This document shows positions 1-41,022 of a stretch of DNA of 41,022 nucleotides, in pieces. How positions within the stretch are numbered: position 1 is the first letter of the stretch; every line of letters begins with the position of its first letter. The stretch covers positions 1-41,022 of the IMG/VR virus record IMGVR_UViG_3300049629_000326, one strand, 5' to 3'. Under the pieces are notes generated by a model that worked only from the letters and a program-made list of their open reading frames with translations, was not told the DNA's origin and did no database searches. The stretch comes from a virus. Made by a program: the position numbers and the translations under genes.

Positions 1-127
1 TACAGCACCAGCTCGACGTTTGCGACGTACTCAACCACCACCTACGGTTCAACAGTCTCAGCACAGTCGTCGTCCGTCTATGTGAACGTCACGGGTCTGA
101 CGGTCGGAACTACCTACTATGTGCGAG
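1..127. repeat. Terminal direct repeat, left copy (circular overlap)
   Basis: Bases 1-127 are identical to the last 127 bases of the window. The reading frame entering at base 1 continues exactly the frame opened at 40749, because 40896 minus 40749 is 147, or 49 codons. This is what a circular or circularly permuted genome assembled with a 127-base overlap looks like. A genuine short terminal repeat is the alternative, but an exact length of 127, a common assembler k-mer, favours an assembly overlap. The unique unit is 40,895 bp. Confidence 0.95.
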
Positions 128-1059
128 TCCGCGCGGTAAACCAAGCAGGAACGACAACGTCAAGTTCGGTGTCATTCACTACCTGGTCGCTGAAGACGTA
201 TCTGAACACGACGGCAGGGTCGTTCTCTTTGTCCGTTCCGTCCATCACACCTACAGGTGGATCGGCGATCGCGCCCGTCATCTACGAGATGCTCATCTAC
301 GGAGGTGGCGGTGGGGCCAACTACGCCGGTGGTGGAGGCGGTGGATACCGCATATTCGCCTCGCACACGTCGTCTGTCACCGGCACACAGAACATCACGG
401 GCACCGTCGGGGCTGGCGGTGGAGGTGGAAACGGCGGTGCTGGGACGGGCGGTGCAGGAACAGGCGGGACCAGCAGCATCACGGTCGGTTCAACATCCTG
501 GAGCGCAACGGGGGGCGGTCCTGGCAACCATCCAGGCAACCCGTGTTCGCCGAGCGGCACCGGGGGAGCCTCGGGTTCAGGCGATAACACGTCGAAGGCT
601 GGCGGGAGCAACACCTACGGGTACTACTACCAATGCAACCCGTACAACTGCAACCCGTACGCGTGCAATCCGTATCAATGCAACCCGTACTGCTGTGGCG
701 GTGTTGACAAGAACGGCAACTGCCTGGGGTGGTGCTACGAAACCTGCTACCAAACCTGCTACAACACCTGCTACAACACCTGCTGTGACGCAAACGTCTA
801 CGCCGGAGGTGGAGGCGGCGGTACAGACTCAGCGGGTTCTAACGCGTCGGGTACAACCTCCCAGGTTGGCGGCAACGGTGGAAACGGCGGTGGTGCCTAC
901 GGTCTGCGCGGAGGCAACGGTGGTGGCGGCAGGGGCACGCAAGGCATAGGATCGAACGGGTCAACCAGCGGATCAGGGCCGATAGTAGGCACCGGCGGGC
1001 AGGGTTGGTTCAACGCCGGCGTCGCAGGTGGTGTCACCTTCAAGTACTATGGACCGTAG
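1..1059 (+). CDS. Poly-glycine tail adhesin with Cys-rich insert (3' part of the gene starting at 40749)
   Basis: This is the C-terminal 352 codons of a 401-aa protein whose first 49 codons lie at 40749-40895. The N-terminal part is a fibronectin type III-like domain (roughly residues 15-110, including TGLTVGTTYYVRVRAVN). The rest is glycine-rich, with long G runs (GGGGGANYAGGGGGGY, GAGGGGGNGGAGTGG, GGNGGNGGG) like the poly-glycine-II sandwich of T-even gp38-type adhesins. At residues 261-311 lies an insert with 13 cysteines: CNPYx repeated, then CYxT repeated. The likely role is the receptor-binding tip of the tail, inferred from the glycine architecture and its place after the collagen-like fibre. 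The role of the cysteines is unknown. Confidence 0.8.
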   Translation, partial: YSTSSTFATYSTTTYGSTVSAQSSSVYVNVTGLTVGTTYYVRVRAVNQAGTTTSSSVSFTTWSLKTYLNTTAGSFSLSVPSITPTGGSAIAPVIYEMLIYGGGGGANYAGGGGGGYRIFASHTSSVTGTQNITGTVGAGGGGGNGGAGTGGAGTGGTSSITVGSTSWSATGGGPGNHPGNPCSPSGTGGASGSGDNTSKAGGSNTYGYYYQCNPYNCNPYACNPYQCNPYCCGGVDKNGNCLGWCYETCYQTCYNTCYNTCCDANVYAGGGGGGTDSAGSNASGTTSQVGGNGGNGGGAYGLRGGNGGGGRGTQGIGSNGSTSGSGPIVGTGGQGWFNAGVAGGVTFKYYGP

Positions 1060-1068
1060 GAGGGACCC

Positions 1069-2166
1069 ATGACACCGACCCCGTTCTCACTAGACGTACT
1101 CGCCACCCACAAGTGTTTCTTCCTGCTTGATCAGATCCCTGGTCGGGCAGAAGACGTCAGCCTCACCATCGTCACACCCACCGGCGAGGAAGAAGTGGAC
1201 TTCGTTGACCTGTTCACAATGGACGACGGTCGCATCATCGCCGCCTGGGGTCACCCCATGCAGAAACTGCCGAACCACAACCTCATCGCACGATGCGGAG
1301 AAACACGGCAGATCGTCAATCTCAACAACATTGAACGCGTCCTCCCGCACTTTGACCGCCCAGTCTCAGCCACCAACGGAGCGTTCCTGTTCACCGACTC
1401 AGCACCGCTGCCGAACGGTGACTGGCGATGCGACCGGGGTATGTACGGCCCTGTCCCGTTCGTCGTCGAACAACTACCCCGCGTCTTCAACGAAGCATCC
1501 GAGCTGATTGTCTTCGAGCATCTCCTGACCGTGAACGGTGTCGGCTCAATCATCTACATCGAGTCCCGAAACGAAACCCCGCGCGGCACCTACCTGATCG
1601 GCAACAGCGTTGCCCCTGCCACCACCCGCACATTCCAGGAAATGATCAGACTGGTATGGGAATGGGCAATGCTGGCCGAAGCACCGTTCCACTCCACCGA
1701 CAGGACGGCAGTCCAAGCATCTGCGTTCCTGGGGTGGATTGACCTAACCACCCGCGAAACAGAACACATTGCCTTGATGCCCGATATGCAGATCGGACGG
1801 TTCCTGTCCGGGGCGACTGACGCCCGACGTCGACCCGACGACAACCCGCCGATGACACCAGTCATCGAATCCTTGCTGTTCAACAGGATGGCTGCCAGCT
1901 CGCTCGCCTTTATCGTCAAGAGGAACCCGACCCTGTGGAACCTGGGAGAGATTCTCACCGAAGAACAACGGCAACTCGCCATTGGTGTTGAACGATTCAA
2001 GGAATACTACGGCATCCCCGCAGACAAGACCCTCGCAGACTTTGACGAGCTGCGTGACATCGCCGTTGCCAACATCCCCAACGAAACGCCCTACATCGAC
2101 TCCCAGCTGAAACAGTTCGACATCAAGAACGACTTCCTGGAAATGATCGCAGCCGACTCACTCTGA
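1069..2166 (+). CDS. Hypothetical protein in the fibre cluster, 365 aa
   Basis: I do not recognise this family. The ATG follows a strong AGGAGGGAC Shine-Dalgarno and begins 10 bases after the adhesin stop. The protein is soluble, mixed alpha/beta in appearance, with no signal peptide, membrane segment or repeats. The N-terminal 110 residues look beta-rich (segments such as SLTIVTPTGEEEVDFVDLF); the C-terminal third looks helical and acidic. It sits between the adhesin and a glycosyltransferase with short spacers, so it is probably co-transcribed. A fibre-associated, chaperone or modification role is inferred from position only. Confidence 0.75.
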   Translation: MTPTPFSLDVLATHKCFFLLDQIPGRAEDVSLTIVTPTGEEEVDFVDLFTMDDGRIIAAWGHPMQKLPNHNLIARCGETRQIVNLNNIERVLPHFDRPVSATNGAFLFTDSAPLPNGDWRCDRGMYGPVPFVVEQLPRVFNEASELIVFEHLLTVNGVGSIIYIESRNETPRGTYLIGNSVAPATTRTFQEMIRLVWEWAMLAEAPFHSTDRTAVQASAFLGWIDLTTRETEHIALMPDMQIGRFLSGATDARRRPDDNPPMTPVIESLLFNRMAASSLAFIVKRNPTLWNLGEILTEEQRQLAIGVERFKEYYGIPADKTLADFDELRDIAVANIPNETPYIDSQLKQFDIKNDFLEMIAADSL

Positions 2167-2181
2167 ACAACAGGAGGGGAC

Positions 2182-3264
2182 ATGAAGATCGCGGTGTACA
2201 CCATCGCCAAGAACGAAGAACGGCACGTCGGACGCTGGGCACACTCCTGCCAGGACGCTGACTACAGGCTCATCCTTGACACAGGATCAACCGACAACAC
2301 AGTCAATATTGCCCGCTACTTCAACGTGCCGGTAGAGCGCAAAGTCTTCAACCCGTGGAGATTCGACCACGCTCGCAACCACGCCCTCGGTCTGTTGCCC
2401 GACGATGTTGATCTGTGTATTGCCCTGGACATGGACGAGGTGCTACTAGAGGGATGGCGCGACCACCTCGAACAGGTGCCGAACGGCACAACCCGCCCCC
2501 GTTACAAATATGTGTGGAGCTGGAATGACGACGGCTCAGAAGGGTTGGTCTACGGGGGCGACAAGATCCACGCCCGACACGGATACAGATGGAAGCACCC
2601 CGTACATGAAGTCATTCAACCTGTGGAGATACTGGAACAGCAGTACTGGTGTGATGGCCTAGAGATCCACCATCACCCCGACCCGACCAAGTCGCGCGGA
2701 CAGTACTTTGACCTCCTGAAACTAGCCGTCGAGGAATCACCCAGGGACGACAGAAACCAGTTCTACCTGGCCCGCGAATACTTCTTCCACGGCAACTACT
2801 CCTTGGCGCAGTATCACTTCAGCGAGTTTCTGCGTCTCTCGATGTGGGCACCCGAACGGGCTGCCGCGTACAGGTACATGGCGATCATGCGCCCCGCCGT
2901 GAAGGAATCCCTGCTGTACAAAGCAGTCATGGAAGACCCGCGCCGGCGGGAAACATGGTTTGCCCTTGCCCAGTTCTATTACGGCAACGAGGACTGGCAT
3001 AGCGTCAAGGCTGCCTGTGTGATGCTCTTCCGGGTCGCAGAGAAACCGTTGGACTATCTGTGCGAGGCAGACGCCTGGGGTTGGCAGCCCCATGATCTGA
3101 TGGCGTTGGCGTCATGGAATCTCGGGGAGTACGACCAGGCTGTGATGCATGGGGAACGGGCCTTGGCGGTGCGCCCCGACGACCTCAGACTGAAGAAGAA
3201 CCTGGAATGGTACTATTCCAAGGTTCCGCAGATCGAGAGGATCAACAATGTCAGCCAAGGGTGA
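2182..3264 (+). CDS. Family 2 glycosyltransferase with C-terminal helical (TPR-like) repeats
   Basis: The first 90 residues have the GT-A fold signature: IAVYTIAKNEERHVGRW, with the nucleotide-sugar NEE at 11-13; LILDTGSTDNTVNIA at 31-44; and an acidic DMDE at 83-86 in the DxD position expected to bind the metal and the nucleotide sugar. From about residue 180 the protein is helical with TPR-like spacing (FYLAREYFFHGNYSLAQYHF; MALASWNLGEYDQAVMHGERAL). GT2-TPR proteins typically transfer sugars to proteins or surface polymers. The SD is AGGAGGGGAC. The gene lies in the fibre cluster, so virion glycosylation is a reasonable inference. The acceptor is unknown. A second GT lies at 37858. Confidence 0.88.
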   Translation: MKIAVYTIAKNEERHVGRWAHSCQDADYRLILDTGSTDNTVNIARYFNVPVERKVFNPWRFDHARNHALGLLPDDVDLCIALDMDEVLLEGWRDHLEQVPNGTTRPRYKYVWSWNDDGSEGLVYGGDKIHARHGYRWKHPVHEVIQPVEILEQQYWCDGLEIHHHPDPTKSRGQYFDLLKLAVEESPRDDRNQFYLAREYFFHGNYSLAQYHFSEFLRLSMWAPERAAAYRYMAIMRPAVKESLLYKAVMEDPRRRETWFALAQFYYGNEDWHSVKAACVMLFRVAEKPLDYLCEADAWGWQPHDLMALASWNLGEYDQAVMHGERALAVRPDDLRLKKNLEWYYSKVPQIERINNVSQG

Positions 3265-3373
3265 GAAGTACAAGTCCAAGGGTGCCAAGATGAAGCACGA
3301 ACGGGCCGAAGGTGCCAAGGAGCGGATGATGGAATACGGCTCCAAGAAGAAGACCAAGAAGAAGGGCAAGTAA
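3248..3373 (+). CDS. Lysine-rich small protein, 41 aa
   Basis: A 41-residue frame starts inside the last codons of the glycosyltransferase (17-base overlap) and ends 12 bases before the next gene. It is very basic: MSAKGEKYKSKGAKMKHERA at the N-terminus and KKKTKKKGK at the C-terminus. It resembles in composition the other lysine-rich mini-proteins of this genome (22344, 22676, 22918, 36622). Such proteins are common beside head genes and may bind DNA or other virion proteins; I assign no function. Confidence 0.65.
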   Translation: MSAKGEKYKSKGAKMKHERAEGAKERMMEYGSKKKTKKKGK

Positions 3374-3385
3374 GCCCTACCCGAA

Positions 3386-4273
3386 ATGTCTACCGTCGCG
3401 CAGATCATCGATAGGACGCAGCGTCAACTTCTGTCAGGGGTTGTCGAGGAGCGAAACAAGGTATCCGTTGCTGTCACCGCAACGGCCGCCTCGGTGACTT
3501 TCGCCTATGACATTGCGGGCATCCGCGCAGGGTCGGTTGTGGAGATCGGTTCGGAACTGATGTATGTGTGGAATGTCTCCACCAGCACCAACACCGCAAC
3601 CGTCGAGCGCGGCTGGAACGGGACGACCGCATCAGCCCATGCCGTGAACGCGATCGCCGTCGTCAACCCCAGGTTCCCCCGGAGTCAGATCCTTGAGTCA
3701 ATCAATGACGACCTGTCCGACCTGGTGTCCCCCAGCAACGGCCTGTACAGGGTGAAAGCAATGGACATCCAGTACAACGGCAACGATCCCATGATCAACC
3801 TGCCGTCCACCAATGACGTGATCGAGCTGCTGGAAGTCCGTCTGCGCTACCGGTCCAACGACTATCCGATGATCCGTCGCACCACGATCGTCCGCAATAT
3901 GCCGACATCTGATTTCGGGTCGGGGACGGCACTCAAGTTCAATGAGCCGTGCAGGTCGGGCACGCTCCGCATCACCTACAAAGCTCCGTTTGGTCGTGTG
4001 GTTCGCGAAACTGACGACCTGCAACTGATCACAGGGTTCCCCGTCTCGGCTGAAGACATCTTGGTGATGGGGGCACAGATCCGCTTGATGACCCCGCGCG
4101 AGGTGCGCCGCAACTTCGTTGAGTCCCAGGGCGACACGCGCCGTTCTGACGAGGTTCCTGCTGGGTCGCAGAACAACAGCATCGCGAACATTGTCAGGTT
4201 GCGCCGTGAGCGCATCATTGCCGAGGCCGCAAAGCTTGATTCTCAGTACCCAGTCTTCTTGAACAGGGACTGA
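3386..4273 (+). CDS. Head-tail adaptor-like structural protein
   Basis: 295 aa. The N-terminus is helical (STVAQIIDRTQRQLL), followed by a small beta-domain (residues 25-95) containing ERGWNGTTASAHA at 74-86, then a helix-rich part (SQILESINDDLSDLV) and a beta-rich centre. This order, together with its place just before the candidate nozzle, fits the adaptor that joins portal to tail in short-tailed phages (gp11-like in T7). The RGxxGTTAxAHA motif recurs in the collar-domain fibre at 6168. Function is inferred from architecture and synteny. Confidence 0.6.
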   Translation: MSTVAQIIDRTQRQLLSGVVEERNKVSVAVTATAASVTFAYDIAGIRAGSVVEIGSELMYVWNVSTSTNTATVERGWNGTTASAHAVNAIAVVNPRFPRSQILESINDDLSDLVSPSNGLYRVKAMDIQYNGNDPMINLPSTNDVIELLEVRLRYRSNDYPMIRRTTIVRNMPTSDFGSGTALKFNEPCRSGTLRITYKAPFGRVVRETDDLQLITGFPVSAEDILVMGAQIRLMTPREVRRNFVESQGDTRRSDEVPAGSQNNSIANIVRLRRERIIAEAAKLDSQYPVFLNRD

Positions 4274-4274
4274 C

Positions 4275-6164
4275 ATGGCAGACGACATCCTTGATGTTGG
4301 CGACAACCTTGCTGATGTACCAGCCTTCTACACGGGCACAGGCACATCTTCGCTCGTTCCGTCGGTGTTCCCAGTCGGTATCAACGGCCGCCCCTACATG
4401 GTGGATCGAGCAGCCAACGAGTTCGTCGCCGGCTTTGAGGCCCGTGTCCGTGACTCGGTAGACCAGGGAACCGAACCGGGAGAAGCATCAATCAACCCGC
4501 AGGGGTTGTGGCGACGCAACCAAACGTCGTGGCACGTCGGTGCTGGTCAGCAATACGCCGACGATGGCTACGCGGAGCCGTTCAGGTTCTACACGTCGAA
4601 GGGGATCAACCCGTGGACGAAGGGTCAGTTGACTCTGCTCAATGACACCAGGCTGCCGTCGTCGTCCTCGATGACGGGGACGAATCTGCCGATGATCGAG
4701 GTCAACGGTTACCTGTATGTCGGTGACGGGCAGACCCTGAAATACACGCAGAACCCGTTTGCTGCCACGCCGACCTGGACGTCGGTGACGACGGGCGCAC
4801 CGACCGCCGCTATCAACGACATCACTACCGATGGTCAGCAGATCTACGTTGCGTACTACAACTCAGGCATCTACATGACAACGCCCGGGGGCGCGTCCGT
4901 GGCGGCCCACTACGCGACGAGCGGAACCTACAACTACACCAGGTTGGGGTTCGCCAAGGGTTTCGTGCTGGGATTCCACCGCAACGCAGGCGACAGCCAT
5001 ATCCACACGGTCCCGTACTCGACAAGCACCTCCCACGGTTCGGCCGATGGTTCGTTGCGCGACCCCAACTTCGTGTGTGCAGGGTTCGCAGGCGGGCAGT
5101 CACAGGTCTACATAGCGGGACGATCGACCGACAACGGTGTTGTGTACAGGATGGGTATCCAGTCAACCGGCGCGCTGGATGTGCCGATCGTGGCCTTGGA
5201 ACTTCCCATCGGGGAATACCCGACCGCCATCCACGGGTATCTCGGGGCGATCCTGTTGGGCACCAACAAGGGGGTCAGGTACTGCACGACAGACTCCAAC
5301 GGGAACCTCATCGCAGGTCCCGCCATCTCCTCGTCAAAGTCCGTCAAAGACTTTGCCTCGGAGGACAGGTTCGTATGGTTCGGATGGTCCAACTACGACC
5401 TCACATCCACGGGCGTCGGGCGCGTTGACCTGTCCAGCTTCGTCGGCTCCAACCAGCCCGCCTTTGCCTCCGACCTCATGTATGCCAGCACTAACCAGGT
5501 CCTGTCTGTCAGCAGGTTCACCGATCCCACCAGCGGCATCAGCAAGGGCGTATTCGCCGTGTCGGGCGTGGGCATCGTCGTTGAAGACGCAAGCAACCTG
5601 GTCGCATCAGGCAGCATCGAGTCGGGGTTCTACAAGTGGGGTATCCCCGACCGCAAGTTCGTAGCCCGCGTCGATATCAAGACCGCCCCGCTCATCGGCA
5701 GCATCAACGTCTACACCAGTCTTGACGGCAACGACTACGAGATCCGGGGCACCGCGACAGCCCAAAGTTCCGTTGAGTTCACGGTCGCCGGCCCCGAAGA
5801 CAAGGCGATCTCAGCGGGTTTCAAGATCGTCCTGAACCGTCAGACAGCCACCACGGGGCCGACATTGACCAGGTTGTCGGGCCGTGCCTATGCAACCCCC
5901 GCCCGCAGCAGGTACTTCAAGGTGCCTGTCCTCCTGCACAACGTCTTGCGCCCGTGGAACAAGGAGTACTACATCGACGTCGTCGAGGAACGTCGACTCC
6001 TGGAAGATCTGATCCTCAACCCGCGCGTCATCATCTACCAGGAAGGCGAAGCCGTGTATTCGGTCATTGCCGAAGATATGGAATGGCGGGCCTTTGACAC
6101 CGTCAACACCGATTGGACATGGCAGGGGACTGCTATTATCACGATGCGATCGATCCAGGAGTAA
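4275..6164 (+). CDS. Large beta-propeller-like tail protein, candidate tail nozzle
   Basis: 629 aa, beta-rich, with repeated blade-like stretches (DITTDGQQIYVAYYNSGIYM; GYLGAILLGTNKGVRYCTT; FASEDRFVWFGWSNYDLTS). The C-terminal 80 residues form a separate domain (YYIDVVEERRLLEDLI to TWQGTAIITMRSIQE). No signal peptide, transmembrane segment or coiled coil is seen. In podoviruses a long beta-propeller protein follows the adaptor and forms the nozzle, as T7 gp12 does. The one-base gap from the adaptor gene supports a shared transcript. A minor tail or receptor-facing protein is the alternative. Confidence 0.6.
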   Translation: MADDILDVGDNLADVPAFYTGTGTSSLVPSVFPVGINGRPYMVDRAANEFVAGFEARVRDSVDQGTEPGEASINPQGLWRRNQTSWHVGAGQQYADDGYAEPFRFYTSKGINPWTKGQLTLLNDTRLPSSSSMTGTNLPMIEVNGYLYVGDGQTLKYTQNPFAATPTWTSVTTGAPTAAINDITTDGQQIYVAYYNSGIYMTTPGGASVAAHYATSGTYNYTRLGFAKGFVLGFHRNAGDSHIHTVPYSTSTSHGSADGSLRDPNFVCAGFAGGQSQVYIAGRSTDNGVVYRMGIQSTGALDVPIVALELPIGEYPTAIHGYLGAILLGTNKGVRYCTTDSNGNLIAGPAISSSKSVKDFASEDRFVWFGWSNYDLTSTGVGRVDLSSFVGSNQPAFASDLMYASTNQVLSVSRFTDPTSGISKGVFAVSGVGIVVEDASNLVASGSIESGFYKWGIPDRKFVARVDIKTAPLIGSINVYTSLDGNDYEIRGTATAQSSVEFTVAGPEDKAISAGFKIVLNRQTATTGPTLTRLSGRAYATPARSRYFKVPVLLHNVLRPWNKEYYIDVVEERRLLEDLILNPRVIIYQEGEAVYSVIAEDMEWRAFDTVNTDWTWQGTAIITMRSIQE

Positions 6165-6167
6165 CAG

Positions 6168-7322
6168 GTGGCCGTAAAGACGCGTAGACAATATGCTGGT
6201 GGGGCAGCTGCCACCACGATCGGCGGCTCCCTCGCTTCGTCTGCGGTCACGACATTCTCCATCACCGCTGCTACGGGTTGGCCCGCATCCACGACCATCC
6301 CGTTCTATGTTGTGGTTTCCCCGCAGACAGCATCCGAAGAGAAGATGCTCGTCACCATCAACGGGCTGACCCTGACCGTTGTCGCCCGGGGTGTAGACGG
6401 CACGACCGCCAACGCTCACGCGTCGGGGGCAGCCATCTATCCGGTCGTCACCGCAGTCGATCTTGACGAAGCCAACGAACTGGCATCAACCTACGCCCAC
6501 ACGGGTGCCATCGCCTACCAAGGGGCGTCAACATTCTCTGAGCTGACGATCGGCTCAACCGACCATGTCCTCAAGGTCAGTTCGGGTCTCCCATCCTGGG
6601 GGCAGGTGGACACCGCAGGCATCGCCGATTCTGCTGTCACGTCAGCAAAGATCGCCGCGAACACGGTCGCTGCCGGCGACATCGCTGATGCGTTCAAGAA
6701 ACTGGTGTGCCCTGTCGGGACGATCACCGCGTTCGGTGGTGCAACCGCACCGACTGGCTGGTTGCTGTGCGACGGCAACACGATCAGCGCGGGGTACACG
6801 GAACTGATCGCTCTCATTGGTTCGGCCACCCCTGATCTTCGCGGTCGGTTCCCGCTCGGCGACAATGCGTCCCTGACCTTGCTTGCGACTGGCGGCTCGC
6901 TGTCAATCACTAACGCGAACCTTCCGTCTCACAACCACACGTTCTCCGCAACATCAACTGGGCAAAGCCAGTCTCACAATCACACCGTGTCTTTGAGCGA
7001 TCCGGGTCACAACCACACGCAGGATCCGCACAGCCACACAACCCAGGCAACTGTTTCCGCGTCGTCAGGGGCGCACAACAACACGACCGACTATGTCGCA
7101 GCAGGCACCAACGGTGCTTCGACCACCCCGACAATCTCTTCTATTTCCACCACGACGGCAACCAATCAGGCATCGGGGACAGGGGTCTCCGTTTCTTCGG
7201 TTGGCAATGCCAGTCAGGATCACACGCACAGCGTGTCGGGCACGACAGGCCAAACTGGCACGAACCAGGACTACTACCCGCCGTACGTCGTGCTGAACTT
7301 CATCATCAAGCACGACTACTGA
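6168..7322 (+). CDS. Tail fibre with phage tail-collar domain
   Basis: 384 aa, GTG start just behind GGAG. A beta-domain at residues 15-95 carries ARGVDGTTANAHA, shared with the adaptor at 3386. A linker containing GIADSAVTSAKIAANTVAAG leads to a tail-collar domain at about 183-233 (GTITAFGGATAPTGWLLCDG and DLRGRFPLGDN), diagnostic of Pfam Phage Tail Collar. After it comes a Ser/Thr-rich tip with many histidines: HNH, HNH, HNH, HSH and DHTH. In T4-type fibre tips HxH pairs coordinate iron, so metal binding is likely here. It ends in YYPPYVVLNFIIK, typical of collar-containing fibres. Confidence 0.85.
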   Translation: MAVKTRRQYAGGAAATTIGGSLASSAVTTFSITAATGWPASTTIPFYVVVSPQTASEEKMLVTINGLTLTVVARGVDGTTANAHASGAAIYPVVTAVDLDEANELASTYAHTGAIAYQGASTFSELTIGSTDHVLKVSSGLPSWGQVDTAGIADSAVTSAKIAANTVAAGDIADAFKKLVCPVGTITAFGGATAPTGWLLCDGNTISAGYTELIALIGSATPDLRGRFPLGDNASLTLLATGGSLSITNANLPSHNHTFSATSTGQSQSHNHTVSLSDPGHNHTQDPHSHTTQATVSASSGAHNNTTDYVAAGTNGASTTPTISSISTTTATNQASGTGVSVSSVGNASQDHTHSVSGTTGQTGTNQDYYPPYVVLNFIIKHDY

Positions 7323-7338
7323 TCCACCGGGAGGGGAC

Positions 7339-7581
7339 ATGGGCAAGTGGGAGAACTGGAAACAGCGCAACGTCCGCGCACAGGAGGAGGGTCGCGTCAC
7401 CCCGCTGGCCGCCCTCAACCCTGACTCCCCCCGCGTCGAAGACCCCCAATGGGTTGAACGTCTCGCCATCTGCACAGGGTGCCCCGAGTTCCTGGCGACC
7501 CAGCAATGCCGCAAGTGTGGCTGCTTCATGCCCGTCAAGGCCCGCCTGACCCACGCGTCATGCCCGCTCGGCAAGTGGTAA
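7339..7581 (+). CDS. Small zinc-ribbon-like phage protein
   Basis: 80 aa, preceded by GGGAGGGGAC. Four metal-ligand cysteines are arranged as ICTGC, then QCRKCGC, and a final SCPLGKW, the pattern of a small Cys4 protein often carried by tailed phages near the tail and lysis genes. The N-terminus is charged with tryptophans. Its role is unknown; it sits between the last fibre and the holin. Confidence 0.75.
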   Translation: MGKWENWKQRNVRAQEEGRVTPLAALNPDSPRVEDPQWVERLAICTGCPEFLATQQCRKCGCFMPVKARLTHASCPLGKW

Positions 7582-7617
7582 CATCACCGCAAGCCACATG
7601 AAGGGAAGTTAGGAACC

Positions 7618-7944
7618 ATGCTGATGATGTCGATCAAGGTTGTCAAGGACGTGATCGGTCGCATCTTCGCGCTGTTCCTCGTTTCGTCTGTCGGGGCGAT
7701 CACCTCGTCATCGGTGATGAACCAGGTCCAGTCCGACATCCAGGTTCCGCTGTGGTACGCCGCATGGATGGCCGGTCTCATGGCCGTGATCACCGTCGTC
7801 GGCAAGCTCGCACAGGCCGCCCTGGACGGGAAGATCGAGGCCCATGAGGTGGACGAGATCTTCGGCGTCAAGGAAGAGACGCGCGCTGCGATCAACGAGA
7901 AGAAGGGTCTCACCACGGATCCCGTTGACACCCAGCAGGTCTAA
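7618..7944 (+). CDS. Holin (two predicted membrane helices)
   Basis: 108 aa. Two hydrophobic segments are visible: about residues 12-32 (IGRIFALFLVSSVGAITSSS) and 45-68 (LWYAAWMAGLMAVITVVGKLAQ). A charged cytoplasmic tail follows (DGKIEAHEVDEIFGVKEETR). Size, topology and position two genes before an endolysin fit a holin that permeabilises the membrane. The start was chosen at the first ATG behind GAAGGGAAG/TAGGAA; ATGs 6 and 9 bases later are possible. The gene overlaps the next by about 20 bases. Confidence 0.75.
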   Translation: MLMMSIKVVKDVIGRIFALFLVSSVGAITSSSVMNQVQSDIQVPLWYAAWMAGLMAVITVVGKLAQAALDGKIEAHEVDEIFGVKEETRAAINEKKGLTTDPVDTQQV

Positions 7945-9082
7945 GTACCTACTCGGTCTGATCTTCCTCGCGCTGTTCCTGCGCGGGTCCACAACGCACG
8001 CAGAACCCCAACCCGGGGTGACCGTCACCGTCTACAACAACTACTGGTACAACGCGTCCCCACCCCTGCCTGACGTGACAGGACGCCCTGTTGTGGGAAC
8101 ACTCGTCCAACCACGGATCCTGAACGACTTTGATCAGTCTCCCCTGTTCAATATGTACGAGGACTTCATTGTCCGCTACGACGCGCACCTGACCGCGCCG
8201 TGCACCTGCAACGTGTCATTCCTGGCGAACGCCGACGACGGCACCCTGCTCTATTTGGACGGCGAACTGATCACCAACGACTGGGTCGACAAGGGAGGTG
8301 GCGGGTCGGTCAGCGCACCCGTATCGTTTGAGGCTGGGTTATCGAAACAGGTAACGCTGTGGTTCTACGAGAACGGGGGCGGGGCGTGGGTTGACCTGTG
8401 GTGGGACGCGTCCGGTCAATGGGAAACAATCCCAGCGTCCGCGTTCTCGCAGACCTCGATCACCACAACCACAAGCACGTCAACAACGACAACATCAACA
8501 ACCACAACCACGACAACAACGCTGCCTGTGACGACCACAACCGAAGAGCCAACGACGACCACCACAAGCACAGAACCGCCAGCACCGGCCACCAATCCCC
8601 CAACAACATCAACAACAACGACCTATCCACCATCGACCACCATCCAGGAGACTACGACAACATGGCCTTCGACTACGACGACTGCATCGACCCTGCCTGC
8701 GACTGCCACGACGACGATCCCTGCTGCGACGACAACGACAGAAGTTGTTGCAACCGCAACGATCTCCCCTGTTCAGGCAGCCGAGATCGCGACCGACCCC
8801 GCCCAGGTCGCGGCCCTGTCTGCCGACGAGGCCACAGAAGTGTTCGACGCCGTGGTCCTGGACACCCTTACTGAGGAACAGGTCGTCGAGCTGGTCGCCG
8901 CAGTCCAGGATGCCCCCGAAGAAGTCCGGGAAGCATTCGAGGAAGAGATCAACGTGTTCGCAGGCGGGGGGCTGGACACCTATGTCCCCGTCGGATCGAC
9001 AGTCCCCGTGGGAACCAGGCGCGCACTCATCGTCATCACAACCGTCACCGCTGTAGCGGCCGTAGCCGCGAGGCGCAGGTGA
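7925..9082 (+). CDS. Secreted PA14-like protein with Thr-rich mucin-like linker and C-terminal membrane anchor
   Basis: 385 aa from a TTG start; no ATG or GTG in this frame falls between 7845 and the signal peptide. The start yields a textbook signal sequence (SKYLLGLIFLALFL, cleavage near THA). Residues 30-165 look like a PA14 beta-sandwich: SFLANADDGTLLYLDGELIT and LWFYENGGGAWVDLWWD. A run of about 110 Thr/Pro/Ser residues follows, then a helical acidic stretch (AAEIATDPAQVAALSADEAT) and a final hydrophobic segment capped by RRR. PA14 domains usually bind glycans. It sits in the lysis cassette, overlapping the holin end. It may be exported, possibly cell-envelope-anchored; lysis, exclusion and adhesion roles are all open. 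Confidence 0.7.
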   Translation: MTPSRSKYLLGLIFLALFLRGSTTHAEPQPGVTVTVYNNYWYNASPPLPDVTGRPVVGTLVQPRILNDFDQSPLFNMYEDFIVRYDAHLTAPCTCNVSFLANADDGTLLYLDGELITNDWVDKGGGGSVSAPVSFEAGLSKQVTLWFYENGGGAWVDLWWDASGQWETIPASAFSQTSITTTTSTSTTTTSTTTTTTTTLPVTTTTEEPTTTTTSTEPPAPATNPPTTSTTTTYPPSTTIQETTTTWPSTTTTASTLPATATTTIPAATTTTEVVATATISPVQAAEIATDPAQVAALSADEATEVFDAVVLDTLTEEQVVELVAAVQDAPEEVREAFEEEINVFAGGGLDTYVPVGSTVPVGTRRALIVITTVTAVAAVAARRR

Positions 9083-9086
9083 TAAT
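9081..9086 (+). promoter_or_regulatory. -10-like box for a possibly leaderless gene
   Basis: GATAAT (5 of 6 to TATAAT) lies 9 bases before the GTG of the small membrane protein at 9096. No Shine-Dalgarno stands in between. The spacing would put the transcript start at or near the start codon, the arrangement of leaderless actinobacterial genes. No good -35 element is seen. Confidence 0.35.
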
Positions 9087-9095
9087 CTCACGCCC

Positions 9096-9260
9096 GTGAA
9101 CAAGTATCTGACCGGTCTCTACGCGCTGCTCATGTGGGCAAGCGGCACAGGCTTCATCTTGATCACCCTGTCCGGGGAGACACTCGACAAAGCTCTCCTG
9201 CTGTCTGCAATCACCCTGGTCATCATGGTGATCGGGCTGGCTATCGGAGCCGAGGAATAG
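9096..9260 (+). CDS. Small two-helix membrane protein, second holin or antiholin candidate
   Basis: 54 aa from GTG. Two hydrophobic stretches (LTGLYALLMWASGTGFILIT and LLLSAITLVIMVIGLAIG) are separated by a short polar turn (SGETLDKA), and the protein ends in GAEE. It lies between the PA14 protein and the endolysin. Short paired-helix proteins beside endolysins are often holins or their inhibitors. No Shine-Dalgarno is evident; see the -10-like box just upstream. Confidence 0.6.
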   Translation: MNKYLTGLYALLMWASGTGFILITLSGETLDKALLLSAITLVIMVIGLAIGAEE

Positions 9261-9264
9261 CAAA

Positions 9265-9294
9265 CGCCGGCGGGAAGGGACATAACCGCCGGCG
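9265..9294 (+). promoter_or_regulatory. Nine-base-pair GC hairpin between lysis genes
   Basis: A perfect inverted repeat (CGCCGGCGG / CCGCCGGCG) with a 12-base loop follows the membrane-protein stop by four bases. No U-tract follows, so it is either a weak terminator or an RNA-stability or attenuation element. The loop contains GAAGGGACAT, the same string that serves as ribosome-binding site for several genes here. Confidence 0.6.
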
Positions 9295-9318
9295 AGTGCC
9301 AAGCGGAGTCTACATCAC

Positions 9319-9349
9319 GCGACATGGCCCCGTCCTCACGGGTTACACT
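9319..9349 (+). promoter_or_regulatory. Candidate promoter of the endolysin (leaderless)
   Basis: TACACT ends 8 bases before the endolysin ATG, with GCGACA 19 bases upstream of it. There is no Shine-Dalgarno between box and ATG, so a transcript starting at or next to the ATG is suggested. The same TTACACT string precedes the scaffold and capsid genes. Confidence 0.4.
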
Positions 9350-9357
9350 TTCTCGCT

Positions 9358-9888
9358 ATGTCCAAGAAGTACACAGGTTTCGACAAGGCAGCTACCGGGA
9401 AGAAGGAGGCTGTCGAGCGTTTCGTCGTGTTGATGAAGCGCAGGTGGGGCTTTCAGAACCTGGGCACATGGAACGTGCGTCTGATGCGATCGGCCCCCAA
9501 GGGGATGAAGGTCGGCGATCCTGGCTCGGAGAAGTTCATGTCAGTCCATGCGACGGCGAGGGCGGTCGACTGTGGATTCTCGTACGACCGTCAGGGCATC
9601 GAGGCTGCGCGTCAGGCCATCAAGTGGCTGACGTCTCCCGAGGTCGTCGCCGCGCTCGACATCGAGGAAGTACACGACTACTCAGCGGTGAGCAATCCGA
9701 ACCACCCGACCGCAAAGAAGTGGGGCCGTGGCTGGCGTGTCGGCAGGGGCTGGAAGGAATGGACCGCAGACGACAACGGCGGCACCCCGATGGGCCGCTG
9801 GATCCATGTCGAACTCGGCCCGGACGCCTGCGATCTGCCTGCCGACGAACTGGAGAAGCGGTTCCGTTCCCTCCCCAAGCCGGCATGA
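9358..9888 (+). CDS. Endolysin, M15-type peptidase
   Basis: 176 aa. The zinc-peptidase signature is visible as SVHATARAVDCGFS, with H64 and D71 in the H-x6-D spacing of M15 D,D-carboxypeptidases and L-Ala-D-Glu peptidases. Further candidates are E104 and H106 (EEVHDY) and H150 in RWIHVEL. It lacks a separate wall-binding domain and a signal peptide, so it would depend on a holin. It cleaves peptidoglycan peptides by family inference. It is flanked on both sides by small membrane proteins; its stop overlaps the next start as ATGA. Confidence 0.78.
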   Translation: MSKKYTGFDKAATGKKEAVERFVVLMKRRWGFQNLGTWNVRLMRSAPKGMKVGDPGSEKFMSVHATARAVDCGFSYDRQGIEAARQAIKWLTSPEVVAALDIEEVHDYSAVSNPNHPTAKKWGRGWRVGRGWKEWTADDNGGTPMGRWIHVELGPDACDLPADELEKRFRSLPKPA

Positions 9889-10061
9889 GCGAGGCAATCG
9901 TCGTCGCTGTCATCGGCGGCGTTAGTCTCATCCTTGGAACATTGGTCCAAACAATGAGGCGGGAGAACAACAGGGACCACGCGGTAGTTGCCCAGTCCTT
10001 GAACCGTATTGAAACGAAACTGGACGATCACATTGATGACCACCTGAAGGGCGACGTCTGA
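9885..10061 (+). CDS. Small membrane protein with C-terminal coiled coil (holin or spanin candidate)
   Basis: 58 aa. Residues 4-23 form a single hydrophobic helix (AIVVAVIGGVSLILGTLVQT), followed by RR and a polar helix with heptad spacing (LNRIETKLDDHIDDHLKGD). The N-terminal helix plus short coiled coil resembles small holin-like proteins downstream of actinophage lysins. It overlaps the endolysin by four bases. Lysis accessory function is inferred. Confidence 0.65.
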   Translation: MSEAIVVAVIGGVSLILGTLVQTMRRENNRDHAVVAQSLNRIETKLDDHIDDHLKGDV

Positions 10062-10100
10062 ACTAGAGTGCGTTCCCCGCCAACTGAAGGGTGCTTGCAT

Positions 10101-10286
10101 ATGGGAACGACATTTGGAACAATGGATCTGTGGAATCTGAGGTTCTTCCTCACCCGCACCGTGACAAGGGGCATTGAGGAAGAGGACACCTTGGTCAACC
10201 TGGTCAGCAAGATTGACCAGGCAATCGAAAGGGGCAACCGTGGGACTAATAGAGGAACTGAACAGGCCGATCGACTATCGGCGTAA
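10101..10286 (+). CDS. Hypothetical protein, 61 aa
   Basis: The ATG was chosen because GAAGGG lies 9 bases upstream; an in-frame ATG at 10068 lacks such a site. A hydrophobic/aromatic N-terminus (MDLWNLRFFLTRTV) is followed by a charged helix (EEEDTLVNLVSKIDQAIERG). The final 47 bases overlap the next gene. I do not recognise the family. Confidence 0.55.
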   Translation: MGTTFGTMDLWNLRFFLTRTVTRGIEEEDTLVNLVSKIDQAIERGNRGTNRGTEQADRLSA

Positions 10287-10488
10287 ATGCCGATTCGGGA
10301 ATGCCCTGGACAGGCTGAACGACGAGGAGCGGCAACGGGTCATGGAGATCTGCGACAAGATCATGGACGGCACCGGGGAATACACCGCTTCCTGGCTGGC
10401 CCGCACACTCCGCGAATCAGGGGTGTCAGCCAACCACCAGTCGATCCTCCGTCACTCCCGAAAGGAATGCTGCTGTGGCTCTGAATGA
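10240..10488 (+). CDS. Small helix-turn-helix protein of phage type
   Basis: 82 aa from GTG, with GAAAGGGG five bases upstream. The order KCRFGNALDRLNDEERQRVM, then YTASWLARTLRESGVSANHQ, then LRHSRKECCC is the common actinophage small DNA-binding pattern: an N-terminal helix, an HTH with a loop like GVSANHQSILRH, and a cysteine-rich end. It usually lies near packaging or nuclease genes. Here it overlaps the metallophosphoesterase start by 14 bases, so the two are co-translated. Its DNA target is unknown. Confidence 0.7.
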   Translation: MGLIEELNRPIDYRRKCRFGNALDRLNDEERQRVMEICDKIMDGTGEYTASWLARTLRESGVSANHQSILRHSRKECCCGSE

Positions 10489-11548
10489 TTCCCCCGAACT
10501 GATCCGCGCCATGCGGGAGGCAGACCGTCTGTCGGTTGAACTGGCGAAGGTACGCCGGCAACGCGACTCGGCCGCGACCCATTCTCAGCAGCTCGAAGCC
10601 GAGATCGAGAACCTGAATCGGGCACTCGGTGTCGTGGCCGCGACAGAAGACGCCCATCTTCAGCCCCCGTCCTGGATGCGGAAACCCGCCAACAGAAAGA
10701 ACCGTGGGTCGATAGTCGCGATGCTGTCCGACACACACTTCGATGAGGTGGTCAACCCATCCGAGATGGACGGATTGAACTCCTACAACCGCAAGATCGC
10801 AACGATGCGTCTCGAAGCGTGGACACAGAACACCCTGCACATGGCGACGAACTATCTGTCGGGCGTCACCTACGACGGCATGGTCCTGATCCTGGGCGGC
10901 GACATCTTCTCGGGCGACATCCATGAAGAACTCGCAGAAACCAACGAGGACACCATGCTGGGGTCGTTGCTGTACTGGTCCGAACAGGTTGCCGCATCGA
11001 TCAACCTGTTTGCGGACACAATGAAGAACGTCCACGTCGTGTCGGTCCCGGGCAACCACGGACGCATGACACGCAAGCCGCGCGCCAAGCTCCGTGCCAA
11101 GACAAACTTCGACTGGCTGCTCTCCAAGATGGTCGAGCGACACTTCCGGGGTGACAAGCGCGTCACGTTCAACATCCCTGATTCAGCCGACGCAACCTTC
11201 GAGCTGTACGGCTACAGGCACCTCGTCACACACGGCGACCAGGCCAAGGGGGGAGGTGGGATCGGGGGCATATGGCCGACCGTGATGCGTCTGCGCGCCC
11301 GCAAACTCCAGCGGTATGCCGACACCGGCCAGCCGTTCCGCACCATTTGGATGGGTCATTGGCACCAGTACATCTCCACCCCGGAGATGGTGGTCAACGG
11401 CAGCATGAAAGGCTACGACGAGTACGCGATGATGAACTCGTTCCAGTTCCAGGTGCCCCAACAGGCGTTGGCTGTTGTCACCCCCGAACACAACATCACC
11501 TGGCAATGCCCTGTCTTCTGCATGGACAGGAAGAAGGAGAAGTGGTGA
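10475..11548 (+). CDS. Calcineurin-like metallophosphoesterase
   Basis: 357 aa from GTG, with AAAGGA eight bases ahead. All five metal-binding motifs are visible: SDTH at 85-88, GGD at 141-143, GNHGR at 193-197, HGD at 253-255 and GHWH at 294-297. A coiled-coil stretch (residues 7-50) precedes the catalytic domain. Such phage enzymes are phosphodiesterases or nucleases with two metal ions; the substrate is not readable from sequence. The overlap with the preceding HTH gene suggests a paired role. Confidence 0.88.
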   Translation: MALNDSPELIRAMREADRLSVELAKVRRQRDSAATHSQQLEAEIENLNRALGVVAATEDAHLQPPSWMRKPANRKNRGSIVAMLSDTHFDEVVNPSEMDGLNSYNRKIATMRLEAWTQNTLHMATNYLSGVTYDGMVLILGGDIFSGDIHEELAETNEDTMLGSLLYWSEQVAASINLFADTMKNVHVVSVPGNHGRMTRKPRAKLRAKTNFDWLLSKMVERHFRGDKRVTFNIPDSADATFELYGYRHLVTHGDQAKGGGGIGGIWPTVMRLRARKLQRYADTGQPFRTIWMGHWHQYISTPEMVVNGSMKGYDEYAMMNSFQFQVPQQALAVVTPEHNITWQCPVFCMDRKKEKW

Positions 11549-11552
11549 TACC

Positions 11553-11924
11553 GTGACGGCGTGGGCAACTACTGGCTTTACTGTCAATACTGTGACCTCG
11601 AATGGCTCTCCTCCGATGGTCATTATTGCCAAGGATGCGGACGACGTGGATCAGAACCCGACGAGTGAAGACCCGAACCCGTTCTCGATCGTGCTGGTGA
11701 CCTGGGCCGACGCCCACGCAGGCGACGGGGGCTGGCAGGAGCTGGAGGGGTACGAGGATGACGGCGAGGTACTCGTCGAGACGCTAGGTTTCCTGGTGCC
11801 CGCCGACGCCCCGGGGGGCAAGAAGGGTCACGTCACGGTATGGCAGAGCTACCACGGGGGTGAGGGCATCAACCCGTTTCACATCCCCGCCGGCATGGTC
11901 CGCAACCTGAAGACTTTGACTTGA
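11553..11924 (+). CDS. Conserved small phage protein
   Basis: 124 aa from GTG, 13 bases behind AAGGAG. The core (IVLVTWADAHAGDGGWQELE, then VLVETLGFLVPADAPGGKKG, then INPFHIPAGMVRNLKTL) matches a small phage protein with a W-x-DAHAG motif and a terminal IPxGMV, seen widely in tailed phages. Function is unknown. An internal ATG at 11616 could instead start the conserved part. Its stop codon overlaps the -35 element of the recombination-operon promoter. Confidence 0.65.
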   Translation: MTAWATTGFTVNTVTSNGSPPMVIIAKDADDVDQNPTSEDPNPFSIVLVTWADAHAGDGGWQELEGYEDDGEVLVETLGFLVPADAPGGKKGHVTVWQSYHGGEGINPFHIPAGMVRNLKTLT

Positions 11925-11949
11925 CACACCCCCCGGTTACGGTTACGGT
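11921..11949 (+). promoter_or_regulatory. Promoter of the recombination operon
   Basis: TTGACA, a 17-base spacer, and TACGGT. The -35 is a perfect consensus and the -10 keeps the TAnnnT pattern used by actinobacterial sigma factors. The predicted start near 11956 leaves a short leader carrying CGAAGGGAC before the exonuclease ATG. The context GACTTGAC is shared with the promoters at 16904 and 25008. Confidence 0.65.
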
Positions 11950-11972
11950 GACCTACGAAACGAAGGGACAAC

Positions 11973-12911
11973 ATGAGAACTTGGACACAGATCGCAAAGC
12001 AGACCCACGGGTCAGCTGAATGGCTCGCCCAGCGGTGGGCCAACGAGAACGGCGAGAAGCTGGTGTCGGCATCGGTGGCTGCGGCCATCTACGACCGGCA
12101 CCCTTTCACGTCGGCCGCTGCCTATGCGGCCGAACTCCTGCGGAGCACTCCCCCTGCCCCGCAGGAGGGGAACGAAGCAATGGAGCGAGGCAACCGCCTC
12201 GAGCCCGTCATCCTCGACTGGGTGAACGACCGCCTCGGCACGTCCTTCGCGACGCCCGACGTGCTGTTCATGTTCGCCGACGAGGATGCGCGACTGATCG
12301 CGACGCTCGACGGATGGGACGGCGAGCGCGTGCTCGAGATCAAGACCACCACGTATGACTTCGTCGGTGCCCTGCCGGAGCATTGGATGATCCAAGGCAT
12401 CCACCAGGCGGTGTGCGCCAATGTTGACAAGGTGGTGTGGGCCGTGTTCGACCGGTCGCAGACACTCAAGATTCAAGAGCAGATCGTCACGTCCGACGAG
12501 AAGGAAGAGCACATCCGCGCAGTCGGTCAATGGCTGTCGTTCATCGACATGGACATGACCCCGACCGGTGTGAACTGGACGTACGAGACGATCTCGTCGC
12601 GTCACCCGCAGGACAATGGCGGCATCGCCGAGCTGGGACCCGCAGCTGCTGACCTGATCGCCCGTCTGAAGCACGTCAAGTCGGAACTCAAGTCGTACCA
12701 GGCTATGGAGGATTCCCTCAAGGCTGAGCTGTGCGAGCTGATCGGCGACAACGCGAACGCCGTCATCGGTGGTGAACTCGTCGCCACCTGGACCACATCG
12801 GATCGATCAACGCTGGACACGAAGGCGTTGAAAGAGGCGCACCCTGACTTGGTTGCGTCGTACACGAAGACCGTCCCCGTGCGGACGCTCAGGCTGAAGG
12901 GAGCCAACTGA
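11973..12911 (+). CDS. YqaJ/lambda-exo family recombination exonuclease
   Basis: 312 aa. The PD-(D/E)XK core is readable: GSAEWLAQRW at 13-22, AMERGNRLEPVILDW at 69-83, D113 in ATLDGW, and E122-I-K124 in RVLEIKTT, followed by WMIQGIHQAVCANVDKVVW. This is the lambda-exonuclease / YqaJ 5'-3' dsDNA exonuclease that leaves 3' single strands for annealing. A C-terminal helical part ends TLDTKALKEAHPDLVASY. It starts behind GAAGGGACAAC and is followed one base later by the annealing protein, its usual partner. Confidence 0.88.
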   Translation: MRTWTQIAKQTHGSAEWLAQRWANENGEKLVSASVAAAIYDRHPFTSAAAYAAELLRSTPPAPQEGNEAMERGNRLEPVILDWVNDRLGTSFATPDVLFMFADEDARLIATLDGWDGERVLEIKTTTYDFVGALPEHWMIQGIHQAVCANVDKVVWAVFDRSQTLKIQEQIVTSDEKEEHIRAVGQWLSFIDMDMTPTGVNWTYETISSRHPQDNGGIAELGPAAADLIARLKHVKSELKSYQAMEDSLKAELCELIGDNANAVIGGELVATWTTSDRSTLDTKALKEAHPDLVASYTKTVPVRTLRLKGAN

Positions 12912-12912
12912 C

Positions 12913-13539
12913 ATGACCACCGAACTGAAAGACATCCTCCCCAAGTACGGGGTGCCGGATCCGAGCATCGTCGGCAAGTTGCCGAAGGGTGGCGCATCAC
13001 TCGACTTCGTCGGGCACGCAGACGTCACCAAGATGCTGATCGAGATCGACGCGAACTGGACATGGGAGCCCGTCGCGTTTGACACCGACGGTCTGCCCGC
13101 CTACCGCGTCGAGAACGGCATGGCCCACATGGCGGGCTGGCTCACCATCCACGGTGTGCGCCGCCTGGGCATCGGATCGGTCATGCACAACAAGCCCGAT
13201 CTGCTCAAGGAACTCGCGTCCGACTTCATCAGGAACGCTGCCATGCGTTTCGGCATCTGCCTCGCGCTGTGGACCAAGCAGGAATGGCACGATCTCGACG
13301 GCCCTGTCGCGGTCAACCCGGCCCCGAAGAAGGCACCCGCGAAGAAGGCACCCGCTGAGACCGCTGGCCCGGACACGAAGTTGACCAAAGTGCAGCTCAC
13401 CCAGTTCGTCCAGGCTTGCACCAAGGCTGAGCTCGACGCGGACGAGGTCGCTGCCGAGGCAGGGGTCGAGCTGATGCAGGCCACCGTGGCAGATCTCGAC
13501 AAGCTTCGCGCCGTGTTCAAGAGCAAGGTGGGCAAGTGA
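12913..13539 (+). CDS. Rad52-like single-strand annealing protein
   Basis: 208 aa. The family core is visible: LDFVGHADVTKMLIEIDANW at 30-49, then LTIHGVRRLGIGSVMH, then ASDFIRNAAMRFGICLALW, followed by KQEWHD. These match phage Rad52/Rad22-type recombinases, which anneal single strands made by an exonuclease. A Lys/Ala/Pro linker (PAPKKAPAKKAPAETAG) leads to a short helical C-terminal domain. Pairing with the exonuclease makes a two-component recombination system. Confidence 0.85.
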   Translation: MTTELKDILPKYGVPDPSIVGKLPKGGASLDFVGHADVTKMLIEIDANWTWEPVAFDTDGLPAYRVENGMAHMAGWLTIHGVRRLGIGSVMHNKPDLLKELASDFIRNAAMRFGICLALWTKQEWHDLDGPVAVNPAPKKAPAKKAPAETAGPDTKLTKVQLTQFVQACTKAELDADEVAAEAGVELMQATVADLDKLRAVFKSKVGK

Positions 13540-13724
13540 TGGCTGGGTTCAACACGTTCATCTTGTTGCTGATCAATGCAGGTCTGATTGCCGCGCTCAT
13601 GCACGTCGGCGATCGCCTCATCGATTCCGAGCGGGAACGCGCAAGGATGCGTCATCAACACCGCGAGATGATGAAGATGGTCGATGACCTTCGCGCACAA
13701 GTCCGCCACCTGGAGGCATTCTGA
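13539..13724 (+). CDS. Single-helix membrane protein, 61 aa
   Basis: Residues 3-22 are hydrophobic (TFILLLINAGLIAALMHVG), followed by a charged, probably coiled-coil helix (RLIDSERERARMRHQHREMM). ATG 13539 is preferred over GTG 13536 because AAGGTGGG stands at the right distance. It overlaps its neighbour's start by one base (TGATG). Function is unknown; the topology resembles small phage membrane proteins with a cytoplasmic helix. Confidence 0.6.
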   Translation: MAGFNTFILLLINAGLIAALMHVGDRLIDSERERARMRHQHREMMKMVDDLRAQVRHLEAF

Positions 13725-14041
13725 TGAAGCACAACCGCAACACCTACCTGCGCCACAAGTGCCGGTGCGAACTGTGCGTCGCTGACGCAGCCGACTACCG
13801 CCGACGCCGGCGCATCGAGCTCGGTGGCGACACCGACGTGCGCCTGCCTGGTGCCCCGCTCCTCGCGTTCGTCCGCAAGATGACCGACCAGCGCATCCAG
13901 CACGCAATCGTCAAGAGCTGGCTGGAGAACGGAGTCTCGCCGTACACGGTGGACAAGTGGTGCACACGGTTCGGTTCCCATCCCGCCGAGGTGTACGGGG
14001 ACGAGTTCTACCGAGGATGCTTCGAGGAGGAGGTCGCATGA
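13724..14041 (+). CDS. Zinc-finger DNA-binding-type small protein
   Basis: 105 aa. The N-terminus YLRHKCRCELCVADAADYRR is the HxCxCxxC motif found in many actinophage small proteins, followed by an arginine run (RRRRR). The C-terminal half has a helix-turn-helix look: ENGVSPYTVDKWCTRFG. Nucleic-acid binding is likely. It is linked by one-base and four-base overlaps to its neighbours. Confidence 0.65.
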   Translation: MKHNRNTYLRHKCRCELCVADAADYRRRRRIELGGDTDVRLPGAPLLAFVRKMTDQRIQHAIVKSWLENGVSPYTVDKWCTRFGSHPAEVYGDEFYRGCFEEEVA

Positions 14042-14286
14042 ACAGCGACTACCAAGATCACCTCCGGTCGGTCATCCTCGAACAGCACCAGCGGATCCAA
14101 GAGATCAAGCCCAATATCCTGGAGCACCTCCGTAGGTGTTCGTCATGGTCGGTCAACCCGCCTGCTGATCTGCCCCTGATCTTGCGGGCGGCGCAAGAGG
14201 TTGTCGCCGAAATGATGGGCCGGATCGACGAGATGTCTGCTGAGGTGGCTCGGTTGTCGAACGAGTTGGCGAGACGCTGTGAGTGA
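14038..14286 (+). CDS. Hypothetical helical protein, 82 aa
   Basis: The ATG overlaps the preceding stop (ATGA). The predicted structure is all-helical, with coiled-coil spacing at the C-terminus (MMGRIDEMSAEVARLSNELA). There are no motifs I recognise. It lies in the tightly overlapping early operon. Confidence 0.6.
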   Translation: MNSDYQDHLRSVILEQHQRIQEIKPNILEHLRRCSSWSVNPPADLPLILRAAQEVVAEMMGRIDEMSAEVARLSNELARRCE

Positions 14287-14494
14287 CGACATTGTGACCC
14301 GACTACGGGAACAGGCGAACATGGGTGGATTTCTTGTCACCGTTGAAACAATGTTTCAAGCAGCTGATGAGATTGAACGCCTACGGGCCGAAGTCAGCAA
14401 GTGGGAAGGCGCAGCAGAACGGTTTGCTGAATCTGACCCCAAGTTTGATGCATGGATGTACTACTTCAAAGCGAGGCGCAATGAGCAAGGCTAA
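14279..14494 (+). CDS. Hypothetical coiled-coil small protein, 71 aa
   Basis: The GTG overlaps the preceding gene by eight bases. The sequence DIVTRLREQ, then FQAADEIERLRAEVSKWEGA, resembles small phage proteins related to Ead/Ea22-type coiled coils, in which DEIERLRAE is common. The end overlaps the next start. Function is unknown. Confidence 0.6.
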   Translation: MSDDIVTRLREQANMGGFLVTVETMFQAADEIERLRAEVSKWEGAAERFAESDPKFDAWMYYFKARRNEQG

Positions 14495-14816
14495 GCAGAA
14501 AGGCACCGCCGCTGAGACAGCAACGGTGAAGTACCTGCGTGAGCATGGTTTCCCGTATGCGGAGCGTCGTGCCCTGCACGGCACCGCCGATCAAGGCGAC
14601 ATCACCGGATGCGGGCCAATCGTCTTCGAGGTGAAGAATCACGCGAAACTGGATTTGGCGGGCTGGCTCAAAGAGCTCGACGTCGAAATGACCAATGCCG
14701 ATGTCGAGACTGGTGTTGTGATCGCGAAGAAGCGAGGCACCACCGATGTCGGCGAGTGGTATGCCGTCATGCCTGTGCACATTCTTGTACAACTATTGAA
14801 GGACGCTGGGTTCTAA
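14481..14816 (+). CDS. PD-(D/E)XK nuclease, Holliday-junction-resolvase-like
   Basis: 111 aa, beginning at the ATG inside the previous gene's end. The nuclease core is visible: E12 in GTAAETATVKYLREHG, D40 in ADQGDITG, and E50-V-K52 in PIVFEVKNHAK, followed by a helix and the strand ETGVVIAKKRG. Such small proteins are annotated as Hjc/resolvase-like in actinophages and would resolve branched DNA made by the exonuclease/annealing pair. An alternative is a general endonuclease. Confidence 0.75.
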   Translation: MSKAKQKGTAAETATVKYLREHGFPYAERRALHGTADQGDITGCGPIVFEVKNHAKLDLAGWLKELDVEMTNADVETGVVIAKKRGTTDVGEWYAVMPVHILVQLLKDAGF

Positions 14817-14839
14817 CCAGCACTACAGAAGGGACAACC

Positions 14840-15022
14840 ATGAACTACGACGCGTGCATCTCTTGCAAGCACTACTTCGGTGATCACATCGACGGCGAAT
14901 GCCGGCGATTCCCACCGCGCGAAACACGACCCGGACACATGGGAACATTCCCTCGAGTCATCAGCGAAGCATGGTGCGGGGAACACTCCCCCTCCACCCC
15001 AACGGACACAACGGTTTCCTGA
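14840..15022 (+). CDS. Cysteine-rich small phage protein, 60 aa
   Basis: Four cysteines in CISCKHYF, GECRRFPPRE and AWCGEH form the CxxC...CRxxPP...CGE pattern common to many small phage proteins, probably binding zinc or an Fe-S centre. It starts behind GAAGGGACAACC. Function is unknown. The end is Thr/Ser-rich. Confidence 0.7.
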   Translation: MNYDACISCKHYFGDHIDGECRRFPPRETRPGHMGTFPRVISEAWCGEHSPSTPTDTTVS

Positions 15023-15103
15023 GCCCCTGCTAGGTTGGCAGCTTCTACCCCCTGGAGGCTGCATCGACCGAACTTGCCCTGTCCACCGATCGAAGGAGAG
15101 ACC

Positions 15104-15625
15104 ATGCGAAAGCTGGCCGTATCTGTACTGTCAACCATCATCATCACAGCCGGGTTCACGGTGTCCCCGGCACACGCAACGACCCCGTCACAGCCCCGCC
15201 AAAGCCCGTCACACCGCGAGGCTGACTGGTCCCGCAAGAAGTACGGCGCGATCATGCCCGACGCGTACTACGACCAAATCTCCAGGTGCGAGACGTCGCT
15301 GCCGATGGGTGCCCCATTCAAGGCCGGCGACAAACACTCGAACTACACATCGAGCATGGGCATCCACAAGCGCACCGCACTCAGGTGGGGAGGCAGCACC
15401 AACCTCAACAATCTGACCGCCCGCCAACTGTCCAGGGTCGCAGACCGGATCGCGTTCGCCGGCTGGACAAACCGCGCCGGAGAGTTCGTGTGGCCTGTCG
15501 GCCCGTTCGGGTGGGCCACCGTGCGCCACGGCTGCGGAGACACCCTGCACTTCCTGTGCCACTCCCCGCACAAGCGTGTGCAGAAGTATCGAGCTCGAGC
15601 TTGCCGGCTCGATGCATCCTCCTGA
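15104..15625 (+). CDS. Secreted Rpf-like (transglycosylase-like) protein
   Basis: 173 aa, ATG behind GAAGGAGAG. A signal peptide is obvious (MRKLAVSVLSTIIITAGFTV, cleavage after AHA). The mature domain follows the resuscitation-promoting-factor pattern: YYDQISRCETSL with C62 and candidate catalytic E63, then SSMGIHKRTALRWGG, then LTARQLSRVADRIAFAGW, then VWPVGPFGWATVRHGC. Rpf proteins are lysozyme-fold peptidoglycan hydrolases. It sits in the early recombination operon, not the lysis cassette. Catalytic competence is not proven: the family's usual glycines after the Glu are replaced by TSLPMG. Confidence 0.72.
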   Translation: MRKLAVSVLSTIIITAGFTVSPAHATTPSQPRQSPSHREADWSRKKYGAIMPDAYYDQISRCETSLPMGAPFKAGDKHSNYTSSMGIHKRTALRWGGSTNLNNLTARQLSRVADRIAFAGWTNRAGEFVWPVGPFGWATVRHGCGDTLHFLCHSPHKRVQKYRARACRLDASS

Positions 15626-15654
15626 CCTATCCACCACCACGGCATACTGCGCGC

Positions 15655-15810
15655 ATGGCGATCAAGGGAATCAGTCTCCGAGTGTCTTGGCGGTGCCGCC
15701 ATTGCGGTGTGCACGTCGACACGTTCGTGACCCTTCCCGAACCGCCGACCCATAGATGCCCCAAGCGGGCGAACAGAGTCATCCAACTGGAGAAAGAAGA
15801 GGACAAATGA
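15655..15810 (+). CDS. Small zinc-ribbon-like protein, 51 aa
   Basis: CRHCG and HRCPKR supply four candidate metal ligands, with a basic/acidic end (LEKEEDK). No Shine-Dalgarno precedes the ATG, but CATACT lies six bases upstream, so it may be leaderless. Its stop overlaps the SSB start (ATGA), coupling the two. Function is unknown; nucleic-acid contact is plausible. Confidence 0.6.
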   Translation: MAIKGISLRVSWRCRHCGVHVDTFVTLPEPPTHRCPKRANRVIQLEKEEDK

Positions 15811-16220
15811 ACACGATCACCATCGTCGGCAGACTCGGGCAGGATCCCGAGATGCGATTCACGAAGGACGGCAAGGCTGTCGCTGAGTGGAGCGTCGCAA
15901 CCACCCGCAAGATCGCAGACAAGGAAGAAACCGTGTGGCACCGCTGCGTCGCGTTCGGTGACAACGCCGAGCACTACGCCGGTTCGTTCTCGAAGGGTCG
16001 CCGCGTCATCGTCATCGGTCGACTGTCGATCAAAGAGTTCGACAAGAAGGACGGCACAAAGGGTTCCCGCACCGAGATCATCGTCGACGAAGCTGGTCTC
16101 TCGGCACGTTTCGTGAACCTGTTCGTCGAGAATCTCGATGCTGTGCGCCAGGTCCAGGACCGTGTCGGCAAGCAGATGCCGCAGCAGCAGTCATTCATGG
16201 ACGAGGAAGAGCCGTTCTGA
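15807..16220 (+). CDS. ssb: Single-stranded DNA-binding protein
   Basis: 137 aa. The OB-fold signature is clear: TITIVGRLGQDPEMRFT at 3-19, VAEWSVATTRK, WHRCVAFGDNAEHYAGSF, KGRRVIVIGRLSIKEF. The acidic tip DEEEPF matches the SSB C-terminal peptide that recruits host partner proteins. It coats single-stranded DNA during replication and recombination. The start overlaps the zinc-ribbon gene by four bases. Confidence 0.95.
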   Translation: MNTITIVGRLGQDPEMRFTKDGKAVAEWSVATTRKIADKEETVWHRCVAFGDNAEHYAGSFSKGRRVIVIGRLSIKEFDKKDGTKGSRTEIIVDEAGLSARFVNLFVENLDAVRQVQDRVGKQMPQQQSFMDEEEPF

Positions 16221-16453
16221 TGACATTCGAAGAATGGCTGAAGCTCGGATACGAGAACAGCTGGTGCGGACCCGTCGTCTGCTCAACACACGACGGTGTG
16301 CCAATGACGTCAGAAGAAGACGCCGAGTTCATCGAAGGCTTCGACCCGTGCGTGAGCGTTGTGAGGATCTACGAATCCCCTGAACAGCGCGCACACGTCG
16401 AGGATGCCCACAGCCCATCTTTGTGGCGCGCCTCCAATGCCGGACTCGCCTGA
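16220..16453 (+). CDS. Conserved actinophage small protein, 77 aa
   Basis: The pattern FEEWLKLGYENSWCGPVVCS, then THDGVPMTSEEDAEFIEGFD, then PCVSVVRIYES matches a small protein family frequent in actinophage early regions. Three cysteines are retained. Function is unknown. It begins in the TGATG overlap with ssb. Confidence 0.7.
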   Translation: MTFEEWLKLGYENSWCGPVVCSTHDGVPMTSEEDAEFIEGFDPCVSVVRIYESPEQRAHVEDAHSPSLWRASNAGLA

Positions 16454-16691
16454 GGTTCCGATCCCAGGGGACGAAGAGATACCCCTGTTCCAGTTCACGC
16501 GGTCTAACCCGGACTGCACCCATTGCGGCACCGTCGAGCGTGCGCTCGCCATATGGCCCGAATCTGTACACGAAGAATGTGAGTGCTGGTGTCATCAACA
16601 TCGAAAGTCAACGAGTTTGCCCCGATCGGCTGGCAGGACAGGGCGGCGTGCATCGGGGTCCCGATCACGGTCTTCTTCCCGGAAGAGATAG
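16437..16691 (+). CDS. Cysteine-rich small protein overlapping whiB, 84 aa
   Basis: The frame starts at an ATG inside the preceding gene. Its first 50 residues look like a real protein: IPLFQFTRSNPDCTHCG, then HEECECWCHQH, with CxxC and CxCWC motifs. The last 30 residues (SLPRSAGRTGRR and similar) are Arg/Ser-rich and lie over whiB in another frame, so they may be untranslated or simply overlap-shaped. I keep the gene but doubt its 3' end. Confidence 0.5.
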   Translation: MPDSPEVPIPGDEEIPLFQFTRSNPDCTHCGTVERALAIWPESVHEECECWCHQHRKSTSLPRSAGRTGRRASGSRSRSSSRKR

Positions 16692-16924
16692 GTGTCTCCA
16701 CCGCTCGCCAATACAACCAGGCCCGTCAGTACTGCAACGCGTGCGAGGTCCGCGACGCCTGCCTCGCCTTCGCGATGCACCACGAACGGGACCAATGGCG
16801 CAGGTTTGGGATGTTCGGGGGCAAGACCCCAAAGGAACGGGGCCAGCTGGAGCACTACTTCCCTTACAGGGACTGGTTCAAGAACCCTCCCCACCCGGAT
16901 GACTTGACAATCACACACCCGTAG
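16583..16924 (+). CDS. whiB: WhiB-family Fe-S transcription regulator
   Basis: 113 aa from GTG (an in-frame GTG two codons later is possible). The four cluster cysteines are C23 (AACIG), C51, C54 and C60 in the C-x2-C-x5-C block YCNACEVRDACLAF. The family's G-[VI]-W-G-G turn appears as FGMFGG (residues 75-80), followed by basic KTPKER. WhiB proteins hold a [4Fe-4S] cluster and bind the principal sigma factor. Phage copies can alter host transcription. It confirms an actinobacterial host. Confidence 0.88.
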   Translation: MLVSSTSKVNEFAPIGWQDRAACIGVPITVFFPEEIGVSTARQYNQARQYCNACEVRDACLAFAMHHERDQWRRFGMFGGKTPKERGQLEHYFPYRDWFKNPPHPDDLTITHP

Positions 16925-16932
16925 GTCACAAT
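16904..16932 (+). promoter_or_regulatory. Promoter after whiB
   Basis: TTGACA, 17 bases, CACAAT (4 of 6). It overlaps the 3' end of whiB. The expected start near 16939 gives a leader of about 35 bases with GGAAGGGAC before the next ATG. It shares the GACTTGAC context with the 11921 and 25008 promoters. Confidence 0.65.
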
Positions 16933-16973
16933 GTCCCTAGTGCCCAACAGGGGCGTAACGGAAGGGACATCCG

Positions 16974-17426
16974 ATGACATACAAAGTGACCACAATCCAG
17001 GCAACAGACCTGGAGTGCCCTAACTGCGGACAGCCCGCAGGTAGCTGGTGCCAACGCGGAGGTGAGATCCTCGCGGGGATCGCGGGATGTGCCAAGCGCG
17101 ACCGCCTCACCCGCGCCTACAACCTGGCCCAGCACCGCGGCGCAGCTGCCGGTGACGCCCTGTTCGACGGCAACAGCACCGCCGTCCAGGCGTGCGCGCT
17201 GATCGACGGATACAACGAAGGTGATCCCGCAGTCATGGACCTGATGCCGGCGTGCCTGTCCGGTGAGTGGGCTGGCGAGTCGATCCCGGAACTGTTCGAT
17301 CTCCCCGTCGGTGCACCGTTCCCGTCGGACGACGAGCTCGCCGAGTACGAGAACTACTTCCAGCAGGCGTACTGGGATGCGGCCATTGCCCATGCCACCG
17401 CGATCCTCGAAGGAGACTTGGCATGA
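16974..17426 (+). CDS. Zinc-finger small protein, 150 aa
   Basis: The N-terminus contains LECPNCGQPAGSWCQRGG, a CxxC...C motif common in actinophage zinc proteins, then a conserved helix (CAKRDRLTRAYNLAQ). The C-terminal half is acidic and helical (DDELAEYENYFQQAYWDAAI). It follows its own promoter and a GGAAGGGAC ribosome site. Function is unknown. Confidence 0.65.
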   Translation: MTYKVTTIQATDLECPNCGQPAGSWCQRGGEILAGIAGCAKRDRLTRAYNLAQHRGAAAGDALFDGNSTAVQACALIDGYNEGDPAVMDLMPACLSGEWAGESIPELFDLPVGAPFPSDDELAEYENYFQQAYWDAAIAHATAILEGDLA

Positions 17427-17935
17427 TGTGCGTCAGCTGCAACCTGCCCACCGTCGGCAGCTCGAAGTACTGCGCGACCCATCGTGCCGAGGCACGTGCC
17501 GCGTGGAAGGCCCGTATCGAGGACTCGAACGCGGAGCGCACCGCCCGCGAGGTCCGTCACCAGGAGATCATCACCGAGATGTCGCACGTCGCGATGCTTG
17601 CCTACGAGAATGCCGAGCCCACCCCGATGGTGGTGTACGAGACCGAAGGTCTGACCGACGTCCCGAAGGAGGACGGCAAGAGCTGGTACGTGGGCGAGGG
17701 TCCGTGCGGTTTCGCGTGGATCGTGATCAAGCCGGCCACCTGCTCGTTCGCCCGCTGGTGCGCGAAGAACAACATCGGCCACGCGGCATACGAAGGTGGC
17801 TGGACGATCCCCAGCTACGTGCTGGTGCCCGGTGAGGGACAGTCCTACGAGCGCAAGCGCGCAGCGATGTGGGCCGCGGCTCGCGTCCTCACCATGCACG
17901 GCATCAAGGCTCGTCCGATTGCGAGGCTCGACTGA
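17423..17935 (+). CDS. Hypothetical protein with N-terminal zinc ligands, 170 aa
   Basis: MMCVSCNLP and KYCATHRAEARAAWKARIED give a small treble-clef-like start. The remainder is a globular domain (SWYVGEGPCGFAWIVIKPAT, then SFARWCAKNNIGHAAY, then GGWTIPSYV) that I do not recognise; the FARWCAK...GWTI part suggests a compact mixed alpha/beta fold. It overlaps the preceding stop as ATGA. Function is unknown. Confidence 0.65.
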   Translation: MMCVSCNLPTVGSSKYCATHRAEARAAWKARIEDSNAERTAREVRHQEIITEMSHVAMLAYENAEPTPMVVYETEGLTDVPKEDGKSWYVGEGPCGFAWIVIKPATCSFARWCAKNNIGHAAYEGGWTIPSYVLVPGEGQSYERKRAAMWAAARVLTMHGIKARPIARLD

Positions 17936-17936
17936 C

Positions 17937-18146
17937 ATGAAGTACCTGCTCATTGCCGAGCGTGGCACCACCACGAACATGGTCTCGTTCGACGCCGAGA
18001 ATGACACCGATGCAGAACTGACCGCCGCGTTCAAAGTGATGCGCGCTGCCCCGGAATCCACGCTGTGGGCACGCGGCGAGATCACCCTCAAGAACGCAGC
18101 CGGCGACATCATCTCCCGGATGCCCGCAAAGCGAGACGACCTGTGA
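17937..18146 (+). CDS. Hypothetical protein, 69 aa
   Basis: A short mixed alpha/beta protein (MKYLLIAERGTTTNMVSFDA, then AELTAAFKVMRAAPESTLWA). There is no known motif. It starts one base after the preceding stop, so it is co-translated. I do not recognise it. Confidence 0.6.
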   Translation: MKYLLIAERGTTTNMVSFDAENDTDAELTAAFKVMRAAPESTLWARGEITLKNAAGDIISRMPAKRDDL

Positions 18147-18313
18147 ACCCGCTGTGCCCCGACCCGAGCTACCCCGAATGGGATGCCGTCGCACAGGGAT
18201 GCAAGGCCGCAGCCAGGGCTGTTGCCGAGACACCGTCGCTGTGGCCGTTCTACGTCTTCGCACTCGTCATCGCCGGCCTCATCGGTGCTGTACGTTGGTT
18301 CGATGTCGACTGA
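18143..18313 (+). CDS. Single-pass membrane protein, 56 aa
   Basis: GTG start overlapping the preceding stop. The N-terminal third is polar with two cysteines; residues 33-50 are hydrophobic (LWPFYVFALVIAGLIGAV), followed by RWFDVD. The end overlaps the next gene by 11 bases. Function is unknown. Confidence 0.6.
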   Translation: MNPLCPDPSYPEWDAVAQGCKAAARAVAETPSLWPFYVFALVIAGLIGAVRWFDVD

Positions 18314-18941
18314 CCGTTCCCAACTGCTCGCGGCTCTTTCGCGCACTCGTCCCGTGACATACAACGTCGCCGGCGACGGGAACGCCGATTGCCGCGATGC
18401 GGTCGTTCTCCGACATTGGACCGAGCCGATCGAGATCCTGGTTGTCCGTCCCGATTCGGCCCCGTTCATCACGTTCTCGAAGCACGTCAACAATCAGCTC
18501 ATCATCCGGGTGACAACCCCAGTCGAGCTTCACGGTTCGCGACTCCATGTCCCCGACGCGGTGTTGTGTTGGGCAACTCTCGATCGGTTCGCAACAACCA
18601 CGGCCGGTGCAGAACCTGGACATCTGATTGTCCGCAACGGGAAGATCTTCTCGCAGCGGCGCAGCCGAGGTTCCGATGCCAGGATCGGAGGTTCCGATGC
18701 CAGGACATCGCGCGCGCGCACGCGCGCACGCGCACACGCGCCCGCGCCCGCGCCCGCACGCTCGCCCGTGCGCGCGTACACACGCACACGCACACGCACA
18801 CGCACACACGCGTGCACGCAGGTGCACGCGCGCGACCGCGCCGCGCTCCGGGCCCGTCTCCGGCCGCGCCGGTTCCGTCTCGCGCGCGAGGTGCTCGCCA
18901 TCGTCGCCGACGTGCTCCGGCTCCGCAGCCGCGGCGACTGA
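18303..18941 (+). CDS. Hypothetical protein with low-complexity Arg/Thr/Ala tail, 212 aa
   Basis: Residues 1-120 look like an ordinary folded domain (PVTYNVAGDGNADCRDAVVL, then EILVVRPDSAPFITFSKHV) of unknown function. From about 121 the protein becomes GSDAR repeats, then a long Arg/Ala/Pro/Thr stretch (RTRARAHAPAPAPAR; TRTRTRTRTHACTQ) written by CG/CA-alternating DNA. A short basic helix (LAREVLAIVADVLRLRSRGD) closes it. The tail may be a by-product of slippage at the DNA level. The intact frame over about 240 bases of simple sequence argues that it is tolerated in translation. Confidence 0.55.
   Translation: MSTDRSQLLAALSRTRPVTYNVAGDGNADCRDAVVLRHWTEPIEILVVRPDSAPFITFSKHVNNQLIIRVTTPVELHGSRLHVPDAVLCWATLDRFATTTAGAEPGHLIVRNGKIFSQRRSRGSDARIGGSDARTSRARTRARAHAPAPAPARSPVRAYTRTRTRTRTHACTQVHARDRAALRARLRPRRFRLAREVLAIVADVLRLRSRGD
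18667..18705 (+). repeat. Two tandem 18-bp direct repeats, 21-bp period
   Basis: GAGGTTCCGATGCCAGGA occurs twice with a 3-base spacer, in phase with the coding frame, giving GSDAR twice. A diverged relative (GAGGTTCCGATCCCAGG) lies at 16451. The pair marks the entry to the CG/CA low-complexity tract. Confidence 0.85.
18706..18837. repeat. CG/CA purine-pyrimidine alternating low-complexity tract
   Basis: About 130 bases consist almost wholly of CG, CA and CC dinucleotides: runs of CGCGCG, three tandem CCGCGC units, and four perfect CACACG hexamers (18779-18802). Alternating purine-pyrimidine DNA of this kind readily adopts Z-DNA and is prone to slippage. It is translated as the Arg/Thr-rich tail of the surrounding gene. 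It has no counterpart elsewhere in the genome. Confidence 0.85.
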
Positions 18942-19027
18942 CCGACACCGGCCCCGCCGCGCTCCCGGTTGCGCGTCGCGCTCCGCGCTCGCGCCTCGAC
19001 CGGCACGCCCCTGCCCGCGCGCATGAC

Positions 19028-19056
19028 TTGCGCCGCGTCTCCGGATGTGGGACGAT
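19028..19056 (+). promoter_or_regulatory. Candidate promoter upstream of the GP88-like gene
   Basis: TTGCGC, 17 bases, GACGAT. The -35 is preceded by GAC as in the better promoters at 11921, 16904 and 25008, but both hexamers match consensus at only three positions. The predicted start would be at the foot of the hairpin that follows. Confidence 0.35.
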
Positions 19057-19062
19057 GACACC

Positions 19063-19083
19063 GGCCGCACACCCCGTGCGGCC
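19063..19083 (+). promoter_or_regulatory. Eight-base-pair hairpin before the GP88-like gene
   Basis: GGCCGCAC and GTGCGGCC form a perfect stem around ACCCC, six bases ahead of the AAAGGGAC ribosome site. With no U-tract it is unlikely to be a terminator. It may be an operator or a 5' RNA element that tunes translation. Confidence 0.55.
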
Positions 19084-19100
19084 CTGTCGAAAGGGACAAC

Positions 19101-20258
19101 ATGAACACCAACGAAACCCGCAGGCCGCTAACGCCTGCCCAACTCGAACAGCGACTCGCGCGCGCGTTCGACCGGGTGCGCCCCGCGTACCTGCTCCGAA
19201 CCACACCGGTGCACAAGATGCCGCAGGCCATCGAGGCACGCGCCGCCTACGACGCGTTCCGCGCCGAACACGGCCACGGCCCCGGCGCGCCGCTGCTCTC
19301 CGAGGACATCGGAAAGACGATGAAGAACGACGCCCGCACGTACGCGCTCGCGTTCCTCCCGGCGAACACGTCCGGCCTCGCGAACGTGTGCGCGTTCGAG
19401 GACCGGTGCGCGGAGACGTGTGTCGCGTTCTCCGGCAAAGGTGGCGTGCAGTCCGTGCGCGACGCGCGTTGGGTCCGTCTCGCGTTCGCGATTGAGAACC
19501 CGCGCGCGTTCGCGTGGCTGCTCACGGCCGAACTCGCGAAGATTCACACCGACGCCGTCGGCCAATGGTGGGCCGACCACGCAGGCCAGGAACTGCCGAC
19601 CGGCTCCGCGGCCCCGTTGCGCCTGGTACGTCTCAACGCGTACAGCGACATCCGTTGGGAGCGCGTGTGCGGCTGGCTGCTCGAGGACTGCACCGCGGTG
19701 GGGTTCTACGACTACACGAAGCACACAACGCGCAGCCGCCCCGCTACGGACCTCCCGCACAACTACCGCCTGACCTACAGCGTGTCGCGCCGCTCGACGC
19801 TCGCCGAGGTGCGCGCCGCGGTCCGCTCCGGCCGTAATGCCGCGGTGGTCTTCGCAGCCCGCGCACACTCGAACCACGACACGTTGCCCGCCACCTGGGC
19901 CGGTCTCGAGGTCATCGATGGCGACACGACCGACGACCGCTACAGCGACCCCGTCGCCGTCGTCGTCGGGCTCCGCCGGAAAGGCTCGATGACCATCGCC
20001 GGGGACCTGGTGCAGGCCGGAACCCGTCTCGGTCTCGAAGCGTCACGCAACGCAGGCACACCGCGCACACTCGACCACGTCGAGCGGCGCGGCTGGCTCA
20101 CGTACACCGCGCCCGACGGCATCGAGGTGCTCCGCGTCGAGGGCTGGTGGTCCCTCTCGCTGGATGGCCGGTCCGTGGTCGCGCGCAAGTTGGGCGGCCG
20201 GAACCGGTGGCAGTTCTGCAGCGCGGCCGACGTGCTCACGTTCGAGGAGGCCAAGTGA
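19101..20258 (+). CDS. GP88-like phage protein of unknown function
   Basis: 385 aa, starting behind GAAAGGGACAAC. The order FLPANTSGLANVCAFEDRCA, ETCVAFSGKGG, VRLNAYSDIRWERV, VGFYDYTKHT, NYRLTYSVSR, NAAVVFAA, LEVIDGDTTDDRYSDP, VVGLRRKGS is that of a widespread phage family (GP88 / DUF7227 type) found in actinophages. Its activity is not established; conserved aromatic, Asp and Cys residues suggest an enzyme. Codon use is markedly richer in GCG, CGC and GAG than in the structural genes, suggesting separate history. Confidence 0.65.
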   Translation: MNTNETRRPLTPAQLEQRLARAFDRVRPAYLLRTTPVHKMPQAIEARAAYDAFRAEHGHGPGAPLLSEDIGKTMKNDARTYALAFLPANTSGLANVCAFEDRCAETCVAFSGKGGVQSVRDARWVRLAFAIENPRAFAWLLTAELAKIHTDAVGQWWADHAGQELPTGSAAPLRLVRLNAYSDIRWERVCGWLLEDCTAVGFYDYTKHTTRSRPATDLPHNYRLTYSVSRRSTLAEVRAAVRSGRNAAVVFAARAHSNHDTLPATWAGLEVIDGDTTDDRYSDPVAVVVGLRRKGSMTIAGDLVQAGTRLGLEASRNAGTPRTLDHVERRGWLTYTAPDGIEVLRVEGWWSLSLDGRSVVARKLGGRNRWQFCSAADVLTFEEAK

Positions 20259-21304
20259 TGAACCGCTACGGCACCCCGCATGAGTTCATGCCCGACGACC
20301 TCTCAGAGCACGCGCTAGTGCTCGCGTTCGATTTCGAAGATGACCACGAGGTGACGCCCGCCGCGCTCGCGGCGCGCAACGCGTCGCGGCTGCTCGACCT
20401 GCACGCCGCAGGCATCGACTGCCTCGACCAGGACCCCGCCGCAATCGACTGGGAGACACTCGAGGCCCGCGCCAACCGCGCCGGACACGACACGTACAAC
20501 AGCGACACGCGTTGGGAACTGTACGCAGGCAGCATCACCTGCAGCGACGACTGCACCGAAGAGTGCAGCCCCCGCCCGTCCCGCGTGCGCGTGTCGGCCG
20601 ACATGGCAGACCCGCACGGAATCGCTCGCCCGTCTCGCGTCGACCGTGCCCGCGCATGGCTCACCGACATGGCCGACTACCTCGACCGCATCGACAGCGA
20701 CAGCGACGACGTCGACACCGACGCGCTCGAGACGCTCGAGGACGCGCTACGCGTGCTCGAGGCCGCCGACACCCTCGAGCCGTGCGAACACGGCCACCAA
20801 GAATGCAGCACCGAGCCGCGGGGCCGGTGCACGAACGAGGCCGCCGACCTGACCGACAGGTGCGAGGACTGCCGCGAAGCCGACGTGACCGAGTACGGCT
20901 GCCCGTTCGCGCTGCACACCGGCGAACGTCTGTGCCTCGACTGCTGCGGCTGCCCGGACCACGTCGAAGAGTCCCACGATCAGAACGCGGCCACCCCGGC
21001 CACGGCCACGGCCACGGATCAAGAGACACCCGGCGAGGCCCGCGCCTACCGCGTCACGTTCACCCTGGGCACCACCTACGAAACCACCGTGAACGCCCGC
21101 ACCGCAGCCGAAGCCGCCGCACTCATCGAGGGACTCGACGAAGACGACGCCGACGAAATCGAGGTGAGCCGCGAAGTGCTCGGCGCGCAGCCGGTGCACT
21201 ACTGCGACGCGTGCGGCGAAGAGATGACCACCGGCGACGAGGCCACGTGCGGCGACTGTGTCCGCTACCTGACCCGGACCACCGACCAGGACGGCCAGCC
21301 GTGA
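20258..21304 (+). CDS. Acidic cysteine-rich protein with zinc-finger motifs, 348 aa
   Basis: Start at the ATG that overlaps the GP88-like stop. Residues 1-170 are helical and acidic. Several clusters of paired cysteines follow: CSDDCTEEC, CEHGHQEC, RCEDCREAD, CLDCCGCPDH. A final Cys4 knuckle reads YCDACGEEMTTGDEATCGDC. A beta/alpha segment (RAYRVTFTLGTTYETTVNAR) sits between. Multiple zinc sites suggest a nucleic-acid or protein binding role, but I do not recognise the family. The gene shares the extreme GC bias of its neighbour. Confidence 0.65.
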   Translation: MNRYGTPHEFMPDDLSEHALVLAFDFEDDHEVTPAALAARNASRLLDLHAAGIDCLDQDPAAIDWETLEARANRAGHDTYNSDTRWELYAGSITCSDDCTEECSPRPSRVRVSADMADPHGIARPSRVDRARAWLTDMADYLDRIDSDSDDVDTDALETLEDALRVLEAADTLEPCEHGHQECSTEPRGRCTNEAADLTDRCEDCREADVTEYGCPFALHTGERLCLDCCGCPDHVEESHDQNAATPATATATDQETPGEARAYRVTFTLGTTYETTVNARTAAEAAALIEGLDEDDADEIEVSREVLGAQPVHYCDACGEEMTTGDEATCGDCVRYLTRTTDQDGQP

Positions 21305-21444
21305 CCGCGGCAACGCTCGCAGCCGTGACGCTCGCCCCGTCCTGCATCGCGAACCCGCACGCGTTCACCGACGGCCTCACCCTGGGCGCGCTCACCACCC
21401 TGGCCGCACTCGCGCTCGCAGCCTGGAGAACCCGCCGCCGATAG
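21301..21444 (+). CDS. Small hydrophobic peptide, 47 aa
   Basis: GTG overlapping the preceding stop (GTGA). A hydrophobic segment (LTLGALTTLAALALAAW) ends in RTRRR, like a single-pass membrane peptide. Function is unknown. It closes the GC-rich block. Confidence 0.45.
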   Translation: MTAATLAAVTLAPSCIANPHAFTDGLTLGALTTLAALALAAWRTRRR

Positions 21445-21488
21445 AACCCCACAACCCAACCCCGCCCAACGCGGCCCCGTCGAGCACC

Positions 21489-21581
21489 ACGCCGGCGGGG
21501 CCGCTCCCATTCCCGGACCAACGCCGGCCGGAGCACGCCGGCAGCCCCGTGCACAACGCCCAGCCGGAGCACAACGCCGGC
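21489..21581. repeat. Four short ACGCCGGC repeats, iteron-like
   Basis: ACGCCGGC occurs at 21489, 21521, 21535 and 21574. Three copies carry GAGCAC just before them, giving GAGCAC(CA or A)ACGCCGGC variants. Spacing is irregular (32, 14 and 39 bases), so a protein-binding array such as an origin is possible but not proven. Confidence 0.5.
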
Positions 21582-21864
21582 CGAGTCACACCCATTTCGT
21601 CGATGACGAAACCCCCCCGCACCCAACACCCACACCCACCACCAACGGCCCGCAGAACGCACCACAACGCGCCAAACCAGCACCCAGCACGCAGCCACAG
21701 CACATTGCTAGGCGGCCGGATGCCGCGCGCGCACCAGTTCCGGAAGGCACCCGGGTTGAGGGAACGAGGCCAGCGCGGGCCAGGAACCAGCCGAGCACGA
21801 CCCCGAACCCACGGCCCCGAACCCCACCCCCACCGAAAAACTCGCGACCGGGAGTCTGCCGCCT

Positions 21865-21878
21865 CCCCGGGCCCGGGG
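21865..21878. repeat. 14-bp perfect palindrome at the composition switch
   Basis: CCCCGGGCCCGGGG is its own reverse complement. It sits about 12 bases before the sequence changes from C/A-rich to G/T-rich. It could be a dimeric protein site; as RNA it has no loop. Confidence 0.7.
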
Positions 21879-22343
21879 GAAGTACATTAGTTGTTCTGTC
21901 GGGTGTCACTCTTTGGCGGTGGTTTGGCGGGGTGTTGTTGTGTGCGGCTGTGGTGTGTGGTTGTGTGACCAACCCGAGCGGAGCGAGGGGCGGTAGCCCA
22001 ACCGGAGGGCGGGAGTCGAGAGCTGGTGGGTTGTGTGCCTCCCCCACGTTTCATCATCGTTTTGATGATCGGTGGCCGTGGCTAGTTTGAGCCGACACCG
22101 TTGCGACTGGTTGTCTTGCCCGAGGTGACGTTCGGGTGCGCTGCTTGATCCTCTTATGCGCTAGGGGAAGGACGGTCGTGGTTACTTCTTGAGTGCAGGG
22201 ATCATCTACCCCAGTTCCCTGGTGTCATCTGCCAGCAGAGTGCAATCCCCTACGTGACCGTGCGTGCCCTGGCGTCTCCCGACGCGGGGGTCTTGTTCGG
22301 TTGCGGGCCGCAGGTTAGCAGGTTGGTGTGTTACTTTGTTGGG

Positions 22344-22676
22344 ATGGCAGCAAAGAAGAAGTCGAGTTCTGCGAAGCCGGCGAAGAAGAAGTCGGGTGCG
22401 GAGAATGATCCGGTGCTGAAGAAGCACGCGATCAATGAGGCGAAGAAGGCTGCGGCCAAGTATCAGTCGTCGCCGATGAATCGGGCGCAGGTGATTCAGC
22501 CTGCTGGGAAGAGCTACACGCCGGATCAGCCCGAGTTCTTCACGAAGACGAAGGGCCGCGCTCGGGCGATGACTCAGGTGTACACGAACCGGTACAACGA
22601 GGTGATCAAGGAGTTGGATCGTTTGTCTGCGAAGCGGATGCCTATCAAGCGGGCAAAGCTGCGGGGGAAGGTCTGA
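22344..22676 (+). CDS. Lysine-rich small protein, 110 aa
   Basis: ATG chosen at MAAKKKSSS. The N-terminal 35 residues are Lys/Ala/Ser-rich and probably disordered, and the rest is helical (TQVYTNRYNEVIKELDRLSA). No good Shine-Dalgarno is seen; TTACTT lies seven bases upstream. It is the first gene of the packaging cluster. A DNA- or virion-associated role is guessed from charge and position. Confidence 0.65.
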   Translation: MAAKKKSSSAKPAKKKSGAENDPVLKKHAINEAKKAAAKYQSSPMNRAQVIQPAGKSYTPDQPEFFTKTKGRARAMTQVYTNRYNEVIKELDRLSAKRMPIKRAKLRGKV

Positions 22677-22921
22677 TGGCTGCGAAGCGGAAGCCGTCCG
22701 GGAAGGGCAGCGGGAAAGAGTTGAAGAGTTACAGCGCAGCTGTGAACGCGATCGCTGAGGCCGGGATAAAGGGTTTGGAGGGGCCGAAGAAGGATTCGGT
22801 TGCTGTGTACAAGCGTTTCAATGCGGTGAAGAATCCGACCACGAAGGATTTGGCTGCGGTCAATGCGTATCTGAAGTCGATGTCTCCGCGTCGTAACGGG
22901 TCGGTGAAGAAAGCCAAGTGA
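22676..22921 (+). CDS. Lysine-rich small protein, 81 aa
   Basis: Begins MAAKRKPSGKGSGKEL, echoing the previous gene's MAAKKKSS start, and overlaps it by one base (TGATG). The helical middle (SYSAAVNAIAEAGIKGLEG; VYKRFNAVKNPTTKDLAAVN) is bounded by basic ends. The shared N-terminal motif suggests a duplication or convergent basic tail. Function is unknown. Confidence 0.65.
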   Translation: MAAKRKPSGKGSGKELKSYSAAVNAIAEAGIKGLEGPKKDSVAVYKRFNAVKNPTTKDLAAVNAYLKSMSPRRNGSVKKAK

Positions 22922-23079
22922 AGAAGTCGAAGAAGGTTGCGAAGGTGATGCGGGAGTACAAGGGTGGAACCTTGCATTCCGGCAAGGGTGGCCCTGTTGT
23001 GAAGTCCCGTAAGCAGGCTGTGGCGATTGCCATGTCTGAGGCGGGGATGGCGAAGAAAGCCAAGAAGAAGAAGAAGTAA
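22918..23079 (+). CDS. DUF6496-like basic protein, 53 aa
   Basis: GTG overlapping the preceding stop. KVAKVMREYKGGTLHSGKGG and SRKQAVAIAMSEAGMAKK match the small family (DUF6496-like) whose hallmark is RKQAIAIALSEAG, often near phage head genes. It ends in a poly-lysine run. Function is unknown. Confidence 0.7.
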   Translation: MKKSKKVAKVMREYKGGTLHSGKGGPVVKSRKQAVAIAMSEAGMAKKAKKKKK

Positions 23080-23084
23080 CCCGT

Positions 23085-25064
23085 ATGGGTACTAAACGAG
23101 TCGTTCCGGCGCGCGATGTTGCGCTGTATTGGCAGTCCCGCGCCTCGGGGATGTCTATGGCTGACGCGGCCCGTGTGGCTGGCATACACAAGAACACCGC
23201 CTCTAAGTGGGAAGCGAAGAAGAAGGCTGCTGTCGCGAACGACGCCCTCGCCCAGCTTGAGGAGAAGGTCACCTCATCGAAGCGGTCAGGTGGGGCACGC
23301 GCCACCCTGGTCGCGGACCTGCTCGAAGGATCAAACCTTCCCCCTGTCATCCCCGATGACCGTCTCTGCCCTGAAGCTCAACGCGGCCTTCAGGACTTCG
23401 ACTTCTTCCGCAGGTACTACCTGGGGCGTGTCCCCAGCCCCTGGCAGGTGGACGCCGCCTACAAGATCGTCGAGCTGCTCGAATCCGAAGACAAAGAACA
23501 CCTCGTCGTGAACGTCGCCCCGGGCGCAGGAAAGTCAACCCTGTTCCACGACGTGGCCGTGTGGTGCATCGTCCGCAACCGGGCAATCCGTGTCCTCTAC
23601 GGATCCGTGTCCCTTGCGCTCGCCAAGATGTACTCGCGCCGAATCCGTGAAACCCTGGAACGCCCCGTCCCGATCCAACCCGACCCCGAACTGGTACGCA
23701 AAGGACTCGCTGTCAACGCCGAAGGATGCTTGGCTGTGGATTATGGCCGTTTCAGACCCTCAGATAAAGGAGCTTTGTGGCGGGCCGAAGAGTTCATTGT
23801 TGAACAACACTCCCAGTCAGGGCTTGACAACAAGGAACCAACCGTCCGCGCCTACGGTTTCGACTCAGAGTTCATCGGCCACCGCGCGGACCTGGTGCTG
23901 TTCGACGACGTAGCGTCCCCTGAGAACAGCAAAGAGTCCACAGCCCGCGACCGTCTGCTGGAACGGTGGGACTCAATGGCTGAAGCCCGTGTTGACCCGG
24001 GTGGTCTGCTCGCTGTTATTGGTCAGAGGCTCGGATCCCAGGACCTGTACGCGCATTGCCTCTCCAAAGAGACGTTCGAGGACCTGGATGACCTGTACGA
24101 CGGGTCAGATGTGACCGGCACCGACTCCGACACCACGGTCGAGCCGCTCCGAATCAAGAAATACAAGCAGCTGGTGTACAAGGCGTACTACGAAGACCTC
24201 GACACAGGCCCCGAATCGCGCAGAAAGTTCGCCAAACCGTGGCCGGAAGGCCCTCTGTTGGACCCGTTTCGCCTGTCCTGGCAGGATCTGTCGTTCATCA
24301 GGCATTCCAGTCCGCAGAAGTTCAAGGTTGTGTACCAACAGGAAGACCTGGACATGGACAACGCCCTCATTGAGCGGGTGTGGGCCACCGGTGGGTTGGG
24401 TCCCGACGGGGTTCTGTACCCAGGATGCATAGATAACGACCGCCAACCAGGGCATATCCCCCCGGGGCTGGAACATCCGATTATTTCTGTGTGTTCTATT
24501 GACCCGTCCCCCACCCAGTTTTGGGCGATCGAGTGGTGGTTGTACCAACCTGAGACAAACCTGCGGTATTTGATCGATATTGAGCGCAGGAAACTGACAG
24601 CTGAGGAACTTCTCGGGTATGACGTGTCAACCCGTGAGTATTCGGGGGTCATGGAGGAATGGCAGAACAGGTCCGACCGAATGGGCTACCCGATAACCCA
24701 TTGGATTGTGGAGATCAACGCCGCCCAGCGGTTCCTGCTGGCGCACAACTTTGTCCGAACCTGGCAGGCATTGAACGAGACAGCGGTGGTTCCCCACACC
24801 ACATCCCGCAACAAGCTGGACGAACACATGGGTGTCGAAGCCCTGCTTCCCCCGCTGTGGAGGTCAGGTTCAGTCAGGCTTCCGACGATGCGCGGCAACT
24901 ACAAGACGATGATCTTCGTTGACGAGATGTGCAGTTGGCACCGGCAGAAGAAGCACAACACCGACACCGTCATGGCTCATTGGTTCGCCGAACTCCATAT
25001 GCCTGACTTGACCGAACCTGTCGCGGCCCCTAGAATGTGGCGTCCTTCGTGGCTAGCCGTGTAA
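23085..25064 (+). CDS. terL: Terminase large subunit with N-terminal helix-turn-helix
   Basis: 659 aa. Walker A is APGAGKST at 145-152 and Walker B is DLVLFDDV at 269-276, giving the packaging ATPase. The C-terminal nuclease (RNase-H-like) shows D473 in SIDPSPTQFWAI, E543 in WIVEINAAQRFL and D627 in NTDTVMAHWFAE. Residues 9-45 (DVALYWQSRASGMSMADAAR, VAGIHKNTASKW) look like an HTH normally found in the small subunit. No separate small terminase gene is obvious. It powers DNA translocation into the procapsid and cuts the concatemer. Confidence 0.93.
   Translation: MGTKRVVPARDVALYWQSRASGMSMADAARVAGIHKNTASKWEAKKKAAVANDALAQLEEKVTSSKRSGGARATLVADLLEGSNLPPVIPDDRLCPEAQRGLQDFDFFRRYYLGRVPSPWQVDAAYKIVELLESEDKEHLVVNVAPGAGKSTLFHDVAVWCIVRNRAIRVLYGSVSLALAKMYSRRIRETLERPVPIQPDPELVRKGLAVNAEGCLAVDYGRFRPSDKGALWRAEEFIVEQHSQSGLDNKEPTVRAYGFDSEFIGHRADLVLFDDVASPENSKESTARDRLLERWDSMAEARVDPGGLLAVIGQRLGSQDLYAHCLSKETFEDLDDLYDGSDVTGTDSDTTVEPLRIKKYKQLVYKAYYEDLDTGPESRRKFAKPWPEGPLLDPFRLSWQDLSFIRHSSPQKFKVVYQQEDLDMDNALIERVWATGGLGPDGVLYPGCIDNDRQPGHIPPGLEHPIISVCSIDPSPTQFWAIEWWLYQPETNLRYLIDIERRKLTAEELLGYDVSTREYSGVMEEWQNRSDRMGYPITHWIVEINAAQRFLLAHNFVRTWQALNETAVVPHTTSRNKLDEHMGVEALLPPLWRSGSVRLPTMRGNYKTMIFVDEMCSWHRQKKHNTDTVMAHWFAELHMPDLTEPVAAPRMWRPSWLAV
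25008..25036 (+). promoter_or_regulatory. Promoter of the portal/structural operon
   Basis: TTGACC, 17 bases, TAGAAT (5 of 6 at both). It lies inside the 3' end of the terminase gene, preceded by GAC as at 11921 and 16904. The predicted start near 25043 leaves a leader of about 58 bases before the portal. It is the best sigma-A-like promoter I see in this genome. Confidence 0.75.
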
Positions 25065-25100
25065 TATCCTGACTGTCCATGTCTGTTCCGGGGTGTTTCA

Positions 25101-26852
25101 ATGATTAGTGCTGAAGAGATCGTCACCCTGTACAAGTTGCGACGTGATTCCCAGGGTCCTCTTCTGCGACGGATGCGTGACATCAAGGATCTTGTCAACG
25201 GCGACATCATTGTCCCGTTGAACGAGCTGGACAAGAACGCGAAGACGTCGGTCGCAAACCTGGTCAACCAGGGTCTCGAGCAGATGTCGATGCGTGTCGC
25301 CTCGACGATGCCTGTGCCGTACTTCCCGCCGTTGCGTGAGGGTCAGGAACGCGCCAAGAACCTCGCTCGGGACCGCAAGCGGGCCATGTTGTCCATTTGG
25401 GATGCGAACCGTATGTCAGCCAAGATGCGCCGGCGTTCCCGCAACCTGCTCGCGTACTCGTCTGCCCCTGTCTACATCAAGCCGAACTTCCGCACGATGC
25501 AGCCGACGTGGCACGTCCGTTCCCCGCTGGACACTTTCCCGTCCCCGATGGAGGATCCCGACGACCCCGTCCCAATGAACGTCATCTTCTCCTACAAGAA
25601 GACGGTTCGCTGGGTCCGCAACCAGTACGGCAACGTGATCCCCGGGTTGGATCTCGGCATCGCATCCCTCGATGATCAGGTGACGATGCTGGAATATGTG
25701 TGCGCGAACGAGATCGTTGTCGTCATCACAGGTTCCGATGAGCAGTCCTCCAAACTGAAGTCGATGCCTCCCGTGGTTATCGAGCGGATCCCCAACAGGA
25801 CAGGCCGCCCGCTGGCGGTCATCCCGCAACGCATCTCGTTGGATGAGCCGCGCGGCCAGTTCGACGGCTCTCTCGGGATGTACTACACCCGTGCCCGTCT
25901 CCAGGCTTTGACGGAGATCGCGATTGAGCGCGGCATCTTCCCCGACGAATACTTGGTTGCCCGCCCCGGTGAGAACCCACAGATCATTCAGGTCGCCGAC
26001 GGCAAGCTCGGCATCCTCGGAGTGGTGAAGGGTGGAGACATCCAGCAGTTTCAACAGAACCCCGGCTACAAGACCGATGTCGCGATTGACAGGCTCGAGC
26101 GTCAGGAACGTCTCGAGAGCGGTATCCCCGCAGAGTTCGGTGGCGAATCAGGAACGAACATCCGCACAGGCCGGCGTGGTGAAACCATTCTGTCCGCTGT
26201 CATCGACTTCCGCGTCCAGGAAGCACAGGAGATCTTTGCTGCGGCCCTCCTGGAAGAGGACAAGATTGCCATCGCGATCGAGAAGACGTACTGGGGCAAC
26301 AGCCCGAAGTCGTTCTATCTGTCGTCCCGAACGGGCGGCAAGGTTGACTACACCCCGAACAAGTTGTGGGAAGCCGACTACCACAATGTCGCATATTCTT
26401 CTTCGGGTGCGGATGTCAACTCGCTGATCGTGGGTATCGGTCAGCGTCTAGGCATCGGCTTGATATCGAAGGAGACCGCCCGTGAAACCGATCCGCTCAT
26501 TGCGGATCCCGAGATGGAACGTGACCGCATCGTCGCAGAGACGATGGAATCTGCCCTGCTGGACTCAATCAAGTCGCAGGCAGCCGATCCGAACGGGCCG
26601 TACCAGCCGGAAGATCTCGCGTATCTCACACGGCTTGTTCTTGTTGAGAACGTGCCCATCTATGATGCGGTTGCTCGTACCAATCGTCGGGCACAGGAAC
26701 GTCAGGCTGCCGAAGCTCCTGTCCCGCCCGAAGGCGGTATGCCCCCCGAGGCAATGCCTGGGTTGGCAATGCCAGGGATGGGTGGCGCACAACCGATGCC
26801 TCCGCAGGCTGGAGGCATTGAAGGTCTCCTTGCACAGCTCGGTGGTCAGTAG
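25101..26852 (+). CDS. Portal protein
   Basis: 583 aa directly after the terminase. The sequence follows a portal pattern: a helical start (EIVTLYKLRRDSQGPLLRRM), a wing/stem region with RSPLDTFPSPMEDPDDPVPM and VIFSYKKTVRWVRNQYGNVI, and a helical C-terminus (DPEMERDRIVAETMESALLD). The end is Pro/Met/Gly-rich (PPEGGMPPEAMPGLAMPG). It forms the dodecameric DNA gate. A nine-codon frame (25079-25108) overlaps its start. Confidence 0.85.
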   Translation: MISAEEIVTLYKLRRDSQGPLLRRMRDIKDLVNGDIIVPLNELDKNAKTSVANLVNQGLEQMSMRVASTMPVPYFPPLREGQERAKNLARDRKRAMLSIWDANRMSAKMRRRSRNLLAYSSAPVYIKPNFRTMQPTWHVRSPLDTFPSPMEDPDDPVPMNVIFSYKKTVRWVRNQYGNVIPGLDLGIASLDDQVTMLEYVCANEIVVVITGSDEQSSKLKSMPPVVIERIPNRTGRPLAVIPQRISLDEPRGQFDGSLGMYYTRARLQALTEIAIERGIFPDEYLVARPGENPQIIQVADGKLGILGVVKGGDIQQFQQNPGYKTDVAIDRLERQERLESGIPAEFGGESGTNIRTGRRGETILSAVIDFRVQEAQEIFAAALLEEDKIAIAIEKTYWGNSPKSFYLSSRTGGKVDYTPNKLWEADYHNVAYSSSGADVNSLIVGIGQRLGIGLISKETARETDPLIADPEMERDRIVAETMESALLDSIKSQAADPNGPYQPEDLAYLTRLVLVENVPIYDAVARTNRRAQERQAAEAPVPPEGGMPPEAMPGLAMPGMGGAQPMPPQAGGIEGLLAQLGGQ

Positions 26853-27244
26853 TGGCGTACGGTAACCGCACGGATCTGAACAGCCCTGCCGAGAAGGTGG
26901 CGAAGAGGACCGCACCAGGGCAGACCTACGGGAAGGCTGCCGAACAGATGCGCGCCCAACAGGCTGTCCCGATGGCACGGTCAGCAGCTGACGCACCTTC
27001 CCAGGTTCCTGCAGGCCCCGCTCCCGGGGGTTTGGGTGACTTTGCCCGCCCGACGGAACGGCCGCAAGAACCGATCACCGCTGGTGTCGACTTCGGTCCT
27101 GGCATGAACGCGATTCAGGCCGGCGTCAACAGGACGCTCCGCACCGATGACCCTGTTCTCGATCGCATCCAGCAGTTGTTTGCGATGTACCCGAACGAGG
27201 ATCTTGCTGATCTGCTTGACAGTTACGTCAAAGACGGGTTCTGA
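26852..27244 (+). CDS. Hypothetical protein after portal, 130 aa
   Basis: GTG overlapping the portal stop by one base. The first 80 residues are Pro/Ala/Gln-rich and disordered; the last 45 are helical and acidic (DDPVLDRIQQLFAMYPNEDL). It may be a small virion protein; I do not recognise it. Confidence 0.6.
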   Translation: MAYGNRTDLNSPAEKVAKRTAPGQTYGKAAEQMRAQQAVPMARSAADAPSQVPAGPAPGGLGDFARPTERPQEPITAGVDFGPGMNAIQAGVNRTLRTDDPVLDRIQQLFAMYPNEDLADLLDSYVKDGF

Positions 27245-30200
27245 TGCCGTTCTACGATTACCGTGACGAACCCGAAATGTTGCGCGACGCTGCGATGCGT
27301 GCGAAACCACAGTCAAAGACGGCGCAGGATGCGCTCGTAGCCAAGAGGCTGGGAGATATATACGGTCGTCATCCGTATATGCAGGCGGGTGTGGCGTTGT
27401 CGTTGGCTGAAGCCGGCGCGGACATGGCGATGGTTGACCAGGTAGCGAACAAGTCAGCGATGGTCGGCATGGAGAAGGCGCGCGGGGCTGCCGCAGGGGC
27501 GAACGAAACGGATGAGACCCCGTTCGAGTTCAAGGAGGGGATCAAGGGGAAACTGACACGGAACCTGGGCGGTCTTATCGGCAAGGTCGCGTCTCCTGTC
27601 GGTAAGAGTTTGTCGTGGCTGGGTGGCAACACGTTGGGTCGTAGTTCGAAACTGAAGACCGCGTCCAGGTGGGCGGTTGCTGGGTTGCAGTTCCCCGCTG
27701 AATACATCGCCAACTACGGTTCGTTGGTTACCGACCCGGACGAGGAAGCCAAGCGTGCGACTGCAAGCAGCAGGTGGACCCTTCCGACGAATATGTTTGC
27801 GTCAACGTCGCTGGGTGCGATGCTTCAGCACGGTGACGATTCGGGTGAGGGATTCTTTGTCGGTGGCGAAGCAGAGAAGAAGCGTGTCGAGAAGGTCAAG
27901 AAGTTTCGTTGGCAGGTCAACGGAGAGTCCTACACGGTCGGTCGCGGTACGGCCAACATGGTTGCGACTCCAGGGTCTGAGTCATACAAGTTTATTTCGG
28001 GCCTGATTGACGGAGCGATCGGTTTCTTTGCTGATCCAAGCAATGTCGCAGGCAAAACTTTGAAGGGTGTCAAGGCTGCCCGGGCGGCAGTACCCGTGAT
28101 TCAGTCAGCAGACGAGATCGCAGCCGCCAGCAAGATGGCGAAGGGGGCTGCCGGTCTGCTGTCAACGGCTGAACAGCACGCAATCGATACCAGCAAGTTC
28201 TTCAACTGGTTGGACAACAGCAAGTTCGGTCAGCGCATCGTCACGAAAGCAACCGACGAAACCGACGCATACCGAATGCTGGAAGCGTTTGACTTCCGTA
28301 TCAGCGTGGACGACGCGAAGCGTCTTGCTGATGCACGGACAACCGACGAAGTCCGGGGGATCATCGGCGAGGCAGCAACCCGCCTCAAGGACGAGACGGA
28401 ACAGGGCATGGTTCCGTTTGCGACGGACGCCCGCCAGCTGCCGATCACAAAGAAGATTCCCGCGTACCGGCTGCGCGCAAACAGCAGGTGGTTGAGCAAG
28501 GTCCCCGACCAGCGGCTGATTGTTCATGGAACCCCCGAGGAACGCATCAAGGCTGTCAAGAATGTCGGCAACTATCTGAAGACAATCAAGGTTGACCCCT
28601 ACAGCGGGGACGGCAAGAAGCTGATGGATGCAGCTATCGAGGCGTTCTCGGAGAACGGGACACGCGTCAACGCCGATGTTGTTGCCCGCACGTTCCTGGG
28701 TGACCCGTCACGCGGTCTCAAGGGGATCGTCCACATGGCCCTTGAATCCGCTGGGCAGGAAGCCCAGGTCATTGACGACGTCCTGGAGCAGTTCCGGTCG
28801 GGTCTGCAAACGCTTCGCAAGTATGCGACAGATTCCGCAGGTCTGACTGATGACAACGGTTTCATGGTCCACATGACACAGTTCATGGACGACGACGAGT
28901 TGTATCAGTTGTTGAAGGAGATCCACCCGACAAAGATCAACCCGACGATGTCCCGCCTCGATCTTGATGACGTTGTGGCGAACCTTGAACCCGGGGAACT
29001 GAGCGTTCACGGGCCGATGGCGTTGTCGCAAATGCTGAACAACGTCGTCATCCTGCCTGATCCGAACGAACTGCGCCGAATGACCACCAACCCGTTCTTC
29101 CGTGTGACAAAGGACGGAAAGCAGCTGGCGGCAACAAAGTTGTTGACTTACCTCCAGCAGGAGGTGTGGAGGCCGTATGCGCTGATGAGTGTCGGCTACA
29201 TGGTTAGAAACACGATGGATGCCACGATGCGTCTCGGTCTGCACGGCTACCTGTCCAACCCGATTGACTACATCTTGATGGGTCTCGGCAGGCGCGGACT
29301 GGGAACTGTGAACCAGGGTGAACTGTGGTCCGAAGCCGGCGAGGCAGCCAACCAGTTCACGGACGTTGCCGACTTCAACCGTTGGATGCGGCGGTCTTCC
29401 CAGCACCTGTCTGATGATCCCGCCAAGAGCGTCGCCCACTTGATCAAGACCGATCAGGTTGCCGTGCTGGAACCGTCTGATCTTGCGTACGGCCAGGGCC
29501 TGGTTGACAACGGGAGGCTGATTCATGCATCCCCGGAACTGCGTTTCTACGCGCAGATCATGCATCTTCCGATCGACAGACAGCACCAACTGTTTGTCAA
29601 GTGGCTGGACCAAGCAACCCCTGAATCGCGCATCGCCCGAAAGACAATCGTGGATTACCTGATCGATGGTCCGGTCGTGGCGAACCGCAACAACGGGCGT
29701 GTTCGTAGTGTCGGGAGGGTACGCAACGCAGAAACCATGACCACCGACGAACTCGTTGAGGCATGGTTTGAGAAGGGCGGCGCGCCCCAAGTTGACAACT
29801 TCACACAAGGAACGGACGAACTGAGGGCCGTGGTCGCTTACAACGATGTGCCGATCGCGCCGTCCGAGATATGGGACGAGTCAATGGTGGCAAGCAAGTC
29901 GGTGACACCAGGTCGTTCCAAGCCTGGTGACCTTCTCGTCGAGGATATAACGATTGACCCCTTGGATCCTCAGTTCAACTATTGGCGAATCCTCGAAGTA
30001 GAGACGCTTCCCGGTCTCAGGGGTGGGACAAGAAAGTCGTTCAAGGTCATTCCTGTCACCGATCCTGGTGCCGCAATGGCTGATGACGCTGGTTCGCCGG
30101 CGATGAACGCGTTCATCAGGGACCTGTTGGAGCAGAACGCAGCCCGCAATCCCGCTGATCCGATGCGTCTTCCCGCGCGAGTCATGGGCCGTGTCCGTAC

Positions 30201-32112
30201 GAAGCAGGCAGAAACAATCCAGGGTGTGTCGGAAGGAGCGGCCGCAGCTGCCAGGGCTGTGGCTACACCTGCACGTTGGTTCTTTGAGAATGTTGTGAGC
30301 AACTGGGAGCGGGCAATCGACAAGTCGCCAGCATTCAAGATGGCGTATTACAGGGCCGTCGCCGAGAATGCCCGACTGCTCACTCCTGCTGAAGCCGATC
30401 TGCTGATGCAGAACATCGATGATTTCGCTAAGGCTCGCCTGCCGAAACTGCACGCCAGGAATCCTGAGAAGGCTCGCGCCACCTGGATGGGCGGCAAGGA
30501 GAACTACGACGACCTCAAGGCCGCTGTTGACGAAGCCAAGACGAGAGGGGACGGTGTCGGCACGGTGCAGCAGTTGCAGGATTATTCGTCCACCCGCGCC
30601 CGCCGTGACTTGGAAGATCTGTTCTTCCAAAGCGTTGAGAAGAGCAACATTGCCGAAGCAACACAGTTGATTGCCCCGTTCGGTGCCGCCTGGGCGAACA
30701 TTGTCGGCAGGTACAGCCGTGAACTGATCGAGAACCCGTTCCGTGTCCGCAAGGCACAGCTCGTCTACCGGGGTCTCGAGCAGGCTGACCCCGACCAGGA
30801 TGGACGCGGATACATTTGGAAAGACCCGACCACAGGTCAGATGAAGTTCACGTTCCCGTTCTCGGGACAGGTCATCAACGCCGTGACGGGCATCCCGGGG
30901 ATATCAATGGCCGCCCCCGTAAGCAGGTTGTCGGCAGGGTTCTCGGCGATCCCCGCGTTCGGTCCGATGGTGCAGATAGCCGCTAGCGACGTGTTCGACA
31001 GGTTTGCCGTGCCAGGGCTAGATGAGTTCCGCAGATTTGTGACGCCGTTCGGCGACGTCGGGTTGAAGTCGATGGTCCCAGGATCTCTTCAGAAGGCGTT
31101 CTCTGCCCTGGCTGACAGCCCTGACAGGCTTGAAACAATGTACGGCAACACCTACAACGACGTGTTCGCCCATTTGTCAGCATCAGGCGAATACGACCTG
31201 ACGGATTCCAATGAACGCAACCGCTTGAACACAGACGCAAAGATGAAAGCACGCTACATCGCGATGATCAGGGCCATTGGACAGTTTGTTGGACCCACCG
31301 CTCCGTCTCCCGACTATAGGTTCAAGACTGGATCGGGTCAGTATTACTTCACGTCAGAAATGATCAACTGGTATCGCGACGAACAGGCCAAGAACTACGA
31401 CACCGCAGTTGGGAACTTCCTTGATAAGTTCGGCGACCAACCGTTGATCTACACCGCCGGCAAAACCGAGGTCATGGAACCGTACGCAGGTATTGACGCC
31501 ACAGAACAGTTCCAGCGTTGGGAAAGGGAGAACGCTGATCTGCTGCGGGACCACAAGGAAACAGCAGGGTATCTCGCCCCTGGCGGCACCGAAGCTGACT
31601 TCTCGATGCCCGTGTGGTCACGTCAGATTGCGGCAGGAATGCGCCGCCGTATAGACCCAATGGACCGATTGGCTGTTGCCCAGTACACGGTCGCGGCTGC
31701 TGAGATGCGTGCCCGCCGCAAGGAATACGGTCCGGATATCACCTCAGGTGAGCGGGCAGCCTTGAAAGAGTACCGTCAAGAACTGGTGGAGAAGTACCCA
31801 GGGTTCGTCACGGCTGCTTCGTTTGACACCAAGGGGTTCGACAATATGTTGCTGAACCTGCGCGAGTTGATGGCTGATCCCCGGACTGAAGGTAACTCCG
31901 TGGTGGCATCAGCAGCCAAGTATCTCAGGCTTCGCGATCAGGCTGCCTTGGAACTTGAGGAGGAAGAGGGTGTCACCCTGAGGGCCGACAAGAATGCTCG
32001 TGCTGTCCAGCTGAAGAACTTTCTGTATTCCTACGGGGAGGAGTTGGCCGCCAAGAATCCTGACTTTAGTAGGCTTTGGCAGCGCGAACTTTCAGCAGAG
32101 GTTGAGGACTGA
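27244..32112 (+). CDS. Giant internal virion protein, ejection-protein candidate
   Basis: 1622 aa, the largest gene (12% of the genome). It is mostly helical, with a predicted disordered/amphipathic start and hydrophobic stretches typical of membrane-penetrating proteins (ISGLIDGAIGFFADPS; LIAPFGAAWANIVG; GQVINAVTGIPGISMAAPVS). I see no peptidase or lysozyme motif. In a short-tailed phage, very long proteins after the portal are usually internal core proteins ejected into the cell to extend the tail. It takes the place of a tape measure. Assignment is by size, position and composition. Confidence 0.6.
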   Translation: MPFYDYRDEPEMLRDAAMRAKPQSKTAQDALVAKRLGDIYGRHPYMQAGVALSLAEAGADMAMVDQVANKSAMVGMEKARGAAAGANETDETPFEFKEGIKGKLTRNLGGLIGKVASPVGKSLSWLGGNTLGRSSKLKTASRWAVAGLQFPAEYIANYGSLVTDPDEEAKRATASSRWTLPTNMFASTSLGAMLQHGDDSGEGFFVGGEAEKKRVEKVKKFRWQVNGESYTVGRGTANMVATPGSESYKFISGLIDGAIGFFADPSNVAGKTLKGVKAARAAVPVIQSADEIAAASKMAKGAAGLLSTAEQHAIDTSKFFNWLDNSKFGQRIVTKATDETDAYRMLEAFDFRISVDDAKRLADARTTDEVRGIIGEAATRLKDETEQGMVPFATDARQLPITKKIPAYRLRANSRWLSKVPDQRLIVHGTPEERIKAVKNVGNYLKTIKVDPYSGDGKKLMDAAIEAFSENGTRVNADVVARTFLGDPSRGLKGIVHMALESAGQEAQVIDDVLEQFRSGLQTLRKYATDSAGLTDDNGFMVHMTQFMDDDELYQLLKEIHPTKINPTMSRLDLDDVVANLEPGELSVHGPMALSQMLNNVVILPDPNELRRMTTNPFFRVTKDGKQLAATKLLTYLQQEVWRPYALMSVGYMVRNTMDATMRLGLHGYLSNPIDYILMGLGRRGLGTVNQGELWSEAGEAANQFTDVADFNRWMRRSSQHLSDDPAKSVAHLIKTDQVAVLEPSDLAYGQGLVDNGRLIHASPELRFYAQIMHLPIDRQHQLFVKWLDQATPESRIARKTIVDYLIDGPVVANRNNGRVRSVGRVRNAETMTTDELVEAWFEKGGAPQVDNFTQGTDELRAVVAYNDVPIAPSEIWDESMVASKSVTPGRSKPGDLLVEDITIDPLDPQFNYWRILEVETLPGLRGGTRKSFKVIPVTDPGAAMADDAGSPAMNAFIRDLLEQNAARNPADPMRLPARVMGRVRTKQAETIQGVSEGAAAAARAVATPARWFFENVVSNWERAIDKSPAFKMAYYRAVAENARLLTPAEADLLMQNIDDFAKARLPKLHARNPEKARATWMGGKENYDDLKAAVDEAKTRGDGVGTVQQLQDYSSTRARRDLEDLFFQSVEKSNIAEATQLIAPFGAAWANIVGRYSRELIENPFRVRKAQLVYRGLEQADPDQDGRGYIWKDPTTGQMKFTFPFSGQVINAVTGIPGISMAAPVSRLSAGFSAIPAFGPMVQIAASDVFDRFAVPGLDEFRRFVTPFGDVGLKSMVPGSLQKAFSALADSPDRLETMYGNTYNDVFAHLSASGEYDLTDSNERNRLNTDAKMKARYIAMIRAIGQFVGPTAPSPDYRFKTGSGQYYFTSEMINWYRDEQAKNYDTAVGNFLDKFGDQPLIYTAGKTEVMEPYAGIDATEQFQRWERENADLLRDHKETAGYLAPGGTEADFSMPVWSRQIAAGMRRRIDPMDRLAVAQYTVAAAEMRARRKEYGPDITSGERAALKEYRQELVEKYPGFVTAASFDTKGFDNMLLNLRELMADPRTEGNSVVASAAKYLRLRDQAALELEEEEGVTLRADKNARAVQLKNFLYSYGEELAAKNPDFSRLWQRELSAEVED

Positions 32113-32741
32113 TGGCAGACAACACATCACCAAGTACTACGGTCCCTGACGACGAGGAACCTCAGCTCCCAAGCAAGACGTTGGGTCAACCAGCATCTCA
32201 GACCTTTGCTGAGTACTACCAGCAACGCTATGACGCCGCATTCGCGTACCTCAAGGAAATGAACAAGAAACAGCGGTTGGACTTTCTTGAGTTGCTCAGA
32301 AAGAAGGGCTTCAACTCTTCTGTACCGGTGTCGCCTACGGGTACGGATCCATCTGATGTGGCGCGTGTGCGCGAACTGCTCGTCTATCAAGACACGTTGA
32401 AGGACGTGACCGTCAGTCAGTTGCTTCCTTCAACAATCGAAGAAGTCAAGGGCTGGTCAGACAAGTCAACCATTGGAAAGGGGTCTGCTTCCAGGACCGC
32501 GACAGCAGATCTTGACGCCTACCTAACTTCCGTGATGCAACAGAAGATCGGCCGTTCCCCCCGGGCATCTGAGATGGAGAAGTTCCGCAAGGCGTACGCA
32601 GCAATGGAGGCAGGCGGAAACGAGCCGAGCGCGACCGTGGCTGCCGAACAGCAGGTCAAGGCCGCCAACCCCGCAGAGTACGAGGCTGCCCAGTTCGCGA
32701 ACTTCGCGTCCACGTTCGAGACAATGTTGCGAGGTGCATGA
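32112..32741 (+). CDS. Hypothetical virion protein, 209 aa
   Basis: Overlaps the giant protein by one base. Mostly helical (TFAEYYQQRYDAAFAYLKEM; PRASEMEKFRKAYAAMEAGG) with a polar start. Position between ejection-type proteins suggests an internal virion component. I do not recognise it. Confidence 0.6.
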   Translation: MADNTSPSTTVPDDEEPQLPSKTLGQPASQTFAEYYQQRYDAAFAYLKEMNKKQRLDFLELLRKKGFNSSVPVSPTGTDPSDVARVRELLVYQDTLKDVTVSQLLPSTIEEVKGWSDKSTIGKGSASRTATADLDAYLTSVMQQKIGRSPRASEMEKFRKAYAAMEAGGNEPSATVAAEQQVKAANPAEYEAAQFANFASTFETMLRGA

Positions 32742-34072
32742 TGGCTGCCCGTAAGCGAACCAGTCAGGACAGTTCAGGCGGGTCGTACCAGCCGATTGGT
32801 CCTGATGGCAAGATGGTTTGGGTCCCCAGCGGAACCCTGAACCCGACAATCGTTATCCCGGGGACGACAACGACCACCTCCCCTCCTCAGACATACAGAC
32901 CGCCTACCAGGACACCTGCCGCGCCGAGTGGAACCCCGACAACGTCCACGACTACGCCGGCGACGACCACCACAACTCCTCCTGCGACTCTCCCGCCAAA
33001 GACGGGTTCTCCGACCACCACGACCGTCCCCGCAGGCAAGGGAACGCCGTCGTCGAAGAGTGGGCCGTCGTTCCGAGAGATCGAGGAGCGCGACAAGGAC
33101 TTCCAGCCACCGAAAGAAGACAAGGGTGACAAGGGTGACAAGGGCAACAAGGGCAACAAGGGTGGAAAGGGCAACAAGGGTGGAAAGGGCGGCTCCACTC
33201 CTGCAACCCCGCCAACCCTCGAGGAGAACGTCCGCAGGCTCTACCCGCAGTTCTCCTACCTCCTCGACAACCCTGAACTGTTCGGCGACGATGTGCTGGC
33301 CGTCATCAAGCGCGCCGTCAAGGACGGGTGGACAACTTCCAGGTTCCAAGGATCGATTCAGGCGACAAAGTACTGGCAGACGACCGTTACGGAAGCAAAG
33401 AACTTTGATGCGCTGACACCCGCCGACCAGGACATGAAAGTCCAGGACGCGATCGACGAGATCGGCAAAGTCATGGACACGACAGGCTTTGATGACACGA
33501 AGTTGTACACGTTTGCCCGCGACCTCGCCCGCAGAGGTGTAAAGGGCGAACAACTCAAGAAGCTCACCTACGGCATGGCCCTGTCCGAGGGGATGACCCC
33601 GGAGGTGCAGGCCGATGTCTTGTCTTCCGAATCTGCTATGAGCATCAAGCGCATCGTCAAGGCGTACGGTGGGGCGATCACCGACGAAACCCTCAAGCAG
33701 TACCTGACCGATGGCAAGACCCCCGAGCAGGTTCAGACGATGTACCGCGAGAAAGCCAAGGGTCTGTACCCGCATCTCTCAGCCCAGTTTGACGCCGACC
33801 TGACTATGGACGACATTACCAAGGATTACAAGGCGATTGCTTCCAACGTCTTGGAACGGTCAGAATCAGAGATCGACTTCACGAAGCCTGAGTTCCTTGA
33901 GTCGATCGCTGCCGACGACGGCAAGGGCAACAAGCGTCAGTTGAGCCTCGGGGAATGGACCAAGAAGCTCAAGACCGATGACCGGTACGGCTACAGCAAG
34001 ACAACCCGTGCTATCCAGGATGCGCGTCAGATCGCGTTCAACATCAGCAAAGCTTTCGGAAAGGTTCTGTAA
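32738..34072 (+). CDS. Structural protein with Thr/Pro and KGDKGNKG linkers, 444 aa
   Basis: Three parts: a basic start; a 110-residue Thr/Pro/Ser-rich stretch (TTTTTPPATLPP) then a Lys/Gly/Asp/Asn repeat region (DKGDKGDKGNKGNKGG) of collagen-like spacing; and a folded, helical C-terminal domain (YPQFSYLLDNPELFGDDVLA, then WTTSRFQGSIQATKYWQTTV) of a kind seen in actinophage virion proteins. It may be an internal or ejected protein whose linker keeps the two ends apart. Start overlaps the previous stop (ATGATG). Confidence 0.6.
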   Translation: MMAARKRTSQDSSGGSYQPIGPDGKMVWVPSGTLNPTIVIPGTTTTTSPPQTYRPPTRTPAAPSGTPTTSTTTPATTTTTPPATLPPKTGSPTTTTVPAGKGTPSSKSGPSFREIEERDKDFQPPKEDKGDKGDKGNKGNKGGKGNKGGKGGSTPATPPTLEENVRRLYPQFSYLLDNPELFGDDVLAVIKRAVKDGWTTSRFQGSIQATKYWQTTVTEAKNFDALTPADQDMKVQDAIDEIGKVMDTTGFDDTKLYTFARDLARRGVKGEQLKKLTYGMALSEGMTPEVQADVLSSESAMSIKRIVKAYGGAITDETLKQYLTDGKTPEQVQTMYREKAKGLYPHLSAQFDADLTMDDITKDYKAIASNVLERSESEIDFTKPEFLESIAADDGKGNKRQLSLGEWTKKLKTDDRYGYSKTTRAIQDARQIAFNISKAFGKVL

Positions 34073-34908
34073 TGGCCGAACAGGATGCCAAGGCGATCAT
34101 CAAGACGATGCTGGATCGCTACCAGTTGGGCGACCTGTCCGACCAGGTGTGGAAGTTGATCTCTGACGAGACATTGCCTCAGAACGCTGATATCGATCTG
34201 ATTGGCGACGCCCTGCGCGACACCGAACTGTTCAAGAAGCGGTTCCCTGCCAACGCCGCCCGGGCCAAAGCCGGCCTGCCCGAACTGACCGTCTCTGAGT
34301 ATGTCGGTCTCGAACGGGGTTACGCGAACGCAATGCGGGGTTCGGGTCTTCCCGCAGGGTTCTACGACGACCCGACAGACTTCGAGAAGTTCATCGTGGG
34401 GGACACGTCTGTGGCCGAAGTTCAGTCCCGGGTGAACGAAGGGTTCAGGGCGGTGTCCGAATCCAACCCCGAAGTCATCAAGCAGATGAAGGAGCTGTAC
34501 GGGGTGGACAATGCGGGGCTGGCCGCCTACTTCCTGGACCCTGTCCGCGCTACCCCGCTTCTCGTCAAGCAGGCCAGGTCGGCACAGATCTCTGCTGAGG
34601 CAGCCCGTCAAGCAGGGATCCAGCTCACCTCTCAGGAAGCCGAAGCCCTCACCGCAGAAGGTGTCAGCCAGCAGCAGGCCCAGCAGGGGTTTGCCGCTGT
34701 TCAGGAACAGAGACAGTTGATGGGTCCCGCAGCAGGGGAACAGGGATCGATCTCCCAGCAGGAACTGATCGGTGCCACCTTCGGCACGGATGCGGCTGCC
34801 CGTCAACGTGTCGAGACGCGCGCCCGCCGGCGTCGCGCAGCCTTTGAGGGTGGCGGTGGATTTGCTGCTACTCAGCAGGGCACAGCAGGTTTGGGAGAAG
34901 CCCAGTAG
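34072..34908 (+). CDS. Virion protein, ejection-type, 278 aa
   Basis: Helical N-terminal domain (AIIKTMLDRYQLGDLSDQVW, then ETLPQNADIDLIGDALRDTE, then FKKRFPANAARAKAGLPELT) of the sort present in internal virion proteins of actinophages, followed by a Gln/Ala-rich helix (EAARQAGIQLTSQEAEALTA), an Arg cluster (RARRRRAAFEG) and a Gly-rich end. It overlaps the previous gene by one base. The N-terminal domain makes it the best-recognised of the three virion proteins after the giant gene. Confidence 0.65.
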   Translation: MAEQDAKAIIKTMLDRYQLGDLSDQVWKLISDETLPQNADIDLIGDALRDTELFKKRFPANAARAKAGLPELTVSEYVGLERGYANAMRGSGLPAGFYDDPTDFEKFIVGDTSVAEVQSRVNEGFRAVSESNPEVIKQMKELYGVDNAGLAAYFLDPVRATPLLVKQARSAQISAEAARQAGIQLTSQEAEALTAEGVSQQQAQQGFAAVQEQRQLMGPAAGEQGSISQQELIGATFGTDAAARQRVETRARRRRAAFEGGGGFAATQQGTAGLGEAQ

Positions 34909-34909
34909 A

Positions 34910-34927
34910 TAGTTGCATAAGCAACTA
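34910..34927. promoter_or_regulatory. Hairpin or operator overlapping the capsid promoter
   Basis: TAGTTGC, loop ATAA, GCAACTA: a seven-base-pair stem starting two bases after the upstream stop. It covers the proposed -35 of the scaffold/capsid promoter, so it could be an operator or the end signal of the upstream transcript. Confidence 0.5.
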
Positions 34928-34942
34928 GTCCTGTCTTACACT
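34913..34942 (+). promoter_or_regulatory. Promoter of the scaffold/capsid genes
   Basis: TTGCAT, 18 bases, TACACT, placed before a 120-base leader and a strong AAGGAGAG ribosome site. The TTACACT context equals that ahead of the endolysin. A dedicated promoter for the most abundant virion proteins is expected. Confidence 0.5.
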
Positions 34943-35063
34943 AAGTCCGATCCCGCTGGGAGGAACCAGGCTGACCGCCCCCCGAGTCAGACTGCGTACA
35001 TATGGGGTGTCACGGAGCCATTCGCCTCCTCCGGGTGAATGCGGCCAACAAGGAGAGTGCCAT

Positions 35064-35501
35064 ATGTCAGAGTTCGAAGATCTTGACGAAACAGAGACCG
35101 AATCCCACCAGGAGCGCAACCCGCTCAGGTCAAGGATGCGGGAGCTGGAATCGGAGATCAAGTCTCTCCGTCAGCAAGCAGCCGAAGCCGAACAGGCGAA
35201 GCGCGAACTGGCTTTCGTGAAGGCGGGAATCGACCCGTCCGACACGGCAGCCAAGTACTTCGTCAAGGGCTACGACGGCGAACTGTCGGTGGATGCGATC
35301 AAGGCAGCGGCAGTCGAAGCAAGGTTGCTGACACCCACCCAGCCAACATCTGATCCCTCCGAGCAGGACGCTTGGAACCGGACCAATCAGATGGCAGCAG
35401 GGGCAGGTTCAGCAAGCCAGGTCCCCGACCTGGAAGCCCGACTGAATGCGGCCCAGTCCGAGGAAGAGGTTCTTCAGATTCTGCGTGAGGCGCAGCAGTA
35501 A
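35064..35501 (+). CDS. Scaffold protein
   Basis: 145 aa; ATG chosen because AAGGAGAG lies 6 bases before it. An acidic start (SEFEDLDETETESHQER) is followed by a coiled coil (RMRELESEIKSLRQQAAEAE) and a short C-terminal helix (ARLNAAQSEEEVLQILREAQ). This size, coiled-coil content and position just before the capsid are the hallmarks of a scaffolding protein, which directs procapsid assembly and is then lost. Confidence 0.8.
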   Translation: MSEFEDLDETETESHQERNPLRSRMRELESEIKSLRQQAAEAEQAKRELAFVKAGIDPSDTAAKYFVKGYDGELSVDAIKAAAVEARLLTPTQPTSDPSEQDAWNRTNQMAAGAGSASQVPDLEARLNAAQSEEEVLQILREAQQ

Positions 35502-35531
35502 CCAAACCTCAATCCGCAAAGGAACCCAATC

Positions 35532-36509
35532 ATGGCCTACACCCAGGTCTCATCCCTTTCCCTCAATCAGACAGCCTTCGAGAAGCTGGCGTACTTCGCC
35601 CTCCGTCCGGAGCTGTTCTACGACCGCTTCGCCGAAGTCGAGGCAACCAACGCCACCAACGTCGGTGACACCCACACGTTCACGATCTTCTCTGACCTCG
35701 CAGCGGCAACCTCGCCGCTTTCCGAGATCACCGACGTGACCCCGGTGGCCCTGTCCGACAGCCAGGTGTCGGTGACCATGCAGGAGTACGGCAACGCAGT
35801 CGTGACGACCGCGAAGCTCCGTGCCACGTCGTTCATCAACGTCGACCCTGTCGCAGCGAACGCTGTCGGTTTCAACGCCGGCATCTCGATCGACACGGTC
35901 TGCAAGAACGTCCTCCAGGCAGGCACCAACGTGGTGTACGCAACGGGCGGTGCAACCGACCCGTCGAGCCGCGCCACCGTGCAGCCCGAGGACACCCTCG
36001 CAGCAAACGACGTCCGCAAGGTCGTCGCCCAGCTCCGTGGTGCCAACGTCCCGACGATCAACGGCTCGTACGTCGGCTTCATCCACCCCGACGTCTCGTA
36101 CGACTTCCGTTCGGCGACCGACGCATCGGCGTGGCGTACCCCCGCGAACTACGTCGATCCGTCCGGCATCTACAACGGCGAGATCGGAATGTTCGAGGGC
36201 GTCCGCTTCATGGAGTTCAGCCGCGCACCGAAGTTCGAGGATGCCTCGGACGGGTCGGGTTCGTCCACCGGCGTCAACGCAAAGGTCGACGTGTACGGCA
36301 CCCTGATCATGGGTCGTCAGGCTCTCGCCAAGGCGGTCGCGAACGCGGCTGGCTACGGCGCACAGCCGACGATGGTCTACGGCGAGGTCGTCGACGTCCT
36401 CAAGCGTTTCCAGCCGGTCGGCTGGAAGCACTTCGTCGGGTACGGCGTCTTCCGTCAGGAGGCCCTCCGTCGCATCGAGTCCGCGTCCTCGATCGGCGCA
36501 AACTCCTAA
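35532..36509 (+). CDS. Major capsid protein, N4-gp56-like
   Basis: 325 aa, preceded by a GCAAAGGAACC ribosome site. LNQTAFEKLAYFALRPELFY, VTMQEYGNAVVTTAKLRATS, FINVDPVAANAVGFNAGISI and YVGFIHPDVSYDFRSATD fit the N4-gp56 family of HK97-fold capsid proteins. It uses only Tyr/Asn/Ala-rich, GC-favoured codons as expected for a highly expressed gene and is followed by a strong terminator. It forms the icosahedral head. Confidence 0.85.
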   Translation: MAYTQVSSLSLNQTAFEKLAYFALRPELFYDRFAEVEATNATNVGDTHTFTIFSDLAAATSPLSEITDVTPVALSDSQVSVTMQEYGNAVVTTAKLRATSFINVDPVAANAVGFNAGISIDTVCKNVLQAGTNVVYATGGATDPSSRATVQPEDTLAANDVRKVVAQLRGANVPTINGSYVGFIHPDVSYDFRSATDASAWRTPANYVDPSGIYNGEIGMFEGVRFMEFSRAPKFEDASDGSGSSTGVNAKVDVYGTLIMGRQALAKAVANAAGYGAQPTMVYGEVVDVLKRFQPVGWKHFVGYGVFRQEALRRIESASSIGANS

Positions 36510-36557
36510 CCAGGAGTTGACCGCCTGACCGGCTAGCGAGCTGGTCGGAAGAGCGAA

Positions 36558-36590
36558 GCCCCCGCCTTCGGGCGGGGGCCTTTGCTATTA
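36558..36590 (+). terminator. Intrinsic terminator after the capsid gene
   Basis: GCCCCCGCC, a TTCG tetraloop, GGCGGGGGC: a nine-base-pair perfect GC stem, then CTTTGCTATTATT. This is the clearest rho-independent terminator in the window. It separates the scaffold/capsid transcript from the small basic head-associated genes. Confidence 0.9.
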
Positions 36591-36621
36591 TTGGGCTTGT
36601 TCATTCCAGGAAAGGAACACA

Positions 36622-37038
36622 ATGGCCGCCAAGAAGATGCCTGCGAAGAAGATGACCGCGAAGCCGAAGACAAGCGATGCGGATGCCCGCAAGGAGATCG
36701 CGAAAGGCGTCAACGAGATCCTTGCGTCAGGGAACGCGATGAAGAACTACCCGACCGCGAAGTCGTTGATGGATGTCCTTCCTGACACCTTGGGCGAGGG
36801 AAGTCTTCGTCCGAAGATCGGCGACAAGAAGTTCTACTCGATGGCGAACGCAGAGGCGAAGAAGGCCCATGCCCGCCTCAAGAAGGCTGCTGCCCGGGGC
36901 GACGTGAGCCGTGCTGTCCTCGAGCCTGCAACCAGGACGATGTCTGTGTCGGCTTCCAAGAAGTCCGTCCCGAAGTCGTCGGGCAAGTCGTCGGGCAAGA
37001 CCATGCCCGTGGCAATGAAGAAGAAGAAGAGCAAGTAG
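36622..37038 (+). CDS. Lys/Ala-rich basic protein, 138 aa
   Basis: Starts behind AGGAAAGGAAC. Ends are Lys/Ala/Ser-rich (AAKKMPAKKMTAKPKTSD; KKKKSK), with a helical centre (DARKEIAKGVNEILASGNAM). It is the fifth such basic protein in the genome. Histone-like DNA packing or a head-decorating role are possible; neither is shown by sequence. Confidence 0.65.
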   Translation: MAAKKMPAKKMTAKPKTSDADARKEIAKGVNEILASGNAMKNYPTAKSLMDVLPDTLGEGSLRPKIGDKKFYSMANAEAKKAHARLKKAAARGDVSRAVLEPATRTMSVSASKKSVPKSSGKSSGKTMPVAMKKKKSK

Positions 37039-37051
37039 CAGCTCTTCGGCG

Positions 37052-37309
37052 ATGCCGACGTTCTCTCCTCCGACAGACCGCTTCCTTTCCTGGGATGATG
37101 GGACAGGCACGGGGGTTCTCTCGTACCTGCAATCGGGGGACGTCGGGCGCAACGTCTTCAAGTTGACTGACGGCACGTTCACCGAGGACGAACCGTTCGA
37201 TACGACCCTGATCGCCAAGGTGTACCACGGTGGGCACGTCCACGATCTGACAGCCGCCGAGGTGTCAGACCTGACGGCTGCTGGTTACGGCGATTACATC
37301 ACGGCATGA
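37052..37309 (+). CDS. Small head-associated phage protein, 85 aa
   Basis: The pattern RNVFKLTDGTFTEDEPFD, then VYHGGHVHDLTAAEVSDLTA, then AGYGDYI matches a small protein often found next to capsid genes of actinophages. Beta-rich start, short helical end. Function unknown; its stop overlaps the next start. Confidence 0.65.
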   Translation: MPTFSPPTDRFLSWDDGTGTGVLSYLQSGDVGRNVFKLTDGTFTEDEPFDTTLIAKVYHGGHVHDLTAAEVSDLTAAGYGDYITA

Positions 37310-37575
37310 AGCACGCAGAAACCCATCCAACCCTGGATGTTGAGGGGTGCTTCGGGTGCAAGGTTGCCTCAACTTCGTTCGGCTCCAACTCAACAACAAC
37401 TCGCGGTGCTGCTGTCGCAAACACCAACAAGACAGAGCGCGGCTGGCAGAAGGATATGCCGGCGTACAAGCGTCTCCGGGCAAATGGTTTGCAGCCGCGT
37501 CAGATCGATGGGTCTGCCGAACTGGAACGTCGCGCCACGACAGCCGAACAGGTCGAGACCGGGAGGGTCGCATGA
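37306..37575 (+). CDS. Conserved phage protein with CFGCK motif, 89 aa
   Basis: Overlaps the previous stop as ATGA. The sequence HPTLDVEGCFGCKVASTSFG, a polar stretch, then ERGWQKDMPAYKRLRANGLQ and PRQIDGSAELE is a recurrent phage protein pattern. Two cysteines in CFGC may bind metal. Function is unknown. Confidence 0.7.
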   Translation: MKHAETHPTLDVEGCFGCKVASTSFGSNSTTTRGAAVANTNKTERGWQKDMPAYKRLRANGLQPRQIDGSAELERRATTAEQVETGRVA

Positions 37576-37847
37576 GCATCGAATATCGCGGTGAGAAGTT
37601 CGCGGGATACAACAAGCCGAAGCGCACCCCAGGACACCCGAAGAAGTCCCATGCCGTCCTCGCCAAAGAAGGATCAACAGTCAAGTTGATTCGGTTCGGG
37701 CAGCAGGGTGTGTCGGGTTCCCCCAAGAAGGCCGGCGAGTCGGCGGCGTATCGCAATCGTCGCGAATCGTTCAAGGCTCGTCATGCGTCGAACATCAAGA
37801 AGGGCAAGATGTCGGCGGCCTACTGGGCCGACAAGACGAAGTGGTGA
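37572..37847 (+). CDS. DUF5872-like small basic virion protein, 91 aa
   Basis: Overlaps the preceding gene by four bases. The order VKLIRFGQQGVSGSPKK, then RRESFKARHASN, then MSAAYWADKTKW matches a small basic protein (KxIRFG...RRxSFxARH...YWxxKxxW) widespread in cyanophages, pelagiphages and others (DUF5872-like). A structural or DNA-contact role is likely but unproven. Confidence 0.7.
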   Translation: MSIEYRGEKFAGYNKPKRTPGHPKKSHAVLAKEGSTVKLIRFGQQGVSGSPKKAGESAAYRNRRESFKARHASNIKKGKMSAAYWADKTKW

Positions 37848-37857
37848 TCCAGGGTCC

Positions 37858-38961
37858 GTGAACTATCAACATTGGGACGGCGTCCAGGACCCGAGGTTCG
37901 GGTACGGGGCGATGTTGGAGGGGTTCGTCAAACATTCGCCAAAGTCCGTCAAACTGGACGAAAGATCGTCCGTACACGTCCACATGGGCATACCCCAATC
38001 ACGCGATACATGGCTCCGGGGACAGCACAGAGTGCTGTTCACCATGTGGGAAACCGACGTCCTTCCGCGTGCCTTCAGAACCTGGACATCCCTCTACGAC
38101 CAAGTGCTGGTTCCCTGTGATCACAACAACGAACTGTTTCGCCGCCATCACCATGACGTGACTACCGTCCCCCTGGGTGTCGACAGGACCGTGTGGTCGC
38201 CGCAAGGAAGGCCCAACAACAAAGTGTTTCGGTTCCACGCGGGCGGCTCGCTGTGGAGACGCAAGGGTCTTGACGTAGTAGTCAGGGCGTTCAACCGTCT
38301 CAAGTTGCCGAACGCGGAGCTGCACATCAAGGCTGCTCCTCACGCGCTGGACGTGCCCAAGGGTGAACTTGGCGACAACATCATTCTCAACCGGGAGTGG
38401 ATGACCCTGGAGGAGCAGGTTGACTGGTATGCCCAGGCAGACTGTTTCATAGCTGCGTCGCGCGGCGAAGGTTTCGGCCTGATGCCGTTGCAGGCGATCT
38501 CAATGGGGATTCCCACAATCCTGTCCGATTCAACCGGCCAGCAACAGTTCAAACACCTAGCGACGGGTGTGGTTCCCTGTTCAAAGACCCCGGCAGTCGG
38601 TGGAGGGAAATGGGACGAACCCAACGAGAACGCCCTGTGCGAACTGATGATGGACCACTACGACGTCAACCCGATCGACACGGCCAGGGTGAACGCTGAC
38701 CGTACAGAAGACTTCTCCTGGGCCAATGCGACCAAGAAACTGTTGGCGGCTGTCCCGGTGGGTCGCCTGATTCCTGGCTCTGCCGAAACAATCAAGGATC
38801 AACCCCAAATAGAGGTTCTGATGACGCGCACCGTGTCCCCCCACATAGGCGGGAAGAACTACAACTTCGTGAAGGGGCAGCGGTACACAATCAACGACGG
38901 CCTGCACCAAGTCCTCTATGACGCCAAAGTCATTGAAGACGGCCCGTGGGCAAAGTGTTAG
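37858..38961 (+). CDS. GT-B glycosyltransferase (GT4-like)
   Basis: 367 aa from GTG, ten bases after the upstream stop. The GT-B signature is clear: HAGGSLWRRKGLDVVVRAFN at 127-146 and SRGEGFGLMPLQAISMGIPT at 201-220 containing the ExGFG nucleotide-sugar motif, with TVPLGVDRTVW before it. The last 60 residues form an extra domain (KNYNFVKGQRYTINDGLHQV). It transfers an activated sugar to an unknown acceptor. Being just upstream of the fibre genes and paired with the GT2 gene on the other side suggests virion glycosylation. Confidence 0.88.
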   Translation: MNYQHWDGVQDPRFGYGAMLEGFVKHSPKSVKLDERSSVHVHMGIPQSRDTWLRGQHRVLFTMWETDVLPRAFRTWTSLYDQVLVPCDHNNELFRRHHHDVTTVPLGVDRTVWSPQGRPNNKVFRFHAGGSLWRRKGLDVVVRAFNRLKLPNAELHIKAAPHALDVPKGELGDNIILNREWMTLEEQVDWYAQADCFIAASRGEGFGLMPLQAISMGIPTILSDSTGQQQFKHLATGVVPCSKTPAVGGGKWDEPNENALCELMMDHYDVNPIDTARVNADRTEDFSWANATKKLLAAVPVGRLIPGSAETIKDQPQIEVLMTRTVSPHIGGKNYNFVKGQRYTINDGLHQVLYDAKVIEDGPWAKC

Positions 38962-38964
38962 ACT
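38959..38964 (+). promoter_or_regulatory. -10-like box before the fibre genes (possibly leaderless)
   Basis: TAGACT stands seven bases ahead of the ATG at 38972, overlapping the stop of the glycosyltransferase, with no Shine-Dalgarno between. A TTGAAG lies 20 bases upstream, which is too far for a normal spacer. Taken with 9081 and 9344 it suggests a leaderless start. Confidence 0.35.
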
Positions 38965-38971
38965 CCCCGTC

Positions 38972-39310
38972 ATGCCTGCGCCCGCAACCCAAGACCTGAC
39001 GATCACCCGTGGTGATACTGAGACGGTTGTCGTCAATCTGACATCTGACGGGACGACCCCGATCAACGTGACGGGCAGGACCTACACGGCGCAACTTCGC
39101 ACAAGCCCGGACATATCAATCGTGTCGGCTTCGTTTACCTGCTCTGTCACGAACGGTGCAGGCGGGCAGATCACCTGCGTGATGTCGCCGGCAGCGTCAG
39201 CGTTGCTGTCCCCGGGGTACTACTACTGGGATCTCCAGGAGAACGCGTCGGGTGCCATCTCGACCCTCCTGTCGGGAATGGTGACTGTCATCGCAGATGT
39301 GACGAGGTAG
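38972..39310 (+). CDS. Ig-like/BppU-type fibre or baseplate protein, 112 aa
   Basis: The pattern [47 protein letters not shown] and [14 protein letters not shown] follows a common phage fibre-attachment domain (BppU N-terminal-like beta-sandwich). It is all beta, ending VTVIADVTR. It probably links a fibre to the tail. It is two bases from the collagen-like gene. Confidence 0.7.
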
Positions 39311-39312
39311 AC

Positions 39313-40748
<1,436 letters not shown>

Positions 40749-40749
<1 letters not shown>

Positions 40750-41022
40750 TGCCCATACGTCGGGGATTCTTTGGCGGGTTCGTCAGTCAGGCACCTGACG
40801 CGACAGCCAACGCTGTCACCAACTTCAACCAGGATCGGGCCACGTTCAACGCAACGGTGTCATGGAATCTGTACCCGACAACTGTCTACTTTGACTACAG
40901 CACCAGCTCGACGTTTGCGACGTACTCAACCACCACCTACGGTTCAACAGTCTCAGCACAGTCGTCGTCCGTCTATGTGAACGTCACGGGTCTGACGGTC
41001 GGAACTACCTACTATGTGCGAG
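40749..41022 (+). CDS. 5' part of the poly-glycine adhesin gene (continues at base 1)
   Basis: ATG inside the TAATG overlap with the collagen-like gene. It encodes MPIRRGFFGGFVSQAPDATA and the first part of an fn3-like domain (NFNQDRATFNATVSWN). The frame is open to the window end and, since 40896-41022 equals 1-127, continues in phase into the 1-1059 segment, giving a complete 401-aa protein. See the other entry for domains. Confidence 0.9.
40896..41022. repeat. Terminal direct repeat, right copy (circular overlap)
   Basis: Identical to bases 1-127, including the in-frame codons of the adhesin. It marks the closure of the circle, not a second locus. Confidence 0.95.

Follow-up and report, generated by a model that had tools for sequence, protein, structure and literature searches.

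A conserved structured RNA at the boundary of early and late genes in probable actinobacteriophages

Large conserved phage RNAs that do not encode proteins are few and mostly unexplained. The pRNA of phage phi29 belongs to one type of ATPase, and the put RNA of phage HK022 is a short, cis-acting element in early leaders. GOLLD and ROOL are large, ornate RNAs of phages and prophages with unknown function; one ROOL example has a length of 659 nt, many GOLLD RNAs exceed 800 nt, and they are often found near tRNA islands (PMC12286853). The locus analyzed here is the gap between the early and the late genes of an environmental phage, and its right half almost certainly holds an RNA family that is conserved, non-coding, covarying, and built of several helices.

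The window is the whole record IMGVR_UViG_3300049629_000326 with a length of 41,022 bases. Its first and last 127 bases (1-127 and 40896-41022) are identical, and thus, the record represents a circular assembly of 40,895 bp. All assigned genes are carried by the plus strand. Terminase, portal, and capsid genes are located on the late side from 23085 onward, the tail genes and the probable lysis genes span the cut point and reach about 10060, and the early side, with genes for an exonuclease, a RecE-like protein, an annealing protein, and SSB, follows and extends to the gap. Two glycosyltransferase-like genes lie among the late and tail genes (2182-3264 and 37708-38961). A protein of 1622 aa (27244-32112), which gave no match in PHROG or Pfam, is kept in relatives between the portal and capsid genes. 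Among 50,697 phage records, neither megablast nor blastn found a match. By the major capsid protein, the nearest cultured relatives, with about 40% identity, are the Streptomyces Beephvirinae and the 'Ca. Planktophila' phages E7 (LanE43-AprE7, record OX376640) and F5 (PMC10202952). As Streptomyces Beephvirinae and E7 are the nearest cultured capsid relatives, an actinobacterial host is likely, and the RNA-bearing phages probably infect actinobacteria.

The sequence-only reading had described positions 21445-22343 as a large intergenic region that divides the early from the late genes, and this was confirmed. The last early frame stops at 21444, the late ATG is located at 22344, and the gap separates genes for recombination and SSB from those for terminase, portal, and capsid. 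The flanking genes are:

21302..21444, plus strand: probable last early ORF, read from the sequence, 47 aa from a GTG, with one hydrophobic stretch; a family search with longer frames around it gave no match
22344..22676, plus strand: first late ORF, 110 aa, ATG at 22344, no family match
23085..25064, plus strand: terminase large subunit, phrog_38

A conserved coding gene within the gap had been named as the observation that would speak against this description. It was rejected because, isolated rows excepted, no frame is open throughout the conserved part in the relatives. The proposed switch in strand composition is also real, and it is the sharpest in the circular genome. The difference in C+A content between the 400 nt to the left and the 300 nt to the right peaks at 0.358 at position 21850 and is 0.34 at 21885, compared with 0.191 at best elsewhere in the circular genome. 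The local switch from C-rich to G-rich is present in most relatives. In the window, the sequence to the left of the switch is nearly free of T (51 C, 32 A, 16 G, and 1 T at 21601-21700), and to the right, G and T prevail (46 G and 27 T at 21901-22000). A C-rich, G-poor, and almost T-free composition is expected of a Rho-utilization site, and by this composition, the left half of the gap looks like a Rho-type terminator that ends the early operon:

21445..21849, plus strand: stretch rich in C and A and poor in T; by its composition, a candidate for a Rho-type (rut) terminator that ends the early operon

The switch can be read as the C-rich end of the early operon to the left of a putative RNA promoter, followed by the start of a G/U-rich RNA to the right.

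Two smaller features had been pointed out in the gap. The perfect 14-bp palindrome CCCCGGGCCCGGGG at 21865-21878 exists, but it is neither conserved nor rare and was rejected as a functional core. The window contains three perfect palindromes of at least 14 nt, one of them 16 nt long, and therefore, a palindrome of this size carries little weight. Upstream of the terminase large subunit (TerL) gene of the loci L049, L050, and L077, a perfect palindrome, ATAAAAATTTTTAT, is found shortly past the start of the first late ORF. The four ACGCCGGC repeats are likewise present at 21489, 21521, 21535, and 21574, that is, four words in 93 bases (21489-21581), and the word is over-represented in the whole genome (17 copies, 3.5 expected). 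However, the cluster is absent from the relatives, and a role as iterons was therefore rejected.

On the right side of the gap, a possible hairpin-bearing RNA had been suspected and a comparison with related phages suggested. The suspicion was borne out, and the RNA turned out to be far more elaborate. For the comparison, 80 IMG/VR loci were collected via the terminase protein. A by-eye comparison of this genome with locus L006 first revealed a conserved non-coding stretch. Iterated nhmmer searches found the RNA in 68 of 81 TerL-carrying sequences, always on the plus strand and upstream of the terminase gene. The core begins with an invariant CCCCCACG, and the stems of its short hairpins vary in sequence while pairing is kept. 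The covariance model R1, which was built from the relatives only and excluded the window, matches the window at 22041-22258 with 68.9 bits and an E-value of 5.8e-20, R1 E-values being rough. The parts of the RNA are:

21895..22040, plus strand: G/U-rich 5' part; its beginning, GTCACTCTTT (21905-21914), is conserved and the remainder variable
22041..22258, plus strand: conserved structured core with the invariant CCCCCACG at its start, defined by model R1 and covariation
22053-22058 with 22064-22069, plus strand: helix HA, double changes in 6 of 6 pairs
22071-22073 (GGT) with 22097-22099 (ACC), plus strand: helix HB, invariant in alignment A3, one double change in alignment A1
22119-22123 with 22132-22136, plus strand: helix HC, double changes in 4 of 5 pairs
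22146-22151 with 22199-22204, plus strand: helix HD, 98.7% of cells paired, double changes; encloses HD2
22158-22162 with 22192-22196, plus strand: helix HD2, 91.2% of cells paired, double changes
22211..22222, plus strand: helix HE (CCAG-UUCC-CUGG), 100% paired, covarying in both alignments
22223..22258, plus strand: region of helix HF, for which the relatives give good support; the variant of this genome is divergent and pairs poorly
22265..22295, plus strand: 3' hairpin HG, terminator-like without a U run; 22 distinct sequences with changing stems

The helices were scored in two plain MAFFT alignments. In A1, which was made from sequence only with 23 relatives and without the window, nine helix segments were scored. 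Of the predicted pair cells, 93.0% were paired compared with 71.8% after shuffling, and compensatory double changes were found in 22 of 29 pairs. The covariation score was 0.576, whereas it was 0.188 (sd 0.014) after shuffling and at most 0.106 when the structure was slid by 1-3 columns. The second alignment, A3, represents another subtype, that of the window, with 25 sequences: 92.5% of the cells were paired (about 72% after shuffling), 22 of 35 pairs had double changes, and the score was 0.510, compared with 0.136 (sd 0.012) for shuffled and at most 0.127 for slid structures. The slide control is somewhat favored because the structures were read from the same alignments, but in our judgment, this bias counts for less than the magnitude of the difference and the independent search with the model. 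RNAalifold, run unguided, recovered HB, HD, HE, and HF. Folding of the single window sequence was no better than that of shuffled sequences (z -0.19). A Shine-Dalgarno pairing by the C-rich stretch and a loop-loop kissing interaction, both considered by eye, were not supported. In summary, the compensatory base changes exceed the controls, as expected of a structured non-coding RNA.

The sequences around the RNA suggest how it might be transcribed. Alignment of 76 distinct upstream blocks revealed the element GGGGGTNTGCC, followed after about 22-27 nt by a TATNNATNA-like box and a conserved putative transcript start. The corresponding elements of the window, and a further box in front of the late genes, are:

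21850..21860, plus strand: upstream element GGGAGTCTGCC, a copy of the conserved GGGGGTNTGCC of the putative RNA promoter
21865..21878, no strand: palindrome CCCCGGGCCCGGGG, part of the spacer that separates the upstream element from the -10-like box
21883..21888, plus strand: -10-like box TACATT of the putative RNA promoter, from the block alignment; the transcript would start near 21895
22332..22337, plus strand: -10-like box TACTTT, separated by 6 nt from the start codon of the first late ORF

As the promoter parts of the window lie at 21850-21860 and 21883-21888, the palindrome is promoter spacer; inverted repeats in this spacer are modestly enriched in the relatives (15 of 68, 4.3 after shuffling). 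In 42 of 89 relatives, compared with 12.8 after shuffling, the first late ATG is preceded by a TANNNT motif whose end is 4-11 nt away, and the putative late promoter at 22332-22337 is apparently leaderless, as in leaderless actinobacterial mRNAs. With a promoter-like block before the RNA and a -10-like box after it, the RNA would form its own transcription unit, and a separate transcript from an RNA gene of its own seems the likely arrangement.

The distribution of the RNA did not follow one type of phage. With an exact pattern of the 5' domain, matches were obtained in at least 120 IMG/VR stretches, and a scan of 84,980 prokaryote genomes gave none. R1 matches 80 of 80 loci kept from the pattern scan, although such scans select for the pattern and IMG/VR contigs are non-independent samples. 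Wherever the downstream DNA suffices, the terminase gene follows the RNA or, in six loci (L082, L084, L088, L103, L111, and L132), a different phage lineage is found. In this second lineage, L088 encodes a phrog_979-type terminase, a phrog_156 portal, a phrog_14242 capsid, and a WhiB regulator, and L111 has the same ORF sizes in the same order. Across the RNA carriers, the terminases belong to phrog_38 and phrog_979/phrog_2. The RNA is thus common to two phage lineages with unrelated terminases, portals, and capsids, and a tie to one terminase was rejected. In a third set (32 stretches by pattern), the promoter block is kept and the RNA has diverged. This type II RNA follows the same block, its sequence (AGCCCCCCCAAGTTCTGTTTTACG...GGTCCCCTTTTCAGGCCAC) is highly conserved, and it is found upstream of TerL in L034, L039, L040, L038, L033, L032, L036, L023, L055, L041, L056, L028, L022, L025, and L074. 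It is probably a diverged relative of the main RNA, with which it has helix HE in common. L013 contains the promoter block with no RNA behind it, and therefore, the RNA is not essential in every member. No copy was detectable in the cultured phages E7, Streptomyces phage Zeigle (minus 5.2 kb of its right end), and Vibaki. Rfam 15 gave nothing above the gathering threshold, and a relaxed cmscan search with E-values up to 5 gave no match for the window, L034, L016, and L132 and only sub-threshold, chance-level matches for L087, and no description of the RNA was found in a literature search of partial coverage.

Part of the group has a second, short form of the RNA of about 119 nt, which consists of an HB-like hairpin, HD, HE, and HF. 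It starts 3-16 nt past the stop codon of a holin-like (lysis) gene, and a conserved early promoter (TTGCAACNTGTGT..TATAGT) follows it. Two examples are:

L087, 801-919: short second copy
L131, 13003-13121, minus strand: short second copy

Searches of full records revealed a second copy in eight phages, the pattern of the short copy matches 57 stretches, and in G035, a second copy that has diverged occupies the same position, with lysis genes on one side and early genes on the other. Many phages have a single copy only, and no second copy was found at the lysis/early junction of the window with filters off. The distance of 3-16 nt from the lysis gene stop codon indicates that the second copy is probably part of the 3' end of the late mRNA and lacks a promoter of its own. 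The short form also provides a minimal core with a length of about 120 nt, which is amenable to synthesis and testing.

Taken together, the explanation that we prefer, with a probability of roughly 0.5, is an RNA gene at the early-late boundary that encodes a regulatory RNA acting in trans. In this phage, the gene would be about 400 nt long, from the putative start near 21895 to the end of the 3' hairpin at 22295. The C/A-rich left half would provide a Rho-dependent end of the early operon, and the RNA unit would be switched on at the early-to-late boundary. The RNA, alone as a regulator or in a ribonucleoprotein, could then help in trans to switch from early or host expression to late expression. 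Its partner might be something common to actinobacterial hosts and not one packaging motor. Since the RNA occurs in two lineages whose packaging and capsid proteins are unrelated, a partner from the host or from the transcription or translation apparatus is the more likely of the two. This trans-acting control of the early-late switch is the least certain part of the explanation and is proposed tentatively. Still more speculative is the general view that unrelated lineages of actinobacterial phages have a new trans-acting RNA family in common. Such an RNA might redirect a machine of the host or of the phage when early expression gives way to late expression; its full copy is located at the early-late junction, and some phages have an additional short copy where the late genes meet the early genes.

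The main rival is a cis-acting leader, which we regard as unlikely, but which has to be taken seriously. The RNA would be a 5' leader of the late operon that modifies RNA polymerase for processive antitermination, like the HK022 put RNA, or that attenuates transcription, so that this operon of about 20 kb is read through. In every context seen, the RNA is promoter-proximal and ahead of a long operon, and the genomes with two copies, which make up part of the group, are reminiscent of the duplicated put and nut sites; put RNA is cis-acting while it is part of the nascent transcript (PMC9378689). However, a separate -10-like box directly precedes the first late gene, the second copy lies behind a lysis gene and ahead of the early promoter instead of inside the early leader, and the RNA is much larger than put.

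A DNA-level element is very improbable. The composition switch had been proposed to mark a replication origin, a terminus, or a packaging site, and the RNA might then be a replication primer or a by-product. In this genome, the sharpness of the switch and the cumulative GC skew, with its minimum at 21868 and its maximum about half a genome away, are in agreement with this proposal. However, when 18 near-complete genomes were compared, only 7 had their global skew minimum at a distance of about 320 nt or less from the RNA, and therefore, an origin or terminus is not supported, and an origin deduced from skew was rejected as inconsistent among relatives. Overlaps of 127 or 123 nt are typical assembly k-mer sizes. 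The end overlaps of the circular relatives are mostly 127 or 123 nt and their contigs are cut at scattered places, so that no fixed genome end is apparent, and the identical 127 bases of the window are probably a k-mer overlap and no true terminal repeat. Furthermore, the compensatory changes across the helices require that a single strand pairs with itself, in contrast to duplex DNA. The gap is not best read as an origin, a terminus, or a packaging site. Equally improbable is a terminator or insulator function, by which structured RNAs at both operon junctions would stop transcription from circling the genome. Both copies do separate operons that are opposite in timing and share one strand, and a 3' hairpin is present, but a terminator would require far less length and sequence conservation than the RNA has, the hairpin has no U run, and many phages have only one copy. 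A part in a phi29-like DNA-packaging motor, encoded beside the terminase gene, has the least chance of being correct: wherever the flank is long enough, the RNA does precede the module with terminase and portal, but phages with unrelated terminases and portals share it, Rfam yields no match, the second copy sits behind lysis genes, and the RNA is absent behind the promoter block in L013.

The RNA can be compared with the described systems in several respects. Like phi29 pRNA, it is a phage RNA encoded beside morphogenesis functions, but it is common to unrelated terminases; no match to an Rfam model was found in the window, and the carriers of the RNA have phrog_38 and phrog_979/phrog_2 terminases and not the phi29-type packaging ATPase. 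As the lineages that share the RNA differ in their packaging and capsid proteins, it is separate from any one packaging machine. Similarly to HK022 put, it is a structured element near a putative promoter at the head of phage operons, with two sites per genome in part of the group, but here, the RNA has a second putative promoter downstream of it, and its second copy is found after lysis genes. With GOLLD and ROOL it shares the elaborate, covarying structure of a phage RNA. However, it is smaller (about 250-430 nt), it is located at the early-late junction, and it matches no Rfam model, those of GOLLD and ROOL included. A search of the window for tRNAs and tmRNAs found none, and thus, it does not have the tRNA-island location of GOLLD and ROOL. 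The RNA has a wide distribution among environmental phages, has no entry in Rfam 15, and is tied to a precise point of the infection program, the operon junctions, and it is a concrete target for learning how these phages use it. In summary, large structured phage RNAs are a known kind, and by the Rfam test, the present RNA is a separate family, with a different genomic address and the two-copy arrangement in some phages.
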